A model generated the notes under the pieces. That model saw only the letters and a list, made by a program, of their open reading frames with translations. It had not been told where the DNA came from and did not search any database. A stretch of DNA of 64,000 bases from Pedobacter panaciterrae (lineage in GTDB: Bacteria; Bacteroidota; Bacteroidia; Sphingobacteriales; Sphingobacteriaceae), in assembly GCF_013204795.1 (NCBI RefSeq), contig NZ_JABMKW010000020.1, forward strand, positions 992,001-1,056,000, written 5' to 3'. The translations under genes and the position numbers were made by a program. Position 1 is the stretch's first letter; every line of letters begins with the position of its first letter. Positions 1-64,000 of the stretch are shown here, piece after piece.

Positions 1-658
1 TTACATTTAAAGTGTTTTTTTTAGGGGCAGTATTCCCTAAAAAGAGGATAAATTCTTCTGGTAACCGATTAGCATTTCTAAAAGCAAGGAGCTTTTCTTT
101 AGAATAGGCCGCATTAAATTTAGGATTCACAGCATTATAGATCACTTTAACCTTATCCTCCGGCAATTTCAGTTTGTTCAGAATCACCTCCTTCTCAAAA
201 TTCGAAACGGTGATGATCAACTTACTCTTATCAACAATTTTAGGTACTATAAACCTTCTGTACAGATTACCAAAATTTTGGTATGAAGTCCCCTTAAAGT
301 CCGTTTTCTCAAGATAAATAATATCGTGTAAAGTAAGCATTAATGGAACCGAAAGGCTAAGCGCAGAAGTATTGCATGTTGAATGAAGAAAATCCAGGTT
401 GTCTTTCTTTACAGCATTTGGTAAAGCAAATTGCTCCCATGTTGGGTACGAACTTGAAGAAAGCGTCCTGATTTTAAAATTGTCCTGCTCTTTAACGCAG
501 GTATTATCTACATCGTTTCTTGCATATAGAATATATTCATTGTACTTATCTAACTTCTGGATTTCATTTATCAGTTCTAATGCAACAACCTCCATCCCGT
601 GTTTTTTCGCTCTGAAAATACGTTGAACTTCTATTCCAATACGCAACTTCTTTTTCAT
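1..658 (-). CDS. Glycosyltransferase family 4, N-terminal part (runs off left edge)
   Basis: Reading the minus strand from the ATG at 658 gives an open frame of 219 codons that reaches the window edge without a stop, so the C-terminal half is missing. The visible part has the look of a GT-B retaining glycosyltransferase. It starts with MKKKLRIGIEVQRIF, has a central LTLHDIIYLE stretch and a VSNFEKEVI helix, and ends with FLGNTAPKKNTLNV, the hinge segment before the nucleotide-sugar-binding C-terminal domain. It probably adds a sugar to the lipid-linked repeat unit at the cytoplasmic face. It lies 23 bases after the preceding GT2 gene, as the last visible gene of the exopolysaccharide operon. 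Donor and acceptor sugars cannot be read from the sequence. Confidence 0.85.
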   Translation of the reverse strand, partial: MKKKLRIGIEVQRIFRAKKHGMEVVALELINEIQKLDKYNEYILYARNDVDNTCVKEQDNFKIRTLSSSSYPTWEQFALPNAVKKDNLDFLHSTCNTSALSLSVPLMLTLHDIIYLEKTDFKGTSYQNFGNLYRRFIVPKIVDKSKLIITVSNFEKEVILNKLKLPEDKVKVIYNAVNPKFNAAYSKEKLLAFRNANRLPEEFILFLGNTAPKKNTLNV

Positions 659-681
659 CTATCGATTCTTTACTTTATAGT

Positions 682-1854
682 CTATTTCTTTATCTCTTCT
701 TTATAATAGTGTTCTGTAGCTACCGAAATTTTATTGGCTTTTCGAACTTTCAAAAGTGCTAAAACCTGATAATACATAAATTTGTGCACGTTTTTTAAAG
801 AACTATAGATTCTTTTATCCGCCTTGAAATATTTCAGCGCCGAAAACACAGAAACAATAAATACGATTGCTCCAAGTATCCAATAAATTGAGAATAGCGG
901 GATAAAAAACAAGTCCAGCACAAAAAAAGTAGCTGAGAGAATGAGCAATATAAATAGTGGCGGTCTAAGCAGCATAAGGCTAAACAACCCCTGATTCAGA
1001 TTAAAATTCACAATAGATTTACCAAATAGATTCAGGCCGAGAAAAAAATACTTAAACCAGGTATTCAGCCATCTTGATCGCTGATTTACCAACTGACCGG
1101 TTTTACTTGTTTTTTCGTCATACACAATCGCCTTCTCAGCAAATGCTATTTTGTAACCCCTATTTAAAATTTCATATTGCAATATTTTATCAAAACCTGC
1201 ACCGGTAATTAGCGTATGTTCCAGGCAATCTCTGTAAACAGTTGTCGTAAAAGCCATCCCAGATCCAGAAAGCGCTGCAGATGATCCAGCTTCAAATAAA
1301 AGTTTTCGATCAATCAGCCTGTAAAATATATCTCCTGCCTCATCAAGGCACGCATATGGGGTATTTAAATTTTTAGCTGCCCTTACCCCTTGAACTGAGG
1401 TATAACCCGCTGAAAAGAACTTGTTCAATTCAATAAAATATTCGGGATGAACTAAGTTGTCACTATCAATTATGGTTATTATTTCATGATCTCTTTGAAA
1501 CCTGTCTATTGCATAAAAATGGGATTTGGTATTACTGGCCAATACTTCTTCCGGTTTCAAAACAACAACCTTATTGTCTGTAAAATTCAAATGACTAACA
1601 TCACAGTTATCTGCCACAACATAAATAATGTAATTGGTATAATTCGCCTTCAAAATAGAATCTACCACCATTGGAATTAAAGTGGTCTGCTGGTATGCGG
1701 TAACAATAACAGCATAATCAAAATCGGTTCCGGTTAACTTATTAGTTATGCTTTGCTTATTAAAAAACTTAAAAAAACACAAAATTAAGGGGGTAAATAA
1801 ATGTATCCCAATTAGAACTTGAATAACAATAAAGAGAGTATAAATTATATCCAT
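682..1854 (-). CDS. Membrane-associated family 2 glycosyltransferase
   Basis: This 390-residue protein is a processive-type GT-A glycosyltransferase. It has an N-terminal membrane segment (about residues 3-28), a nucleotide-sugar-binding region with the acidic motif IDSDN near residue 130, and the acceptor-binding QRSRW motif near residue 260. Two or more hydrophobic segments follow around residues 290-345. This layout matches cellulose/hyaluronan synthase-like GT2 enzymes, although the protein may add only a single sugar. Its ATG overlaps the stop codon of the upstream GT4 gene in a TAATG arrangement, so the two are probably translationally coupled. The sugar specificity is unknown. Confidence 0.88.
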   Translation of the reverse strand: MDIIYTLFIVIQVLIGIHLFTPLILCFFKFFNKQSITNKLTGTDFDYAVIVTAYQQTTLIPMVVDSILKANYTNYIIYVVADNCDVSHLNFTDNKVVVLKPEEVLASNTKSHFYAIDRFQRDHEIITIIDSDNLVHPEYFIELNKFFSAGYTSVQGVRAAKNLNTPYACLDEAGDIFYRLIDRKLLFEAGSSAALSGSGMAFTTTVYRDCLEHTLITGAGFDKILQYEILNRGYKIAFAEKAIVYDEKTSKTGQLVNQRSRWLNTWFKYFFLGLNLFGKSIVNFNLNQGLFSLMLLRPPLFILLILSATFFVLDLFFIPLFSIYWILGAIVFIVSVFSALKYFKADKRIYSSLKNVHKFMYYQVLALLKVRKANKISVATEHYYKEEIKK

Positions 1855-3056
1855 TAAGATTCTTTTGTTTTTAAAGATTTAAAAATAGCTTTATAGATTT
1901 CATTGGCACAATTTTCCCAACTATGACTTGAGGCAAAAGCTCTTCTCGCCACCTGCAACTCTTCAGTATTTTCGTCGATAGCTCTTTGTATAAGCAGCGC
2001 AAAACTTTCTTTATTCTCTGCTAAATATACGTACGAAGAGAAAATTTCCATTGCTCTTGTTTGTGTTGCAACTATTGGCTTACCCATTGCCAAATATTCA
2101 TCCACCTTTCTCGGATAATTACCAATTGTTACCATATTCACTAATTGAGGATTAATACATACATCAAAAAAGCTCATATACAAGGGAAGCTCTTCCGGTT
2201 TCTTTATTCCTGTAAAAATCACGTTTTCCAGATCATGTAAATTACTAAACGCAAAATCATCATCTTCTGGCCCTACCAAAACAAAAGTCAAATCCTTCCT
2301 TTCATTTGCAATATGGTATAATAGCGATATATCTAATCGTATGCTATTTAAAGCGCCAACATAACCAACAACCGGGGTACTAATATTTGCGAACTCCTTA
2401 GGTTTATCACTTACATCCGCATTCTTGAACATCTCAATATCACAACCCTGGCCAACATAATAAGAATTCTCATTATAGCTTTTGCAATAGTCAGTCAGGT
2501 ACAGAGAATTTGCCAAACACAAATCATTTTGAGCAATAATTAAAGGTTCAAGTCTTTTCCCATGTTTTTTCCAGTAGTCAACAGCCAGAATATAATCCCG
2601 GGAATAATAAATACTTAGTGAAGGATGTAATAGATCTTTTAAATAAAAGCCTTTTAATAATTCATTGTCATTAAACAACAGAAAATCTTTAAAACCCAAT
2701 TCCTCTAAAGCCCTTTTTATCGAATTAGAGAACTTTTTATTGTTTCTCTTGTTCAAATAATTAAATATGGATGGATTTGCAATCCAGTTTATTGATTCAA
2801 CCATGCAATCCGGATACAGATTCCAAAGGTTATCCTTAATTTTTATTAATCCTTTCTCTTTTCCCTCAATTACCCGCAAACGTTTTTTAACTTTTAAATT
2901 GTCATGATCTTTATAACGGGTAATTCTATCAAGCGGGGAATTCACATATAATACAGTATTATTTTTTGAAAGTTCGAGTGCAATATTTTTGCAATTACTG
3001 CCAATTTCAGTATCCCAGGGTTGCTGTCCAATAATAATTACATTTCTATTGATCAT
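1854..3056 (-). CDS. Glycosyltransferase family 4 (TuaH-like)
   Basis: This 400-residue protein looks like a GT-B glycosyltransferase of the TuaH-like group. The N-terminus (NVIIIGQQPWDTEIGSN) forms the first Rossmann strand and loop. The C-terminal half has VGYVGALN, the helix region FTGIKKPEELPLY and the donor-site segment PRKVDEYLAMGKPIVAT, where E/K residues usually contact the nucleotide sugar. No signal peptide or membrane segment is evident, so it should act at the cytoplasmic face. It lies between the acyltransferase (33 bases upstream) and the GT2 gene (1-base overlap), which supports a role in assembling the polysaccharide repeat unit. Confidence 0.87.
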   Translation of the reverse strand: MINRNVIIIGQQPWDTEIGSNCKNIALELSKNNTVLYVNSPLDRITRYKDHDNLKVKKRLRVIEGKEKGLIKIKDNLWNLYPDCMVESINWIANPSIFNYLNKRNNKKFSNSIKRALEELGFKDFLLFNDNELLKGFYLKDLLHPSLSIYYSRDYILAVDYWKKHGKRLEPLIIAQNDLCLANSLYLTDYCKSYNENSYYVGQGCDIEMFKNADVSDKPKEFANISTPVVGYVGALNSIRLDISLLYHIANERKDLTFVLVGPEDDDFAFSNLHDLENVIFTGIKKPEELPLYMSFFDVCINPQLVNMVTIGNYPRKVDEYLAMGKPIVATQTRAMEIFSSYVYLAENKESFALLIQRAIDENTEELQVARRAFASSHSWENCANEIYKAIFKSLKTKES

Positions 3057-3089
3057 CTTTAATTAATTACTTGCTCCTGTTTAGAAAAA

Positions 3090-3704
3090 CTAAACAGACA
3101 TCCAAGATTTAGTATCTTCAGAATACTTTTTTATTATTCTTGCCGGGTTACCTACTGCTACACAATAATCTGGAATATCCTTAGTTACTATACTGCCTGC
3201 CCCAATAACAACGTGTTTCCCTATTTTTACGCCAGCAGTAATCACACTGTTTGCCCCAATCCAAACATCATCACAAATCGTAATTTTCTTCCTGATCTCC
3301 TTCTGCTTACTTGGCGGAAGGTCAATATCCTCATAACCATGGTTCAGTCCCGAAACAACTATATTCTGTGCCAACATCACATTATTCCCTATCTCAACCG
3401 GACCAATTACCACACTGCCAATTCCAATAATCGTATTATTCCCTATTAACACATTACCTACTCCATTATTGATGGTTACAAAATCCTCGATTATAGATTT
3501 CTCACCTAAACTGAATTCATTAAATGGAAAAACATCCATTCTATTTCGACGCCTGATAATGCTCCCTGCTCCTTTTTTATGTATAAAAGGATTCACAAAA
3601 AGCCTAACCCAAAGTCGTGGCTTATGATCATTTTCAGGTATCAACATCTTATGCAACAGCTTTTTTAGCCTTGGATTTGATTTTATTTTATTGACTATCG
3701 ACAT
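3090..3704 (-). CDS. Hexapeptide-repeat acyltransferase (probably polysaccharide O-acetyltransferase)
   Basis: This 204-residue protein has a left-handed beta-helix made of isoleucine/valine-rich hexapeptide turns. They run from about residue 75 (VLIGNNTIIGIGSVVIGPVE) to about residue 185, with an inserted loop containing the likely catalytic His (SGLNHGYED). The C-terminus, VAVGNPARIIKKY, is the standard end of the serine acetyltransferase/WbbJ-like class. Such enzymes transfer acetyl groups from acetyl-CoA to sugars. The position between the polymerase module and the glycosyltransferases suggests that it decorates the repeat unit. The first 60 residues are basic and less typical, and may dock on membranes or partners. 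Confidence 0.88.
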   Translation of the reverse strand: MSIVNKIKSNPRLKKLLHKMLIPENDHKPRLWVRLFVNPFIHKKGAGSIIRRRNRMDVFPFNEFSLGEKSIIEDFVTINNGVGNVLIGNNTIIGIGSVVIGPVEIGNNVMLAQNIVVSGLNHGYEDIDLPPSKQKEIRKKITICDDVWIGANSVITAGVKIGKHVVIGAGSIVTKDIPDYCVAVGNPARIIKKYSEDTKSWMSV

Positions 3705-3738
3705 AAATATTAAATTCTATTGCATTAGGACATGAAAA

Positions 3739-3819
3739 TTAGCCCTTGTTCTTAATTTCTAAAAAAAAGGCAATCGCAAAACATATTACACCAGGAATAA
3801 CAAAGATTTCAAATGGCAT
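3739..3819 (-). CDS. 26-residue predicted membrane peptide, copy 1
   Basis: A 26-codon frame starts at an ATG that overlaps the TAA stop of the polymerase gene (TAATG) and ends at TAA. The peptide begins MPFEIFVIPGVICF and continues AIAFFLEIKNKG, so it is one hydrophobic helix with a charged tail. A second copy lies at 7562-7642, at the same TAATG junction of the duplicated module. Comparing the two by eye, eight codons differ only at silent positions and three change an amino acid (A/I, N/D, G/K). That pattern suggests selection on the peptide rather than chance. It may be a small subunit or stabiliser of the polymerase. I know of no named family, and the function is an inference. Confidence 0.68.
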   Translation of the reverse strand: MPFEIFVIPGVICFAIAFFLEIKNKG

Positions 3820-5321
3820 TAGCTGTAAATTATTTTAAGATCATTATCATTACTTCCTTCAGTATCCTTACTTGGTTCACTATTATTATTTGATGGCAAG
3901 GGCTCCCTTTCATCAAAATTCACACTCTGAAAAATAAGTGCAAAAGATAAAGCAGCTACAATAGCCGATGGCATCGAATTAATCACTTCATTACCATAGC
4001 TGCATAAAAAAATACCCGCTGTAGCCGAAAGCATTGCAATACACTTATACCTCAGTCCCACATTCCTGATCTTCCAGATTATTCCACTACATTTACCCAG
4101 AATATACATCATCATAGAAAACCATATTGTTAACCCAACAACACCATACATGGCCCAGACCTTAACCCAGTAGCTATCCGGTTCAATTGTTGAAAGAAAC
4201 TTATCCTTATTATAGAGTTTACCCCAGGTACCAATTACGCCTAGTCCTCCACCAAAAGGTTTGTTCTGCAAACGCTCACTAAGAACCTTTTGGTTGTTAA
4301 ACCTAACATTTAATGAGGCTTCTTTAAAGTTCAATGCGCTTCGCAATCTATACAAACCATAATTACCATTACCAATGGTGGTGAACTTTAAAAACCCAAA
4401 AAACAACACAGCTACAACTACCCCAAGAATGATTACTTTCAAATTTTTGGTCAGAAAGAAAACACATAATGCACCTACTGCCAAAGCAAAAAATGCACCT
4501 CTGGTTCCCGAAATCAGCATTCCGTAAAAAGATAATCCGGCAGCAATCAGGGCAAGTACCCTTTTCCATGATTTGAACGGAGCTATTGCAAGCACAATAG
4601 CAATCATTACAAACGAAGCCTGGGAAACACCAAACTGTCCCGAATCACCATAAAAAGAAAAGACCCTTAATCTTCCCCATAATAAGTGGGTAACTGCTCC
4701 AACTTCATCTAAAAATTTTTGCTCACCAGATGAAACACCTATATGCTGTTGCTTCATACCGTTCAAAGTTGCCAGTAACGACAAAGCAATTAACAATATC
4801 AACACCCAGTTTAGTTTCTTCTCAGAGTCAATCAACAGAAATACCAGGGGGATGATCAGCATAGGAAACAGCGCAGTACTTCTTATCTCCTGCAACCACC
4901 CTATCACACTGGCTCCTTCAGGGTTTATAATTTCAACTACACTAATGATAAACCACATCAGCATTAGTTTGGTAAGCGGATTATTTAAGCGCGTCCAGTC
5001 ATATCGCTTGTGCTGAATAATCACAATTACCCAAATCAGCAACAAAAGAGCCTCTATTCCTATACCATAGGCTATACCACCAACCTCACGTGATAAGATC
5101 CCAAATAGAAAGCAATAAGCCGTTAAGGCGTATAGACCTATATAAGGTTCTTTAAAAAGAAAGATCATAAAAACAACAAACAACGCCGCTAAAATCAAAA
5201 GCACCGCGCCCATTGGATTAATATATGTTATCAAACTAACTCCAAAAGCAACCAATATCCCTAAAACCGACAAAATAATTGTACGCCATGTTTGTGATAA
5301 TGAGGATAAAAACTGGTACAT
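3819..5321 (-). CDS. O-antigen ligase/polymerase family (Wzy-like), copy 1
   Basis: This 500-residue polytopic membrane protein has about 11-12 hydrophobic segments. It has the Wzy_C-type core, with the SGTRGAFFAL motif near residue 270 followed by a large external loop (about 315-385). The loop contains RFNNQ and GGGLGVIGTWG and carries the residues thought to handle the lipid-linked glycan. The tail is hydrophilic and serine/asparagine-rich. It should polymerise, or ligate, undecaprenyl-linked repeat units at the periplasmic face. It starts 9 bases after the chain-length regulator and ends in a TAATG overlap with the 26-residue peptide. A diverged paralogue lies at 7642-9102. The family alone does not separate polymerase from ligase; the Wzz neighbour favours polymerase. 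Confidence 0.85.
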   Translation of the reverse strand: MYQFLSSLSQTWRTIILSVLGILVAFGVSLITYINPMGAVLLILAALFVVFMIFLFKEPYIGLYALTAYCFLFGILSREVGGIAYGIGIEALLLLIWVIVIIQHKRYDWTRLNNPLTKLMLMWFIISVVEIINPEGASVIGWLQEIRSTALFPMLIIPLVFLLIDSEKKLNWVLILLIALSLLATLNGMKQQHIGVSSGEQKFLDEVGAVTHLLWGRLRVFSFYGDSGQFGVSQASFVMIAIVLAIAPFKSWKRVLALIAAGLSFYGMLISGTRGAFFALAVGALCVFFLTKNLKVIILGVVVAVLFFGFLKFTTIGNGNYGLYRLRSALNFKEASLNVRFNNQKVLSERLQNKPFGGGLGVIGTWGKLYNKDKFLSTIEPDSYWVKVWAMYGVVGLTIWFSMMMYILGKCSGIIWKIRNVGLRYKCIAMLSATAGIFLCSYGNEVINSMPSAIVAALSFALIFQSVNFDEREPLPSNNNSEPSKDTEGSNDNDLKIIYS

Positions 5322-5330
5322 AGGTTGTTA

Positions 5331-7469
5331 TTATTTCACTTTGTTAAGAACCCAACCAATAAATCCAGGTTGCCCCTTAATATATGTCAACAGCTCTTTT
5401 TGAGGATCAGATATAGATCTGCCAGATTCAAAAACAGCTAAGTTCAGCTCTGTAAAAAGCAACCACTCTTTCGCTTTGTTAATGTCCTTAAGCCCGTCTA
5501 CATCTATAATGATCACATCAAACTCGTCTTTTAAAACCTGAAAGCCTTTTCTTAAACTTGTGGTACTCTGGCTCTCCAGTAAAGATGAATTCGCATCATT
5601 CTTATTCAAAATTGTAATCAGGTCTTCTGTCTGAATTTCACGTTTCACTAAAAAGGTCTCAAAATCCTGGTTTATAGCCAACGCTTTTGAATCCGACATC
5701 ACCTTTTTTGTCTCCCCGCCAATTAGCAGCACTTTTTCTCCCATCATCGCAAAACCATAGGCCAAACTGCCCGACAGAAAGGATTTGCCCTCATTGCTGT
5801 CAAGACTTGTAATCCCCAATATTTTGGCATTGTTCTTTTTCAAGGCGTCAGAAATCTCAAAACGTAATGACCGTAAAAGGTTTTTAAAAGATAAAAACTC
5901 AGGATCATTCTCTTTGCTCTTCCATAACTCCCTGATGTTAATATCTGAATATGACAGGTATGGAACCGAACCTAAAACCGCTGACTGGGTTGCCTGCGCA
6001 AGTTGTTTTGAATCCATTATACTGCGGTCCAAAAGGAACATCGTTAAAATCCAGGTAAAGCACAGGAACAAACTAGCTATGTAAGAAAGCGCTATATATA
6101 CTATGCCTTTAGAGGCAAGAGGTAAACCAGGCAATCCTAACTGTGCCAATTGCAGTTTCAAGGCAACATTCTGCCCAGTCCTGTTTTGGTTATAGGTATC
6201 CAAAGAGTTCATGTAATCTTTGGTAGCCAGTTCCGCATCACGTTCATAATTCTGAATCCCTGCATCAAAAGGAACCATGGTATTGTATTTGGCCTTCAAA
6301 ACAGACAGCTCATTGTCAATAGACCTTAAGCTTCCTTTGGCCTGGCTAACAGTCGTTTCAAGTGCTAATTTCCTTTCAATCAGTCCTTGTCTTGAAGCCT
6401 GCGGATTGGTCACATTCTCATCAGATATCTTTGAACTTACGCGGTCTATCAACCTGGTCAAAGAATCTATTCTGTTTTTATCTGCTGCTTTAAAATTACC
6501 ATCAATATAGGCACTGTTCGCAGATTTCAATTGGTTTTTAAGATTTATGATCGTCCTGTTGTCCGCTGTAGAATTTCCCGAACTTACATTATCTATCCCT
6601 CCTCTTAGCCTCGCATCAATATCTGCTATCGCTCTCTGGTTTGCCTGAATATCCCTTATCGCCTGCGCTTTACGTTCTTCATTTTGTGAGATCTGCGAGT
6701 AAACCATTTCCGACTGCTTGTCCAGGTTTAGCACACCGTTCTTCATCTTAAACGATTTCAAAGCCGCATTCTTCTGGTTCATGGCAGCCTCTTTTTTCTT
6801 CATCAACGAATCCAAAAGCTCTATAGAGTTATTCTGATTCAGATTAACATCCTCGCCATAGTTGTTAATAAAATTTGTCGCCAGCGTATTTACAACAAAA
6901 GTAGATAGCAAGGGGTTCTCCGAAACATAGTATACGTTTACAAAATCACTGTTATCAGGGCGGTATATTTTTAAATTATTGTTAATGCTTTCATCATCAT
7001 AGCCCATAGAACTAATGATGTCATATAACGGATATTTACCAGAATTATCACTAATGGTAATCACCTGTTTATTCAGCAACCGTTCTCTGTAAAGTCTTAC
7101 CACTTCATCAATACCGGCCTGCCTTAATGAAGCTACTTGTTTGCTGTAAGGCCTGAATGAAGCTTTCGGACTTTCCAGATCATGGAGTATCAGGTTATAA
7201 GAAAGGATACTCATGATCCGCCTCATTTTCATCCGCTCAATGATGTTCGAAAACTGCTGGTTGATCTTAAAAATATCCGCATTCCTATTAGAGTTAACCA
7301 CAACCTGCTTAGATTGATCCACTAAACCAGTAGCAATCTGAGCCTCAGAACTGTATTGTCTGGGAAGGTTCTTTACCAGAAAATAAGTAATCACCCCCGT
7401 TAGTAGAGGTACTAATATCAAAACCCATTTATACTTGCCTAGAAGTCGTAAAAATGCTTTTATGTCCAT
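5331..7469 (-). CDS. Polysaccharide co-polymerase (Wzz) fused to a degenerate BY-kinase-like domain, copy 1
   Basis: This 712-residue protein sets polysaccharide chain length. It has a transmembrane helix at about residues 15-33, a long periplasmic region rich in coiled coil (about 210-430), a second helix at about 452-478, and a cytoplasmic P-loop domain at about 545-712. The P-loop reads TSLDSNEGKS. The Walker A' position, normally an Asp after a hydrophobic strand, reads VLLIGGE. Walker B is FDVIIIDVDG. The C-terminus has only one tyrosine in its last 20 residues, so the usual autophosphorylation cluster is absent. The domain may bind nucleotide without being a true kinase. The gene belongs to a tandemly duplicated module with 9112-11250. 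Confidence 0.88.
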   Translation of the reverse strand: MDIKAFLRLLGKYKWVLILVPLLTGVITYFLVKNLPRQYSSEAQIATGLVDQSKQVVVNSNRNADIFKINQQFSNIIERMKMRRIMSILSYNLILHDLESPKASFRPYSKQVASLRQAGIDEVVRLYRERLLNKQVITISDNSGKYPLYDIISSMGYDDESINNNLKIYRPDNSDFVNVYYVSENPLLSTFVVNTLATNFINNYGEDVNLNQNNSIELLDSLMKKKEAAMNQKNAALKSFKMKNGVLNLDKQSEMVYSQISQNEERKAQAIRDIQANQRAIADIDARLRGGIDNVSSGNSTADNRTIINLKNQLKSANSAYIDGNFKAADKNRIDSLTRLIDRVSSKISDENVTNPQASRQGLIERKLALETTVSQAKGSLRSIDNELSVLKAKYNTMVPFDAGIQNYERDAELATKDYMNSLDTYNQNRTGQNVALKLQLAQLGLPGLPLASKGIVYIALSYIASLFLCFTWILTMFLLDRSIMDSKQLAQATQSAVLGSVPYLSYSDINIRELWKSKENDPEFLSFKNLLRSLRFEISDALKKNNAKILGITSLDSNEGKSFLSGSLAYGFAMMGEKVLLIGGETKKVMSDSKALAINQDFETFLVKREIQTEDLITILNKNDANSSLLESQSTTSLRKGFQVLKDEFDVIIIDVDGLKDINKAKEWLLFTELNLAVFESGRSISDPQKELLTYIKGQPGFIGWVLNKVK

Positions 7470-7561
7470 TATAACTGTTAAATTATATTTCCTATTTAAT
7501 CTTTCACAAGATATTACTTAATTGAGTCCAATACAAGTTCGTAATTAGACCAAAGCAAAAT

Positions 7562-7642
7562 TTATTTTTTGTCTTTTATCTCCAAAAAAAAGGCGATTAT
7601 AAAACATATTACACCCGGAATAACAAAAATTTCAAATGGCAT
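7562..7642 (-). CDS. 26-residue predicted membrane peptide, copy 2
   Basis: This is the second copy of the peptide at 3739-3819. It again starts in a TAATG overlap with the stop codon of its polymerase gene and again has 26 codons before TAA. It begins MPFEIFVIPGVICF and ends EIKDKK, with isoleucine replacing alanine in the middle of the helix. Ninety-two bases then separate it from the next co-polymerase gene. Conservation of length, junction and peptide sequence despite silent drift supports a real gene. Confidence 0.68.
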   Translation of the reverse strand: MPFEIFVIPGVICFIIAFFLEIKDKK

Positions 7643-9102
7643 TAGCTGGTTAGTTTAGGTTCGTTATTTATTGATGGTAATGGATCTTTTTTATCAAAAT
7701 ACACGCTCTGAAATATAAATGCCAACGATACAGAGGCTACCACTGCCGATGGCATTGAATTGATTACTTCGTTACCATAGCTACAGAAAAAAATACCCGC
7801 TGTTGCCGAAAGCAGTGCAATACACTTATACCTAAGCTTTACATTATTAAGTTTCCAGATTATCCCACAGCATTTACCCAGAATATACATCATCATAGAA
7901 AACCAAATTGTTAGCCCAACAATGCCATACATTGCCCAAACTTTAACCCAGTAGCTATCAGGTGCTATTGTTGATAAAAATTTATCCTTATTATATTCCC
8001 TGCCCCAGGTACCAATTACCCCCAAACCTCCTCCAAAAGGATTATGTTTAAGGTATTCGCCAAGGATCATTTGATTATTAAACCTAACATTCAGTGAGGC
8101 TTCCTTAGGATTTACAGCACTTCGTAGCCTGTAAATTTCATAACTGCCATTACCTATGGTGGTAAACTTTAAAAACCCGACAAACAATAAAGTGATGATC
8201 AAACCATACATTAATACTTTCACGTTCTTTGTCAGAAAAATCAGAAACAACACCCCTACCACCAAAGCAAAAAATGCACCTCTGGTTCCCGAAATCAACA
8301 TTCCGTAAAAAGATAATCCGGCAGCAATCAGGGCAAGTACCCTTTTCCATGATTTGAACGGAGCTATTGCAAGCACAATAGCAATCAGCACAAAAGATGC
8401 CTGCGAAGCACCAAACTGTCCGGAATCACTATAAAAAGAAAACGCTCTTAATCTTCCCCACAACAAATGGGTAACCGCCCCTCCTTCATTTAAAAACCTT
8501 TGTTCACCTGGCGACAAGCCAATATGTATCTGCTTAATACCATTCAAAGTTGCCATTAACGACAAGGCAATCAACAATATCAACACCCTGTTTAATTTCT
8601 TTTCAGAATCAAACAATAGAAATACCAGGGGGATGATCAGTATAGGAAACAGCGCAGTACTTCTTATCTCCTGTAACCAACCCATCACACTGGCACCGGC
8701 AGGATTTATGATCTCAACTACACTAATGATAAACCACATCAGCATTAGTTTGGTCAGCGGGTTATTTAAACGTGTCCAGTCATACCGTTTGTGCTGAATG
8801 ATCACAGTTATCCAGGTTAGCAATAAAAAAATCTCTATTCCTATACCATAGGCAATGCCACCAACTTCACGCGATAAGATCCCAAATAGAAAGCAATAAA
8901 CTATCAACACAAGAAGCCCTACAGAGGGCTCCTTAAAAAGACAGATCATAAAAACAACAAATAGTGCTGCCACAATTACCAGTACCGGCCCTATGGGCCC
9001 CAGATACGTCAGCAAACTAACTCCTAAAGCAACCAATATCCCCAAAACCGACAAAATAATTGTACGTCGTGTTTGTGATAAGGATGATAAATACTGGTAC
9101 AT
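7642..9102 (-). CDS. O-antigen ligase/polymerase family (Wzy-like), copy 2
   Basis: This 486-residue polytopic membrane protein is a paralogue of the one at 3819-5321. It has the same SGTRGAFFAL core and the same GGGLGVIGTWG loop. The differences cluster in the first 100 residues, the segment after the core motif (about 275-315) and the external loop (SALNFKE/SAVNPKE, then KVLSERLQNKP/MILGEYLKHNP). A block around IAPFKSWKRVLALIAAG is identical between the copies, down to long runs of identical DNA. Variation in an external loop could change substrate choice. The gene follows copy 2 of the co-polymerase by 9 bases, as in copy 1. Confidence 0.85.
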   Translation of the reverse strand: MYQYLSSLSQTRRTIILSVLGILVALGVSLLTYLGPIGPVLVIVAALFVVFMICLFKEPSVGLLVLIVYCFLFGILSREVGGIAYGIGIEIFLLLTWITVIIQHKRYDWTRLNNPLTKLMLMWFIISVVEIINPAGASVMGWLQEIRSTALFPILIIPLVFLLFDSEKKLNRVLILLIALSLMATLNGIKQIHIGLSPGEQRFLNEGGAVTHLLWGRLRAFSFYSDSGQFGASQASFVLIAIVLAIAPFKSWKRVLALIAAGLSFYGMLISGTRGAFFALVVGVLFLIFLTKNVKVLMYGLIITLLFVGFLKFTTIGNGSYEIYRLRSAVNPKEASLNVRFNNQMILGEYLKHNPFGGGLGVIGTWGREYNKDKFLSTIAPDSYWVKVWAMYGIVGLTIWFSMMMYILGKCCGIIWKLNNVKLRYKCIALLSATAGIFFCSYGNEVINSMPSAVVASVSLAFIFQSVYFDKKDPLPSINNEPKLTS

Positions 9103-9111
9103 AGGTTGTTA

Positions 9112-11250
9112 TTATTTCACTTTGTTAAGAACCCAACCAATAAATCCAGGTTGCCCCTTAATATACGTCAACAGCTCTTTTTGAGGGTCTGATATAGATC
9201 TGCCAGATTCAAAAACAGCTAAGTTTAGCTCAGTAAAAAGCAACCACTCTTTCGCTTTGTTAATGTCCTTAAGCCCGTTAACATCTATAATAATCACATC
9301 AAACTCGTCTTTTAAAACCTGAAAGCCTTTTCTTAAACTTGTGGTACTCTGGCTCTCCAGTAAAGAAGAATTCGCATCATTCTTATTCAAAATTGTTATC
9401 AGATCTTCTGTCTGAATTTCACGTTTCACTAAAAAGGTCTCAAAATCCTGGTTTATGGCCAACGCTTTTGAATCCGATATTATTTTTTTTGTCTCCCCGC
9501 CAATTAGCAGCACTTTTTCTCCCATCATCGCAAAACCATAGGCCAAACTGCCCGACAGAAAGGATTTGCCCTCATTGCTGTCAAGACTTGTGATCCCCAA
9601 TATCTTGGCATTGTTCTTTTTCAAGGCGTCAGAAATCTCAAAACGTAATGACCGTAAAAGGTTTTTAAAAGATAAAAACTCAGGATCATTCTCTTTGCTC
9701 TTCCATAATTCCCTGATGTTAATATCTGAATATGACAGGTATGGAACCGAACCTAAAACTGCTGACTGTGTTGCCTGCGCAAGTTGTTTTGAATCCAATA
9801 TGCTACGGTCCAAAAGGAACATAATTAAGATCCAGGTAAAGCACAGGAACAAAGTCACTATGTAAGAAAGTGCAATATATATAATGCCTTTAGAGGCAAG
9901 AGGTAAACCCGGCAATCCTAACTGTGCCAGCTGGAGTTTCAAGGCAACATTCTGCCCAGTCCTGTTTTGGTTATAGGTATCCAAAGAGTTCATGTAATCT
10001 TTGGTAGCCAGTTCCGCATCACGTTCATAATTCTGAATCCCTGCATCAAAAGGAACCATGGTATTGTATTTGGCTTTCAAAACAGACAGCTCATTATCAA
10101 TAGACCTTAAGCTTCCTTTGGCCTGGCTAACAGTGGTTTCAAGTGCTAATTTCCTTTCAATCAGTCCTTGTCTTGAAGCCTGCGGATTGGTCACATTCTC
10201 ATCAGATATCTTTGAACTTACGCGATCTATCAACCTGGTCAAAGAATCTATTCTGTTTTTATCTGCTGCTTTAAAATTACCATCAATATAGGCACTGTTC
10301 GCAGATTTCAATTGGTTTTTAAGATTTATGATCGTCCTGTTGTCCGCAGTAGAATTCCCTGAACTTACATTATCTATCCCACCTTTAAGTCTGGCGTCAA
10401 TATCTGCTATCGCTCTCTGGTTTGCCTGAATATCCCTTATCGCCTGCGCTTTACGTTCTTCATTTTGTGAGATCTGTGCATAAACCATTTCCGACTGCTT
10501 GTCCAGGTTTAGCACACCATTCTTCATCTTAAACGATTTCAAAGCCGCATTCTTCTGGTTCATGGCAGCCTCTTTTTTCTTCATCAACGAATCCAAAAGC
10601 TCTATAGAGTTATTTTGGTTCATATTAACATCCTGACCGTAATTGTTAATAAAATCAGTCGACAGCGTGTTCACCACGAATGTAGATAACAACGGGTTCT
10701 CCGAAACATAGTATACGTTTACAAAATCACTGTTGTCAGGGCGGTATACTTTTAAGTTATTGTTAATGCTTTCATTATCATAGCCCATAGAGCTAATGAT
10801 GTCATACAGAGGGTATTTACCAGCGTTATCACTAATGGTAATCACCTGCTTGTTCAGCAGACGTTCTCTGTAAAGCCTTACCACTTCATCAATGCCGGCT
10901 TGTCCCAATCCCGATACCTGTTTGCTGTAAGGCCTGAACGAAGCTTTCGGACTTTCCAGATCATGAAGTATCAGGTTATAAGAAAGGATACTCATGATCC
11001 GCCTCATTTTCATCCGCTCAATGATGTTCGAAAACTGCTGGTTGATCTTAAAAATATCCGAATTCTGGTTAGAGTTAACTACCACCTGTTTAGATTGATC
11101 AATTAAACCAGTAGCAATCTGGGCCTCAGAACTGTATTGCCTGGGAAGGTTCTTTACCAGAAAATAAGTAATCACTCCAATTACTAAGGGTACTAATATC
11201 AAAACCCATTTGTACTTGCCTAGAAGTCGTAAAAATGCTTTTATGTCCAT
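9112..11250 (-). CDS. Polysaccharide co-polymerase (Wzz) fused to a degenerate BY-kinase-like domain, copy 2
   Basis: This 712-residue protein has the same length as copy 1, with about 25 substitutions by eye. Most fall in the first 210 residues and around the second membrane helix. The coiled-coil middle and the P-loop domain are nearly identical. It shows the same degenerate Walker A' segment (VLLIGGE), and its Walker B reads VIIIDVNG where copy 1 has VDG. It starts 21 bases after the TolC-like gene. Two co-polymerases in one operon could give two chain-length classes, or could simply be a dosage duplication; the sequence does not decide between these. Confidence 0.88.
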   Translation of the reverse strand: MDIKAFLRLLGKYKWVLILVPLVIGVITYFLVKNLPRQYSSEAQIATGLIDQSKQVVVNSNQNSDIFKINQQFSNIIERMKMRRIMSILSYNLILHDLESPKASFRPYSKQVSGLGQAGIDEVVRLYRERLLNKQVITISDNAGKYPLYDIISSMGYDNESINNNLKVYRPDNSDFVNVYYVSENPLLSTFVVNTLSTDFINNYGQDVNMNQNNSIELLDSLMKKKEAAMNQKNAALKSFKMKNGVLNLDKQSEMVYAQISQNEERKAQAIRDIQANQRAIADIDARLKGGIDNVSSGNSTADNRTIINLKNQLKSANSAYIDGNFKAADKNRIDSLTRLIDRVSSKISDENVTNPQASRQGLIERKLALETTVSQAKGSLRSIDNELSVLKAKYNTMVPFDAGIQNYERDAELATKDYMNSLDTYNQNRTGQNVALKLQLAQLGLPGLPLASKGIIYIALSYIVTLFLCFTWILIMFLLDRSILDSKQLAQATQSAVLGSVPYLSYSDINIRELWKSKENDPEFLSFKNLLRSLRFEISDALKKNNAKILGITSLDSNEGKSFLSGSLAYGFAMMGEKVLLIGGETKKIISDSKALAINQDFETFLVKREIQTEDLITILNKNDANSSLLESQSTTSLRKGFQVLKDEFDVIIIDVNGLKDINKAKEWLLFTELNLAVFESGRSISDPQKELLTYIKGQPGFIGWVLNKVK

Positions 11251-11271
11251 TTATAACTATGTAAATATATC

Positions 11272-11952
11272 TTATTTAACCTCTGATAATTTCATTCCTA
11301 TTATCTCTTCCAATGCATCTTTTGCACTTAACAAGTTAACTTCAGTTTGAATTTTAGAGGTACTGGCAATTGTAAGATTTATTCTCGATTGATTATAAGT
11401 ATCTAAAGCTACTTCGCCCTTTTCAAACTTGTTTTTTAAATTGTCGGCTACGTTTTGATTATCCTGTACACTTTGGGTATAAATTTTCAATTGGTTAATT
11501 TGTTGAATGTACGCATAATATCTTTTCTTTACTTCTGTGGCAAGTGTTAATCTGAAATCTTCTGCCTCTAGTTTTGCAATTTTATAATCTGCCTTGGCTT
11601 TTTTTCCTGCTAAAGGTTTTTGAAGGAAGTTCCCAAGATTCAAATTAACACTAAATTGGAAACCGTTTACCGCATAAGGGTTAATTACATCAATAGCTGT
11701 CTTATTATTCGGTCTGTAAAAGTATGAAGCATTAAATATGTCAAGATATGATATTGCGTTCATTGAAATGTCTGTTTTCGCTTTTTCAACATTTATGTCA
11801 GTAATCTTTAACCTGGGATAGTTTTGTACCGCCAGATCAATGTACTTTTCAAGATCAGAATATTTAATTTCGCCAATTATTGACTCTTGTGAAAAACTAT
11901 CCAGACTTAGAAACATCAGGACAATTAAAGTGAATTTTGATAGATTTTTCAT
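11272..11952 (-). CDS. Half-length TolC-like outer-membrane efflux protein
   Basis: This 226-residue protein has a signal peptide (about residues 1-21, ending SFSQE) and one OEP/TolC repeat. The repeat has SDLEKYIDLAVQNYPRLK, a helix pair rich in K/E/A, a predicted strand segment (FSVNLNLG) and a second coiled-coil helix ending in the region KDALEEIIG. Classical TolC proteins contain two such repeats in over 400 residues, so this is about half length. It does not look truncated, since it starts and stops cleanly inside the operon. It may assemble as a hexamer of half-units or act as a periplasmic partner of the export machinery. Confidence 0.75.
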   Translation of the reverse strand: MKNLSKFTLIVLMFLSLDSFSQESIIGEIKYSDLEKYIDLAVQNYPRLKITDINVEKAKTDISMNAISYLDIFNASYFYRPNNKTAIDVINPYAVNGFQFSVNLNLGNFLQKPLAGKKAKADYKIAKLEAEDFRLTLATEVKKRYYAYIQQINQLKIYTQSVQDNQNVADNLKNKFEKGEVALDTYNQSRINLTIASTSKIQTEVNLLSAKDALEEIIGMKLSEVK

Positions 11953-12004
11953 TTAATTTTATATTTTGTTGTTAATATTAGATGATTTAAAAAAATAGAA
12001 GGGT

Positions 12005-13081
12005 TTAAACATTCTCCTTTTGGATCAATGCAGGTATAGTTTTAAGTATTATTTTCATATCAAGGAAAATCGAATAATTCGAGGCATAATAATTATCCAG
12101 CTCCTTACGCTCACGTTCCGACATATCATCCTGACCTCTTTTACTGATTTGCCATAATCCGGTTAATCCGGCAGGGCCCAGGAATCTGGTCGACCATTCG
12201 TTTGTAGTCAATTGTTCAGCTTCATACAATGGCAACGGTCTGTTACCTACTAATGACATATCGCCAATTAGCACATTTATCAACTGAGGTAACTCATCAA
12301 TACTTGTTTTTCTTAAGAACGATCCAACCCTGGTTATTCTAGGATCATTTTTAAATTTCACAAAGGCCGATTTATTATCTTTATTCTCCTCAGAATTAGC
12401 ATATTGGTTAAGGTTAGCCATCGATGCAAGCATTTTATCAGCATCGCTTCTCATAGATCTGAACTTGTAAAAATCAAAGATTTTATATCCGGCGCCAACC
12501 CTTTTGCTCTTGTATATAATTTTGCCTTTAGATTCAAGTCTTACCAGTATTGCCACAATTACAAACAATGGTAGCAAGCACAATAAAGCAAATCCCGATG
12601 CAACTATGTCAAATACCCTTTTGGTTCTTGGAATCTTATATTCCACTTCCATTTGCTGGGCAATGTCCATCAACTTTGGCTTAATCAGCTTAAACTTCAC
12701 CAAAAAGTTCATGCGTTCGCAGAAATCTTCATATGGAAAAGGATAAGTATAGTAGTCGTTAACTTTCAGCTCCAGTGCTTTTTTCCTCCAAGCTTTATCT
12801 TCTTTAACACCAAGCAATACAATGATAAGTCCTTGCAATAAAGGGTTCTTTTTTATGTATTTTACCTGATCAAAACACTGATTGTTTTCATCAACCTCTA
12901 TCAATACAATATCAGGCACGCTCAAAAAAGATTGATTGTCTAAATACCTTTTAAAATCAGCAGGATCTTCAAGGTAAGTGATATCGCCATCAAGTTCTTC
13001 AGATATCACTTCTTTCAGTAGCTTACCAAAATACACGATTTTGGCACTTACTTTATGAAATTCAATGGTTGGGGATGTCAT
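12005..13081 (-). CDS. Initiating sugar transferase with N-terminal pseudo-receiver domain
   Basis: The C-terminal part of this 358-residue protein (about 150-358) is a bacterial sugar transferase that loads the first sugar-phosphate onto undecaprenyl phosphate. It has the region KRVFDIVASGFALLCLLP with a membrane hairpin, then YKFRSM, the acidic catalytic segment KTSIDELPQ, GDMSLVGNRP and GPAGLTGLWQ. The first 125 residues resemble a receiver domain. The phosphoacceptor position is Glu (PDIVLIEVD) and the conserved Lys is lost (YTYPFPYEDF), so phosphorylation is unlikely. WcaJ-type enzymes usually carry a multi-helix membrane domain instead. The free receiver protein directly upstream suggests a signalling link, which is an inference. 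Confidence 0.9.
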   Translation of the reverse strand: MTSPTIEFHKVSAKIVYFGKLLKEVISEELDGDITYLEDPADFKRYLDNQSFLSVPDIVLIEVDENNQCFDQVKYIKKNPLLQGLIIVLLGVKEDKAWRKKALELKVNDYYTYPFPYEDFCERMNFLVKFKLIKPKLMDIAQQMEVEYKIPRTKRVFDIVASGFALLCLLPLFVIVAILVRLESKGKIIYKSKRVGAGYKIFDFYKFRSMRSDADKMLASMANLNQYANSEENKDNKSAFVKFKNDPRITRVGSFLRKTSIDELPQLINVLIGDMSLVGNRPLPLYEAEQLTTNEWSTRFLGPAGLTGLWQISKRGQDDMSERERKELDNYYASNYSIFLDMKIILKTIPALIQKENV

Positions 13082-13113
13082 ATTTTAGTTGGTTTGGCTT
13101 CAGTTATTTGATT

Positions 13114-13497
13114 TTAGTTTATTAGTTGCGCTATTTTCGATTTTAAAATAGCAGGATTAAATGGTTTTTCAAGGTAGCTATCTATTTTAAAAGGCATATT
13201 TTTCACTTTATCTTCTAAATCTTCTGCACCCGATAATAAAATAACGGGAGTATCTCTGTAAAGGCCGCTAATTTTCAGATTTCTAATCAATGTGCTGCCA
13301 TCAAAATAAGGCATCATCAAATCAGATATAATTAAATTAGGATCATTCCCTTCCTCTAACCAGCTTATTGCCTCTATACCACTCTTCTTAATCACAAGAT
13401 CATAGTCGGCAGACAATATAAATGTTAATAGTCTAAGAATACTTAGCTCATCATCAACAACCAGTATCTGTTTTCTATTTGTTGTATTACTTTCCAT
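13114..13497 (-). CDS. Stand-alone response regulator receiver protein
   Basis: This 127-residue protein is a single receiver domain with no output domain. It has the acidic pair D15/D16, phosphoacceptor D59 (LIISDLMMP), a Ser/Thr switch segment (VILLSGAED) and the conserved Lys in YLEKPF. Its kinase is not in the operon. It precedes the sugar transferase with the degenerate receiver domain by 32 bases, so the two may interact to control export start. It may equally be an ordinary phosphorelay intermediate. Confidence 0.88.
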   Translation of the reverse strand: MESNTTNRKQILVVDDELSILRLLTFILSADYDLVIKKSGIEAISWLEEGNDPNLIISDLMMPYFDGSTLIRNLKISGLYRDTPVILLSGAEDLEDKVKNMPFKIDSYLEKPFNPAILKSKIAQLIN

Positions 13498-13570
13498 AAT
13501 CTTGTCTCCTTTCTTAAAATCTTTAGTTAATTATCTCAATCACTTTCCAATTTCTACACTTTAATCCTTA

Positions 13571-13939
13571 TTACTTTGTTTTAATAGCAAACTCCATTTT
13601 ACTAACTTCCCCTTTTCCTCTTGTGTTCAATTCATTTGAAACCACACGTCCAAAAGAATCAATAACCAGTACTCTTATATTTTGATCTTCGTTTGATACT
13701 ACTTCTGTTTTTAATTTAAAGTCACTCGTATAATAAAATGGGATATCATTACTTCCGTTAGAAACACTAACATTAAAATCCTTGTTATTAATGTGATAGT
13801 TCACATCACAGTTCTCACATTCAATTCTCAGTATTCCTTCATTACTTATAGCGATTTCAGGATTGCTAAATGTCGAATTTTTTGTGCAACTGCTCAAAGA
13901 GATGAAAATTAATACTAATAAACTGATGTTAAGCCTCAT
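13571..13939 (-). CDS. Small lipoprotein of unknown function
   Basis: This 122-residue protein has a lipoprotein signal (LISLSSC, lipid anchor at about Cys18) followed by a beta-rich domain. A CENC pair near residue 42 may form a disulfide or bind metal. No family is recognised. It is the first gene of the minus-strand exopolysaccharide operon and lies just behind the AT-rich control region. The reading frame, signal and position support a real gene. The later part (VLVIDSFGRVVSNEL) resembles the last strands of an immunoglobulin-like fold, which is only a guess. Confidence 0.7.
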   Translation of the reverse strand: MRLNISLLVLIFISLSSCTKNSTFSNPEIAISNEGILRIECENCDVNYHINNKDFNVSVSNGSNDIPFYYTSDFKLKTEVVSNEDQNIRVLVIDSFGRVVSNELNTRGKGEVSKMEFAIKTK

Positions 13940-14028
13940 TTTTTTTACTGTTTTTAATTACCTAATTGAAAAAATCAAGCCAGCAATAATTTTTCACAGT
14001 AAAATCAGCCTTTATTGGTGTTTTTCGG

Positions 14029-14083
14029 CTGTATACACACTAAATATAAGTTTCACACTTATTACACACTTTTGTGTACACAG
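14029..14083 (-). promoter_or_regulatory. Inverted 11-bp repeat in the exopolysaccharide operon leader (operator candidate)
   Basis: CTGTATACACA (14029-14039) and TGTGTACACAG (14073-14083) form an inverted repeat with one mismatch and a 33-base spacer. Two CACACTT-like direct repeats lie between them. The gene-free stretch 13940-14164 holds this pair and is otherwise AT-rich, and I saw no clear TAnnTTTG element on the minus strand. The first operon gene starts at 13939, so the repeat lies about 90-145 bases upstream of its ATG. This fits a regulator-binding site, though a role is unproven. Confidence 0.45.
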
Positions 14084-14165
14084 TATAAATTAAATCAAAA
14101 ACACCCTTATTGTAGAATATATTCCACAGTCCTTAATTAAAAATAAATACCACGAAAATTTAAAC

Positions 14166-14206
14166 AAAAAAAAACGGCTGTTATATAAATAACAGCCGTT
14201 TTTTTT
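14166..14206. terminator. Bidirectional hairpin terminator
   Basis: A perfect stem AAACGGCTGTTAT/ATAACAGCCGTTT with a 4-base loop is flanked by A and T runs on both sides. It follows the stop of the minus-strand glycine-zipper gene and separates it from the exopolysaccharide operon leader. Confidence 0.85.
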
Positions 14207-14232
14207 AAAAGATAGTAAAATCTTAACCTGTA

Positions 14233-14706
14233 TTAATTTTTAGGTTGTACTCTTCCAGATTTTCTGTCTTTATCCCTTCCTATTAAATATCCTGCACCCG
14301 CACCAACAACACCACCAATAATGGCACCTCTTCCTTTTTTCTTGTCAATTAGCGCTCCGCCAAGTGCTCCTGCTCCGGCACCAATTGCGGTACCTTTAGC
14401 AGCTTCACTCCATCCTTTTTTCTTTGAAGCAGCCGGCTCTTCATAATTTCGGTTTCCGGAAGATTGAGAAGCAGCTTCATTTCTTTCAGCTAATAGTAAA
14501 GTTCTTTTTTCTTCTTTCACCTGAGCAGCAATTTTTGCATCCTCTTTTTTCTTCACTTCTGCTTTTTTAAAGCTATCTAGTTTCAAGCTGTCTTTTACTG
14601 CGGCAATTGCCTGTTGCTTAATTAGTGCTTGTTCTTTTTCATTGTTATTCGAGCATGCCGATAATAACATTGTCCCTGCTATTACTATTGAAAATAAATA
14701 TTTCAT
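14233..14706 (-). CDS. Glycine-zipper lipoprotein
   Basis: The ATG at 14706 is preferred over an upstream in-frame start at 14754, because it begins directly with a lipoprotein signal (MKYLFSIVIAGTMLLSACSN). The 157-residue product then has a Lys/Glu/Ala-rich helix (about residues 25-80). A C-terminal Gly zipper (GTAIGAGAGALGGALIDKKKG, then GAIIGGVVGAGAGYLIGRD) can insert in membranes or oligomerise. YMGG/Gly-zipper proteins of this type sit in the Gram-negative envelope, with a poorly known structural role. It lies 53 bases after a small acidic gene and is followed by a strong terminator. Confidence 0.8.
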   Translation of the reverse strand: MKYLFSIVIAGTMLLSACSNNNEKEQALIKQQAIAAVKDSLKLDSFKKAEVKKKEDAKIAAQVKEEKRTLLLAERNEAASQSSGNRNYEEPAASKKKGWSEAAKGTAIGAGAGALGGALIDKKKGRGAIIGGVVGAGAGYLIGRDKDRKSGRVQPKN

Positions 14707-14759
14707 GACTATAAAATTTAGTTTACTACCCATATCTAGAGAAAATGGTGCCAAAAACG

Positions 14760-14978
14760 TTATTTATCATCTAACGGACTGTAAACTACGCTACTATAAT
14801 TTTCATCAACATCATTTTCTCCATCCCTATTTCCTGAAATCCGGTCATTATCGTCGTCTAATCTTGTCATTAACGATGGTGGGTCCGACGAATGGTCAGC
14901 ATCCAATCCTAAATTATCATCATCCAAATTATTCTTCTTCGGTTTCAGATCAGCCTTCTTTTTCATTTTAGCAGCCAT
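14760..14978 (-). CDS. Small acidic hypothetical protein
   Basis: This 72-residue protein is unusually polar. It has a basic start (MAAKMKKKADLKPKKN) followed by a stretch rich in Asp, Asn and Ser (DDDNLGLDADHSSD and later DDDNDRISGNRDGEND). It has no signal peptide or membrane segment and is probably disordered. No family is recognised. It precedes the glycine-zipper gene on the same strand and may share its transcript. The composition could also arise by chance, so the call is moderate. Confidence 0.5.
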   Translation of the reverse strand: MAAKMKKKADLKPKKNNLDDDNLGLDADHSSDPPSLMTRLDDDNDRISGNRDGENDVDENYSSVVYSPLDDK

Positions 14979-15114
14979 AAAAGTTCATTTAAGTCATTAC
15001 ATATAACAAAAGTTGAACTTTTAAGTTTCAAAAATTCAACAAAGCAACTCCAAATGCAACATTTTGATTTTAATATTCAATTGATTACTTTCACATCGAA
15101 ATAACATTAATACT

Positions 15115-15321
15115 ATGCGTACAACAGGAAAAGTTAAATGGTTTAATTCTGCAAAAGGATTTGGATTTATAACTCCAGAAGATGGAGGAAAAGATATTTT
15201 CGTACATTTTTCTGCAATAGCAGGAGATTCATTCAGAGAACTAAATGAAGGTGACAGTGTAGAATTCGAATTGAACGACGGAAAAAAAGGCCCGGAGGCT
15301 CAGAATGTAAAAGTTCTTTAA
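15115..15321 (+). CDS. Cold-shock protein (CspA family)
   Basis: This 68-residue OB-fold protein has both RNA-binding motifs: KGFGFI (RNP1, about residues 15-20) and DIFVHF (RNP2, about residues 28-33), after the typical start GKVKWFN. It binds single-stranded RNA or DNA and melts RNA structure in the cytoplasm. The length is normal for the family. It is a single-gene unit with a terminator just downstream. No long structured 5' leader is obvious, so cold induction cannot be inferred. Confidence 0.95.
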
Positions 15322-15336
15322 TAATCCTCTTTCAAT

Positions 15337-15377
15337 CAAAAAAGAGCCTGTATCATAAATCCTGATCAGGCTTTTTT
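15337..15377 (+). terminator. Rho-independent terminator of the csp gene
   Basis: The stem AAAAAAGAGCCTG / CAGGCTTTTTT with a short AT-rich loop, followed by a T run, lies 16 bases after the cold-shock gene stop. Confidence 0.8.
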
Positions 15378-15413
15378 CGTATAAAACAATGTCGTGTCAT
15401 ACTGCACCCTCCC

Positions 15414-15485
15414 CGTCATCTCGACGATAGGAGAGATCTCCTGGTTATATCAATTCAAGAGATCTCTCCTATCGTCGAGATGACG
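15414..15485. repeat. Palindromic dispersed repeat, element A
   Basis: Two perfect 27-base arms (15414-15440 and 15459-15485, beginning CGTCATCTCGACGATAGGAG) flank an 18-base loop. The same arm sequence recurs at 38513-38539 and, with small changes, at 58998-59089. The element is non-coding and lies between the csp terminator and the next gene, as REP- or MITE-like elements often do. Confidence 0.85.
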
Positions 15486-15531
15486 AAAGCTTTAGGGTAG
15501 CGACGGCAGCTTTAAATTAAAATATATAAAC

Positions 15532-16353
15532 ATGCAAAAAACAATCAGCATACTAGGATGTGGCTGGTACGGCCTCGCATTAGCAAAACACCTACTCGCC
15601 AATGGCTACAACGTAAAAGGATCAACAACCAGTGCCGATAAACTACCAACCCTTCAAACAGAAGGAATAGAACCATATTTAGTCAGTTTTAACGAACAAA
15701 GCATAAACTACAACCCTGCATTCTTTAATAGCCACACATTAGTCATCTGTATCCCGCCTAAAAGAAGCAGTGCTGAGCAGGCCAGCTTTCCAGATAAAAT
15801 AGCCGAAATCTGCAAGGCAGCAGACAACAGTGTCAAAAACATACTATTTATAAGCTCAACCTCAGTATATGGCGATCGCAATACCGAATTATCAGAAACT
15901 GATGAACCAGATCCCGATACCCCATCCGGTAAAGCAATGAAACAAGCCGAGACCATCCTCAAAAACCATCCATCTTTCAAAACAACTATACTCAGGTTCG
16001 GTGGGCTCATTGGCCCTGGTCGGGATCCGGGCAAGTTCTTCGCAGGCAAAATAAATTCCCCAAATGGGCAATCCCCAATAAATCTAATTCATTTAACAGA
16101 TTGCGTTGGCATCAGCACCCATATCATAGAAACAGAAAGTTTCGGGTACACATTCAATGCCTGCACAGCCCACCATCCAGAAAAGCAAGCGTTTTATACA
16201 CAAGCAGCCATCAACTCCAGGCTGGTGCCACCAACATTCATAAACGAACTTACCAGTTGGAAAATAATTAACTCCAATCAATCATCAACAGTATTAAAAT
16301 ATAATTACCAGATAACCAATTGGGTACAGTGGCTGCAAAAAGGTAAATTCTAA
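15532..16353 (+). CDS. NAD(P)-binding epimerase/dehydratase-like protein (YeeZ-like)
   Basis: This 273-residue protein has a Rossmann start (ISILGCGWYGLALAKHLL, about residues 5-22) and an extended-SDR core. Its SSTSVYGD segment (about residues 107-114) is followed by a degenerate catalytic region where YxxxK is not obvious (GKAMKQAE). It resembles the YeeZ-like SDR group, whose substrate is unknown. It has no membrane segment. A single-gene layout 60 bases before the beta-CASP nuclease gives no pathway clue. Confidence 0.8.
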   Translation: MQKTISILGCGWYGLALAKHLLANGYNVKGSTTSADKLPTLQTEGIEPYLVSFNEQSINYNPAFFNSHTLVICIPPKRSSAEQASFPDKIAEICKAADNSVKNILFISSTSVYGDRNTELSETDEPDPDTPSGKAMKQAETILKNHPSFKTTILRFGGLIGPGRDPGKFFAGKINSPNGQSPINLIHLTDCVGISTHIIETESFGYTFNACTAHHPEKQAFYTQAAINSRLVPPTFINELTSWKIINSNQSSTVLKYNYQITNWVQWLQKGKF

Positions 16354-16413
16354 TTTTAGTTTACGCTTAACTGTTAAAATGATATCTTGCCCTAATTAGG
16401 ATAACCAAAAACT

Positions 16414-17802
16414 ATGAAATTGACCATTTGGGGAGCAGCTAAACAGGTAACCGGAAGCATGCATCTTTTACAATTAGAAAATTATAATATATTAATTGAT
16501 TGTGGGCTCGACTATGAAAAAGAAACCTTTCAGGAAGAAAACCAATACTTCCCTTTCGATCCGGCTTCTATAGATGTAGTTATCCTAACCCATGCTCATA
16601 TAGACCATTCCGGTAACCTGCCAACACTGGTTCGGTTGGGTTTCGAAGGGCAAATCCTAAGCACACCACCAACAGCCGATTTAACCGAATTACTTTTACA
16701 CGATTCCGTAAATGTATTTATTGGCAAGCAAAACAGACGCCCTAAAGGCCGAAGAGGCGGCAGATCAGGACCTCAGCCCTTATACCTCCAAAAACATGTA
16801 AACGACACCATGGACAGGTTTGTTACCATAGCCTTCCACAAAGAGTTCCGTTTAAATGACAATGTCTCATTAACCTTTATCCCCGTTGGGCACTTATTAG
16901 GCGCTGCAGCAGTAGTTTTAACCCTTCATGATAAAGGCGTAGAGAAAAAGATTGCCTTTACCGGCGATATAGGCCGTACCAACTACCCGGTTTTAGTAGA
17001 TCCGGAACCACTACCACAGGTCGATTATCTAGTATCCGAATCCACCTATGGTGGCCGGTTGCACAGTACCGATGTAACCCTGCAAGAAAAGTTAATAGAA
17101 ACCATAAACGAATCATGCGTTAAATACCCGGGCAGGCTAATCATTCCCGCTTTTAGCATCGGTCGTACACAGGCATTGGTATATTCCCTAAACAAAATCT
17201 TTAGCAGCGGACTGCTTCCACCCGTAAAAATATTCGTCGATAGTCCACTTGCTACCATTGCAACAGATATTTACAGAAAACATCACCACCTGTTAAACCA
17301 GGAATCTCAAGACTTCTATCGCAAACAAGGCGATGAATTTGAATTTGAGGAACTCTCTTACGTACATGATAAGCGCGAGAGCCAGTCGGTCTCCAATTAT
17401 CACGAACCATGTATTATCATCTCGTCTGCCGGGATGCTGGAGGGTGGCCGTATTCAGGATCACCTTTATTATAATATACAAAATTATTATTGCACCATCC
17501 TATTTATCGGCTATTGCGCCAAAGGAACACTTGGCGACAGGTTATTACGGGGCGATCCAATTGTCCGCTTAAGGAACCGCGATCTCATGGTTTACGCCAC
17601 CATACAAAAAACAGATCTGTTAAGCGGTCATGGCGATCATAACGACCTGGTTAATACCGTTAAGCAGCAAGATTCCGAAAAACTTAAATCAGTATTTCTG
17701 GTTCACGGAGAAATAAAAAGCATGAACATGCTTGGCGAAGCATTAACAGCACTTGGCTACAAAGTTAATTTACCTGAAAAAGGTGAAACTTTCGAGTTAT
17801 AA
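16414..17802 (+). CDS. MBL-fold beta-CASP ribonuclease (Ysh1/CPSF73-like)
   Basis: This 462-residue protein has the metallo-beta-lactamase zinc motif HAHIDHSG (about residues 65-72), a further His in VGHLLGAA, and the Asp of FTGDIGRT. The beta-CASP segment follows with ESTYGG and PAFSIGRTQAL. The C-terminal metal-binding region contains ISSAGMLEGG, SGHGDH and FLVHGE. Proteins of this architecture are zinc-dependent RNA endo- or exonucleases in bacteria and archaea. A basic glycine/arginine-rich insertion (KGRRGGRSG, about residue 110) is unusual and may help bind RNA. Confidence 0.92.
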   Translation: MKLTIWGAAKQVTGSMHLLQLENYNILIDCGLDYEKETFQEENQYFPFDPASIDVVILTHAHIDHSGNLPTLVRLGFEGQILSTPPTADLTELLLHDSVNVFIGKQNRRPKGRRGGRSGPQPLYLQKHVNDTMDRFVTIAFHKEFRLNDNVSLTFIPVGHLLGAAAVVLTLHDKGVEKKIAFTGDIGRTNYPVLVDPEPLPQVDYLVSESTYGGRLHSTDVTLQEKLIETINESCVKYPGRLIIPAFSIGRTQALVYSLNKIFSSGLLPPVKIFVDSPLATIATDIYRKHHHLLNQESQDFYRKQGDEFEFEELSYVHDKRESQSVSNYHEPCIIISSAGMLEGGRIQDHLYYNIQNYYCTILFIGYCAKGTLGDRLLRGDPIVRLRNRDLMVYATIQKTDLLSGHGDHNDLVNTVKQQDSEKLKSVFLVHGEIKSMNMLGEALTALGYKVNLPEKGETFEL

Positions 17803-18031
17803 AATATCCGTTCGGGCACAAACTGTATTAAATACTATACAAAAATCTTTACGTTTTAACGTTCGTTTCCTTTTTTTGGTATAAATTGAAAGCAAAACTA
17901 ATCTACTGATTATTAGCACATTCAAATTTAAAATTAGATAAAACTGGCTTTGGCAGGATTATTACAAGCAGATAATCATTCAGTATTAAAATGAAACTGA
18001 AGAGAACTCAAATATCTAATTTATAAAAAAC

Positions 18032-19336
18032 ATGAAATCAAAAATTACAAAAGCAGCAATGATATTATCCATGGTGGGTCTATCAGCGCAATTATTTGCA
18101 CAGGAGGCTGACTCTCAATCGTCGGAAAAATTCGCTAAGAAATATTTCCGCACCTGGTCTGTAGGACTTAACGGTGGTATGTTAACGCATTATACCCCTT
18201 TCAATAACAGAACTAATGGAAACTTCAATACTCCTTACGAATCTTGGGGTTACGGTGGTTACATCAAAAAACAAATAGTACCGGGATTTGGTATCCAGGC
18301 CGATTTCCTTGCAGGTAAAGTTAAAGGTGCCAACGTTATTGCCGGTACTAAATCAACTTTCGAATCTAGAATCGACTGGTCGGCAGCTGTTAGTGGTAAC
18401 TTTACTATCGCCAACATGAGCTTAAACCAAAAACGTAATTTCCTTTCACCATATGCAACAATTGGTGCGGGTTACATGTCATCTGCAGCAACAACCGATC
18501 ATCCGGGCGGTGCAAGCACAGGATATGATCAAAATTGGTTTGTTCCAATTGGAGCAGGTTTCAAATTGGGCGTATCAAAAGGTGTTAACATCGATTTAGG
18601 CTACACAGTTAGCTTCATGAAATCAAATAACTTTGATGGGGTAACAGCTGGTGCTAACGACAGATTCTCATATGCTCACGCAGGTATCGAGATTGCTTTA
18701 GGCAGAAAAGGAACTTCTCAATTACAAAACTTCAGCCCTATCGCTGCTATCCGCGAAGAAAGTGCTGCTGAAAGTGCAGAATTAAGAAGAGCATTATCAA
18801 CTGCTGAAGAAAACGCAAGAAGAGACAAAGAAGCATTAGAAGCTCAATTAGGTGATGATGATGGAGATGGTGTAGCTAACAAATTCGACAAATGTGCTGG
18901 CACTCCTGCAAACACAGTGGTAGATGGTGCTGGATGTCCATTAAAAGCTCCTGCTCAGATCATCAAAGAAAAAGTAATTGTTACTGAGGCTGACCGTAGA
19001 GTTGTTGACGAAGCAATCAAAAACTTAGAGTTCGATTTAGGTAAATCAACTATACGTTCTACTTCATATGCAACTTTAAATAAAGTAGCTGAATTACTAG
19101 TAGCTAAAGACTTTAGCTTGAAATTAGCTGGTCACACAGATAACACTGGTTCAATGGCGTTAAACTTACGTTTATCTAAAGACAGAGCAGAAGCTATCAA
19201 AACTTATTTGGTATCACAAGGTGCAAACGCTTCACGTATCGAAGCAACAGGTTACGGTCCAAACCAACCTATCGCATCTAACAAAACTGCTGATGGTCGT
19301 CAGAAAAACCGTAGAGTTGAATTTACTTTATACTAG
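18032..19336 (+). CDS. OmpA-family outer-membrane protein
   Basis: This 434-residue protein has a signal peptide (about 1-24, ending LFAQE) and an N-terminal beta-barrel (about 40-235). A short coiled coil (RRALSTAEENARRDKEALE) is followed by a thrombospondin-3-like calcium loop (DDDGDGVANKFDKC). The C-terminal OmpA domain (about 330-434) binds peptidoglycan through NLRLSKDRAEAIKTYL and GYGPNQP. It should anchor the outer membrane to the cell wall. Its codons look more biased (TTA leucine, AAA lysine, GGT glycine) than those of its neighbours, consistent with high expression. It is a single gene with a strong terminator. Confidence 0.94.
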   Translation: MKSKITKAAMILSMVGLSAQLFAQEADSQSSEKFAKKYFRTWSVGLNGGMLTHYTPFNNRTNGNFNTPYESWGYGGYIKKQIVPGFGIQADFLAGKVKGANVIAGTKSTFESRIDWSAAVSGNFTIANMSLNQKRNFLSPYATIGAGYMSSAATTDHPGGASTGYDQNWFVPIGAGFKLGVSKGVNIDLGYTVSFMKSNNFDGVTAGANDRFSYAHAGIEIALGRKGTSQLQNFSPIAAIREESAAESAELRRALSTAEENARRDKEALEAQLGDDDGDGVANKFDKCAGTPANTVVDGAGCPLKAPAQIIKEKVIVTEADRRVVDEAIKNLEFDLGKSTIRSTSYATLNKVAELLVAKDFSLKLAGHTDNTGSMALNLRLSKDRAEAIKTYLVSQGANASRIEATGYGPNQPIASNKTADGRQKNRRVEFTLY

Positions 19337-19339
19337 TAT

Positions 19340-19373
19340 CTCACTAGTCTAAATACCTCACTAGTTTAAATAC
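19340..19373. repeat. Two 17-bp tandem repeats after the OmpA stop
   Basis: CTCACTAGTCTAAATAC and CTCACTAGTTTAAATAC lie head to tail (16 of 17 bases equal), with further ACTAGT-containing fragments on both sides. They lie between the OmpA stop codon and its terminator, and their function is unknown. Confidence 0.7.
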
Positions 19374-19380
19374 TAGTCTC

Positions 19381-19426
19381 GTTAAATAAGAAAGCCTGGT
19401 CAAATGACCAGGCTTTCTTATTTAAC
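19381..19426. terminator. Bidirectional terminator between ompA-like and terC
   Basis: A perfect 21-base stem (GTTAAATAAGAAAGCCTGGTC and its complement) with a 4-base loop lies between two convergent genes and could end transcription from both sides. Confidence 0.85.
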
Positions 19427-19467
19427 GAGACTCCAGGAGAGATCCCTTGATTATGCCAACTTACCTC

Positions 19468-20460
19468 TTACCCCTCAACCCCCTTCTTAGGCGAAAACAC
19501 CAGCGAAGCCACTACACTCAACACCAAAACGCCTCCAACAATAGACAACGACAACGGCGATGAAATATGATAAAAAGGTGCAATCACCATTTTAACCCCA
19601 ATAAACGCCAGTATAACCGCCAAACCATATTTCAGCAAACTAAACATATAAATAAAGTTAGCCAGCAGAAAATACAAAGCCCTCAATCCAAGAATAGCGA
19701 AAATATTAGACGTATATAAAATTAGCGGATCATCAGGTGCAATGGCAAAAATTGCAGGAATAGAATCTACTGCAAACAATAGATCTGTAAATTCAATAAC
19801 CGCTACAACAACCAATAAAGGAGTAGCCAGTCTTACACCATTTTGTACCGTAAAAAACTTGGCACCATCAAACTCCTTACTCACTTTAAAGAACTTGTAA
19901 ATCAGGCGGGCGCCAGGGCTTTTGCTAAAATCTTTGTCCTCATCATCATGATCATTTGCCAGGCCAGATTTAATACCGGCATAAATAAGAAACAACCCAA
20001 AAATCAGTAAAACAACATTAATGCGTATCAGTTCGCCAAACACCGTCATTTCAGGCAAATAAGTTAAATTAATCAACCCAACACCTGCAAATATGAAAAT
20101 GGCGCGAAACACCAATGCCCCAATAATTCCCCAAAACAACACTTTATGGTGCAATTCCTTAGGCACATTAAAAAACCCGAACACCAGAATAAACACAAAA
20201 AGATTATCAACCGATAGCGCCTTTTCTATCCAATAGGCCGATTGAAATTGTGTAAACTTTTCAAAACCCGAAGTCAGGTAAATTACCCCACTAAATATCA
20301 TGGATAAGCTTATCCATACCACAGACCATATAGCGGCTTCTTTACTACTTACAGCATGTACTTTTTTATTAAATACACCCAAATCTAAAAGCAGCATCAC
20401 AACAACAACAACTGCAAATCCCGTAATCACCCCGGGGTGATCAATCAAATTATTACTCAT
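19468..20460 (-). CDS. TerC/Alx-family membrane protein
   Basis: This 330-residue protein has about nine hydrophobic helices. It carries the TerC family signatures, with the acidic residues SLSVDNLFVFILVFGFF-like (about residues 82-97) and FTDLLFAVDSIPAIFAI (about 223-239). These conserved acidic residues lie within membrane helices and are thought to handle metal ions. E. coli Alx of this family is linked to manganese homeostasis, and other members to tellurite resistance. The loop around residues 168-185 (ANDHDDEDKDF) is strongly acidic. No other tellurite-resistance genes are nearby, so a metal-homeostasis role is more likely. Confidence 0.9.
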   Translation of the reverse strand: MSNNLIDHPGVITGFAVVVVVMLLLDLGVFNKKVHAVSSKEAAIWSVVWISLSMIFSGVIYLTSGFEKFTQFQSAYWIEKALSVDNLFVFILVFGFFNVPKELHHKVLFWGIIGALVFRAIFIFAGVGLINLTYLPEMTVFGELIRINVVLLIFGLFLIYAGIKSGLANDHDDEDKDFSKSPGARLIYKFFKVSKEFDGAKFFTVQNGVRLATPLLVVVAVIEFTDLLFAVDSIPAIFAIAPDDPLILYTSNIFAILGLRALYFLLANFIYMFSLLKYGLAVILAFIGVKMVIAPFYHISSPLSLSIVGGVLVLSVVASLVFSPKKGVEG

Positions 20461-20614
20461 TTTAACTTCTATTTTGAAATTCCACTAAAATGCTAAAAAA
20501 GATCGGTTTTAAACATGTCATTTAAAATTTCTGCAATCATTTAAAATGATCAAATACTGACAACCATCTTCCGCTTATACTGTTATTTAGATATAAAATT
20601 ATAAAACACATATT

Positions 20615-21451
20615 ATGGAAAAAGTATGGCTCATAACAGGCTGTTCAACAGGCTTTGGCCGGGAATTAGCAAAACAAGTACTCGAACTTGGCTACAAAGC
20701 TGGAGTTGCTGCCCGTAACATTGCCGACGTAGAAGATATCGTTAAACAATACCCGGAAACCTCAATAGCTATAACGCTTGATGTAACCAGGCAAGATCAT
20801 ATTACTGATGCCGTAAAGCAACTAACCGAAATATTCGGACGGGTTGATGTATTGGTAAACAATGCCGGCATTGGCTACTTTGGTTCAGTAGAAGCCAGCG
20901 ACGAGCACGAAACCAGAAGAATGTTCGATATCAACTTCTTCGGGCTGGCCAACATGACAAAAGCAGTGCTGCCCCATATGAGAAAACAACGGAGTGGCCA
21001 CATCATCAATATCGCTTCAATCGGAGGCTTAATGGCCTTTCCAGCATTAGCTTATTACAATGCAACTAAATTTGCTGTTGATGGGTTTTCCGAATCACTG
21101 GCAAAAGAAACCGCCCCCCTTGGCATAAAAGTAACCATTGTAGCACCAAGCGGCTTCCGTACAGATTGGGCCGGGCGTTCGGCCAACGAAGTACAAAACG
21201 AAATTGAAGATTACAAAACAACCGCAGGTGCGAATAAAGACAACATCAGGGCTTACAATGGCAACCAACCCGGCGACCCGGTACGCGCCGCTCAGGCCAT
21301 CATTAAAGTAGTAGAGACCGAAAACCCTCCATTACGCTTATTATTAGGTGCCGCAGCATTAAAAAATGCCCGTAAAAAAATCGAAGAACTGGCACATGAT
21401 TTTGATGCATGGGAAGAAACCACCGTTGGTGCAGATTTCCCCAAACCTTAA
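20615..21451 (+). CDS. Short-chain dehydrogenase/reductase
   Basis: This 278-residue classical SDR has the NAD(P)-binding motif GCSTGFG (about residues 9-15) and the NNAG segment near residue 87. Its catalytic Ser is in IINIASIGG, and Tyr/Lys are in YYNATKFA (about 150-157). It oxidises or reduces an unknown alcohol or carbonyl in the cytoplasm. The gene converges on the next one with a 4-base overlap. Substrate and pathway cannot be inferred from the neighbours. Confidence 0.92.
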   Translation: MEKVWLITGCSTGFGRELAKQVLELGYKAGVAARNIADVEDIVKQYPETSIAITLDVTRQDHITDAVKQLTEIFGRVDVLVNNAGIGYFGSVEASDEHETRRMFDINFFGLANMTKAVLPHMRKQRSGHIINIASIGGLMAFPALAYYNATKFAVDGFSESLAKETAPLGIKVTIVAPSGFRTDWAGRSANEVQNEIEDYKTTAGANKDNIRAYNGNQPGDPVRAAQAIIKVVETENPPLRLLLGAAALKNARKKIEELAHDFDAWEETTVGADFPKP

Positions 21452-22083
21452 TTTAAACCGCCTACATACACACTGTTGGCCACATCGCAACCCGGTGTGG
21501 CCATAAATGAAATATAAGTTTCCATTCTCGCTAACCTCAGTTCTAAAGGTAAAACAAATAGCTCCTTTCCCTCACTTCGCTTTGCACCATCAATACTGTA
21601 AAGGCCAATTTCCAGGTCAGGGAAATAAACCAGTATCATCACCCTTTGGCTTTTCTCAGCTAATACCATTTCCGGCAATACCGTCCACCTAAATCTTAAC
21701 CCTTCCGGCACCATCTCAACCGTCGGATTCGCTGCAACACGCAAACTCCCCTGCGAAACCATTACTTTAGGATAATCCATTTTAATATCAGGATACAAGC
21801 CTTTTAAGGTGTTCATTTTATTATAGCTTAGGGCTATATTGTACGGATATTTTACCGCAGCCCTGGCTTTGAGCATAAAACCAGCATTAATAAACTCAGT
21901 AAACGGATATAAAAACTTTACCACTACTGCCATTTCCTGCCTGCAAATCAATTGTTTAATAGAAGGCGGTTTTGTAATCATACCCACCATCCTAACCACA
22001 TTTTTATCTAATATATGGTAGCTCACCAAATTCCCAACTTTACCGGTATACCGGTAAGATTTATCACTATTAAAAACCCCCAT
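21448..22083 (-). CDS. Hypothetical protein, DUF6266-like
   Basis: This 211-residue protein begins with the glycine-containing segment YTGKVGNLVSYH, followed by a helix around FINAGFMLKARAAV and a beta-rich second half. This resembles DUF6266 proteins, which are common in Pedobacter and relatives and have no known function. There is no signal peptide. It overlaps the convergent dehydrogenase gene by 4 bases. Family assignment is from memory of the pattern and should be treated as tentative. Confidence 0.6.
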   Translation of the reverse strand: MGVFNSDKSYRYTGKVGNLVSYHILDKNVVRMVGMITKPPSIKQLICRQEMAVVVKFLYPFTEFINAGFMLKARAAVKYPYNIALSYNKMNTLKGLYPDIKMDYPKVMVSQGSLRVAANPTVEMVPEGLRFRWTVLPEMVLAEKSQRVMILVYFPDLEIGLYSIDGAKRSEGKELFVLPLELRLARMETYISFMATPGCDVANSVYVGGLN

Positions 22084-22153
22084 TTCTTTCCCTTTTAAAT
22101 AAATCCATTTCTATCTCTTTTTAAATAAAAAAGAGGCTCCCAAAAATAGGGGC

Positions 22154-22187
22154 CGTCATCTCCTTTGGTTAATCAAAGGAGATGACG
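22154..22187. repeat. Short palindrome, element E
   Basis: CGTCATCTCCTTTG and its exact complement flank a 6-base loop. It shares the CGTCATCTC end with the larger dispersed palindromes and overlaps the broken 3' end of the fecR relic. A second small inverted repeat (GGGCatcGCCC) follows at 22187-22197. Confidence 0.7.
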
Positions 22188-22658
22188 GGCATCGCCCGTC
22201 TCCACCGCACTACCATCGTTATACTTCAAATTAGCGGCATCTATAACAACTCCGGTTTTAGCATCGCTAAGTTGAATGGTTTTACCGTTGGCAAGAGTTA
22301 TAGTTGCTGTGTTACGGCCGGGCTCAATGTCATGAGATCCTGAAACAAGTTCAGGATGACGGCCACCTTCAGGGCGGGGTGCGTAGTAGGATGTATAAAA
22401 GAACAACCCGGCGCCAACAACCAAAAATATTGCTGCTGCCGCAGCTATACGCGGCCATAGCTTATAACTACGAGGCTGTACTTTACTTTCCAAAGACAGC
22501 TGGTTCTAGATGTCATATCCAACTTCATCAATTCGGCTCTCATTTAGCTGAACCTCGTCTTTCAATTGGTAATACCATCTTTCCACAACTGCCTTTTCAG
22601 CAGGCGTACAAAGTCCCTTTCTGTATTTATCAAGTAATGTCTTAGCGTCTTTTTCCAT
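22173..22658 (-). pseudogene. Relic of a FecR-type anti-sigma factor gene
   Basis: The frame starting with ATG at 22658 encodes the typical FecR N-terminus (MEKDAKTLLDKYRKGLCTPA, then ERWYYQLKDE). It is cut by an in-frame TAG at 22506-22508. Past the stop, the same frame continues with the FecR membrane segment (PRIAAAAAIFLVVGAG) and the start of the periplasmic domain (ATITLANGKTIQLSDAKTG). The relic then ends abruptly after about 160 codons, where intact FecR proteins have over 300. Within it, a half palindromic repeat (22334-22361) is translated as RHPELVSGSHD. No sigma gene lies upstream. This is a degraded gene with three separate lesions. Confidence 0.88.
22334..22361. repeat. Half of a palindromic repeat inside the fecR relic
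   Basis: GAGATCCTGAAACAAGTTCAGGATGACG matches the right arm of element D at 54765-54792 except for a few bases in the centre. It lies inside coding sequence of the fecR relic and keeps the frame. Confidence 0.75.
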
Positions 22659-22741
22659 TGCTTACAAAGAGGTTTATATTCCCTCATATATAACCAATAC
22701 GGCTAACTAAGACCTAACAGGTAGAAGAAAACAAAAAAACT

Positions 22742-23563
22742 TTACATGATTTTCAAATCTTTCATCACCGACCTGGTAATTTTCTTACGGCACTCAGAAA
22801 AATCAGGTCGGTTATTTTTTCGATCCTGCAGTAATCTTGTCGCAAAAAAATAAACATCATTTTGTTTTTCCACGTAACCAACCCACCATCCTGTGTTGAT
22901 CTGATCTGCCATCGTCCATCCTGTTTTGGAGCGGATGGTATAAGTTTTATTTTGCTCGCTTATCATTACCCGCTTTACGATATCCATATTCTTTTTAGAG
23001 AACGGGAGTTTCCCATCGTACAGTTTTTTAAGAAATTCAACCTGGCTTACAGGTGAAATACCAAGGGGACCAAAGTTCCAAAAGTCTGCATCAGGTTCCG
23101 AAAGGCCTGCATTGCCGTATCCGCATTGAGTAAGGTATTTCTTGTATACACTTCTGTCAATCTTTTTTGCAAGCTCTATAAACGCCCAGCCGGCAGAAAC
23201 TTCAAATGCGTTCTTTACACTTATATCATGATAAATTTCAGGTCTGTAGCCGTATTTTGTGGTATCGGTTTTTCCTGGCCATTTAACCATATAGTTCTCA
23301 TTCGGTATGGTTCCTGTTTCAAGGGCAATCAGCATATTAATGATTTTGAATGTAGAAGCAGGCAAGGTTTCCCGCCTTGTATTAATGGTATCAGAAAGGA
23401 TCCATTGATGCTTTTTGTAATCATAAATTGCTATACCACCTTCCACTCCACACTCATCAAAGTATTTTTTGAAATCAGAACGAACGATGGTCTGTTTTGA
23501 CTGACAAAACACTACCGGGCTAATTGCCAGCATGTATAAGGCTACTAAAAGGAATCTTTTCAT
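22742..23563 (-). CDS. Class D (OXA-type) beta-lactamase
   Basis: The ATG at 23563 is chosen because it begins the signal peptide directly (MKRFLLVALYMLAIS); an upstream in-frame start would overlap the preceding gene. Counting from it, the active-site STFK is at S70-K73. YGN (in CGYGNAGL) and KTG (in SKTGWT) are present, and a Trp (DFWNFGPLGIS) fits the residue that stabilises the carboxylated lysine. The usual SxV motif reads S-A-G. It should hydrolyse beta-lactams in the periplasm, with unknown spectrum. It lies 7 bases after the dioxygenase gene, without mobile-element features, so it looks like an intrinsic gene. Confidence 0.9.
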   Translation of the reverse strand: MKRFLLVALYMLAISPVVFCQSKQTIVRSDFKKYFDECGVEGGIAIYDYKKHQWILSDTINTRRETLPASTFKIINMLIALETGTIPNENYMVKWPGKTDTTKYGYRPEIYHDISVKNAFEVSAGWAFIELAKKIDRSVYKKYLTQCGYGNAGLSEPDADFWNFGPLGISPVSQVEFLKKLYDGKLPFSKKNMDIVKRVMISEQNKTYTIRSKTGWTMADQINTGWWVGYVEKQNDVYFFATRLLQDRKNNRPDFSECRKKITRSVMKDLKIM

Positions 23564-23570
23564 TTTATTT

Positions 23571-24347
23571 TTAAAAATACACATTTCTTATCGCTTCCTC
23601 TACCGGGCTACATGGGCCTGTACTACTGATATCAAAACCGCTCCTAAGCAACAACGGTGGCTGCGCCATAAACTTAGGCACAGTACCGCGATGTCTTTGC
23701 GCCGCATGAACCAAAAAAGGATGACAAAGGTATACCGTTCCGGCCTTGCCGACAGCCAAAGCTTCCTCTCTCTTGGGTAATTCAGGCAACCTATTTGCCA
23801 GTTCCATAAAAGATAGCCCTTCTTCACCTTCGGGTTTCAGCAATCTGGCAACATCCATATGCGAACCTTTTAAAATCCTGGTCGGCGCATCTCTCTCGCT
23901 TACATCCGAAAATAGAAACAGCATCAGCAAGCCACGGCCTTTTGAATATACATTGATTCGGGCGGCGAAAAAGTCATTAGGATCTGCTCCGGAAAAACCT
24001 GCATCTACGTGCCAGCCGGTATCATCCGAATCAACTTCCGATGGGAAACGAACTGGAAAAGCTCCCATGCTCATGCACGGTATCCATTTTTCTTTACCAA
24101 CCAGCTGATCGAATGCAGCATGAAGAATAGGGGTATTCGCCGCCTTAATAAATGGCGCCTGCGTATACATACCCAGCCACACCACCGGTTTCGCCCATGT
24201 GCTACTGTCATTAGGATCAGCAGGAATGTCTTTCCAAAGGATATTTCTCGCCTCAGCGGCAAGATCGGCAGGAAAAGCGTTATCAATACGGACAAAGCCA
24301 TCTGCAATAAAAGATTGTATTTGCTGTGGATTTAAGATGTCGTGCAT
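23571..24347 (-). CDS. PhyH-family (phytanoyl-CoA dioxygenase-like) oxygenase
   Basis: This 258-residue protein has the double-stranded beta-helix pattern of Fe(II)/2-oxoglutarate dioxygenases. The His-x-Asp iron ligands lie in TGWHVDAGF (about residues 112-120), with a distal His probably in LCHPFLVHAAQ (about 207-217) and a nearby Arg for 2-oxoglutarate. The N-terminal segment LNPQQIQSFIADGFVRI is typical of PhyH proteins. It presumably hydroxylates a small molecule; the substrate is unknown. It precedes the beta-lactamase on the same strand and may be co-transcribed with it. Confidence 0.85.
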   Translation of the reverse strand: MHDILNPQQIQSFIADGFVRIDNAFPADLAAEARNILWKDIPADPNDSSTWAKPVVWLGMYTQAPFIKAANTPILHAAFDQLVGKEKWIPCMSMGAFPVRFPSEVDSDDTGWHVDAGFSGADPNDFFAARINVYSKGRGLLMLFLFSDVSERDAPTRILKGSHMDVARLLKPEGEEGLSFMELANRLPELPKREEALAVGKAGTVYLCHPFLVHAAQRHRGTVPKFMAQPPLLLRSGFDISSTGPCSPVEEAIRNVYF

Positions 24348-24566
24348 AATGTTTTATATAAAAATTCAGACAATAAAGAATTAGTGTCCCTCCGGGACAT
24401 TAGCCTTACGACTTGAAAATTTATATTATAACATTACGGTCATTCTCATATTCCAAATATATTAATTTTCCTCCTACTGTCGCAAACGCCCCCTCAATAA
24501 GTCGTCTTTGCAGGTTTTCTACCCCATTCCTCCAGATTACCTTTGGATATACAAAAACAACTAAGT

Positions 24567-25085
24567 ATGAGAACAATCATCTACCTCGCTGCCTCTGCCA
24601 ATGGCCTGATCAGCAATAACAGAAACGTACCCGACTGGTTGTCGCAGGAATACGGTGAAGGCTTTATGGCCATCAGTCTGCGCACACAAGCCGTGATCAT
24701 GGGAAAAACAACCTATAATGTACTTGCACCAGACTACCTACCCATTAAAGAAGGATCACTGGTTGTGCTCACTCACAATACCATGGCCGAACCTGCCCAA
24801 TCCAATGTACTTTTTACTGATGACAGCCCGGAAAAAATCATAGAACAGCTTGCCGCAAGAGGACACACCGAAGCCGTTATTATAGGTGGTACGCAAACCG
24901 TAAGTGCATTTGTCAAAGCAGGCCTGGTGAATGAAATCATCCTGGTTGTAGAACCGGTACTATTTGGCAACGGCCTGCCATTGCTCAAAGACATCGAAGA
25001 AGCAGAGTATAAACTTTCCCTCCTCGAAGTAAACAAATTGAACAACAATACTGTTCAGTTACATTATTCAATAACAAACAATTAA
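24567..25085 (+). CDS. RibD/dihydrofolate-reductase-like protein
   Basis: Starting at the ATG at 24567, this 172-residue protein begins MRTIIYLAASANGLIS, the standard start of the RibD C-terminal reductase family. NADPH-binding motifs follow in VIMGKTTYNVL and in AVIIGGTQTV (about 108-117), with ILVVEPVLFGNG near the end. Such proteins share the dihydrofolate reductase fold but are usually not folate enzymes. An upstream in-frame start (24543) lacks the family pattern. It precedes the VOC gene by 23 bases, which suggests a two-gene unit. Confidence 0.85.
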   Translation: MRTIIYLAASANGLISNNRNVPDWLSQEYGEGFMAISLRTQAVIMGKTTYNVLAPDYLPIKEGSLVVLTHNTMAEPAQSNVLFTDDSPEKIIEQLAARGHTEAVIIGGTQTVSAFVKAGLVNEIILVVEPVLFGNGLPLLKDIEEAEYKLSLLEVNKLNNNTVQLHYSITNN

Positions 25086-25108
25086 TCAACACTATAAAAC
25101 TAGATACC

Positions 25109-25504
25109 ATGAGACCAACAAAAATCTGGGCCAATTTGGGCGTAAAAGATGTAACCACTACCAGGAATTTTTATAGCGCCTTGGGCTTTAAACCCAATGA
25201 AGGCTACGACAAAACCGATGAAATCACCAGTTTTCTATTTGGCAATGATGATTTTGTGATCAATTTCTTTGTACAAGATTCTCTAAAAAATGCGTTGAGA
25301 GGAGAAGTAGCAGATTTGTCTAAAGGAAATGAAGTGATTTTCACACTTTGGGCAGATAATAAAGAAGAAGCCGATAAATGGGCTGTTGAAGTCAGGAATG
25401 GCGGCGGCAAGATCTTTGATGAACCTGCTGAATTTGGCCCGGGTTATTATGGCTTTGGATTTTCAGACCCTGATGGGCATAAATGGAATGTATTTAACTG
25501 TTAA
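25109..25504 (+). CDS. VOC-family (glyoxalase/bleomycin-resistance fold) protein
   Basis: This 131-residue protein has two beta-alpha-beta-beta-beta units. The first starts KIWANLGVKDVTTTRNFYSALGF and the second ends GYYGFGFSDPDGHKWNVF. The final SDPDGHKWN motif is the family signature, and its Glu/His positions usually bind a metal. Function is unknown; such small VOC proteins act as isomerases, dioxygenases or binding proteins. It is probably co-transcribed with the reductase and is followed by a terminator. Confidence 0.88.
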   Translation: MRPTKIWANLGVKDVTTTRNFYSALGFKPNEGYDKTDEITSFLFGNDDFVINFFVQDSLKNALRGEVADLSKGNEVIFTLWADNKEEADKWAVEVRNGGGKIFDEPAEFGPGYYGFGFSDPDGHKWNVFNC

Positions 25505-25534
25505 AATAAACAGGGCATACTGCCCTGTTTATTT
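25504..25534. terminator. Bidirectional terminator
   Basis: A perfect 14-base stem, AAATAAACAGGGCA with its complement and a 3-base loop, lies between the convergent VOC and alcohol dehydrogenase genes. Confidence 0.88.
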
Positions 25535-25540
25535 GTAATC

Positions 25541-26602
25541 CTAATTATTCTTTAACGACGCCATATCAATTACAAAGCGATACCGCACATCGCTTTTCAG
25601 CATACGCTCATACGCTTCATTAATCTCCTGCATCTTAATTACCTCTATCTCCGAAACAATATTGTGTTCCCCACAGAAATCAAGCATCTCCTGTGTTTCG
25701 GCAATTCCACCAATTAACGATCCTGCAACAGATTTCCTCCCCATAATCATAGGTACAGAGTTCAACAACGGATCAAGCCCACCAAGATACCCTACCAATA
25801 CCAACGTACCATTTATATTCAGTGTAGGTACATACTCATTTAAGTCATGCACATAAGGAACAGTATCAACAATCAAATCAAATTTTCCTGCTACACCCTG
25901 TATCTGCGCCGGGTCTGTAGAAATAATAACCTGATCGGCCCCCAATTCAAGCGCATCTTTTTCTTTTCCGGGCGATCTTGAAAATAATGTTACATGCGCA
26001 CCAAGTGCTTTAGCCAATTTTATCGCCATATGGCCTAATCCGCCCAAACCCACAACGGCAACGGTGCTGTCTTTCCCAACATTCCAGTGTCTTAATGGAG
26101 ACCAGGTCGTAATACCAGCACATAGTAATGGCGCTACAGCAGCCAGATCAAGGTTTTCGGGCACCTTTAAAACAAAATGCTCATCAACCACAACTTTTTC
26201 AGAGTAACCGCCAAAAGTGCGCCCGCCTAAATGTTTGTCCTTTCCGTTATAAGTTCCCGTAAAGCCAGGAATACAATATTGCTCCAGGTCTTGTTTACAG
26301 CTGGCACATTCTCTGCACGAGTCTACTAAACACCCTACCGCAGCCAAATCTCCTACTTTAAATTTGCTTACTTCAGATCCCACCTTGGTTACCCTGCCTA
26401 CTATTTCATGACCGGGAACTGCCGGATAAACAGTCCCTCCCCAGTCGTTTCTGGCAGTGTGCAGGTCCGAGTGGCATACCCCACAAAACAGAATGTCAAT
26501 CTCTACATCTTTAGCCGTTGCCTCCCTCCTGTCAATACTCAATTGTTTTAATGGCGCTTCAGCCGACTGAGTGCCATATGCTTTTACTTCAAACTTTTCC
26601 AT
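25541..26602 (-). CDS. Zinc-dependent NAD(P) alcohol dehydrogenase (YahK-like)
   Basis: This 353-residue medium-chain dehydrogenase has the catalytic zinc ligands in GVCHSDLH and PGHEIVG, the four-cysteine structural zinc loop C-x2-C-x2-C-x7-C (CRECASCKQDLEQYC), and the nucleotide motif GLGGLGH. It resembles cinnamyl-alcohol/aldehyde reductases such as YahK. It reduces aldehydes or oxidises primary alcohols in the cytoplasm. Its start overlaps the stop of the cupin gene (TAATG), so the two proteins are probably made together, perhaps for detoxifying reactive aldehydes. Confidence 0.93.
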   Translation of the reverse strand: MEKFEVKAYGTQSAEAPLKQLSIDRREATAKDVEIDILFCGVCHSDLHTARNDWGGTVYPAVPGHEIVGRVTKVGSEVSKFKVGDLAAVGCLVDSCRECASCKQDLEQYCIPGFTGTYNGKDKHLGGRTFGGYSEKVVVDEHFVLKVPENLDLAAVAPLLCAGITTWSPLRHWNVGKDSTVAVVGLGGLGHMAIKLAKALGAHVTLFSRSPGKEKDALELGADQVIISTDPAQIQGVAGKFDLIVDTVPYVHDLNEYVPTLNINGTLVLVGYLGGLDPLLNSVPMIMGRKSVAGSLIGGIAETQEMLDFCGEHNIVSEIEVIKMQEINEAYERMLKSDVRYRFVIDMASLKNN

Positions 26603-27021
26603 TATCGTTGTTGGTTTACGTTGTTATATTCTTCGTCTGTTACAGGTTCCAGCCAGGTTACCGGGCCGTTTTCGGTGATATTGCTGATCGCAATATGTGT
26701 AAGGCTTTTATCGGCAGTTGCGCCATGCCAGTGCATTACATCAGACGGGATCACTACCACATCGCCTTTACTCAACGATCTGGCAGGTTTTCCTTTTTCC
26801 TGGTAATACCCTTCGCCATCGGTTATTAGCAAGATCTGCCCTGCAGGGTGTGTATGCCAGTTGTTTCTGCAGCCCGGCTCAAATACCACATCCCCAACCG
26901 AATAATGTCCCGTTTCATCTTTCGGGACTAAAATATTAACCCATGCCGTTCCGCTGAAATAATCTGCCGGGGCTTCATCTCCTTTCGGGAAAATGGCTGT
27001 TCTGTTTTGTGTTGTTTCCAT
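26602..27021 (-). CDS. Cupin-domain protein
   Basis: This 139-residue single-domain cupin has the metal-binding motif 1 GCRNNWHTHPAGQILLITDGEG (His/His/Gln/Glu-like ligands, about residues 50-70) and motif 2 PSDVMHWHGA near residue 95. It resembles the small cupins annotated as mandelonitrile-lyase-like. The reaction is unknown. Together with the overlapping dehydrogenase gene it forms a two-gene unit. Upstream, an inverted repeat GGAGCAA/TTGCTCC (27090-27110) lies about 70-90 bases before the start and could be an operator. Confidence 0.85.
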   Translation of the reverse strand: METTQNRTAIFPKGDEAPADYFSGTAWVNILVPKDETGHYSVGDVVFEPGCRNNWHTHPAGQILLITDGEGYYQEKGKPARSLSKGDVVVIPSDVMHWHGATADKSLTHIAISNITENGPVTWLEPVTDEEYNNVNQQR

Positions 27022-27226
27022 CTATGATTCTTTAAATAGCTGTGCCTGTTTATTGTTTAACAATTGCAGGCTAACTTTGTGTCTCATCGGGAGCAATTTA
27101 TTTTTGCTCCATTAATGCTCACACAAAGGTCTAAGCTATTCTCTAATAGATGGGTATACAGATTACTGGATTACTTACCAAAATCACTGATTGGTGAACA
27201 AGTGTAAAACAAGTTTACGAACAAGC

Positions 27227-27637
27227 TTAATTGCAGTGGTTAAGCCAATCAACTAACCTGTTGATGGCATTTTGAACTGGCTTATTAGATGATAGACTTT
27301 GCGCTGCATCAGCACCCCAGATCGCCGTAAAACGTTTCTCCGAAAAACGGTTCAGCTTTTCGCAAACTGTATCGGTTCCACATGCTTCATTGCTATGAAT
27401 CTGGAAAACTGGTTTTCCTTTGCTGTCAATATTTACACGAGAATAAGCGATCACTTTGCCGCCCTTTTCTGCAATTCCAATGGGTAATCCAAAATCAGAA
27501 GTAAGCACCTTACCAGAACCATTTGCATGTTTAACAAGCGCTAAACTATTCTGGTAAAGGTTTATAACCGATTTCAAATCTTCCAAATAAACTTCTCGAA
27601 GCTTGATATCCTCTTTTTTTATTTCTGTTGCTCCCAT
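27227..27637 (-). CDS. Hypothetical protein
   Basis: The ATG at 27637 is chosen because the residues before it have no coding character. The 136-residue product starts MGATEIKKEDIKLREVYLED and has a beta-rich middle (GLPIGIAEKGGKVIAYSRVN) that recalls a small acetyltransferase-like sheet. The usual acetyl-CoA loop is not visible. Cysteines occur at CGTDTVC and at the end. No signal peptide or membrane segment is present. No family is recognised, and the neighbours give no hint. Confidence 0.65.
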   Translation of the reverse strand: MGATEIKKEDIKLREVYLEDLKSVINLYQNSLALVKHANGSGKVLTSDFGLPIGIAEKGGKVIAYSRVNIDSKGKPVFQIHSNEACGTDTVCEKLNRFSEKRFTAIWGADAAQSLSSNKPVQNAINRLVDWLNHCN

Positions 27638-27793
27638 AACGTTAAACTTATTCCACAAAATTATAGAATAAGAATAAAGGGATACAGATACAAAAATGTT
27701 ATTATTGAGCGATACAGATTTAAAACATACGCCAAAATCTTCTTTTCTCCAGAAAGCGAAACTCAGATTGTGATTGTTAAGAACAACTTTTAG

Positions 27794-27801
27794 TAAATTT
27801 G
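27794..27801 (+). promoter_or_regulatory. TAnnTTTG promoter element of the toxin-antitoxin pair
   Basis: TAAATTTG matches the Bacteroidetes -7 consensus and ends only 4 bases before the antitoxin ATG, so transcription should start at or within a few bases of the start codon. The mRNA would be nearly leaderless. Confidence 0.55.
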
Positions 27802-27805
27802 AATT

Positions 27806-28063
27806 ATGACTACGTTAACAGTAAATATTGACAACAAAAAATCTGAAAAAGCAGTTAAAGCTGTTTTAGAGGCTTTAGGACTAGATTACAGCGTAGCTTC
27901 AAATTCAGAAAAAGTTCTACGGCCGTTAAATAAGACCGAACAGAACATTTACAACAATCTAGTACGTTCCTTCGAGCAAATCAAATTGCATCAGGAGGGA
28001 AAGATTAAACTTCAAGATGCAAAAGCAGCTATATTGGAGATTGAAGCGGAACTTGATCAATAA
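27806..28063 (+). CDS. Antitoxin of a type II RelE/ParE-like pair
   Basis: This 85-residue protein has a short N-terminal strand (TLTVNIDN) and a helix (EKAVKAVLEALGLDYSV), resembling small DUF2683-like antitoxins. The C-terminal helical half (KLQDAKAAILEIEAELDQ) would bind the toxin. Its stop codon overlaps the toxin start in TAATG, the usual coupling in such pairs. The partner is frameshifted, so the antitoxin may now be an orphan. It would act by binding the toxin and repressing its own promoter. Confidence 0.75.
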   Translation: MTTLTVNIDNKKSEKAVKAVLEALGLDYSVASNSEKVLRPLNKTEQNIYNNLVRSFEQIKLHQEGKIKLQDAKAAILEIEAELDQ

Positions 28064-28394
28064 TGGCATTCGAGATTGTTTTAACCTCCGATTTTAAAAA
28101 AGAATTAAAGCAAATAGCAAAAAAACATAAAGGAATTTTAAAAGACCTAAATGCTTTAATTGAAGAATTAGAAGAGAATCCGATTAAAGGAACTGATCTA
28201 GGTCAAAATTTGTATAAAATAAGATTAGCAATTTCTGGAACAAATAAAGGAAAATCTGGCGGTGCTAGAATCATAACCATGTTTTAATAATTAGTGAGAC
28301 TGTATATTTTACCGACATTTATTTAAAAAACGAACACGATACGGTTGATGTCTCCTTAATTATTCGACGTCTAAAGAACACCGGTTTGCTCTAA
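28063..28394 (+). pseudogene. RelE/ParE-type toxin gene with a frameshift
   Basis: The first frame encodes MAFEIVLTSDFKKELKQIAK and continues to GGARIIT, the core of a RelE/ParE toxin, then stops at TAA (28285-28287). In the +1-shifted frame, the missing C-terminus follows directly: VLIISETVYFTDIYLKNEHD and on to RRLKNTGLL, ending at TAA 28392-28394. A single base lost near 28276-28280 explains this; ACC(T)ATG would restore ITYVLII. The shortened 74-residue product lacks the last two strands and is unlikely to be active. Programmed frameshifting is possible but no slippery heptamer is visible. Confidence 0.85.
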
Positions 28395-28422
28395 AGCATT
28401 CCTGCAATTTTTTTCATTTCTC

Positions 28423-28620
28423 TTACTTTGTTGCTTTCTCCTCACCCTTCCCCTCCTTTTCCTCAACCCCATCCTTTCCATTATTAAATTCCCTTATCCC
28501 CTTGCCTAAACCACTCATCAATTCCGGGATCTTCTTTCCACCAAAAAGCAAAAGAACTACAACCAAAATAACCAGGATCTCTTGTGTGCCCAATGCCGCC
28601 AGTAATGTATTATGTAACAT
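28423..28620 (-). CDS. tatA: Twin-arginine translocase subunit TatA/E
   Basis: This 65-residue protein has the TatA pattern: a short N-terminus, a single membrane helix ([12 protein letters not shown]), the FGxxKIPEL hinge ([16 protein letters not shown]) and an amphipathic helix, then a charged tail rich in Glu and Lys. TatA forms the pore through which folded proteins cross the inner membrane. It stands alone here; tatC is not in the window, as is common in Bacteroidota. Confidence 0.93.
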
Positions 28621-28729
28621 GTGTTATAAAATTTATGATATTAACCTGATACAAGAATAACAACCCCAGATTAAAATGGCATTAAAAACAAATCCATGTT
28701 GCGTAACTTTACCTATATTATCGCACAAT

Positions 28730-29566
28730 ATGAACTGGATCACAAGAGAGCGACCAAAAATAGACAGGATTGCATGCCCATGGCTAATCAAAAACTTCAT
28801 TGATAAAGACGCTCATTTCTTTTACGTGCCTTTTGATCAGGTTATAGAAAAAGCTGCAGCGTTAAACGCCACACCTTTTGACGTTCCCGGCGTGGAGCTT
28901 ACACATAAAAACGACCTGTGCACCTTCGATGCGCTTATAAAAAAATACAACCTCGATGACCCTGCCCTCGCCATAATGGCCCCCATTGTTAGAGGTGCAG
29001 ATACCGACCGCCATAACCTGGCAAGTCAGGCATCCGGCCTATGGGCAATAGCCGCCGGAATGGCTTACAACATTAAAGACGATCAGGAGCTTTTAAAAGC
29101 AGGCATAGTAATTTACGACGCCCTGTACACCTGGGCCACACACCTCCAAAATGTAAAGCATACAGAAAGCCCCGTAGAGCAGCTATTAATAGAAGTATAC
29201 CAGAAGCTCCTTAAAAAAAGCAGTACAGATAAAGTACCGGCATGGGCAAAAGAGCTGAAAACAATTATTCAGGATCAGATAGATACGAATCTTGCTTTAA
29301 GCTTAACCGGGATCTCTAACGAATTAAATGTGAATCCCGCATATGTATCCAGAGAGTTCTCCAAATACTTTGATGACCTTTCATTTGGCGAGTACATCAG
29401 GAAACTTCGCATAAACAAAGCAATTGCCTACATAGAAACAACCGATTATTCGCTTTCAGAAATTGCTTATCTCACAGGTTTTTCAGATCAAAGCCATTTC
29501 ACCCGAATTTTCAAACTGGAAACGGGTATTAAACCTTCCCAGTTCAAAAAGAACAGGAAAGTTTAG
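28730..29566 (+). CDS. ChrB-like domain fused to an AraC-type DNA-binding domain
   Basis: The ATG at 28730 gives the typical start of ChrB C-terminal-domain proteins (MNWITRERPKIDRIACPWLI); an in-frame start 54 bases upstream adds a non-family segment. The ChrB-like part spans about residues 1-150 with DxxxxCPWL and IVRGADTDRHNLA. Residues 190-278 are an AraC HTH (SLTGISNELNVNPAYVSREF, then SLSEIAYLTGFSDQSHFTRIFK). It should sense chromate or an oxidised product and control the downstream chrA-type gene. ChrB proteins usually regulate without an AraC domain, so the fusion is notable. Confidence 0.87.
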   Translation: MNWITRERPKIDRIACPWLIKNFIDKDAHFFYVPFDQVIEKAAALNATPFDVPGVELTHKNDLCTFDALIKKYNLDDPALAIMAPIVRGADTDRHNLASQASGLWAIAAGMAYNIKDDQELLKAGIVIYDALYTWATHLQNVKHTESPVEQLLIEVYQKLLKKSSTDKVPAWAKELKTIIQDQIDTNLALSLTGISNELNVNPAYVSREFSKYFDDLSFGEYIRKLRINKAIAYIETTDYSLSEIAYLTGFSDQSHFTRIFKLETGIKPSQFKKNRKV

Positions 29567-29733
29567 TTCTTTTTCTGCTGACCAGGTGCGTATGGTTTTG
29601 CAGATTTCGATCCCGTACGTTTTTTCGCTTGCCCCGGAGGTACTTTACCACTATTTCCTGCGGTTCTTTGCGTATAGCACGACATTAAAAACATCATACT
29701 GCAAATAGTCAATACAAAATATATCTTTTTCAT
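29563..29733 (-). CDS. 56-residue lipoprotein
   Basis: A minus-strand frame starts at ATG 29733 (or at an in-frame ATG 6 bases upstream) and stops at 29563. It has a lipoprotein signal, MKKIYFVLTICSMMFLMSC, with the anchor Cys at residue 19. The tail is proline, glycine and lysine rich (GKVPPGQAKKRTGSKSAKPY, ending APGQQKKN). The frame has a proper lipobox and a composition unlike random AT-rich DNA. Small proteins with VPPGQAKK-type tails occur in Sphingobacteriaceae, but their role is unknown. It overlaps the end of the ChrB/AraC gene by 4 bases, tail to tail. Confidence 0.7.
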   Translation of the reverse strand: MKKIYFVLTICSMMFLMSCYTQRTAGNSGKVPPGQAKKRTGSKSAKPYAPGQQKKN

Positions 29734-29839
29734 ATTCATTTTTAGTCTGTATTGCTAATAACATGCCACAAATAGTAAATTCTGTACCAACAGTTAAATC
29801 TGTTCTATTTTAATTTTTCGCGATGCAGTACCATTGTTC

Positions 29840-30364
29840 ATGCAAATTCAAATCAACAAAATACGTTTCGCAATATGCTGTATCTGCAGCCTGTTTATTT
29901 CTACAACCACTTCAGCTCAAAACCCGCAACCAACTTATCCAAAATTAGCTGGTTATGTAGGCATTGTTCATCCTATTGTATCCTTCAGTTCCGATGGCAC
30001 CCATACCAACTTTAAAGACAGTTATATAGTTGGCTTGCCCATAGGCATCAACATTTGGAAAAGCGCTAAAATCGGTTTTTCCAGCGAAATAGTGCCGCTT
30101 ATAAAGGCCACAAGCGCAAGCAGCAAGGTCAACAATGTGCTGTTTCACCCAGGCATCTTAGTTGCCCTGGGCAATGGATTTACTTTTGCCGGTCGACTCG
30201 CTTTTGAAACTTCAGGCCGATATGGCCTTACCCCAGTGTTCAACAAAGTTGTAAAGAAAAACAAAGGCAGCAGTTACTTTGTAGCCATTCCCCTTCCTGC
30301 ACGTTTTGGTAACGATCAATCTTCGTCTTACGGCGTAGGCTTTCAGTTTGGGATCGCATTTTAA
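29840..30364 (+). CDS. Small outer-membrane beta-barrel-like protein
   Basis: Starting at the ATG at 29840, this 174-residue protein has a signal peptide (to about residue 27, STTTSAQ) and alternating hydrophobic strands. These include LAGYVGIVHPIVSF, YIVGLPIGINIW and the final YGVGFQFGIAF, whose terminal Phe is typical of outer-membrane barrels. It resembles the small barrel-like protein at 36940-37404 only in general layout. It lies 7 bases before the chrA-type gene, so it is probably part of the chromate operon, perhaps as an outer-membrane partner. Confidence 0.7.
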   Translation: MQIQINKIRFAICCICSLFISTTTSAQNPQPTYPKLAGYVGIVHPIVSFSSDGTHTNFKDSYIVGLPIGINIWKSAKIGFSSEIVPLIKATSASSKVNNVLFHPGILVALGNGFTFAGRLAFETSGRYGLTPVFNKVVKKNKGSSYFVAIPLPARFGNDQSSSYGVGFQFGIAF

Positions 30365-30371
30365 CAAGGAC

Positions 30372-31538
30372 ATGAAAAACAACGCAACATATAAATTAAC
30401 CGACCTGGTCGTCTACTTTTTAAAGCTTGGCACCTGGGGTTTCGGCGGACCAGTTGCACTAGTTGGCTACATGCAGCGGGATCTGGTTGAGCAAAAAAAA
30501 TGGATCTCTGAGGAGGAATACAAAGAAGGTCTTGCACTCGCTCAGCTGGCACCTGGGCCTTTGGCCGCGCAGCTGGGTATCTACATGGGTTTTGTTCATT
30601 ACGGATTACTGGGCGCAACATTAGCAGGACTTGCTTTCGTAATCCCTTCCTTTACTATGGTGGTTATATTGTGTGTTGCTTATAAGCTCTATAGCGGTTT
30701 ACCCGGTATGCAAGCCGTATTTTATGGGGTAAGCGCCTCGGTAATTGGAATTATCACGGTTAGCGCTTATAAACTGACCATTAAATCTGTAAGTAAACCA
30801 AACCTCGAAGCTGTTAAATCAAATTGGCTGCTTTGGGTATTTTACCTGTCCGGTGTGATCATTACTGTGATCATCAAGAGAGAAGATATTTTATTTTTTA
30901 TCATCTGCGGTGTGGTTTACATGTTGGTTAAAGCGCCACCGCAATGGATTAAACGACCAGCCTCAGCTTCTTCCCTGATTTTACTGAGCGTTGGTTTCTG
31001 GCAATATGAGGGTAAAACACTGCAGCAGATTGGCTGGTTTTTCTTAAAAGCCGGTGCGTTTGTATTTGGCAGCGGACTGGCAATTGTTCCTTTTTTACAT
31101 AGCGGCGTAGTTCAGGAATTTGGATGGCTTAATGAGCAGGAGTTTTTGGATGCTGTGGCTGTAGCAATGATTAGTCCCGGTCCCGTAGTCATTACAGTTG
31201 CCTTTATCGGCTATCTGGCAGCGGGTTTTCCTGGCGCTTGTGTGGCGGCATTGGCTACTTTTTTGCCTTGTTACCTTTTTACCGTTGCCCTGGCTCCTTC
31301 TTTTAAAAGGATTGCAAAAAATCCCAGTATAAAGGCTTTTGTTGATGGCATCACGGGTGCTGTAATTGGCGCACTGGTAGGTGCAGTGATCATTATAGCT
31401 ACACGTGCAATTATAGATATACCAACTGCTACCATTGCTCTATTTTCTGCTCTTGCTTTAATTTACATCAAGCAGATCAAAGAACCCCAGTTAATACTAC
31501 TTGCGGCAATAATTGGTGTGGCTATAAAAGTCTTGTAA
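30372..31538 (+). CDS. chrA: Chromate transporter ChrA
   Basis: The ATG at 30372 follows an AAGGA ribosome-binding site and gives a 388-residue protein. It has about ten membrane helices in two homologous CHR halves, starting LGTWGFGGPVALVGYMQRDL and LKAGAFVFGSGLAIVPFLHSG. The conserved motifs AQLAPGPLAAQLGIY and AVAMISPGPVVITVAFIGY repeat in each half. It exports chromate across the inner membrane. The barrel-like gene 7 bases upstream and the ChrB/AraC regulator further upstream form a chromate-resistance set. Confidence 0.93.
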   Translation: MKNNATYKLTDLVVYFLKLGTWGFGGPVALVGYMQRDLVEQKKWISEEEYKEGLALAQLAPGPLAAQLGIYMGFVHYGLLGATLAGLAFVIPSFTMVVILCVAYKLYSGLPGMQAVFYGVSASVIGIITVSAYKLTIKSVSKPNLEAVKSNWLLWVFYLSGVIITVIIKREDILFFIICGVVYMLVKAPPQWIKRPASASSLILLSVGFWQYEGKTLQQIGWFFLKAGAFVFGSGLAIVPFLHSGVVQEFGWLNEQEFLDAVAVAMISPGPVVITVAFIGYLAAGFPGACVAALATFLPCYLFTVALAPSFKRIAKNPSIKAFVDGITGAVIGALVGAVIIIATRAIIDIPTATIALFSALALIYIKQIKEPQLILLAAIIGVAIKVL

Positions 31539-31553
31539 AGCCCCGCAAAAGAC

Positions 31554-31981
31554 CTAAATATGAAATAGGAAGAACACAAACACCGATGCACCCATTTTGT
31601 ACCTCAGAACTTTAAGCGCATTAGAGATCTGCTTTGAAACATTTTGTTCCGAAATCCCCAGTTGCTCTGCAATTTCCTTATGTGATAAGTTCTCTTCCCT
31701 GCTCAGCAGAAAAACTTCCCTCATTTTAGGAGGCACCGTACCGATTTATATAAAAAGGCAGCGAAATTGGTATCCTGTAATATGGTTTCTCGTTTAGTCC
31801 ATAAGGTTGTAAAAAACTCCTGAATGATATCTTTTGCTTCTTCCTCGTCATTTAATTTCTTAAGTGCATGAATGTACAACAAGCGGTAATACCGCTGATA
31901 GATCATGGCATAAGCGGTCTGATCTCCATTCTTTAAAAGTCCGGTTAGCTCCTGATCCGAAAGCGTTCTGTAGTCTGCCAT
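31554..31981 (-). pseudogene. ECF sigma-70 factor gene with internal deletion
   Basis: The frame from ATG 31981 encodes sigma region 2 (DQTAYAMIYQRYYRLLYIHA, then DIIQEFFTTLWTKRE and FLYKSVR) and then runs into a stop. In another frame, region 4 follows immediately (PPKMREVFLLSREENLSHKE, then IAEQLGISEQNVSKQISNAL). In the intact sigma factor at 54895, about 50 residues separate the equivalent points, so roughly 150-200 bases appear lost near 31735. Neither part can work alone. No anti-sigma gene is adjacent. Confidence 0.88.
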
Positions 31982-32125
31982 TTGTTAATTATACCTTTAC
32001 AAATTGTTAACCCTTAGTAACAAAGTTGTGTAATATTTTAATAATCACCACTATACAGAAGCAATATTTTTTCGCACTTCAATCACATATTCTAAAATTC
32101 ATTTACCTTTACCACGCTATTTATT

Positions 32126-32806
32126 ATGGAAATACTGATTGTAGAAGATGAACCAAGAGTTGCCAGCCTGATTAAAAGAGGGCTAGAAGAGCAGGATTTT
32201 AAAGTTACCCTCGCATTTGATGGTGAGATGGGAAAAAAACTAGCCCTATCTAAAACCTACGACCTCATTATCATGGACATCATCCTTCCCAAAATAAACG
32301 GACTCGATCTCTGTAAGGAAATAAGAGCTGCCCACCCCCATCTTCCAATAATAATGTTAACCGCTTTAGGCACTACCGACGATAAGGTTGACGGCTTTGA
32401 TGCCGGTGCCGACGATTATCTGGTAAAACCGTTTGAGCTCCGAGAACTTCATGTACGCATTCGTGCGCTGCTTAAAAGGAACAACAACAGCCTGGCAAAA
32501 CAAAGCACTTTATTAAAATATGCCGACCTGGAATTAAACAACCAGACAATGACTGTAACAAGATCCGGAACCGAGATTGCGCTTACCCCAAAAGAGCTAA
32601 AACTGCTCGAATACATGATGCAAAACGCAGAAAGAGTGTTATCCAGAGCAGAAATAGCCGACAAAGTTTGGAACACTCATTTCGATACAGGCACAAATTT
32701 TATTGATGTTTACATCAACTACCTCAGAAAGAAAATAGATCGGGATTATCCCAATAAACTGATACACACCAAACCTGGATTAGGCTTTATATTTAAATCA
32801 GAATAA
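32126..32806 (+). CDS. OmpR-family response regulator
   Basis: This 226-residue protein has a receiver domain (acidic E7/D8, phosphoacceptor D51, Lys in LVKPFELRELHVR) and a winged-helix output domain from about residue 130 (LTPKELKLLEYMM, then VWNTHFDTGTNFIDVYINYL). It precedes its kinase by 8 bases. A TAnnTTTG-like element, TACCTTTA (32104-32111), and a single TTCTAA box (32090-32095) lie before it. The downstream ATPase promoter region has four such boxes with 11-bp spacing, the pattern expected for this family's DNA binding. Confidence 0.93.
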   Translation: MEILIVEDEPRVASLIKRGLEEQDFKVTLAFDGEMGKKLALSKTYDLIIMDIILPKINGLDLCKEIRAAHPHLPIIMLTALGTTDDKVDGFDAGADDYLVKPFELRELHVRIRALLKRNNNSLAKQSTLLKYADLELNNQTMTVTRSGTEIALTPKELKLLEYMMQNAERVLSRAEIADKVWNTHFDTGTNFIDVYINYLRKKIDRDYPNKLIHTKPGLGFIFKSE

Positions 32807-32814
32807 CCACGCTG

Positions 32815-34182
32815 ATGAAAATCCGTAATAAACTAAGTCTCCTCTTCACCGCAATAATAGCAACCCTGCTGTTTGTTTTTGCAATGGCAGTATACCTATC
32901 CTACAGCCAAAACAGAGAAGACGAGTATTACAAGGAACTGCACAAAATTGCCATTACAAAGGTTAACCTGCTGCTCGATGCCAAAGTAGAGCCATCGGTT
33001 CTTCAACTCATCTACAGAAACTCACAAAATGTATTGTTTCAGGAAGAGGTGGCCATATACGATACCTCATTTCACCTTCTTTATCATGATGCTGTTGATA
33101 TAGACAAGGTAAAAGAAAACTCAAATATGATCCACAAGATCATAGCCGAAAAACAAATACAGTTCTATCAGGGAAAAATGCAGGTAATTGGCCTATTGTA
33201 CCAGCATAAAAATGGCAATTACGTAATTACCGCAGCAGCAACCGATCAGTATGGTTACGCCAAACTAACAAACCTGAAATACACATTAATTGTAGCCTTT
33301 TTCATCAGTATAATCCTCATTTACTTAGCCGGGCAGTACTTAGCCAGCAGGGCGTTAAAACCTGTTTCTGATATGGTAGATGAGGTGGAAGAAATAACGG
33401 CTACCAATCTCGATCTTCGCATTAACGAGGGCGGCGGCAAAGATGAAATTGCCGAACTGGCCGTTACTTTTAATGCAATGTTAAACCGATTAGAAAAGTC
33501 TTTCGATGCCCAAAAGGAGTTCGTATCCAATATTTCCCATGAACTGCGCACCCCGCTAACAGCAATGCTTGCCGAGCTTCAGCTTACTTTAGGTAAAGAA
33601 CGCCAAAATGCTGAGTATAAAGAATCAATACAGCATGCAATCAGCGATGCGCAAAAAGTAGTGCGCCTATCCAATAGCCTGCTCGACATGGCTAAGGCAA
33701 ACTACGACCATACCGAAATTACATTTAAAAAACTACGCCTCGATGAAGTTCTTCTGGATGCCAGAAACGATGTATTGCACACCTACCCCGATTATAAGGT
33801 AAACATCATATTCGAAAAAGAAATAGAAAACGACCATTCCATTTCCGTAAAAGGAAACGAATACCTGCTTAAAGTGGCCTTTATGAATCTGATAGAAAAT
33901 GGCTGTAAATTCTCTGCGCAACACGAATGTACCATTGCCATAACCTACCACATGGATCATACCATATTAAGATTTCAGGACAATGGAACAGGCATCTCTG
34001 CCGATACAGTTTCAAGAATATTTGAACCATTTTATCGGGGTCAGAATCAGGAATATGCAGCCGGAAACGGAATTGGACTATCCCTTACAAAAAAGATCAT
34101 AGACCTCCATCAGGGTACAATAACTGTAATTTCTGAACTGAACCAGGGCAGCGTATTTACCATCGAATTGAAGCATGCCTAA
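32815..34182 (+). CDS. Sensor histidine kinase
   Basis: This 455-residue protein has a first membrane helix (about residues 12-28) and a periplasmic sensor region to about 155. A second helix (LIVAFFISIILIYLAGQYLA) leads into HAMP, then HisKA with H242 in SNISHELRTPL and an ATPase domain with FMNLIENGCKFS and EYAAGNGIGLSL. It phosphorylates the regulator upstream. Its position before a P-type ATPase gene suggests sensing of Mg2+ or envelope state, like PhoQ-type systems, although the sensor domain shows no recognisable acidic patch. Confidence 0.92.
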   Translation: MKIRNKLSLLFTAIIATLLFVFAMAVYLSYSQNREDEYYKELHKIAITKVNLLLDAKVEPSVLQLIYRNSQNVLFQEEVAIYDTSFHLLYHDAVDIDKVKENSNMIHKIIAEKQIQFYQGKMQVIGLLYQHKNGNYVITAAATDQYGYAKLTNLKYTLIVAFFISIILIYLAGQYLASRALKPVSDMVDEVEEITATNLDLRINEGGGKDEIAELAVTFNAMLNRLEKSFDAQKEFVSNISHELRTPLTAMLAELQLTLGKERQNAEYKESIQHAISDAQKVVRLSNSLLDMAKANYDHTEITFKKLRLDEVLLDARNDVLHTYPDYKVNIIFEKEIENDHSISVKGNEYLLKVAFMNLIENGCKFSAQHECTIAITYHMDHTILRFQDNGTGISADTVSRIFEPFYRGQNQEYAAGNGIGLSLTKKIIDLHQGTITVISELNQGSVFTIELKHA

Positions 34183-34195
34183 GCAACCATTAAAA

Positions 34196-34265
34196 TTCTA
34201 ATGGTTTTCTAATAACATTCTAAAACTCCTCTAACCTTCCCTCCCAAGGGCTCTCAATACTTTTG
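34196..34265 (+). promoter_or_regulatory. Four 11-bp-spaced boxes plus TAnnTTTG element before the P-ATPase
   Basis: TTCTAA occurs at 34196, 34207 and 34218, and CTCTAA at 34229, so each starts exactly 11 bases after the previous one. TACTTTTG (34258-34265) matches the Bacteroidetes -7 element and lies 23 bases after the last box. No clear TTG-type -33 element is seen, so the promoter probably depends on an activator. Tandem boxes of one helical turn are the usual site of OmpR/PhoP-type regulators, and the regulator gene is the neighbour. Confidence 0.7.
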
Positions 34266-34306
34266 CGGCACATTAGAAATAAGTAGTAATCTTAAACTAT
34301 TATGCC

Positions 34307-36928
34307 ATGACATTACATGAGATCGCCGTAAAAGACACAAGCCAGTACCTTCAAATCCTGGACAGCAATGAAAACGGACTTCAAGCCTCAAACATCAGCG
34401 CCAGACAACGCCAGTTTGGGTTAAATGAGATAGAGCACGAAAAGCCGCCATTATGGTATAAACAGCTCTTTCATGCGTTTTTAAATCCCTTTATTGGAAT
34501 TTTAATTGTACTTGCTATAATTTCATTAATAATGGATGTAATTCTGGCCGATCCGGGTCAGGAAGAGTATAAAACTGTAATCGTGGTAAGCATTATGGTG
34601 ATGCTCAGCTCTCTGCTCAGGTTTACACAGGAATACCGCAGCAATAAAGCCGCTAACCAGCTAAAAAGCATGGTTAAAACCACTGCAACAGTTTTAAGAC
34701 AGCCCAGCGGAAAAACAGAAACAGATATTAAAGATCTGGTTCCGGGAGATATTGTTTTTATAAGCGCCGGAGACATGATCCCCGCTGACTGCAGGATCAT
34801 ACAATCTAAAGACCTGTTTATCAGCCAGTCCATATTAACCGGTGAATCCTTACCTGTAGAAAAAAGCAGCAATCCGCTTAAAACCACGGACAACAGATCA
34901 ACCCTCGACTTCGAAAATATTTGTTTTATGGGCACCAACGTGGTAAGCGGTACAGCAAAGGCTATTGTTGTAAACACCAGCAACCTAACCTATTTTGGAT
35001 CTATAGGCAAAGCAATTCTGGGCACACGCACCCAAACCAGTTTCGATAAAGGCGTAAACAAAGTGAGCTGGCTGCTTATCCGTTTTATGTTCATTATGGT
35101 TCCGCTGGTATTCTTTATCAACGGTTTAACTAAGGGCGACTGGATGCAAGCGCTTCTGTTCGGGATTTCTGTAGCTGTTGGCCTTACGCCGGAAATGCTT
35201 CCAATGATTGTTACTGCCAACCTTGCAAAAGGTGCAATAAACATGAGCAAGCGTAAAGTAATTGTAAAACGACTTAATGCCATACAAAACATAGGCGCTA
35301 TGGATGTGCTGTGCACCGACAAAACAGGCACCCTTACAATGGACAAAATTATACTGGAGCGTCATCTTAACGTATTTGGAAAGGACGACGACGAGGTGCT
35401 AAAATGGGCTTATTTGAACAGCTATCATCAAACCGGATTAAAAAACCTGCTTGATATTGCCATTCTGGAACATGCAGAATTAAAAGATTTCATTAAAACA
35501 GATAACTATCAAAAGATTGATGAAATACCTTTCGATTTTAACCGCAGAAGGCTAAGCGTTATACTCGGTACAGATACCGGCAAACACTTACTGATTTGCA
35601 AAGGAGCCGTAGAAGAAATGCTGGACCTGTGCAGCCATGCCTTTGACCCTGGCGAAGACAAGCAGCTTCACATAGAGAACGATGCCATTGTTCCAATGGA
35701 TCAAAAAATGAGACAGGCTATAATAGACACCTCCAGAAAGTTAAACGAAGAGGGATTAAGGGTGTTACTGGTTGCCATTAAAGAATACGAACCACGCCCG
35801 CTCAACTACGCCGTTGCCGATGAATGTAATATGGTTTTAACCGGTTTTATAGGCTTCCTGGATCCGGCAAAACCATCGGCCAAGCCATCAATAGCAGCGC
35901 TTCAAAAACTAGGTGTAAACATTAGAGTACTAACAGGCGATAATGAAATTGTAACCAAAAAAATATGCCGCGACGTGGGTATACCGATAAACAGTATCCT
36001 GCTGGGCAATCAGATCGAAATCATGAGCGATGAGGAAATCATCAATCAAATTGATGACATCAGCATTATGGCCAAGCTTAGTCCAATGCAAAAATCACGC
36101 ATTGTAAAATTACTACAGTTTAAAGGCCATACCGTAGGTTTTATGGGCGATGGGATTAACGACGCGCCTGCTCTTCGCAATGCGGATGTTGGAATATCTG
36201 TTGATACAGCAGTAGATATTGCTAAAGAAAGTGCCGATATCATTTTATTGAAGAAAGATCTGATGGTTTTAAGACAAGGCGTAATTTATGGTCGCCGCAC
36301 TTTTGGCAACATCATTAAATATATAAAAATGACTGCCAGCAGCAATTTCGGCAATATGTTTAGCGTATTGGGTGCCAGTGCATTGCTCCCTTTCCTACCC
36401 ATGCTACCTATCCATCTGCTGGTACAAAACCTGCTATATGATGTTTCTCAGATTTCTATTCCGTGGGACAGTATGGACAAAGAATTTATTGAAAAACCTC
36501 AAAAATGGAGTGCCAGGGGGATTAGCAAATTCATGATTTTTATAGGCCCTATTAGTTCGATTTTTGATTATGCAACCTTCGCGGTTATGTATTATGTTTT
36601 TTCAGCAAACACCATTGAAAAGCAAACGCTGTTTCAAAGCGGCTGGTTTATAGAAGGATTGTTATCGCAAACACTGATTGTTCACATGATCAGGACAAGA
36701 AAAATACCTTTTATACAAAGCTGGGCAACGGCTCCGGTAACAGCACTTACATCATTGGTAATGGTTATTGGCATATGCATTCCATTTTCGCCACTTGCCG
36801 AAAGTTTAAAAATGCAGGCACTGCCATTAGTTTATTTCCCATGGCTTATTGGAATACTGATAAGTTATTGTCTGCTTACCCAATTGGTAAAAGTTTGGTT
36901 CATTAAAAAATTCAATCAGTGGCTATAA
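34307..36928 (+). CDS. mgtA: Mg2+-transporting-type P-type ATPase (MgtA/MgtB-like)
   Basis: This 873-residue P3-type ATPase has the cation-ATPase N-terminal domain, the actuator motif LTGESLPVEK and the phosphorylated Asp D338 in CTDKTGTLTMD. It also has the nucleotide-binding KGAVEEML, the hinge GDGINDAPALRNADVGIS, and ten predicted helices with GLTPEMLPMIV in the fourth. This last motif and the overall length fit Mg2+ importers. It would import Mg2+ with the gradient and ATP. The two-component genes lie 124 bases upstream across the boxes, which suggests they control it. Confidence 0.9.
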   Translation: MTLHEIAVKDTSQYLQILDSNENGLQASNISARQRQFGLNEIEHEKPPLWYKQLFHAFLNPFIGILIVLAIISLIMDVILADPGQEEYKTVIVVSIMVMLSSLLRFTQEYRSNKAANQLKSMVKTTATVLRQPSGKTETDIKDLVPGDIVFISAGDMIPADCRIIQSKDLFISQSILTGESLPVEKSSNPLKTTDNRSTLDFENICFMGTNVVSGTAKAIVVNTSNLTYFGSIGKAILGTRTQTSFDKGVNKVSWLLIRFMFIMVPLVFFINGLTKGDWMQALLFGISVAVGLTPEMLPMIVTANLAKGAINMSKRKVIVKRLNAIQNIGAMDVLCTDKTGTLTMDKIILERHLNVFGKDDDEVLKWAYLNSYHQTGLKNLLDIAILEHAELKDFIKTDNYQKIDEIPFDFNRRRLSVILGTDTGKHLLICKGAVEEMLDLCSHAFDPGEDKQLHIENDAIVPMDQKMRQAIIDTSRKLNEEGLRVLLVAIKEYEPRPLNYAVADECNMVLTGFIGFLDPAKPSAKPSIAALQKLGVNIRVLTGDNEIVTKKICRDVGIPINSILLGNQIEIMSDEEIINQIDDISIMAKLSPMQKSRIVKLLQFKGHTVGFMGDGINDAPALRNADVGISVDTAVDIAKESADIILLKKDLMVLRQGVIYGRRTFGNIIKYIKMTASSNFGNMFSVLGASALLPFLPMLPIHLLVQNLLYDVSQISIPWDSMDKEFIEKPQKWSARGISKFMIFIGPISSIFDYATFAVMYYVFSANTIEKQTLFQSGWFIEGLLSQTLIVHMIRTRKIPFIQSWATAPVTALTSLVMVIGICIPFSPLAESLKMQALPLVYFPWLIGILISYCLLTQLVKVWFIKKFNQWL

Positions 36929-36939
36929 TTCGAAAAGAG

Positions 36940-37404
36940 ATGAAAACAAAAAACAAATTAAATTACACACTCGGTTGCATCATAAGTGTAAGTTTATACG
37001 CTTGTAAATCTTTAGAAACCAATGGTGGTTTAACAACAAATATTATTTCTGTTCCTTGTAAAATCAGGCCTTCGGTTAAAGGTGTTCCGGAGCAGTTAAA
37101 TACAAATTTTAGTGCGGCCTTGTACCTTGGCAGTAGAAAAGAAGACGCAAAGAATGGGTTTAGTTACGGTGCTTTCAGCGGTCTTAGTGCCATAACTGTA
37201 AATCCTCATGTTATGGAAGATAAGATTGATTACGAATATGATGGGCTTGCCTTAAGTAATGGCATTGCCGGAATATACGACAATAAGAAAATCAATATAG
37301 GCCTTGCCTTGGGCATCGACATGCTAACTGATAAAAACAGGGCAAACTGGATATATCAAGGCAAGCCCTGGATAGGGATCCTGTTTGGGATTACACTAAA
37401 TTAA
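36940..37404 (+). CDS. Hypothetical surface lipoprotein, LA_2272-like tail
   Basis: The ATG at 36940 follows a GAAAAGAG ribosome-binding site and gives a lipoprotein signal ending LYAC (Cys about 21). The 154-residue product ends with alternating glycine/hydrophobic strands (KINIGLALGIDML and GIAGIYDN), similar in flavour to the surface-repeat proteins further right. No family is assigned with confidence. It lies 11 bases after the ATPase stop and is probably co-transcribed, which suggests an envelope role in the same response. Confidence 0.65.
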   Translation: MKTKNKLNYTLGCIISVSLYACKSLETNGGLTTNIISVPCKIRPSVKGVPEQLNTNFSAALYLGSRKEDAKNGFSYGAFSGLSAITVNPHVMEDKIDYEYDGLALSNGIAGIYDNKKINIGLALGIDMLTDKNRANWIYQGKPWIGILFGITLN

Positions 37405-37431
37405 TTCCTAACGCATTTATGTACACACCGG

Positions 37432-37507
37432 GAGCAATTGCTTAACAATTGCTCAGGATCATCTTCGGGGTTCGTTCGGTTGCAACCGAATCAACCCCGA
37501 AGATGAT
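37432..37507. repeat. Nested palindromes after the ATPase operon
   Basis: GAGCAATTG...CAATTGCTC (37432-37454) is followed by a long hairpin of ATCATCTTCGGGGTT / AACCCCGAAGATGAT arms (37458-37507). Its loop is itself palindromic (TTCGGTTGCAACCGAA). The gap between the genes (37405-37561) holds only this. It may act as a terminator or be another repeat family. Confidence 0.75.
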
Positions 37508-37561
37508 GCGACGTAACTGCGAACCAATCACGAGAGCAATAGCTAAGCAGGTGCTCAGCTA

Positions 37562-38128
37562 TTAGTTCAATTTATCAAGGGGTTTTCTGTTTTTAACGGC
37601 TGAAGCTTTGTATTTGCTCGGAGAAAGTCCTGTTAATGACTTAAACTGTGCCGACAAGTGGGCGCTGCTGCTATATCCCATTTTAAAGGATATTTCATTC
37701 AGGTTCAATTCGCCGTACTCTAACAGTTCTTTTACTTTTTCTACTTTTTGCTGGATGATGTATTTCTCGATGGTTAATCCCTCTGATTCTGAAAACAATC
37801 TACTCAGGTAATTATAGTCTTTATTTAATTTATCGGCTACCAGATGCATCAGACTTTGATTAATCTCGCCCAGATCTGAATAGTGAACTAAATTGATTAC
37901 TTCGTTCTTAATCTGCTCTACCAACTGGTTTTTTTCCTTTTCAATAAGTTCAAAACCTAAAGCCTGAAATTCGAAAGCAATATCTTTCAATTGTTCCTGA
38001 TTGGGATCCGGAGCAACTTCTACTTTACCTAAGGTTATTTGTTTAACCGAAAAACCAAGGTTCTGCAACCGCTCATTCACGATCATAATACAGCGGTCGC
38101 AAACCATATTTTTTACATATAAAGTCAT
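37562..38128 (-). CDS. AraC regulator with N-terminal heavy-metal-like domain
   Basis: This 188-residue protein starts with a short alpha/beta domain carrying NMVCDRC (C10, C13), like the CxxC copper-binding loop of HMA domains. An AraC-type DNA-binding domain follows from about residue 90, containing NQSLMHLVADKLNKDYNYLSRLF and LNEISFKMGYSSSAHLSAQF. It lies directly before the CopZ-like and CopA genes, on the same strand and in the order ATPase, CopZ, regulator. It should sense copper through the cysteine pair and control copA expression. Confidence 0.87.
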   Translation of the reverse strand: MTLYVKNMVCDRCIMIVNERLQNLGFSVKQITLGKVEVAPDPNQEQLKDIAFEFQALGFELIEKEKNQLVEQIKNEVINLVHYSDLGEINQSLMHLVADKLNKDYNYLSRLFSESEGLTIEKYIIQQKVEKVKELLEYGELNLNEISFKMGYSSSAHLSAQFKSLTGLSPSKYKASAVKNRKPLDKLN

Positions 38129-38144
38129 ATCTAATCAACTAGTA

Positions 38145-38357
38145 TCATACTTCTTCGGCTTTGTAACCGGCTTTTTCTAAGGTACCAATTATTTCTGTTG
38201 CTTTAAGCTCATCCTCGGCCTCCACTTTTAAAATTTTATCCGGGTTTTCAAGATCTACTTCCCAGTTTTCTATGGTATTTAAGCCGTTTAAATGAGGCGT
38301 TACGGTTGCAATACAACCTGTGCATTTAATATTTGTTTTGAATTTTAAAGTTTGCAT
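38145..38357 (-). CDS. Heavy-metal-associated domain protein (CopZ-like copper chaperone)
   Basis: This 70-residue HMA-fold protein has the CxxC metal site in NIKCTGC (C12, C15), followed by the typical helix and strands (TVTPHLNGLNTIENWEVDLE). It probably carries Cu(I) between CopA and other targets in the cytoplasm. It lies 16 bases before the AraC gene and shares its strand with CopA, so the three form a copper set. Confidence 0.9.
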   Translation of the reverse strand: MQTLKFKTNIKCTGCIATVTPHLNGLNTIENWEVDLENPDKILKVEAEDELKATEIIGTLEKAGYKAEEV

Positions 38358-38451
38358 TTTTTTTGAGTTTAATTGTTGTTATTATGTTATGTTTTGAATT
38401 GTTGTTGTTGTTGTAATGGTACTATGCCAGTCATTCGGCTAACACACTCGT

Positions 38452-38539
38452 CGTCATCCCGAGGAACCGAGGGATCTCTTGGTTAGGCTAGTTTGCTTCA
38501 AGGCTACTTCAAGAGATCTCTCCTATCGTCGAGATGACG
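38452..38539. repeat. Palindromic dispersed repeat, element B (hybrid arms)
   Basis: The right arm (38513-38539) is identical to that of element A. The left arm (38452-38478, CGTCATCCCGAGGAACCGAG then GGATCTC) belongs to a different arm type, so only the ends pair. It lies 26 bases after the CopA stop. Confidence 0.75.
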
Positions 38540-38565
38540 ATCGAGCTACATGACGAGCGCATCCA

Positions 38566-40797
38566 TTACAACTTCGCAAATTTCAATCTTAAGCTATTAC
38601 TTACTACCGATATAGAACTTAACGCCATAGCCGCACCGGCAATCATTGGGTTCAATAAAAACCCATTAACCGGGTACAATACCCCTGCAGCAATTGGAAT
38701 TCCTATCAGGTTGTAAATAAACGCCCAGAACAAGTTTTGTTTAATAGTTCTAACAGTTTTCTTAGACAATTTTAACGCCTTTGGCACCTGCAAAAGATCT
38801 GAAGATATCAGCGTGATCTTTGCCACATCTATGGCAATATCAGAACCCCTGCCCATTGCGATCGACACGTTTGATTGTGCCAATGCCTGGCTGTCGTTTA
38901 TACCATCGCCTATCATGGCAACCACCTTGCCTTCAGCCTGTAGTTTTTTAACAAACTCAGCCTTATCAGATGGCAATACTTCTGCTACAAAGTTTTCTAT
39001 ACCAGCTGCAGCAGCCACCGCAGCAGCAGTTTCCTTATTATCACCGGTAAGCATATAAACCTCAATGCCCTGCTTAATAAGTTTTGAAACCGCCTCTTTT
39101 GAGCCTTGTTTTATCTGATCAGCAATTGATACTACTGCCAGCACCTGCGTTTCATTGGCAAAATAAATTACCGTTTGGGCCTGATCTTGTAATACTTTAG
39201 CCTGATCTTTCAATTCACTGGATATTACCTGATTATGATCAGTTAATATTTTATGGCTTCCGGCCCAGTACTTCTTACCGCTGTAAACTGCGGATACCCC
39301 TTTCCCGGTTAAACTATCGAAATCTGTAATGCCTGCAGGTTTTACACCATCCTTTTTAAGGTGATTAAAAATTGCTTCGGCCAATGGGTGTTCCGAGCTT
39401 TGTTCCATAGCAGCAAACACCTGTTTTAACACATCTGCATTTTCTGGTAAAGTACTGGCCCAGTGTATAGAAGTAACTTCTGGTTTACCCTCTGTAATGG
39501 TTCCGGTTTTATCTAAAACAATGGCGTTTACTTTGTAGCCAAGCTCAAGCGCTTCGGCATCTTTAATTAAAATACCGCTCTCTGCACCTTTGCCTATTCC
39601 AACCATAATTGCTGTTGGTGTTGCCAGTCCTAACGCACAAGGACAAGCAATCACCAATACAGTAACCATAGCCAGTAACCCTTGCGTAAAGGCATGTTCG
39701 CCGCCAAATAACAGCCACACACCCAGCGTAATTATAGCAATCAGCATCACTATAGGTACAAATATCCCGGCTACCTTATCAACCAGTTTCTGAACCGGTG
39801 CTTTAGAGCCCTGGGCTTCCTGTACCAGCTGAATAATATGTGCCAGCATGGTTTCGCTGCCCACTTTTTCGGCTATAAAGCGGAAACTTCCCTTTTGATT
39901 AATGGTACCTGCAAAAACGTTATCGTCCTTTTGTTTAGAAACCGCGACAGGTTCACCGGTAATCATGCTTTCATCTACAAATGAATTTCCTTCGTAAATC
40001 TTGCCATCCACCGGGATTTTTTCTCCTGACCTGACCAGTAGTTTATCGCCCGCTTTTACATCCGCAACCTCTATTTCTTTTTCTCCCTCATCCGTAATCA
40101 GCATCACCGTTTTTGGCTGTAACCCAATCAGTTTCTTAATGGCAGATGAAGTATTGGATTTAGCACGTTCTTCGAGTAGTTTACCAAGCATGATAAACAC
40201 AATAACTACCGCAGCAGCTTCGTAATAAACATGTGGATGCAAGCCTCTTTGGTGCCAAAATTCAGGATAAAAGGTATTAAACACACTGAAAATAAAGGCG
40301 ATACCGGTACTTAATGCCACCAGCGTATCCATATTTGCCCTGCTGTGTTTTGCTTGTTTAAAGGCGTTTATAAAGAAGTTTTTACCGAAGTAAAAAACTA
40401 CCGGGGCAGATAATACCAGCATAATGTAATTGGCATAAGGCATATCCATAAAAAGCATGCCTATTACTACTACAGGTATGGTTAATATTCCTGCGGCAAT
40501 TATTCTCTTTTTTAACGCTTTATAATTGTCGGCCTGTACTTGCTCTTGTTTTTCGTTTCCTTTCTCAGTATCCAGAATTAAGTCGTAGCCTATGGATTGA
40601 ACAACCTTTTGCATTCCCTCTGGTTGGATCACCCCTGCATCATAGGTTACTTTTACCTTTTGGGTAGCATAATTTACTTCAGCTTGTTTTACACCGGTTT
40701 GTGCGCCTATCATAGATTCTACACTTACCGCACAACTGGCACAAGTCATCCCCAGGACGGGAAAAGAAGTGGTTTCTATATTTTCTTGTAATGCCAT
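38566..40797 (-). CDS. copA: Copper-exporting P-type ATPase CopA
   Basis: The ATG at 40797 is chosen over a longer frame, because it begins before the N-terminal HMA domain with GMTCASC, while the longer start adds no family sequence. The 743-residue P1B ATPase has the metal-path motif CPCALGLATP, the phosphorylated Asp in LDKTGTITEGKPE, the SEHPLAEAI His-Pro pair of P1B pumps, and GDGINDSQALAQSNVSIAMG. It exports Cu(I) to the periplasm. Its promoter has a TACCTTTG element 22 bases upstream of the ATG. Confidence 0.95.
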   Translation of the reverse strand: MALQENIETTSFPVLGMTCASCAVSVESMIGAQTGVKQAEVNYATQKVKVTYDAGVIQPEGMQKVVQSIGYDLILDTEKGNEKQEQVQADNYKALKKRIIAAGILTIPVVVIGMLFMDMPYANYIMLVLSAPVVFYFGKNFFINAFKQAKHSRANMDTLVALSTGIAFIFSVFNTFYPEFWHQRGLHPHVYYEAAAVVIVFIMLGKLLEERAKSNTSSAIKKLIGLQPKTVMLITDEGEKEIEVADVKAGDKLLVRSGEKIPVDGKIYEGNSFVDESMITGEPVAVSKQKDDNVFAGTINQKGSFRFIAEKVGSETMLAHIIQLVQEAQGSKAPVQKLVDKVAGIFVPIVMLIAIITLGVWLLFGGEHAFTQGLLAMVTVLVIACPCALGLATPTAIMVGIGKGAESGILIKDAEALELGYKVNAIVLDKTGTITEGKPEVTSIHWASTLPENADVLKQVFAAMEQSSEHPLAEAIFNHLKKDGVKPAGITDFDSLTGKGVSAVYSGKKYWAGSHKILTDHNQVISSELKDQAKVLQDQAQTVIYFANETQVLAVVSIADQIKQGSKEAVSKLIKQGIEVYMLTGDNKETAAAVAAAAGIENFVAEVLPSDKAEFVKKLQAEGKVVAMIGDGINDSQALAQSNVSIAMGRGSDIAIDVAKITLISSDLLQVPKALKLSKKTVRTIKQNLFWAFIYNLIGIPIAAGVLYPVNGFLLNPMIAGAAMALSSISVVSNSLRLKFAKL

Positions 40798-40819
40798 AAT
40801 CTTTTTATTATTTACAATA

Positions 40820-40827
40820 CAAAGGTA
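40820..40827 (-). promoter_or_regulatory. TAnnTTTG promoter element of copA
   Basis: TACCTTTG on the minus strand matches the -7 consensus, 22 bases before the CopA ATG. Immediately upstream lies a C-rich stretch, CCCCTTCGAGCCCCTGCCAT, unusual in this AT-rich DNA and possibly an operator. Confidence 0.55.
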
Positions 40828-40961
40828 CCATGGCAGGGGCTCGAAGGGGTTACATAATATGGTAATTAGTTTATATAATTCTGCACCACACAAAAAGCAG
40901 CCTTAAACTACATTAATGTCAATCGAATTTCGTGTTTCATAATTAATAAAGAGTTTTATGT

Positions 40962-41147
40962 TTAATAAACCGTTTTAAACTTGCCAAATGTTACAGACAA
41001 AATTAAAAGCCCAAAGCCAATACCTACTAACGAACCTTTTAATAAATCAGACAATCCTACGTAACGAGAAATGATTTGTGTAATAGCAATTACAAACAAT
41101 CCAATTGACAATAGAATTAGTGCATTTCTTCTTGATATTCTTTTCAT
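40962..41147 (-). CDS. Small two-helix membrane protein
   Basis: This 61-residue protein starts with a basic stretch (MKRISRRNALILLSIGLFVI) and has two hydrophobic helices (about 9-24 and 38-52) joined by a polar loop. It lies 35 bases after the DUF3095 gene on the same strand and may be co-transcribed with it. No family is recognised. Such small proteins often stabilise larger membrane proteins, but no partner is evident. Confidence 0.6.
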   Translation of the reverse strand: MKRISRRNALILLSIGLFVIAITQIISRYVGLSDLLKGSLVGIGFGLLILSVTFGKFKTVY

Positions 41148-41182
41148 TTTGCTTCCTTTATCTATTTAAAATTACCATTTTA

Positions 41183-42331
41183 TTAAACTAATTTAGCTTT
41201 CACCATCATCGCTGCTTTCGTATAACCTCCTTCTGATCCATCTACAAAATGAACATGTCCATCCACCAGATCCCGCACATAACAAGACATGATCGCATCA
41301 TTACTAATGTGAACACCATATATAATCTCTCCTTCTTTTTCCAATATATCCAGTGCACGGAGCAGTTTCAATCTTTGTGTATCATTCCCAGAAATTACGG
41401 TATTTATTTTTCCATCAATCACCAACGTATCGGACATTTCTACCAGACGGTTCAGATAATCCTTGCCATGTGCTGTAAGAAAATAGATGAAGCCATAAAA
41501 ATTGATCAGCCAGGTACGGATCAGTTCAAAAAACCTGATCTCTCCCATCCTTGCACGCATTTCTCGATTTAGGCGGTTAAATGTAGTATTGAGTTTAAGT
41601 TTGGCAACTGAAATTGGCTGCCGCTTCCGTGGTTCCCCATAAATATCATCTAACAATGCAACCACTTTACTAAACACCAGTGATTGCGTCCTGTTTTTGC
41701 CAGAGACAACCAAAAGTGTGACCACCTCACTACTATTTTCAGGAGGCCCGATCTTATCCCATCGGCATTGCATCCCGCTAAGATCCAGAACCTCAGTAAC
41801 ATCCCCCTGTTGGGCAAACAAATAGTCTTCAGCCTTGATCAGTCGTTCGGCATAACTTAATCCAGTTCCCAGAACTACAGGAATGGAAAAAGATCTTGCA
41901 ATGTTGAACTTACTGATCCTAAGTTCATTCCCTTTGCTATAAATTTGCTGTACGGGCAAGGTACCCACCCGGAGTTCAAGCCCAAAGTTAAGCAGAACAT
42001 TTTCTTTATAAAGCAGTAGCAAATCCATCAACACATCTAATACCGATGGAGGAACTATAAAGGTCGCGCCATCCCCGCCAAAAAAGAACGGAACCGTTAT
42101 CCCTCTTTTAAATACGAAATTCAGCACTGCCACAATGCTACCGGTAGCCAGTAGATTAACAGTTTCATGCTGTCCCTGAATTACAGCTTTAGTAGATCCC
42201 TTAATGTCAGTAATGATCACATGCCAATCCTGGGGCACCTGATAAAACAAGTCCTCATTTCTTATCAATTCAGCCAGAGGCAGTTTATATTCTGGCAATT
42301 GATTATAAAATAAATCACTGGTTACCTGCAT
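41183..42331 (-). CDS. DUF3095 family protein (class III cyclase-like)
   Basis: This 382-residue protein has two motifs that resemble the metal-binding parts of class III nucleotide cyclases: TDIKGST (D42, the first metal-binding Asp position) and FFFGGDGATFIVPP (about residues 82-95). DUF3095 proteins carry this pattern and are suspected cyclases. The C-terminal third (about 260-382) is a separate region with FVDGSEGGYTKAAMM near the end. No membrane helix is present. The product could be cAMP or another cyclic nucleotide, or the protein could be inactive; this is inference. Confidence 0.8.
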   Translation of the reverse strand: MQVTSDLFYNQLPEYKLPLAELIRNEDLFYQVPQDWHVIITDIKGSTKAVIQGQHETVNLLATGSIVAVLNFVFKRGITVPFFFGGDGATFIVPPSVLDVLMDLLLLYKENVLLNFGLELRVGTLPVQQIYSKGNELRISKFNIARSFSIPVVLGTGLSYAERLIKAEDYLFAQQGDVTEVLDLSGMQCRWDKIGPPENSSEVVTLLVVSGKNRTQSLVFSKVVALLDDIYGEPRKRQPISVAKLKLNTTFNRLNREMRARMGEIRFFELIRTWLINFYGFIYFLTAHGKDYLNRLVEMSDTLVIDGKINTVISGNDTQRLKLLRALDILEKEGEIIYGVHISNDAIMSCYVRDLVDGHVHFVDGSEGGYTKAAMMVKAKLV

Positions 42332-42933
42332 AATAAAAAAACCAGAAGGGTTGATTTGAAATTACAACAAATCCACGACAAAACAACACACCAACAAAAA
42401 CGTAAAAATATAGTACCCTCTGAGACATCTATGTGAATTAACCCGGTATTGTGTTTTGGTTTTGGATAAGATTTAAAAAACCGTTTTTCTAATTTTGAAA
42501 AGATAAACCAGAAGAGTTAAGTCATACACAATAGTTATTAATAGATATGACCACCTGCTTGGCAGTATTGAAGAGTTTCAGGAACTAGCTTCCGTCTTCA
42601 TTAAAAGGTTCTTCTCCATATAGCATGTGGTCGCAAGCAATGATGATCTTATCCAGATTAGCTCGGAGTGCGATGGATTGTTTTTTAACACCGAGAAGCC
42701 CTTCCTGGAGGGTTTCAAAGTTTTGTTGTTCTATCAGATCGGGGTTAGTTTGTTCGCACATTGATTTTAGTAAAAAAAAGGTTAAATGCTGAATTAACGG
42801 GTTTTTGTAGTTTGTTTTCTATTTGAGCATCTGAATTATGATTTCCGGTACCATTATATACGGTTGTTTAAGCGAATTGGTTTTAAGGCCGAATTTTTCT
42901 TAATGGACAGGCGGATTTACTCTAAAGCTGCCC
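42332..42933. other. Mostly non-coding 600-bp interval
   Basis: Between the DUF3095 gene and the DNA-repair pair I see one 58-codon minus-strand frame (42585-42761, listed separately). No palindrome, promoter consensus or repeat is recognised elsewhere in the interval. Confidence 0.6.
42585..42761 (-). CDS. 58-residue hypothetical protein
   Basis: A frame from ATG 42761 to TAG at 42585 encodes 58 residues. It starts MCEQTNPDLIEQQNFETLQE, continues as a regular helix (GLLGVKKQSIALRANLDKII) and ends YGEEPFNEDGS. The heptad-like pattern suggests a small coiled-coil protein. No family is known. It stands alone in an otherwise empty interval, and its coding quality is better than that of the flanks. 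Confidence 0.5.
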   Translation of the reverse strand: MCEQTNPDLIEQQNFETLQEGLLGVKKQSIALRANLDKIIIACDHMLYGEEPFNEDGS

Positions 42934-43698
42934 TTAAGTGTCCATTTTTTCAGTAAGATATTTCCAATATCTTTTTGGGACATGCTGCACATGTAATTTT
43001 GTGTTTTTTCTGGCCGCGATATTGGTGCTTTTAAAATAATCTTTCCATAATGTGGCATAGAGATTTTCTTTGATGGCATGCAGTTCCCCGGTTGTTTTTT
43101 GCAAGTTCTTTTCTTCTTCTGGAGTGAGGTTCACTTCTTCAGCTTTTTCCAGGTTATAATATAATCCATAATGTCTTTTCAAGTCGTAAATGATCCACTG
43201 CTGATCTGCATAACGGTTCTTAAAATGGTTCATGATCAAAGGGAGCACATTGAAGTCCGGGTCTATAACGCAGTAAAAAATTCCATCAGCAGAATGTTGA
43301 AATCGTATGAAAGCTTCCATCCTGTGTTTCTCTCTTTCAACCTTCCTGGCTGTTTGTGCTACCGCCAAGACATGGGCATTACCATAATTGCCCTCTGATC
43401 CGGCTGGGTTTGAAAATATATAACAAGTAAACTCAAATAGACTGCTGTAAGCCTGAGCTGATTCTGAGAGGAAGGTGCAGTAGAATCTTCTCATCCAACC
43501 TCTGTCTAATTTCTTTTTTAATCCTGTCCATACCCTATCAGCCTTTTTCCGATCCTTATATACATGGAATTCCGTGGTGAAGGCATCCGGTTGGTAGTAT
43601 TTTTCCAATTGCAGCATAATCTTTCCTGGTTTTCTTTCAAACCATTCAAAAACTGCACACAGCAAACTTTCTAAACTGCCATCGATCACGTATATCAT
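42934..43698 (-). CDS. Probable DNA-metabolism protein (TIGR03915/DUF4130 type)
   Basis: This 254-residue protein starts YVIDGSLESLLCAVFEWFER and has the DUF4130-type C-terminal half, with EAFIRFQHSADGIFYCVIDP and DQQWIIYDLKRHYGLYYN. It has the known partner of the radical-SAM gene just upstream, 13 bases away. The pair is widely conserved and suspected to act in DNA repair or base modification; the reaction is not known. No signal peptide is present. It is the second gene of the transcript. Confidence 0.88.
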   Translation of the reverse strand: MIYVIDGSLESLLCAVFEWFERKPGKIMLQLEKYYQPDAFTTEFHVYKDRKKADRVWTGLKKKLDRGWMRRFYCTFLSESAQAYSSLFEFTCYIFSNPAGSEGNYGNAHVLAVAQTARKVEREKHRMEAFIRFQHSADGIFYCVIDPDFNVLPLIMNHFKNRYADQQWIIYDLKRHYGLYYNLEKAEEVNLTPEEEKNLQKTTGELHAIKENLYATLWKDYFKSTNIAARKNTKLHVQHVPKRYWKYLTEKMDT

Positions 43699-43711
43699 TA
43701 AAGTTGCAGGA

Positions 43712-44968
43712 TTAAAATAAAATCAATTGTTGAACATCATTCTTTAAATATTTACTCTGGCTCTCCGCTAATATAAATGACTTGATCTGCGTACCCTGGT
43801 AATCTTTAAGCTGATAGGGAGTATCTGCGCATTTGATAAAATGTTTTGCCCTGTTATAGGCAACCCCTATTTTCTTAAGCTGGTCGATCCGTAACTTTCC
43901 GAATTTTCTGGCTTGTACAATTTTTTTTGCTGAGCTCACTCCAATTCCAGGGATGCGCAGAATCATTTTATAAGCGGCCACATTGATATCTATTGGGAAA
44001 AACTGAAGGTTTCTAAGCGCCCAGCTAAGTTTTGGGTCTATATCCACATCCAGGTGTGGGTTGGCATCGTTCAGGAGTTCGTTAACGTTAAAACCATAAA
44101 AGCGCATGAGCCAGTCAGTTTGATATAATCTGTTCTCACGAATTAGCGGAGGCTGAGTGCCAATAAGCGGCAGACGATTGTCATGGCTAATCGGAATATA
44201 ACCTGAATAATAAACCCTTTTCAGAGAGAAGTTTTTATAAAATGCATCTGCGGTATGCATAATGTCTTTATCTGTTTCAGGTGTTGCACCGATTACCATT
44301 TGGGTGCTTTGCCCCGCAGGTACAAATTTAGGAGTACTTTTAATCAGCTTTTTTTCGTCGTTGAATTGTACGATTTGATTTTGTACAAATCCAAGTGGGC
44401 GCTTTACGTCTTCATGGCTCTTTTCCGGGGCAAGTAATTTTAGTCCCTTTTCTGTAGGCATCTCCAGATTGATGCTCATTCTGTCTGCATAAAGACCAGC
44501 CTCCCTGATTAATTCTTCGCTTGCACCGGGAATCGTTTTCAAATGAATATATCCATTGAAGCGTTCTTCCAGTCTTAATTTTTTAACGACTTTGAGTAAG
44601 CGCTCCATCGTAAAATCGGCGTTTTTAAAAATTCCAGAGCTTAAAAAAAGTCCTTCAATAAAGTTTCGTCTGTAAAAATTGATGGTTAGGGATACAACTT
44701 CTTCTACAGTAAAAGCTGCGCGTTCAATGTCGTTACTTTTTCTTGAAACACAGAAAGCACAATCATAAATGCAATGGTTGGTCAGGAGAATTTTTAAAAG
44801 AGAAACACAGCGTCCATCCTCTGTATAGGTATGACAAATTCCAGAAGCATGGCTATCACCAAGTCCTTTATTGTCGTTTTTTCTCGTTCCCCCGCTTGAT
44901 GAGCATGATACATCATATTTTGCTGCATCAGCCAGTATATTTAACTTTTCTCTAATCCGCTCAGACAT
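43712..44968 (-). CDS. Radical-SAM DNA repair/modification protein (TIGR03916 type)
   Basis: The ATG at 44968 (MSERIREKLNIL) is chosen; an upstream TTG lies within the promoter element. The 418-residue protein has the radical-SAM cluster motif C-x3-C-x2-C in NHCIYDCAFC, a C-terminal helix-hairpin-helix (LRIPGIGVSSAKKIVQARKF) for DNA contact, and the partner DUF4130 gene immediately downstream. Together they recall spore photoproduct lyase-like chemistry on DNA lesions. The gene has its own promoter with a palindromic operator candidate. Confidence 0.9.
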   Translation of the reverse strand: MSERIREKLNILADAAKYDVSCSSSGGTRKNDNKGLGDSHASGICHTYTEDGRCVSLLKILLTNHCIYDCAFCVSRKSNDIERAAFTVEEVVSLTINFYRRNFIEGLFLSSGIFKNADFTMERLLKVVKKLRLEERFNGYIHLKTIPGASEELIREAGLYADRMSINLEMPTEKGLKLLAPEKSHEDVKRPLGFVQNQIVQFNDEKKLIKSTPKFVPAGQSTQMVIGATPETDKDIMHTADAFYKNFSLKRVYYSGYIPISHDNRLPLIGTQPPLIRENRLYQTDWLMRFYGFNVNELLNDANPHLDVDIDPKLSWALRNLQFFPIDINVAAYKMILRIPGIGVSSAKKIVQARKFGKLRIDQLKKIGVAYNRAKHFIKCADTPYQLKDYQGTQIKSFILAESQSKYLKNDVQQLILF

Positions 44969-44986
44969 CTTTCTAAATTTTACTAA

Positions 44987-45020
44987 CAAAAGTAGTCATA
45001 TTTGCTAATAACATTAGCAA
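44987..45020 (-). promoter_or_regulatory. Promoter with palindromic operator before the radical-SAM gene
   Basis: On the minus strand TACTTTTG (44994-44987) matches the -7 element, 18 bases before the ATG. Just upstream a perfect palindrome TTGCTAAT-N3-ATTAGCAA (45002-45020) covers the -33 region. A repressor bound there would block transcription, which would suit a damage-inducible gene. Confidence 0.65.
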
Positions 45021-45085
45021 CATCAATAAGGTTTAAAATATTTTGCTTAAATCATTCCGATTATTCATATAATTCAGGAGTATGA

Positions 45086-45790
45086 TTATTTTACCTTTAA
45101 CATATAGCCAAGGCCATAAACATTCTCGATAGAGATTTCTTTGGATGCTCTAAATAACCTTCTGAGCCTGGAGATGAAGACTTCGAGGCTTTTTCCGTTA
45201 AAATAATCATCATTTCCCCACAGCGCCAACAGAATATCCTTTTTCTTTACCAGCTGGTTGAGATTACCTAAAAGATAATCCAATAATTCTGATTCTCTTA
45301 AAGTGAGTGATACCTCGTTGTTATCTGGCAGCAAAACATACAACTGCTTTTTATTGTATTTGATGTCGGCAATACCGATAAATTCCGGTTGGTCACCGGA
45401 TCTGTCAGAAGAATTGTTGGATAACTTATCGATGATATTCCCAATTCTCAGTACGAGCTCTTCAATTTCAAAGGGTTTGGCAATATAATCTATTGCCCCT
45501 ATTTTGAGCCCCCTGAGGCGGTTATCTTTCTCGTTATGGGCTGTTAAAAAGAAAAAGGGTTGGTTTTTATTGATTTTCATGATCTCGGTAGCTAAATCAA
45601 ATCCGTTTAGATCTGGCAGTTGAACGTCAATGATGATCAATTTATTGGTCAATTGGTTAGCCGCATAATAAGTTAATGCCTCATTAGCAGTTTTAAACCA
45701 TTGCACACTAAAGCCCCTTAACTTAAGATATTCAGAAACAACATTTCCTAAATCTATTTCATCTTCTATTATAACAATATCGTAAATCAT
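45086..45790 (-). CDS. OmpR-family response regulator
   Basis: This 234-residue protein has a receiver domain (E9/D10, phosphoacceptor D55 in LIIIDVQLP, Lys in YIAKPFEIEEL) and a winged-helix domain from about residue 140 (SLTLRESELLDYLLGNLNQL, then SLEVFISRLRRLF). Its start overlaps the kinase stop by 4 bases, so the pair is translationally coupled. It may control the divergent fucosidase gene region or other targets; no site is recognised. Confidence 0.92.
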   Translation of the reverse strand: MIYDIVIIEDEIDLGNVVSEYLKLRGFSVQWFKTANEALTYYAANQLTNKLIIIDVQLPDLNGFDLATEIMKINKNQPFFFLTAHNEKDNRLRGLKIGAIDYIAKPFEIEELVLRIGNIIDKLSNNSSDRSGDQPEFIGIADIKYNKKQLYVLLPDNNEVSLTLRESELLDYLLGNLNQLVKKKDILLALWGNDDYFNGKSLEVFISRLRRLFRASKEISIENVYGLGYMLKVK

Positions 45791-47184
45791 ATATAGACCA
45801 TAAATTCTGTGCCCTCACCTATTTTTGTTTTCACGTCCATTCTCCAACCATGAATATCCAGACATTCTTTTACGTAATATAATCCAAGCCCAAGCCCGGG
45901 AATGGTACTGTCCTGGTTTGACCGGAAGAACTTATCGAATATTTTCTCTTTAACATCATCTTCAATTCCGGTTCCATTGTCGGCAACATGGAGCACATAA
46001 TTTCCCTGCTGTTCATCAATAAATACTTCGACATGCTTATGGGCACTATGGTTATATTTAAAAGCATTATCAAACATATTATTCAGCATAGTTGTGAACA
46101 CAAAAGAATCGATCCGAACCAGTATTTCAGCGCTATATGGATCAAATGTAATGCGATCTGATGGACTAAGCTTTACCTTATAATCATTTATCAATACCAT
46201 AACCGAATAGTTCAGATCTGTTTCTACCAGATTTGCCTTCTTTTTGAGCACTGATAGCTCCAACATCTGATTGATATGCGATTCCAGCCGGCGGGCCTGC
46301 CGTTCTACAATGTGAACAAGTGCTTTTACACGCGGCCTGTCGTTCAGCACAACATCATCATCGAGGCTTTTACTTGCCACCAGGATTGTAGTAATCGGTG
46401 TGTTGAATTCATGCTTAATGCTGTTCAGAAAATCGGACTTTATTTCGGCCTCTTTTTTCTGCCTCATCCAGTTGATGTAAGTATAATAATTTATGCCAAC
46501 AGTTATGAGAATACATATTGCCACCAATGAAAATGTAGGAAGCATCTGATAGGCAACCCTTAACATGCGGTAAGGGTGATCAGCAAAAAGGCTAAACGTA
46601 ACCCTGTAATCGTATTTTAGCTTGTCGCTTACAGAAAGATTGGTTACCCTGTTTTGAGGTGTGGGGTTGGCGAGCTCACCATCAATAATAGCCCCATAGT
46701 TTGCTTTATTCTTTTCTTTAAAAAATGCTTTTTTACTGTCAAAGATGAAAATATCTCCTATACGGTTGTCAAAGTTTATTTCTATTGATTGAAACGTTAG
46801 TAAATAACGCATGTTGGTATCCAGGGAGTTCCCAATAACGATCGACTTGAAAACACTGTCCATGTTACTCTTCATCCTTAAAACATTGAAAAGTGTATCA
46901 CTTACCCGCATGGCCAATTGATCAAAGGTTTTCTTATCTTTAAGATAAGCCGCACGTAGGTTGGGCATATTCCGGCTTAGAATAGAATCAATGATTTTTC
47001 CACCACCGGGATACACTTTGTCGGCAGGTATGCTCCTCCCGTATTCGTCATTAAGCAGCGTTTTTTCCTTTAAGTTGAAGTCTCTGTCGCGTAAAGTGTA
47101 TGTATTGTAAATTAACCTTGCCTGCACAACTATGAGGATCAAAAAGCTGACTAACACTATGCTCTTATATAGGCGACTTGTCAT
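45787..47184 (-). CDS. Sensor histidine kinase
   Basis: This 465-residue protein has a first membrane helix (about 9-26), a periplasmic region to about 210, a second helix (FSLVAICILITVGINYYTYI) and no obvious HAMP. The HisKA motif is LNSIKHEFNTPITT, and the ATPase domain has MLNNMFDNAFKYN and PGLGLGLYYVKECLD. It phosphorylates the overlapping regulator. The periplasmic part contains several Asn/Asp-rich segments, but the ligand is unknown. Confidence 0.92.
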   Translation of the reverse strand: MTSRLYKSIVLVSFLILIVVQARLIYNTYTLRDRDFNLKEKTLLNDEYGRSIPADKVYPGGGKIIDSILSRNMPNLRAAYLKDKKTFDQLAMRVSDTLFNVLRMKSNMDSVFKSIVIGNSLDTNMRYLLTFQSIEINFDNRIGDIFIFDSKKAFFKEKNKANYGAIIDGELANPTPQNRVTNLSVSDKLKYDYRVTFSLFADHPYRMLRVAYQMLPTFSLVAICILITVGINYYTYINWMRQKKEAEIKSDFLNSIKHEFNTPITTILVASKSLDDDVVLNDRPRVKALVHIVERQARRLESHINQMLELSVLKKKANLVETDLNYSVMVLINDYKVKLSPSDRITFDPYSAEILVRIDSFVFTTMLNNMFDNAFKYNHSAHKHVEVFIDEQQGNYVLHVADNGTGIEDDVKEKIFDKFFRSNQDSTIPGLGLGLYYVKECLDIHGWRMDVKTKIGEGTEFMVYI

Positions 47185-47301
47185 TTTTCAATAATTCAAT
47201 TTGCTTTAAAAGTAGGGTAAGTTTTTTTATTTTTCTTACTGTTAAGCTTTTGTTAGGCTTCTGTTAGGTTTCCATTCGACAAGTTTATTCTTTATTCACT
47301 A

Positions 47302-47309
47302 TAAATTTG
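47302..47309 (+). promoter_or_regulatory. TAnnTTTG promoter element before the fucosidase
   Basis: TAAATTTG matches the Bacteroidetes -7 consensus, 26 bases before the ATG at 47336. Confidence 0.5.
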
Positions 47310-47335
47310 CACTGACCAATTTCAAAACAGAAAAA

Positions 47336-48748
47336 ATGACTATTAAAAGAATTTTAGTTTTATTGTTACTGATTTCAGGACTTTCTCCTTTAAAATCAGT
47401 ACATGCGCAGCAAAAAGCGCCGAATAAATCGCTCCCTGCACTTCAACAGGATTTTGTAGACCTCGGATTTGGCATGTTCATCCACTATGGGATGCCTACT
47501 TTTATGAACCAGGACTGGTCGGATCCTGATGCAGCCCTTTCCCTGTTCAAATCACCTAAGTTTGATGCCGATCAGTGGGCTAAAGCAGCAAAATCGGCAA
47601 ACATGACCTATGGATGCTTAACAACCAAACACCATAGCGGTTTCCCTATCTGGAATACCAAAACTACGCCTTATAATGTGATGCATACGCCATTTGGACG
47701 TGATGTGGTAAAGGAATATGCCAATGCTTTCCGTAAAAATGGCTTAAAAGTAATGCTTTACTATTCCATTCTGGATACCCACCATGGCATCCGCCCCAAT
47801 CAGATCACTGCTGAACACATTCAAATGATCAAAGATCAGATCACCGAATTGCTTACCAATTATGGTGAAATAACGGCTCTGGTTATTGATGGATGGGATG
47901 CGCCATGGTCAAGAATCTCGTATGATGATGTACCATTTGAGGACATCTATCACCTGATCAAATCACTACAACCCAATTGTCTGGTAATGGATCTTAACGC
48001 GGCAAAATACCCGGCAGAAGCACTTTTTTATACCGACATCAAATCGTATGAGCAGGGCGCAGGGCAATTCATTTCTAAAGAGCACAATAAGCTGCCGGCT
48101 TTGGCATGTCTTCCATTGCAGGAAAACTGGTTTTGGAAAACATCTTTCCCGGGTACACCGGTTAAAAATGTAGACGAGCTTGTAAATAAATTTATTATAC
48201 CGTATAACAATGCTTACTGTAACTTCATCCTTAATGTAGCCCCAAATGCAGATGGCTTGATTGATGAAAATGCCGCGCAGGCTTTAAAAGAGATAGGCAA
48301 GCTTTATAAAAAACCTGAAAAGCTTCCGCAGGTACCGGAGCATGCTGCACCGATCATATCAAGTAACCTTGCTAAACATGTTAAAAGCAACAGCAGCTGG
48401 AGTGATGACATGAATATTATGGATTTTGCCAATGATGATAATTTTGGAAGTGCCTGGGTTTCAAATTCCGAAGTAAAATCGCCATGGTATGAGCTCAATT
48501 TTGAAAAGGCCAAACCTGTAAATATGCTGGTGATTACTCAGGGAAGGAATACAAAAAGTGCCTATACCATACAATACTTTGCCAGTGGAAAATGGCAGCC
48601 GCTTAAAACCGAAAAAGTAGACCAAAACAGCAAAATTCAGATTTTCCGCTTCGACAGACTTTGGGCAGAGAAAATAAAATTAGCTATCCAATCTCCTGAT
48701 GGCCCACCATCTATTGCCGAAGTTGGTGTTTATAATGAAAGGAGATAA
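47336..48748 (+). CDS. Alpha-L-fucosidase (GH29) with C-terminal discoidin-like domain
   Basis: This 470-residue protein has a signal peptide (to about residue 25, VHAQQ) and a GH29 TIM barrel starting FGMFIHYGMPTFMNQDWS. The likely nucleophile Asp is in ALVIDGWDAPWS (about residue 185). A C-terminal F5/8 discoidin-like domain (about 345-470, with DDNFGSAWVSNS) probably binds glycans. It removes alpha-linked fucose in the periplasm or outside. It is a lone enzyme with no SusC/SusD neighbour, so it does not form a classical utilisation locus. Confidence 0.9.
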   Translation: MTIKRILVLLLLISGLSPLKSVHAQQKAPNKSLPALQQDFVDLGFGMFIHYGMPTFMNQDWSDPDAALSLFKSPKFDADQWAKAAKSANMTYGCLTTKHHSGFPIWNTKTTPYNVMHTPFGRDVVKEYANAFRKNGLKVMLYYSILDTHHGIRPNQITAEHIQMIKDQITELLTNYGEITALVIDGWDAPWSRISYDDVPFEDIYHLIKSLQPNCLVMDLNAAKYPAEALFYTDIKSYEQGAGQFISKEHNKLPALACLPLQENWFWKTSFPGTPVKNVDELVNKFIIPYNNAYCNFILNVAPNADGLIDENAAQALKEIGKLYKKPEKLPQVPEHAAPIISSNLAKHVKSNSSWSDDMNIMDFANDDNFGSAWVSNSEVKSPWYELNFEKAKPVNMLVITQGRNTKSAYTIQYFASGKWQPLKTEKVDQNSKIQIFRFDRLWAEKIKLAIQSPDGPPSIAEVGVYNERR

Positions 48749-48842
48749 AAGCCGCTAAGGTTCCCAAATATTACTTTATAAAAAGTTTCTTTATGATAAA
48801 TTCAGTTTACTGACGTTACTAGTATAGTATTACTGAATTATT

Positions 48843-49898
48843 ATGAAGAGACTTTTTGCTATTATATCACTGTTATCTATTATCAGCTCCCACCAATTAT
48901 TTGCCCAGACCGGTTTCGAACAACTCATAAACGCAGGACCTGCCGATGCCACAAAACTTGTTGATGCTTATTCCAAGTCTCTTTTTAAGGGATTTGGATT
49001 GGGTATGAACAGTGGGTGGACAAACAGTGCCCAGACCCTCGGACTGTCCCATTTTGAGTTGCGTGTTACCGGAACTGGTGTAATAGTACCTGCCTCTGGC
49101 AAATCATTTGACGTTACCCGGATCGGTTTGTCGAGCAACCTGCGTCCAGCGAACCCCAATGACGTCATTTCACCCTCCTTTAGTGGCAGCACCAGAGCTA
49201 ATGGGCCTTTGATGGATGTTTATGATGAGAATAACAACAAACTGGTTTCTTTTGAATTACCCAGTGGGATGCTGGAGAATTATGTACCTACACCACAGAT
49301 CCAGTTAACTGTAGGCCTGCCCGCCAATACAGATGTTACTATTCGGGCTGCGCCAAGGTTTACAATTGGCCGGAAAATAGGTTCGGTTTCTCTGATTGGT
49401 TTTGGAATTAAACATAATTTTATGCGTGATTTATCTAAGGATGCGCCTTTTGATCTCGCCTTGGCCTTCAGTTACAATAACCTGAAATATAAGAAATCAC
49501 TCAACCTGCAACCACTTGAAAATTCGGTGCCGCAAGACAGCGAACAGTCTACAGACTTTTCCGGACAAGAGATTTTTGGGAACTTTAACAACTATCTATT
49601 CCAGGCATTGATATCCAAACAGTTTTCAGTGTTCACCCCCTACCTGTCTTTAGGCTACAACGTGTCGAGCGCCGATATGGGACTGAGCGGAAACTACCCG
49701 ATAATAAGCGGTTATAATGGTGACCAGGTTACTTATAAAACATTTTCTAATCCCGTAAGGATTGAGAGAACCTACCTAAAAGATTTTCGTGTTGATGCGG
49801 GTTTTCAGGTTAAACTTCCTATAGTCAGGTTTTATGCTTCTTATGGTGTTTCTGGAAATTACGGTATTGCCAATGCGGGCATCGGTATCGGCCTTTAA
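48843..49898 (+). CDS. Outer-membrane protein, DUF6588-like
   Basis: This 351-residue protein has a signal peptide (to about 21, LFAQT) followed by an amphipathic region (FEQLINAGPADATKLVDAYS) and a barrel-like series of alternating strands ending with NYGIANAGIGIGL. It resembles the DUF6588 family of outer-membrane barrels of unknown function. It probably lies in the outer membrane as a small porin-like or structural protein. The assignment is from pattern memory and moderate. Confidence 0.65.
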   Translation: MKRLFAIISLLSIISSHQLFAQTGFEQLINAGPADATKLVDAYSKSLFKGFGLGMNSGWTNSAQTLGLSHFELRVTGTGVIVPASGKSFDVTRIGLSSNLRPANPNDVISPSFSGSTRANGPLMDVYDENNNKLVSFELPSGMLENYVPTPQIQLTVGLPANTDVTIRAAPRFTIGRKIGSVSLIGFGIKHNFMRDLSKDAPFDLALAFSYNNLKYKKSLNLQPLENSVPQDSEQSTDFSGQEIFGNFNNYLFQALISKQFSVFTPYLSLGYNVSSADMGLSGNYPIISGYNGDQVTYKTFSNPVRIERTYLKDFRVDAGFQVKLPIVRFYASYGVSGNYGIANAGIGIGL

Positions 49899-49955
49899 TA
49901 TCTTTTATTTATATAATTTGGAATTGGCATGACGAAAAGCCGGTTATCAAATAAC

Positions 49956-49963
49956 TACTTTTG
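49956..49963 (+). promoter_or_regulatory. TAnnTTTG promoter element before the MFS pump
   Basis: TACTTTTG matches the -7 consensus and ends 4 bases before the ATG at 49968, which suggests a leaderless mRNA or an upstream promoter instead. Confidence 0.4.
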
Positions 49964-49967
49964 TGGT

Positions 49968-51170
49968 ATGACGCAAAAAAGATATCTGTTCTTAATTTTA
50001 ATACTTGGTTCACTCACCGCTCTCGGCCCCTTTTCTATCGATATGTATTTGCCGGGTTTTAAAGCAATAGCCAAAGACCTGAATACCACCGATGCGAAGG
50101 TAGCCTGGTCGTTATCAAGCTATTTTATAGGTATCTCTGCTGGTCAGTTACTTTATGGACCATTGTTAGATCGTTTTGGTCGTAAGAAACCCCTATTTAT
50201 TGGTTTACTGGTATATATTCTGGCAGCTGCCGGATGTGCGCTGGTTAAAGATATTGACTCGTTTATTGTATTGAGGTTTGTTCAGGCAATTGGAAGCTGT
50301 GCGGCTACTGTTGCATCGGTTGCCATGGTTCGCGATTTGTTTCCTGTTAGTGAAAATGCCAAGGTATTTGCCTTATTGATGCTTGTGCTTAGCGTTTCGC
50401 CTATGATTGCTCCTACCGTAGGTGGCTATGTTACGGTGGCTTTTGGCTGGCATACAGTGTTTTTGATTTTACTGGGCTTAGGCTTGTTTAATTTGATAGC
50501 CAGCTGGCTCTGGTTGCCCGAAAGTTATAAGCCGGACACCACCATGTCATTAAAGCCTAAACCCATAATAAACAACTTTATAGCGGTGTTACGTGAACCT
50601 ACATTTTACACGTATGCGTTTACCGGAGCTATGGCATTTGCTGGTTTGTTTGTATACATTACCAGCTCTCCTATTCTTTTTATGTCGCTATTTAAAGTGA
50701 AAGAAGAGACTTATGGATGGATCTTTGCCTTTCTTTCTGTAGGGTTTATTGGCGCAAGTCAGGTAAATACATTGATGCTAAGGAAATATAAAAGCGAGCA
50801 ATTGATTTTTGCCGCTTTAATTGGGCAGGTTATTACGGTAATTGTATTTTTAATTGGCAGTATTAATGGCTGGTTCGGGCTTGCCGAAACTATTGGTTTT
50901 CTGTTTGTTTTCTTATGCTGTTTAGGAGTTGCCAACCCGAATGCTTTGGCGCTTTCGCTTGCTCCTTTTTCAAAAAATGCAGGTAGTGCATCTGCGTTGA
51001 TGGGCGCGCTTCAAATGGGATTAGGAGCATTGGCATCGGCATGTATTGGCTTTTTTGAGCAGACATCGGCTGTGCCGATGGTTTTGATTATGACAGTGAC
51101 CTCTGTTATTGCGCTTACTGTACTTTTTTTTGGAAGAAAGAATATTGTGGCAGCGCCAGCGGGTAATTAG
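49968..51170 (+). CDS. Bcr/CflA-family drug efflux transporter (MFS)
   Basis: The ATG at 49968 (MTQKRYLFLILILGSLTAL) begins the first helix; an in-frame ATG at 49929 adds a polar segment before it. The 400-residue protein has 12 membrane helices and the MFS signature GPLLDRFGRKKPLFIG between helices 2 and 3. FSIDMYLPGF in helix 1 and VAWSLSSYFIGISAGQLLYG are typical of the Bcr/CflA drug-proton antiporters. It exports hydrophobic drugs or metabolites across the inner membrane. Neighbours give no substrate clue. Confidence 0.9.
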   Translation: MTQKRYLFLILILGSLTALGPFSIDMYLPGFKAIAKDLNTTDAKVAWSLSSYFIGISAGQLLYGPLLDRFGRKKPLFIGLLVYILAAAGCALVKDIDSFIVLRFVQAIGSCAATVASVAMVRDLFPVSENAKVFALLMLVLSVSPMIAPTVGGYVTVAFGWHTVFLILLGLGLFNLIASWLWLPESYKPDTTMSLKPKPIINNFIAVLREPTFYTYAFTGAMAFAGLFVYITSSPILFMSLFKVKEETYGWIFAFLSVGFIGASQVNTLMLRKYKSEQLIFAALIGQVITVIVFLIGSINGWFGLAETIGFLFVFLCCLGVANPNALALSLAPFSKNAGSASALMGALQMGLGALASACIGFFEQTSAVPMVLIMTVTSVIALTVLFFGRKNIVAAPAGN

Positions 51171-51273
51171 TTTTTTTTCTCGACGATCGCCTTATAGCGA
51201 CCGCTAAATATTTCTCCTCCCCTGCGTAGGGGTATAAGTAAATCATGTTGTCTTACTCTAAAACAAGACAACA

Positions 51274-52398
51274 ATGAACATCAAATCTTTTATAACAGCA
51301 TCAGTATTATTAGCTACCGGTCTAGTTGCAAATGCGCAAAATCAAATGCCAGGCAAAATGCATATTGGTATTGTGTATCCTTTAAGTACTAACGGAACAC
51401 ATGCCCCTTTAGATACCAATAACCTTTCTTTTAACTTACTTGGGGGAGTATCTGCAGCTGAACGTGGTTTGGCCTTTGCAGGGCTTTCGAATGTGGTATT
51501 ACATGATGCCAAAGGGTTCCTGTTTGCAGGATTTTCTAATCATGTAATCAAAAATGCAGACGGCGGACAATTTGCTGGTTTCCTTAACACTTATGGCGGT
51601 GGCGATGGTTTTGCTTTTGCAGGCTTTACCAACATATCATCAGGGAATGTAAAGGGTGCTCAATTTGCTGGTTTCGCCAACATTGCTAAAGAAATGAATG
51701 GTGCCCAGTTTGCAGGCTTCGGCAATGTGGCCAAAGGGGGAACAGCATCTCAGTTTGCAGGTTTCATCAATATAGCAAAAGATGTGAAAGGTTCTCAAAT
51801 GGCTGGCTTCATGAATGTAGCCAAAGATGTAAAAGGATCTCAAATTGCAGGCTTTATAAATATTGCCAAAAAGGTTAAAGGCGCCCAGATAGCCGGTTTT
51901 ATAAACATCGCAGAGAGCAGTGATTTCCCGATAGGTATTGTAAACATTATAAAAAACGGGGAGAAAAGTATTGGGGTAAGCACCAACGACAACCTGACCA
52001 CCATGCTAACCTTCAGATCGGGAGGCAGAGTACTTTATGGTATTCTGGGAGTTGGATACAACTTTAAAAACGACAAAGAAGTATATGCAGCTGAGGCCGG
52101 TATGGGAGCTCATTTTTTCCAGTCAAACAGCTTCAGGTTAAATACTGAATTAACGGCGATGAGTTTAGAGAGCTTTAAACATGGAGAATATTTTAGTTCG
52201 TCGATTCGCGTATTACCTGCTTTGAAGATCGCTAAATTTCTGGAGATCTATGGCGGTCCGTCTCTTAACTACGTAAACACCAATACCATTGAGGGTAAAG
52301 ATTTAAACAAGCACTACATATCTAAATGGGGTAACAAAGGAAACGACTTCCAGGGACTATATGTAGGCTATACCGGAGGTATTCAGGTAATCTTTTAA
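51274..52398 (+). CDS. LA_2272-type surface-repeat protein
   Basis: This 374-residue protein has a signal peptide (to about residue 21, VANAQ) and, from about residue 65 to 220, ten or so repeats of about 15-16 residues on the pattern QFAGFxNIAKxxKG (for instance KGSQMAGFMNVAKDV). They are probably stacked strands of a beta-helix or barrel. A C-terminal domain follows (IGIVNIIKNGEKSIGVSTND, ending GLYVGYTGGIQVIF) that looks like a small outer-membrane barrel. The same repeats and C-terminal motifs occur in the STN-domain protein at 56451. The function is unknown; a surface exposure is likely. Confidence 0.85.
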   Translation: MNIKSFITASVLLATGLVANAQNQMPGKMHIGIVYPLSTNGTHAPLDTNNLSFNLLGGVSAAERGLAFAGLSNVVLHDAKGFLFAGFSNHVIKNADGGQFAGFLNTYGGGDGFAFAGFTNISSGNVKGAQFAGFANIAKEMNGAQFAGFGNVAKGGTASQFAGFINIAKDVKGSQMAGFMNVAKDVKGSQIAGFINIAKKVKGAQIAGFINIAESSDFPIGIVNIIKNGEKSIGVSTNDNLTTMLTFRSGGRVLYGILGVGYNFKNDKEVYAAEAGMGAHFFQSNSFRLNTELTAMSLESFKHGEYFSSSIRVLPALKIAKFLEIYGGPSLNYVNTNTIEGKDLNKHYISKWGNKGNDFQGLYVGYTGGIQVIF

Positions 52399-52462
52399 CC
52401 TAATGCAACCTTTAATTGAAATTAACAATCATCGTTTATAACACACAAAAAACCAAACTACT

Positions 52463-53113
52463 ATGAGAAACCTATTATTGTACGTTTACATCAGTCTGCT
52501 TTTTATCTCCTGTTCAAAAGACAGACTAACAGCCAGCGGTGATAAGATCACAGAGGAACGTAACCCAGGAAACTTTACCGGTATAAATGCAAGTGGCTCC
52601 AACCCTGTCCATGTGGTTTATGGCGCCGATTTTAAGGTGGTATTAAAAGGATCTGACAACCTGATCCCTCACTTTAAAACCAAGGTTATGAGCAGCGTAT
52701 TGTATCTGGAATATGAGCGCACAAGTGTACAACATGACGATATTGAGGTATTTATTACCATGCCTTTGATAGACCGTGTTTCGTTAAGCGGTAGCGGGGA
52801 GGTTGAAATAAAAGGTCAGTTTCCTGATGTTGATACATTTAGGGCTTCTCTTAGCGGATCCGGAGAAATTGAGGTTGACGAGACCTTTAATGCCAGACAG
52901 GCAAAAGTAGATATTTCAGGTTCTGGCAATGCAGATCTGGAGAAGCTAAATGCTAAAAATGCCGACATAGACATATCTGGAAGTGGTGATGTGAAAATCA
53001 AAGTACAGGATCTGTTAAAGGCTGCAATAAGCGGCAGCGGTAAAGTATACTACTGGGGTAGTCCACAGGTTAATTCCGATATCAGCGGTTCTGGAAAAGT
53101 AATTAAATTTTAA
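52463..53113 (+). CDS. GIN-domain (DUF2807) lipoprotein
   Basis: This 216-residue protein has a lipoprotein signal (LLFISC, Cys about 17) and a right-handed beta-helix of GIN-domain type. It starts GNFTGINASGSNPVHVVYG and repeats the SGSGEVEI/SGSGNADL/SGSGDVKI/SGSGKVIKF turns, spaced by about 20-24 residues. Such proteins are common in Bacteroidota and are thought to bind or stick at the cell surface. It is followed after 11 bases by the sterol desaturase-like gene, so the two share a transcript. Confidence 0.87.
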   Translation: MRNLLLYVYISLLFISCSKDRLTASGDKITEERNPGNFTGINASGSNPVHVVYGADFKVVLKGSDNLIPHFKTKVMSSVLYLEYERTSVQHDDIEVFITMPLIDRVSLSGSGEVEIKGQFPDVDTFRASLSGSGEIEVDETFNARQAKVDISGSGNADLEKLNAKNADIDISGSGDVKIKVQDLLKAAISGSGKVYYWGSPQVNSDISGSGKVIKF

Positions 53114-53124
53114 AAACTACGGTC

Positions 53125-54678
53125 ATGGCTTCACTTCAATCAATTTGGCAAAACTTCATCTCTACATTCGGAGCAGCAAGAATTCCGATTAATGACATCC
53201 ATCAGCTAGAGAAAATTGCCCCCGACTTACTGATATATGCATTGCCGTTGGTGTTCTTTTGCACGGCTTTGGAATGTGGATTTTCTCACTTTGCTGAACA
53301 TAAAAGCTATGAGAAGAAAGAAACCATAGGTTCACTTTTCATTGGCCTTGGAAATTTAGCTGTTAACCTTTTAATGAAAGCAATATTGCTTTACGGTGCA
53401 GTGTGGATTTACAATGTTTTGCCATGGCGCATGCATTTGAGCTGGTGGAGCCTGATTCCGTGTTTTATCATTTATGACTGCTGCAGTTACTGGTCGCACC
53501 GCATATCTCATTTCAACAGGTTCTTTTGGGCAACACATGTAGTGCACCACTCGGCCGAGCATTACAATTTAACGGTGGCTTTCAGACAAAGCTGGGTGCA
53601 GCATTTTAAAACTGTATTTTTTATACCGGTGGCTTTAATGGGTTTTAACCCGGTTATATTCTTTGTTGCCAGTCAGTTGAGCACGTTATATCAGTTTTGG
53701 GTACATACCGAAGCCATTGGAAAATTGCATCCTTTTATTGAAAAGTACTTTGGTACGCCATCTAACCACAGGGTGCATCACGGCAGTCAGGAGAAATACC
53801 TGGATAAGAACTTTGGTGCTACGTTTATGATCTGGGACCATTTGTTTGGCACTTTTCAATATGAAGAAGAAAAGCCCGTGTATGGCCTTACTACGCCTGT
53901 AGGCAATAAAACGAATCCTTTTATTTTGAACTTTCATGAATACAGGGACATGATAAAGGATGTGAAGCAGAGCGATGGGATTAAAGAAATGCTTTTCTTC
54001 ATTTTTGCCAGTCCGGGTAAGATTTACAGACACAAACTTGCCAATATTGAGCAGGCCGATAAAGCTCCGGTTTTAGATAAAGCAACTTACCTTAAGAACA
54101 AGGGAATAAAGGTTTTAAAGTTTGCAGGTATGCTGCTGGTGATCATTTTATTGCTTAGTGAGTCGTTAGATGTTTTAAGCCAGCCTTTAAAGAAAGCGGT
54201 TGAAGCTGAAACCTCGGCCCTGCCTACTCCTATTGGAGAAAACCTGTTGTTTTTTCTGCAGAGAAACCCTGATGCCAATACGGTAATTTATGAGCTTAAC
54301 TTTAAAAGTGAAGGGGTTTTGGATCGTGAAAACCCAGTTAAAGGATCGTGGATCAGGTATGCAGAGCAAGGCAAATACAAAGAGCTGACCGGTATTGAGC
54401 GCAGGTTTGCCTATGGGGTAAAATGTAAAGCTTTGGAGAATGGGGAATTTGAGATCAGGTTGGTTGCGTATAAAAAGCTGCCATTGTATCTTAAAAGGTC
54501 TGAAATTGATAATAAGTATAAGATTTATATAAAGGATGAGGGCAAGGATTTATTGTTGAAACGGGTTTTTGTTAGGGTAAATGGTGGTTCGTTCTGGTTC
54601 CCAAAGGTAGAGTACATTGATTTGATAACAGTGAATAGCGCGTCAGGGATTGAGTTTTTAAAGCGGATTGAGATTTAG
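53125..54678 (+). CDS. Sterol desaturase/fatty acid hydroxylase-like protein fused to a DUF4833-like domain
   Basis: This 517-residue protein has an N-terminal membrane-bound di-iron hydroxylase (about 30-300) with the histidine motifs YWSHRISHFNRFFWATHVVHH and SNHRVHHG, plus HTEAIGKLH. Four or more helices flank the motifs. After a further membrane helix (about residue 335-352) comes a soluble C-terminal domain (about 375-517, starting LLFFLQRNPDANTVIYELNF). It resembles the DUF4833 domain of outer-surface proteins. It probably hydroxylates a lipid; the C-terminal domain may bind the acyl group or the envelope. The fusion is unusual. Confidence 0.85.
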   Translation: MASLQSIWQNFISTFGAARIPINDIHQLEKIAPDLLIYALPLVFFCTALECGFSHFAEHKSYEKKETIGSLFIGLGNLAVNLLMKAILLYGAVWIYNVLPWRMHLSWWSLIPCFIIYDCCSYWSHRISHFNRFFWATHVVHHSAEHYNLTVAFRQSWVQHFKTVFFIPVALMGFNPVIFFVASQLSTLYQFWVHTEAIGKLHPFIEKYFGTPSNHRVHHGSQEKYLDKNFGATFMIWDHLFGTFQYEEEKPVYGLTTPVGNKTNPFILNFHEYRDMIKDVKQSDGIKEMLFFIFASPGKIYRHKLANIEQADKAPVLDKATYLKNKGIKVLKFAGMLLVIILLLSESLDVLSQPLKKAVEAETSALPTPIGENLLFFLQRNPDANTVIYELNFKSEGVLDRENPVKGSWIRYAEQGKYKELTGIERRFAYGVKCKALENGEFEIRLVAYKKLPLYLKRSEIDNKYKIYIKDEGKDLLLKRVFVRVNGGSFWFPKVEYIDLITVNSASGIEFLKRIEI

Positions 54679-54709
54679 GGGCGTGCGGGCACGCCTGGGT
54701 AATCAGCCA

Positions 54710-54792
54710 CGTCATCCTGAATTTATTTCAGGATCTCTCACTAGAAAGGCGTAATAGCGCTTCCGAGATCCTGAAATAAATTCAGGATGACG
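54710..54792. repeat. Palindromic dispersed repeat, element D
   Basis: Two perfect 28-base arms (54710-54737 and 54765-54792, beginning CGTCATCCTGAATTTATTTC) flank a 27-base loop. A half copy lies within the fecR relic at 22334-22361. The element lies between the desaturase stop and the sigma-factor promoter. Confidence 0.87.
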
Positions 54793-54846
54793 ATCGCCGA
54801 CGAGGAAGGATGACGACCATGTGGGACAACGCTTAAAAAAAACTAA

Positions 54847-54854
54847 TATATTTG
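54847..54854 (+). promoter_or_regulatory. TAnnTTTG promoter element of the sigma/FecR/STN operon
   Basis: TATATTTG matches the -7 consensus, 40 bases before the sigma start codon. No clear -33 element was recognised. Confidence 0.5.
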
Positions 54855-54894
54855 AACAGACCAGCAATAAATTAAAGTAGTAAGAAACAAACCA

Positions 54895-55476
54895 GTGATA
54901 AATCAAAAAACCGCCCTTCTGCATCAATATGATGATAAAGCATTTGAGCAAATGTTCAAAGCGCATTATAAAGAGCTTCACTCCTATGCCAATGTAATGC
55001 TTAGGGACGAAGACACTGCGGAAGAAATTGTACAATCTATGTTTCTTAAATTCTGGGAAAAGAGAGAATTGTTAAACGTGCAGACATCAATAAAAGCATA
55101 TCTGTACAAATGTGTTTATAACGATAGCTTAAACTACCTTAAACACCAAAAAGTTAAAACGAAATACCAGGATTTTGCCGCATATACCATGAACGATCAT
55201 CATGAAGCTGCATCATCAAGAGTAGAGCTTACTGAACTTCAATATAAGCTGCAGGAGGCGTTAAATGAATTACCTGAGCATTGCAGAACCATTTTCCAGA
55301 TGAGCAGGTTTGAGGAATTGAAATACAGAGAAATAGCCGAGCAACTGGATCTTTCTATTAAAACAGTAGAAAACCAGATGGGCAAAGCTTTAAAGATATT
55401 GCGTTTGAAACTGGCCGATTTCATCACGCTCATTTTACCAGGCATAATCATGTATTACAAAGATTTTTTTAATTAA
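54895..55476 (+). CDS. ECF-type RNA polymerase sigma factor
   Basis: The start is a GTG, since no in-frame ATG lies upstream. The 193-residue sigma factor has region 2 (DKAFEQMFKAHYKELHSYAN, then EEIVQSMFLKFWEKRE) and region 4 (LPEHCRTIFQMSRFEELKYR, then IAEQLDLSIKTVENQM). It has no signal peptide. It should direct transcription of its own operon and of unknown targets, and it is followed by its FecR-type anti-sigma factor 9 bases later. This is the intact counterpart of the deleted sigma relic at 31554. Confidence 0.93.
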   Translation: MINQKTALLHQYDDKAFEQMFKAHYKELHSYANVMLRDEDTAEEIVQSMFLKFWEKRELLNVQTSIKAYLYKCVYNDSLNYLKHQKVKTKYQDFAAYTMNDHHEAASSRVELTELQYKLQEALNELPEHCRTIFQMSRFEELKYREIAEQLDLSIKTVENQMGKALKILRLKLADFITLILPGIIMYYKDFFN

Positions 55477-55485
55477 GAGGAACAG

Positions 55486-56451
55486 ATGACCGAGGAAATA
55501 TTGATAAAGTTTCTTTTAAAAGAAACAAGTGAAGAAGAAAGTATTGCTGTACAAAAATGGCTGGATGAGGCTACCTCTAACAGGGCCGAATTTACCCAGC
55601 TGGAAAGAATCTGGACTGCAAGTAAAAGTTTAAGTACTACCAGCAATGTTGATGAAGAACAGGCATGGACAAAATTCAAAGCAAGAACGGCTTCGGGATC
55701 AAAGGAAGCTATTGTGCGACCAATTAAGCAAAATTTCGGGTGGTTAAAAATTGCCGCTGTATTGGTTTTAGTAGCCGGAGCATGGATGATGTACAATGTA
55801 TTTGGCCCCGCAAATTATACGGATCTTGTGGCCAGCAATAAGGTGATCGTTGAACACCTTCCCGACGGATCGGAAGTAACTTTGAATAAAAACTCGCAGA
55901 TCAGCTATGTGACAGATTTTAAAGACGAACGCAGTGTGAGGCTTAAACAAGGTGATGTGTTTTTTAATGTGGCGCACGATAAATCAAAACCTTTTGTAAT
56001 AAAGATTAATAAAGTATCGGTAACGGTTGTTGGTACTTCCTTTAATGTGAAACACTTAAAAGGAGAAACTGAGGTAATTGTAGAAACAGGTATTGTAAAA
56101 GTGAGCAATGGCAATGAAATGGTAGAGCTGCATAAAGGAGAGAAAGTTTTGATTAAAGAGGTATCGCCTAAATTGATTAAAGAGCAGAATACAGATCAGC
56201 TGTATAGCTATTACCGCAGCGGAAAGTTTGTATTCTATAAAACACCTCTTTGGAAGGTGGTAGAGGTTTTAAATGAGGCTTATGATGTGCATATCGTTAT
56301 ACAAGACCCTTCTATTGCCAATGAAACACTTAATACTACGCTTGAAGAGGCTAATCAATTAGATAAAAACCTGGGGTATATTAAAGAGACTATGCAGAAT
56401 TTAAAAATAGATCGTAACGATGGACAGATCACGCTGTCTAAAATTAAATAA
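55486..56451 (+). CDS. FecR-type anti-sigma factor
   Basis: This 321-residue protein has a cytoplasmic N-terminus (EEILIKFLLKETSEEESIAV) that binds sigma, one membrane helix (LKIAAVLVLVAGAWMMYNVF, about 85-104) and a periplasmic FecR domain (SNKVIVEHLPDGSEVTLNKN, then VVGTSFNVKHL). A C-terminal STN-like segment follows (YKTPLWKVVEVLNEAYDVHI), the DUF4974 part. It holds the sigma factor until a periplasmic signal arrives. It starts 9 bases after the sigma gene, and its stop overlaps the STN gene start by 1 base (TAATG). Confidence 0.93.
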   Translation: MTEEILIKFLLKETSEEESIAVQKWLDEATSNRAEFTQLERIWTASKSLSTTSNVDEEQAWTKFKARTASGSKEAIVRPIKQNFGWLKIAAVLVLVAGAWMMYNVFGPANYTDLVASNKVIVEHLPDGSEVTLNKNSQISYVTDFKDERSVRLKQGDVFFNVAHDKSKPFVIKINKVSVTVVGTSFNVKHLKGETEVIVETGIVKVSNGNEMVELHKGEKVLIKEVSPKLIKEQNTDQLYSYYRSGKFVFYKTPLWKVVEVLNEAYDVHIVIQDPSIANETLNTTLEEANQLDKNLGYIKETMQNLKIDRNDGQITLSKIK

Positions 56452-58241
56452 TGAGATTAAAAATAATCATAGCCCTATTATTTATAACCGGATATTGTAA
56501 GGCCCAGTCGTCCGTAACCAATTACCTCCGTAATTTGGACAGAAGGGTTAATCTGGATATAAAACAACAACCGATTTCTGAGGTGCTCAACAAAATGAGT
56601 AAGGCAGGCGATTTCTATTTTTCGTACACAGGCTCTTTATTTAAGCAGGATAGCATAGTAAACCTGAAGGTGAAGGATATGCAGGTTAGAGACATACTTG
56701 ACCGCTTATTTAACGGAAAAGTGGATTATAAAGAAACCGGACAGTACATTATACTTCGCTATGCAGCCAACCACCTGACTATTGAACCCGAAAATATTAC
56801 CAGCGCGGATAAACTGTACATCATTAGCGGATATGTTATTGATACGGAAACGGGCAAAAAAATAAAACAGGCAAGCGTTTACGAAAAACGTTTACTCCAA
56901 TCGACACTTACGGATAACGAGGGTTATTTCAGGCTTCGCTTTAAGGGTGAACATACGGACGTTACTTTAACGGCCAGTAAAGATACCTACAGGGATACTT
57001 CGCTGGTTTTTCTGGCTGATATTACAGTTAAGCCCGAAGGTTATAAAGAGGAAGATTCTGAGCAGGGCAGTGAGTTTTTTAATTCGATTGAGAACTCGGG
57101 AATCAGCAGGTTCTTTATTTCTTCAAAACAAAGAATGCAGAGTTTAAATATTCCTGATTTCTTTGCAAACACCCCCTTTCAGGCTTCGCTTACCCCCGGT
57201 TTAAGTACACATGGGATAATGAGTTCGCAGGTGATAAATAAAGTATCACTGAATATTTTAGGTGGTTATACTGCCGGAACAGATGGTGTTGAGGTGGCCG
57301 GTGTGTTTAACATTACCAAAGGAAACGTGAAGAAGTTGCAGGTAGCCGGTGTGTTTAATGGCGTGGGCGGCTCTGTAGATGGTGTACAGGTGGCTGGGGT
57401 GCTTAATGATGTAAGAACGAGTGTTAAAGGTGTGCAGGTTGCTGGTTTGCTTAACCACGTGAAAGAGAAGGCCGAAGGTTTTCAGATTGCAGGGCTTGCC
57501 AATGTGGTATCCAAGGATGCGAAAGGTATGCAAGTTGCAGGCCTGATCAATGTGGTATCTCAGGACACAAAGGGTTTTCAGATTGCAGGGCTTGGGAATC
57601 TGGCTTCTAAAAACCTTAATGGAATGCAAATAGCAGGTCTTGGTAACATCACCTCACAACGAATGAAGGGGACTCAGATTGCCGGTTTGTTTAATTACGC
57701 TAAGGAAATGGATGGTTTTCAGATTGGTATCGTAAATATTTCAGGAAAATCGGATGGCTATAGCCTAGGCCTGATCAATTTTGTTAAGAATGGCTATCAT
57801 AAGCTTAGTTTCTCTACAAATGAGACCATAAATGCGAATGTTTCTTTTAAAATGGGGAATGCAAAGTTGTACAACATCATATTGGCTGGAAAAAACTTTG
57901 CCGATTCTGCTAATATTGAAACTGCGGGTTTAGGCTTTGGCCACGACTTTATATTCAGCAACAGATTCTCTGTAGCGGCCGAGATCACCTCTCAATATTT
58001 GTATCTGGGCAATTGGGATTACTCCAATTTCCTGCACAGGTTCCAGACCAACCTCCAGATTCAGTTGGTTAAAGGTATAACCGTATTTGGCGGACCGGTT
58101 TATTCTATTTACTCTACAGAAGCTCCTGAAGGTTCAAGCGGCAAAGGCTACAAACAAAACATAGCGCCCGCAAAGCATGATTACATCAGCAAAAGGGCTA
58201 AGGGTTGGATTGGCTGGAATGTGGGTATTACCATTATGTAG
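56451..58241 (+). CDS. STN-domain signalling protein with LA_2272-type surface repeats
   Basis: This 596-residue protein has a signal peptide (to about 19, CKAQSS), an STN domain (about 30-105, VNLDIKQQPISEVLNKMSKA) and a carboxypeptidase-regulatory-like domain (about 120-190, SGYVIDTETGKKIKQASVYE). A series of LA_2272-type repeats (about 255-440; for example FQIAGLANVVSKDAKGMQVAG) precedes a barrel-like C-terminus. STN domains normally sit on TonB receptors and signal to FecR; here no TonB receptor barrel or plug follows. The repeats match those of 51274-52398. It probably senses something through the repeat region and signals to the adjacent FecR. Confidence 0.85.
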   Translation: MRLKIIIALLFITGYCKAQSSVTNYLRNLDRRVNLDIKQQPISEVLNKMSKAGDFYFSYTGSLFKQDSIVNLKVKDMQVRDILDRLFNGKVDYKETGQYIILRYAANHLTIEPENITSADKLYIISGYVIDTETGKKIKQASVYEKRLLQSTLTDNEGYFRLRFKGEHTDVTLTASKDTYRDTSLVFLADITVKPEGYKEEDSEQGSEFFNSIENSGISRFFISSKQRMQSLNIPDFFANTPFQASLTPGLSTHGIMSSQVINKVSLNILGGYTAGTDGVEVAGVFNITKGNVKKLQVAGVFNGVGGSVDGVQVAGVLNDVRTSVKGVQVAGLLNHVKEKAEGFQIAGLANVVSKDAKGMQVAGLINVVSQDTKGFQIAGLGNLASKNLNGMQIAGLGNITSQRMKGTQIAGLFNYAKEMDGFQIGIVNISGKSDGYSLGLINFVKNGYHKLSFSTNETINANVSFKMGNAKLYNIILAGKNFADSANIETAGLGFGHDFIFSNRFSVAAEITSQYLYLGNWDYSNFLHRFQTNLQIQLVKGITVFGGPVYSIYSTEAPEGSSGKGYKQNIAPAKHDYISKRAKGWIGWNVGITIM

Positions 58242-58923
58242 CGGTTAACATTTTTACCACTTCGGCTACTCCGGCGGTTGCGGTTTTTTCTATTTTAACT
58301 ATGTTTTTATAATGGTCTACCTCAGGTATTTTAGGGTCAATTATGTATTTAACTGTGGTACGCGGAACAAAATTTATTAAACCTGCTGCCGGATAAACGG
58401 CCAGAGAAGTGCCTATCAGCATAAAAACATGGGCTTTTGAGCAAATTGAGGTAGCGGGGCCTATCATAGGCACATCTTCTCCAAACCAAACTACATGTGG
58501 CCTTAGTTGCGCGCCAAGTTCACAATACTCCCCTGTTTTAAGCTCCCATCCGTTTATCGGGTAAGTTAAATCGGGGTTCAGATCTGATTGTGAGCGGGTA
58601 ATTACGCCGTGTAAATGGGTAACTTTTGTTGATCCGGCACGCTCATGCAAATCATCTATGTTTTGGGTAATGATGTGTACATCGAAAAACTCTTCGAGAT
58701 CAGCAAGGGCTTTGTGAGCGGCGTTTGGCTTTGCTTCCAGCACTTGCTTCCTTCTTTGATTATAGAAGTCTTGTACCATTGCAGGATTGCGTTTCCAGGC
58801 CTCTGGTGTGGCTACATCGTAAACGTTGTATCCTTCCCACAGTCCATCGGTATCTCTGAAGGTTTTTAAACCGCTCTCGGCGCTGATGCCTGCTCCGGTT
58901 AATACTACAAGTTTTCTTTTCAT
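58234..58923 (-). CDS. Sir2-family NAD-dependent deacylase (CobB-like)
   Basis: The ATG at 58923 begins the family start (MKRKLVVLTGAGISAESGLK); an in-frame upstream ATG adds a non-family stretch. The 229-residue sirtuin has the NAD motifs GAGISAESGLKTFRD and TQNIDDLHERAG, the catalytic His in VTHLHG, and LRPHVVWFGED. The zinc-binding cysteines usually seen between the sheets are only partly present, as in the small class III (CobB/SIRT5-like) sirtuins. It removes acyl groups from lysines. It converges with the STN gene, overlapping by 8 bases. Confidence 0.92.
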   Translation of the reverse strand: MKRKLVVLTGAGISAESGLKTFRDTDGLWEGYNVYDVATPEAWKRNPAMVQDFYNQRRKQVLEAKPNAAHKALADLEEFFDVHIITQNIDDLHERAGSTKVTHLHGVITRSQSDLNPDLTYPINGWELKTGEYCELGAQLRPHVVWFGEDVPMIGPATSICSKAHVFMLIGTSLAVYPAAGLINFVPRTTVKYIIDPKIPEVDHYKNIVKIEKTATAGVAEVVKMLTAT

Positions 58924-58997
58924 AGAGAGTTGTTTGGTTTTTGAGTTAGCTGTTTGGTTAAAAGGCTGTGCAATTGCAAATGCCCTTTCCGCGGTCA

Positions 58998-59089
58998 TCA
59001 TATCGACGATAGGAGAGATCTCTTGGTTATGCCAATTTGCCTGGCACAGCTATTTAGTGATCAAGAGATCTCTCCTATCGTCGATATGA
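58998..59089. repeat. Palindromic dispersed repeat, element C
   Basis: Two 28-base arms (58998-59025 and 59062-59089, TCATATCGACGATAGGAGAG and its complement) flank a 36-base loop. The arms differ from element A only near the outer end (ATATCG for CTCG). Confidence 0.82.
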
Positions 59090-59183
59090 CGAATTCCCCG
59101 AGATGACGGGGTGTGCTATTCGGTTCTCAGGATGACGAGCTACTTCAGTATGACTGACCACAACTAATTTCCTTTTAAATTTA

Positions 59184-59212
59184 AAAGGCTGTTCTTTAGA
59201 ACAGCCTTCAAT
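59184..59212 (-). terminator. Hairpin terminator after the DUF6580 gene
   Basis: AAGGCTGTTC / GAACAGCCTT form a perfect stem with a short loop, 42 bases beyond the minus-strand stop, followed by an AT-rich stretch with a T run. Confidence 0.7.
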
Positions 59213-59253
59213 ATTTCAATATAATATTAATATAATAAATACTTTAATTACAA

Positions 59254-59835
59254 TTATACCGCTGTATTTGCTGATAAACTTAAACGGGGATACTTGGCTC
59301 TTAATACCTCAAATGCACCGAACATAACGGCACCGTAAGCAAGTGTTCCGTAAAGGAATAACCTTTCGTAAGGTACTGCTGCGCCTAAGCATTTAATGTA
59401 TCCTGCCAGGGTTGGCTCGTACAATCCCGGGAAATACATCACACCAATATCGGCAACAATCCAGTGTACCAGAACTGCTAATACAGATGCACCAAGGAAA
59501 CTTAATACCGTTACCTTTCTAATGATGAGCTTGGCAACCAGAACCATTAGCACAAACGCGATATAGGTCCAGTACCAGCCTGCATAAAAGAAGCCGTAAC
59601 CAGATGTTTTTGCGATGAAAATATCGCTTAACAATAAAAGCAACAAGGGAAATCCGAAGGCTTTATAATTGTTATTAAAATATGCTCCTCCAAATAAGGC
59701 TATCGCCCCTACTGCAGAGAAATTTGCAATTTCTTTGAAATTATCAGAAAGTGGTGCAGCAACACGAATGAGGCTGATCACTACAATAATTAGCAAAAGA
59801 ATGGCAGTACGTGGATTGAATTTAAATTCAGACAT
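59254..59835 (-). CDS. DUF6580 family integral membrane protein
   Basis: The ATG at 59835 (MSEFKFNPRTAILLLIIVVI) is chosen, since the preceding codons are polar and non-conserved. The 193-residue protein has five to six helices, with NFSAVGAIALFGGAYFNN and FPLLLLLLSDIFIA, the typical DUF6580 pattern of putative transport proteins related in layout to the substrate-binding subunits of ECF transporters. It ends the minus-strand group of surface lipoprotein genes, so it may import what they bind. Confidence 0.75.
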   Translation of the reverse strand: MSEFKFNPRTAILLLIIVVISLIRVAAPLSDNFKEIANFSAVGAIALFGGAYFNNNYKAFGFPLLLLLLSDIFIAKTSGYGFFYAGWYWTYIAFVLMVLVAKLIIRKVTVLSFLGASVLAVLVHWIVADIGVMYFPGLYEPTLAGYIKCLGAAVPYERLFLYGTLAYGAVMFGAFEVLRAKYPRLSLSANTAV

Positions 59836-59915
59836 ATTTTTAAAATTATAACACAAAGTTATATTATTTCTATGGTATAAAAAAACAAGGCATTTATTAT
59901 GAAAACCGTTATATT

Positions 59916-61007
59916 TTAATGAAACACAAACGTTGCCGGGAAATAATATCCTTCGTAAGGAATCTTTTTAACTAAGTTACCCGATGTGGCATCGTAAAAG
60001 TAAATGTTGTTTACGCCATAATTGGTTCCATAACCGTCTTGAACTGTTGTGGTTACAATCTGGTTGGTTTTAGCATAATAACCAAGGTTCTTTTTGTAGA
60101 ATGACTGCTTATCAGGAGTGGTTATAAAAGGCTGGTCAAGTGATGCTTTATTTCCTTCGATATATCTGTACAGCATTTTACCCCCGCCAAATCCCGGCGA
60201 TTTTAACAGGTAAACGGTGTTTTCTTGGGTAGATGCGATTATTGGCGATGAAAACCAGGCAAACCATGTGCCTGCAGGTGTGAAAGGCAATTCTACACTA
60301 TCGGTAGCTAAGGTTAAAGGATCGGAGTTATAAAGGAATTTTCCTTTTGTATACCATACTTTATTGTTTGGAGTTTGAGCAAAACCCAGCGTAACATCTT
60401 TTATTTTTTTAACTACTGTAAGATCTGCAGCATTGTAAATTACTGCTCCCTCTGATTGAGAAAGGGTGTAAACGTATTTTCCAGCTTTAAACATATCTCC
60501 TGTTTGGCCACTGGTTCCGGCAAGTTGTGTAGCGGCGTAAGTTTTAAGGTTGACTTTAAAGATACCTTTGCTGCTACTTAAAAGGCCATTGTTTTCGTCG
60601 AGACCTACAAAAGCACGCCAATCGCTTTGAGGCGATGCAGGAATACGGCCAATTTCTTTAAGTGTCTTAGCATCAGCTACTACAACAGGGCCACCTATTT
60701 TACTTACTACATATAAATTTTTATTGAATATGGTTGCAAACTGAATGGTTGAGCTTTTAGGCTCAAAGTCTTTTCCAGGGTTTTCTTTCTGAAAAACGCT
60801 GTCTTTTAATGTGCCTGAAACAGCGTCGAAAAAGGTTACTGAACCTGTACCATGACCATACCAGCCTTCGTTAATCACAAAGAATCCGTCTTCGAATTTT
60901 CCTTGCTCAGGTTGTTGAATTTCTTGGTTGTTGTCTTTTTTACAAGAAAATAGAGTTCCGGCTAATACTGCAAGTAAAAGCGATTTTTTAAAACTAAAGT
61001 TGTTCAT
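59916..61007 (-). CDS. DUF5074-like beta-propeller lipoprotein
   Basis: This 363-residue lipoprotein (signal ending TLFSCKKD, Cys about 22) has YncE/DUF5074-type propeller repeats. It begins GFFVINEGWYGHGTGSVTFF and continues with blade strands such as LYVVSKIGGPVVVADAKTLK. Acidic and lysine residues follow the Cys, as in Bacteroidetes surface-lipoprotein signals. Such propellers include the cobalamin-binding BtuG of Bacteroides; a similar role here is an inference. It is the third lipoprotein gene of its group. Confidence 0.75.
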   Translation of the reverse strand: MNNFSFKKSLLLAVLAGTLFSCKKDNNQEIQQPEQGKFEDGFFVINEGWYGHGTGSVTFFDAVSGTLKDSVFQKENPGKDFEPKSSTIQFATIFNKNLYVVSKIGGPVVVADAKTLKEIGRIPASPQSDWRAFVGLDENNGLLSSSKGIFKVNLKTYAATQLAGTSGQTGDMFKAGKYVYTLSQSEGAVIYNAADLTVVKKIKDVTLGFAQTPNNKVWYTKGKFLYNSDPLTLATDSVELPFTPAGTWFAWFSSPIIASTQENTVYLLKSPGFGGGKMLYRYIEGNKASLDQPFITTPDKQSFYKKNLGYYAKTNQIVTTTVQDGYGTNYGVNNIYFYDATSGNLVKKIPYEGYYFPATFVFH

Positions 61008-61071
61008 TTAATTGTTTTGATTTCTTTGGAGCGGCTTATTATAAAATTGATTTAATTATTAATTGGGGAAA

Positions 61072-62175
61072 TTATTTAGCCAGGTTTAAATCGGCAACAC
61101 CTAATATTTCGGTCGACAGTTCGCCTAACCAGCCAAGATCTGCCTGGATACCCGTTTGAATTTTGATGAAATCTATGCCGGCAAGATGTACCACTTTACC
61201 GTCTTTATCGATAGCATTGGCAATATCTATATTGTCACCACCTACCTTATTATCGGCATACCCAAATTCAAATGGTGCACTGGTAATATATGTTGGCGTT
61301 TCAGGTTTAATGCCCGAGGAAGGCAGCAATGTGCCTTTAAGTGTGTATTCGTTACCTTCTACCCATGATGGAAATGCCTGTGAGGTAGCCCCTGCAATGG
61401 TAACTACACCGGTTTTTCCTTTATTGTCTTTCCATGATACGCTACCGCCTGTAGTTGGTTTTGTATAAGTTACTTCGTAATCGCGAACGTATCCTTCCTT
61501 GCCAAACTCACTTCCTTTTAGCTCGTACCAGGTATCATCAGGTTTACCGTTTCCATTCTCGTCCTGCATTACCCACACTACTCCGGGTTCTGCCCAGTTT
61601 GACTGGGCATTGCCATAAATAACAATGTCGTCTTTCTGATTTTCATTGATCACCGTATGGTCGAAACCGAGTACAATGTATCCACCCCAGGCACCCAGAG
61701 ATACAATACCCTCTTTACCCTCGATGCTTTTTGCACCCTCTAGTGTTCCTAGAGATTTATTGGTGAATTGCCCCGGAGCTGGTAAATATTCAAATACTTT
61801 GGTTACGTAATTATTGCTTCCAGGATTTGAAGGCACTGTTGGGATGCCAACATTAACCACATATTTATAGTTAAAAGAGCCACTGCTATTTGTAGCAGTG
61901 TACTCTATGTTATATATACCTGCTTTTAGCGGGGTAAAATCGTAAGTGGAGGTATTACTGGTAACTTCACCTTCTAATTTCCATTCCTGATCATAAACCT
62001 TATCGTTGACATTAAAAGCTGAAAATGCGATCTTTTCATTGACCTTGCCGTTTATAGGGCTATCTTCAATTTTCATTTTAACCACCGGAGCCTGCTCTGC
62101 ATCCTCGTCTTTTGTACAGGCAGATAGAACACTAATGCTCAATAAGGCGAAAAGTAGGTAATGTTTAATGTTCAT
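61072..62175 (-). CDS. Surface lipoprotein with PKD-like domain
   Basis: The ATG at 62175 (MNIKHYLLFALLSISVLSAC) gives a lipoprotein signal with Cys at about residue 20, followed by the surface-export-like segment CTKDEDAEQ. The 367-residue protein has a PKD-like Ig domain (about 25-115, ending GSFNYKYVVNV) and a larger beta-rich domain with VSLGAWGGYIVLGFDHTV and VVWVMQDENGNGKPDDTWYE. It lies between two DUF5074 genes and probably forms part of a surface complex with them. The ligand is unknown. Confidence 0.78.
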   Translation of the reverse strand: MNIKHYLLFALLSISVLSACTKDEDAEQAPVVKMKIEDSPINGKVNEKIAFSAFNVNDKVYDQEWKLEGEVTSNTSTYDFTPLKAGIYNIEYTATNSSGSFNYKYVVNVGIPTVPSNPGSNNYVTKVFEYLPAPGQFTNKSLGTLEGAKSIEGKEGIVSLGAWGGYIVLGFDHTVINENQKDDIVIYGNAQSNWAEPGVVWVMQDENGNGKPDDTWYELKGSEFGKEGYVRDYEVTYTKPTTGGSVSWKDNKGKTGVVTIAGATSQAFPSWVEGNEYTLKGTLLPSSGIKPETPTYITSAPFEFGYADNKVGGDNIDIANAIDKDGKVVHLAGIDFIKIQTGIQADLGWLGELSTEILGVADLNLAK

Positions 62176-62204
62176 AACAGGTTTACTTAAGGAATACAAT
62201 ATCG

Positions 62205-63314
62205 TTATTTATAGTTGTAATTGAATACCGCACTTTGAGGTAAAGTACCTGTAGCAAAGTCAAATTTCTTTTTACCATCGGCACCGAAACAGAAGAACTT
62301 GCCCGTAACTGCATAACCTGCAGCATCTCCAACGTAAACATCATTGTTTAGCGTATTTACAGTGATGCCATAAGGGGTTTTAATTGCAGTCTGATCTGTA
62401 ACAAAATTTCCATTAAGTGTGCCAGTTGATATATCGAATGTTTTAAGATATGGATCTAGGTAATCACCAATTACAAAACCTTTTGTTCCTGTAATGTTCA
62501 AATACTCGAGACTAACTTCATTAGAGCTAACTTTTTTATCCGTTACGCTACTCAATTTAACCAGTTGAGCTGGAATATCTGCATAATTTCCTTTTACAAC
62601 TGTAAACAGATCGCCATTTGCAGTTGCTGCAATTTTTGTAGAATTAAAACCAACATTGATGTCTAATTTCTTTGTAAATGTTGTTAGATCGACCACAGAA
62701 ACTGATGTGCTATTGGGACTAGGGTAATCAAACTGATCAGAGTTTGTTACATATAATTTGCCGTTTACTATTGCCAAACCTTCTAATGCACCACCAACCT
62801 GAATTCTTGATTCGACAGCCAGACTTGCCGTATCAATTTTACTAATGTAACCATCGTAACCAGACACATATGCTTTGTTTTTATAGAAAGCTATGAAGCG
62901 AGGCATAAAATCTTTACTGTCATCAAAGAAGGGGATTCTTTTAATAGATTTTCCTGTTACTATGTTAATGACTTCAATATAGGAATCCTGCTTTGTGTCT
63001 TTTGCTCCTGTTACAGCGCAATACATTTTGCTGCCATATTGTTTTAAATCGGCGGCATTAGTTCCCAAAGGAATTGCATTTTTCAGTTTGAAATAATCTT
63101 GTGTGACTTCGTTTTTAGCAATGTCGTAATAAGTGATGGTACTATTGTTTGTCCCGCCAAAAAATCCTTCGCACAATACATACACACCGGCTGTAGAAAC
63201 GGGTTGCGGATCTAATGCAGGAAGCCTGTCTTTTTTACAGGATGCTAATCCTAAAACACAACCAAGGATTGCGAGCAATCCTGGTTTTCTATAATTTAGT
63301 ACTGGTTTATTCAT
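62205..63314 (-). CDS. DUF5074-like beta-propeller lipoprotein
   Basis: This 369-residue lipoprotein (signal ending GLASCKKD, Cys about 26) has six or seven propeller-like blades, among them GVYVLCEGFFGGTNNSTITY and GGALEGLAIVNGKLYVTNSD. The end is FCFGADGKKKFDFATGTLPQ. It is a paralogue of the partial gene to its right, which has the same blade and end motifs, so the two come from a tandem duplication. It probably binds a ligand at the cell surface. Confidence 0.78.
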   Translation of the reverse strand: MNKPVLNYRKPGLLAILGCVLGLASCKKDRLPALDPQPVSTAGVYVLCEGFFGGTNNSTITYYDIAKNEVTQDYFKLKNAIPLGTNAADLKQYGSKMYCAVTGAKDTKQDSYIEVINIVTGKSIKRIPFFDDSKDFMPRFIAFYKNKAYVSGYDGYISKIDTASLAVESRIQVGGALEGLAIVNGKLYVTNSDQFDYPSPNSTSVSVVDLTTFTKKLDINVGFNSTKIAATANGDLFTVVKGNYADIPAQLVKLSSVTDKKVSSNEVSLEYLNITGTKGFVIGDYLDPYLKTFDISTGTLNGNFVTDQTAIKTPYGITVNTLNNDVYVGDAAGYAVTGKFFCFGADGKKKFDFATGTLPQSAVFNYNYK

Positions 63315-63338
63315 GATTATTGTTTTTATATATTTTTA

Positions 63339-64000
63339 TTAATATCCGTAATTAAATACTGCATGTTGTGGTAAAGGGCCGGTTGCAAACTCAAACTTCT
63401 TTTTACCATCGGCACCAAAGCAAAATGCTTTTCCTTCTGTTGCATAATTTTTATCGTCCCCTATGTAAACTTCGTTGCCTACCGGATTCAAGGTTATTCC
63501 GTAAATGCTCCCGATAATGGTATCGTCTGTGATAAACTCCTTACCCATTACACCGGTGCCTACATCAAATGGTTTTATAGATGCACCCCAATCCAGACTT
63601 AAATAAGCAGTATTACCTCCTATTGCCAATGCTCCTGCGCTGTATTCGTAGTTACCTGTAACCTTGTTTGTTGTACTGCTAATTCGTGTTAAACCTGGAT
63701 TGATGTCGTCGTAATTACCCCATGAAATTACCAATAAATCTCCATTTCCTGCTGCTGCGATCCTAACCGGATTATGGATAACTTCGATATCCTGTGTTTT
63801 TATAAATGTGGTTAGATCCACAACAGAAACTACATCCTTTTTGCCGTTGGGATGAATCGGATGATCGGAATTGGTAACATAGATGTTGTTATTTACTACG
63901 GCCAGCCCTTCAAGTGCCCCACCCACTGCAACTCTTGAGTCAATAGCTAAAGTTGCTGTGTCTACACGGGTGATTTTTCCATCATAACCAGATACATAAG
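63339..64000 (-). CDS. DUF5074-like beta-propeller lipoprotein, 5' end beyond the window
   Basis: The frame from the stop at 63339 stays open to the right edge, so the true start and any lipoprotein signal are missing; an internal GTG (63926) is not the start. The visible part has GGALEGLAVVNNNIYVTNSD and ends FCFGADGKKKFEFATGPLPQ, closely matching the neighbouring paralogue. The conserved propeller blades suggest the same ligand-binding role. Confidence 0.8.
   Translation of the reverse strand, partial: YVSGYDGKITRVDTATLAIDSRVAVGGALEGLAVVNNNIYVTNSDHPIHPNGKKDVVSVVDLTTFIKTQDIEVIHNPVRIAAAGNGDLLVISWGNYDDINPGLTRISSTTNKVTGNYEYSAGALAIGGNTAYLSLDWGASIKPFDVGTGVMGKEFITDDTIIGSIYGITLNPVGNEVYIGDDKNYATEGKAFCFGADGKKKFEFATGPLPQHAVFNYGY

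Follow-up and report, generated by a model that had tools for sequence, protein, structure and literature searches.

A putative TonB-receptor-free FecI/FecR-type signalling set with LA_2272 repeats in Pedobacter panaciterrae

Gene content of the locus

The window analysed here was a stretch of 64,000 nucleotides from Pedobacter panaciterrae (contig NZ_JABMKW010000020.1, positions 992,001 to 1,056,000), and all coordinates below refer to it. An earlier note on this DNA had described a 7-kb group of six genes at 51274-58241. The six ORFs were confirmed at these positions, together with the domains named for them. The features, in order of position, were as follows.

51230..51252, + strand: promoter-like motif GGGTA-N13-TTGTC, 21 bp before the ATG of the LA companion
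51274..52398, + strand: LA companion, a repeat protein of 374 aa with no STN domain, homologous to the C-terminal part of the STN protein
52463..53113, + strand: GIN/DUF2807 (Toastrack) protein, a lipoprotein by eye, likely in the transcription unit of the LA companion
53125..54678, + strand: FA_hydroxylase + DUF4833 fusion
54847..54854, + strand: TAnnTTTG box before the sigma gene, resembling the primary-sigma -7 element
54895..55476, + strand: ECF sigma factor (TIGR02985), by domain match
55486..56451, + strand: FecR anti-sigma factor with FecR_C, 321 aa, by domain match
56451..58241, + strand: transducer-like STN-CPD-LA_2272 protein (STN, CarbopepD_reg_2 and LA_2272 repeats), TonB plug not detected
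56619..56762, + strand: STN domain (residues 57-104 in Pfam), by Pfam match and profile comparison
56823..57005, + strand: carboxypeptidase-regulatory-like domain (CPD) of the SusC N-terminal extension type, by domain match
57291..57785, + strand: eleven LA_2272-type units (xGxxN at residues 283-439; period 16, the last two 14)
57813..58238, + strand: C-terminal beta-rich region of the STN-LA protein in low-confidence models, a possible outer-membrane anchor

The sigma, FecR and STN-LA genes formed a tight operon, in which fecR and the STN gene overlapped by one base. Signal peptides and lipoproteins were assigned by eye. The GIN protein matched DUF2807 with 108.2 bits (cut-off 24.2), and the consensus with which the TAnnTTTG box was compared was taken from an excerpt of PMC9723704. 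A search of positions 48000-60000 gave no match at Rfam thresholds.

Architecture of the STN-LA protein

On its own, the window protein matched STN with 27.8 bits, just below the Pfam cut-off of 28.4. The domain was found in 23 of 40 members in a domain scan (E<=0.01), and a profile of ten STN-LA proteins aligned with the STN-CPD half of ten receptor-type proteins from the same genome (hhalign probability 99.3, E 1.2e-20). The CPD was homologous to that of SusC. The same scan detected a TonB plug or receptor domain in none of the 40 members, which spoke against a C-terminus that is a receptor barrel, the finding that the earlier note had named as fatal to its proposal.

The remainder of the protein belonged to a different family, which was also found standing alone. 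It matched the LA_2272 surface repeat (NF047436) with 32.7 bits against a cut-off of 25; the LA companion scored 22.2 bits, below that cut-off. The companion nevertheless matched the C-terminal part of the STN protein directly (35% identity, E 3.2e-37). Among the listed matches in a sample of the phylum, those from outside the class covered the LA part only.

AlphaFold2 was run with an alignment limited to the window proteins and those of four close relatives, and the models were therefore too weak to name a fold. The model of the STN protein (pLDDT 35.5) had strands of 14 residues and was nearer to a barrel; that of the LA companion (pLDDT 46.9) had a period of 15 residues, with an 8-residue strand and a short second strand, and was nearer to a solenoid. 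Foldseek with the companion model gave no match at E<=0.001; its best hits were mostly outer-membrane barrels. We take PDB 1dab to be a beta-helix. This entry was paired with LA2272 in a fold-recognition table of 2008, as excerpted from PMC2387172. The beta-rich C-terminus of the STN-LA protein probably sits in the outer membrane, a placement that draws on these low-confidence models.

Conservation of the set and its promoter-like motif

FecR was present in all 120 fetched STN-LA loci of the window's family (Sphingobacteriaceae), within 251 bp of the STN-LA gene in 119 and at 1,048 bp in one. In 114 of them it lay upstream on the same strand at <=150 bp, and in one at 251 bp. The two genes were convergent, and therefore not co-transcribed, in the other five (four within 38 bp, one at 1,048 bp). 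In 114 of the 120, a sigma gene of the same orientation lay upstream within 2 kb. Outside the family, FecR was found in 34 of 34 fetched STN-LA loci and the sigma gene in 33. The earlier note had proposed a survey of STN plus LA_2272 proteins beside FecR; no fetched STN-LA locus was without FecR (154 of 154), and a pairing that recurs in every fetched locus is more than chance. The outcome that the note had set as a refutation, STN-LA_2272 proteins without FecR in most genomes, thus did not occur in this sample. FecR and sigma were both absent from the six LA-only loci. These counts, together with the lack of detected plug and receptor domains, supported the proposal that a repeat protein replaces the TonB receptor in a sigma/FecR/STN set.

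Quick trees with long branches, in which the comparison FecRs came from four genomes, separated 44 sampled STN-LA FecRs from 31 rows of other FecRs of the window's own genome with a support of 97. The grouping still amounted to one change after 13 FecRs from three genomes of other families were added, and the sigma tree split in the same way (support 76-77). Within this sample, the FecR and sigma sequences linked to STN-LA formed a separate lineage. The FecR of the set was the only one found in 21 of the 34 genomes sampled outside the window's family. Judging from sequence, relatives of the set appear to be widespread in the class (Bacteroidia), with many of its families represented. A single scan of viral contigs found no relative.

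The motif was discovered by counting spaced word pairs, a MAFFT alignment of upstream regions being uninformative. Exact sites numbered 121 in 160 loci, against three for the reversed pattern, and the spacer was 13 in 43 of 45 sites. With <=1 mismatch, 92 of the 154 STN-LA loci had the motif ahead of the sigma or the companion gene (reversed control, one), and none of the six LA-only loci did. The motif stood ahead of 52 of 162 sigma ORFs, 48 of 72 LA-only ORFs, 13 of 161 FecR ORFs and 2 of 154 STN-LA genes. Over whole loci, one mismatch gave 310 sites against 119 for the control, which was thus also common. The window's own sigma gene had no motif.

Besides LA proteins, exact copies preceded GIN lipoproteins, small outer-membrane barrels and lipid A acyltransferases, and the GIN/DUF2807 family was behind the motif in other loci as well. 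Gene order links the LA companion and the GIN protein to the set, and so does this promoter-like sequence in many loci. The lipid-hydroxylase fusion, which the earlier note had also counted in the group, was a neighbour in only 16 of the 120 family loci and was therefore placed outside the core set.

Genome-wide, there was no excess of the motif over its control in the window's own genome or in 395 genomes of the class. The own genome held seven exact core sites against 13 for the reversed pattern, and a wide sigma regulon in this genome was accordingly dropped. In the 395 genomes, a stricter motif gave 99 sites and the control about 89 by hand count, 15 of the latter in one genome. Most sites away from the locus may thus be chance. 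Five of the seven own-genome sites fell within long ORFs; the only intergenic ones were that of the window and a second ahead of the gene for a small outer-membrane barrel (G000:C12:752607). This barrel had homologs among the motif-linked barrels of 11 other loci and was therefore kept as a candidate target.

A receptor-free signalling reading and its alternatives

Descriptions of FecR-dependent cell-surface signalling usually concern TonB-driven iron or glycan receptors. We consider it likely that the set in the window is signalling of the FecI/FecR type which operates without a TonB receptor and controls envelope genes. The transducer would be the STN-CPD half of a SusC-type protein fused to LA_2272 repeats and a beta-rich C-terminus. 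At rest, its STN domain would contact the C-terminal part of FecR and hold FecR, and hence the sigma factor, in check. A change in the repeat domain, such as lost packing, lost outer-membrane assembly or a surface contact, would alter this contact; FecR would then be cut and the sigma factor released. We infer that the released factor reads GGGTA-N13-TTGTC promoters and so drives the production of envelope proteins, namely the LA companion, GIN proteins and small outer-membrane barrels. Some lineages would add lipid A acyltransferases and the sigma factor's own operon to these targets. As the companion shares the repeat domain of the sensor, it is suggested to feed back on it.

A different signal is conceivable, although we hold it doubtful: the STN-LA protein could be an adhesin whose variable repeats face outward, so that binding of a surface or polymer, and not the state of the envelope, is sensed. 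Close orthologs differed by one whole 16-residue unit, a crude motif count showed the repeat number to vary among the 154 STN-LA proteins, the name of NF047436 is that of a surface repeat, and Pfam labels DUF2807 a putative adhesin head. However, the repeats kept several Q, G and N residues invariant across 40 members, unlike a changing ligand surface, and the lipid A acyltransferases and small barrels behind the motif suit envelope upkeep better.

It is rather improbable that the motif is the site of a different regulator, either a repressor or a second sigma factor, with the sigma/FecR set as a co-regulated neighbour. In favour of this reading, an inverted repeat overlapped the 3' element of the motif in the window, and 62 of the 154 loci had no motif (<=1 mismatch) before sigma or companion. 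Against it, the two elements, which are separated by an almost constant spacer of 13, resemble a sigma site, and the motif tracked the set across genomes: it occurred in 46 of the 84 genomes that had a listed family match and in 22 of the remaining 311 (counts that ignore relatedness). No exact site was present in 20 other stretches of the own genome, most of them with sigma/FecR genes, or in the six LA-only loci.

We likewise think it unlikely that TonB still drives the system and that the STN-LA protein is an adaptor for a separate receptor encoded elsewhere. According to the excerpted text of PMC7782687, STN and the SusC-type N-terminal domain normally belong to TonB receptors, and a CPD protein of about 780 aa was behind the motif in seven loci. 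The one such protein that was scanned had CPD domains only and no plug, however, and the 21 of 34 genomes with no other FecR also argue against an adaptor. Very improbable, finally, and rejected, is the reading that a TonB receptor decayed or was truncated, lost signalling and kept its FecR neighbour: receptor plug and barrel domains were indeed not detected, but the frames were long in nearly all 154 loci (three fetched ones were short), the C-terminus came from a different family that also occurs alone, and sigma and FecR formed a lineage of their own in the sample.

Among the closest known systems are FecI/FecR/FecA and its TonB-dependent transducers (FoxA/FoxR, excerpts of PMC11637429), which likewise have an ECF sigma factor, a FecR with a C-terminal domain and an STN partner in adjacent genes. 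Here, in contrast, no TonB plug or receptor barrel was detected and LA_2272 repeats stood in its place, and the putative targets were envelope proteins and not a nutrient receptor. The SusC transporters of ECF/anti-sigma glycan loci share the STN domain and the carboxypeptidase-regulatory-like N-terminal extension (NTE), whereas for the STN-LA protein no plug or receptor barrel was detected and there is no SusD. In the SusCs of the PMC7782687 excerpts the NTE precedes STN; the order is the opposite in STN-LA and in the ten receptor-type proteins of the own genome used for comparison.

The Dma/Das systems of Bacteroides thetaiotaomicron (PMC13088901, in excerpt) are similar in that a Bacteroidota ECF sigma factor is controlled from the outer membrane without a TonB receptor, as proposed here, and they have effects on the outer membrane (vesicles). 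Dma is one protein that reaches from the cytosol to an outer-membrane barrel, with anti-sigma domain, TM helix and long disordered tether; here this task would be split between FecR (321 aa, FecR + FecR_C) and a separate gene for the outer-membrane part. The repeat is that of the LA_2272 surface repeat proteins (NF047436), here fused to STN. The GIN protein has the DUF2807 domain of the Toastrack (DUF2807/DUF4097) membrane-stress proteins, and unlike those in the excerpts of PMC11237479 it is probably a lipoprotein that is secreted and is encoded behind an ECF-like motif. The open-licence papers searched, as far as their excerpts went, contained no description of an STN-LA or receptor-free FecR system.

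Genomes from numerous families within a single class appear to use the FecR chassis without a receptor, in 21 of 34 sampled outside-family genomes as the sole FecR found. The set offers a candidate envelope-control pathway, a testable promoter and a short list of putative targets (GIN and LA proteins, small barrels and lipid A acyltransferases). It also gives a possible role to the LA_2272 and GIN proteins, for neither of which a known function was found here. More tentatively, the STN-LA set may be the FecR pathway from which the others in the class arose, or the main one, serving outer-membrane homeostasis through a repeat protein that senses how proteins of its own kind assemble or crowd. 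Sensor and companion, which share the same repeats, would then compete or co-assemble through them, and the response would measure and correct the composition of the envelope surface. If so, the TonB-receptor signalling of the class would be a later expansion on the same chassis.

Gene set and protein architecture

The six forward-strand ORFs described in the earlier note were found again, and the named domains were recovered in each. With two upstream elements, they were arranged as follows:

51230–51252: copy of the promoter-like motif GGGTA-N13-TTGTC, 21 bp before the LA companion gene, which is followed by the GIN and hydroxylase fusion genes
51274–52398 (+): LA companion, a repeat protein without STN
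52463–53113 (+): GIN protein (DUF2807)
53125–54678 (+): FA_hydroxylase and DUF4833 fusion
54847–54854: TAnnTTTG box, before the sigma gene in place of the motif
54895–55476 (+): ECF sigma factor
55486–56451 (+): FecR
56451–58241 (+): STN-LA, combining STN, a carboxypeptidase-regulatory-like domain (CPD) and LA_2272 repeats

The sigma and FecR genes were separated by 9 bp, and the FecR and STN-LA genes overlapped by one base. The STN-LA protein (596 aa) comprised, by eye, a signal peptide, STN, CPD, eleven LA_2272-type units (residues 283–439) and a beta-rich C-terminus. A profile of the STN-CPD half aligned with the corresponding half of ten receptor-type proteins of the same genome (probability 99.3, E = 1.2e-20), and the CPD part resembled SusC homologs of known structure. 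The sole other match to its C-terminal part in this genome was the 51274 protein (35% identity, E = 3.2e-37). The earlier note had described the set as lacking a TonB receptor. In agreement, a plug or receptor domain was found in none of 40 family members scanned singly; CPD was detected in all 40 and STN in 23 (E ≤ 0.01).

The four named loci recovered with the STN protein all belonged to Pedobacter (88–98% identity). Two close orthologs (L053 and L054) had exactly one 16-residue repeat unit fewer than the window protein, and the repeat period of the companion was mostly 15 residues.

The genome contained 39 FecR matches, and a long STN-CPD frame came next in most of those inspected. Another STN-CPD protein whose C-terminus was not of receptor size (495 aa, L213:3353–4840, −, contig C7) was located directly behind a FecR gene. 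It looked like an independent receptor replacement because its FecR was nested among the other FecRs of the genome in the FecR tree.

Conservation and lineage of the set

Matches were found in 99 of 251 Sphingobacteriaceae genomes (E ≤ 1e-12; STN-LA or LA part). We compared 120 family loci (115 among the matches listed with an STN part, four Pedobacter loci and the window), mostly in 13-kb stretches. In the survey proposed by the earlier note, of STN plus LA_2272 proteins beside FecR, FecR was present in all 120. It was located on the same strand within 150 bp upstream of the STN-LA gene in 114 loci and at 251 bp in one. In the other five it was convergent (L095, L097, L103 and L136 at ≤38 bp; L101 at 1,048 bp) and was accompanied by sigma. 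A same-strand sigma gene stood no more than 2 kb upstream in 114/120; one stretch (L149) ended before its position could be seen. The same stretches contained a separate LA gene in 54 loci, a close GIN relative in 25 and the hydroxylase in 16.

In the class Bacteroidia, 121 of 395 genomes had a family-profile match (E ≤ 1e-15), in some cases a weak one. Among 40 loci selected from this list, 34 carried an STN-CPD-LA gene; FecR adjoined it in 34/34 and sigma in 33/34, none being found in L198. The other six (L207–L212), with LA only, had neither FecR nor sigma. With a GIN profile, 38 of all 160 loci gave a match, and 13 of these were among the 40 class loci. In a phylum sample of 296 genomes, the non-class matches listed (E ≤ 1e-40) covered only the LA part, none beginning before profile position 204. 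The distribution of the LA domain is therefore broader, with the STN fusion observed solely within the class.

In a quick FecR tree of 75 rows, which had long branches, one branch (SH-aLRT support 97) split a sample of 44 STN-LA-linked rows (27 family, 17 class) from 31 other FecR rows. The latter all came from the genome of the window, two being the same gene and not every one preceding a receptor. The split still required one change after 13 FecRs from three other-family genomes were added, and a quick sigma tree of 57 rows, also with long branches, gave the same split (support 76–77). The FecR at the STN-LA locus was the sole FecR match in 21/34 class-locus genomes (5/8 + 16/26), a few of which were incomplete, down to 57%. 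Among class genomes without a family match, 20/21 had no FecR match.

A promoter-like motif and the genes behind it

The motif was discovered by counting spaced word pairs upstream of companion and sigma genes. When spacing was left free (9–20), the gap was 13 in 22/22 companion and 21/23 sigma sites. The 160 loci (2.07 Mb, six LA-only) contained 121 exact sites against 3 for the reversed control, and 310 against 119 with one mismatch. Counts before each gene type are listed below.

Motif (≤1 mismatch) before ORFs, with the reversed control
Sigma: 52/162, control 1
LA-only: 48/72, control 0
FecR: 13/161, control 0
STN-LA: 2/154, control 0
Sigma or LA companion, by STN-LA locus: 92/154, control 1
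LA-only loci: 0/6

The exact motif was absent from 20 other stretches of the same genome (L213–L232), most carrying sigma and FecR. The stricter TARGGGTA-N13-TTGTCW gave 99 sites in 68 of the 395 class genomes, 51 of them no farther than 12 kb from a family match in the list. It occurred in 46/84 genomes having such a match against 22/311 others, uncorrected for relatedness and with some weaker family matches among the 311. Its reversed control gave about 89 sites (hand count), 15 in one genome; the motif excess is therefore one of place, not number. The TAnnTTTG box corresponds to the consensus reported for the primary sigma factor of a flavobacterium (PMC9723704, excerpt).

An inverted repeat (TGTTGTCTT...AAGACAACA, 51246–51273) overlapped the 3′ motif element and ended at the companion ATG. 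Its arms differed in some relatives yet still partly paired, by eye. This repeat could be an operator.

Under one assignment rule 51 exact sites in the 160 loci, and under another 46, could not be attributed to LA, sigma or FecR genes. Downstream ORFs of at least 140 aa at these sites encoded small outer-membrane barrels in 11 cases, lipid A acyltransferases in 9, CPD proteins about 780 aa long in 7 and GIN proteins in 4; another 4 were singletons, one of them PepSY-like. The rest of the sites had a short ORF only, or none. Families were checked on ten proteins, two of which gave none. The long CPD proteins belonged to L099, L174, L186, L189, L197, L201 (cut by the end of the stretch) and L203, with no Pfam plug in the one scanned.

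Among 20 far motif regions (16 in genomes that had a listed match and 4 in genomes that had none), a GIN protein stood directly behind the motif in five and a DUF4097 Toastrack protein in one more (the ten proteins for the domain check were chosen by look). Three far sites lay inside long ORFs (L249, L255 and L256). Far from the window in its own genome, a small outer-membrane barrel gene (G000:C12:752607, L238) carried an exact copy of the motif 48 bp upstream of its start, and 11 further loci contained relatives near STN-LA sets with the motif.

Relation to known systems and proposed mechanism

Our search of open-licence papers found no description of STN-LA or of a receptor-free FecR system. 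One gene table (PMC12893687, in part) uses the designation 'STN and carboxypeptidase regulatory-like domain-containing protein'. Receptor-free control of a sigma factor from the outer membrane has been described for the Dma/Das systems of Bacteroides, which affect vesicles, but in that case a single protein crosses both membranes (PMC13088901, excerpt). A review on Leptospira (PMC12655853, in part) mentions a regulator resembling FecR; the TonB receptors of the genome in question reportedly lack the signalling extension, and this may be a parallel case.

In FoxA/FoxR, the STN-containing signalling domain is proposed to guard the anti-sigma factor against proteolysis before a signal arrives (PMC11637429, excerpt). 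The same STN-FecR contact is likely here, given that the set includes both STN and FecR_C and that their genes always occurred together in the loci sampled. On the side of energy and ligand the systems must differ, because neither a plug nor a TonB barrel was found. The sensor's repeat domain is common to the companion, which sits behind the motif, and this suggests that the companion feeds back on the sensor. DUF2807 is part of the Toastrack domain, which has been tied to membrane stress (PMC11237479, in part). To judge by the genes behind the motif, the putative output concerns envelope composition, and we rate the STN-LA set as cell-surface signalling in a new form.
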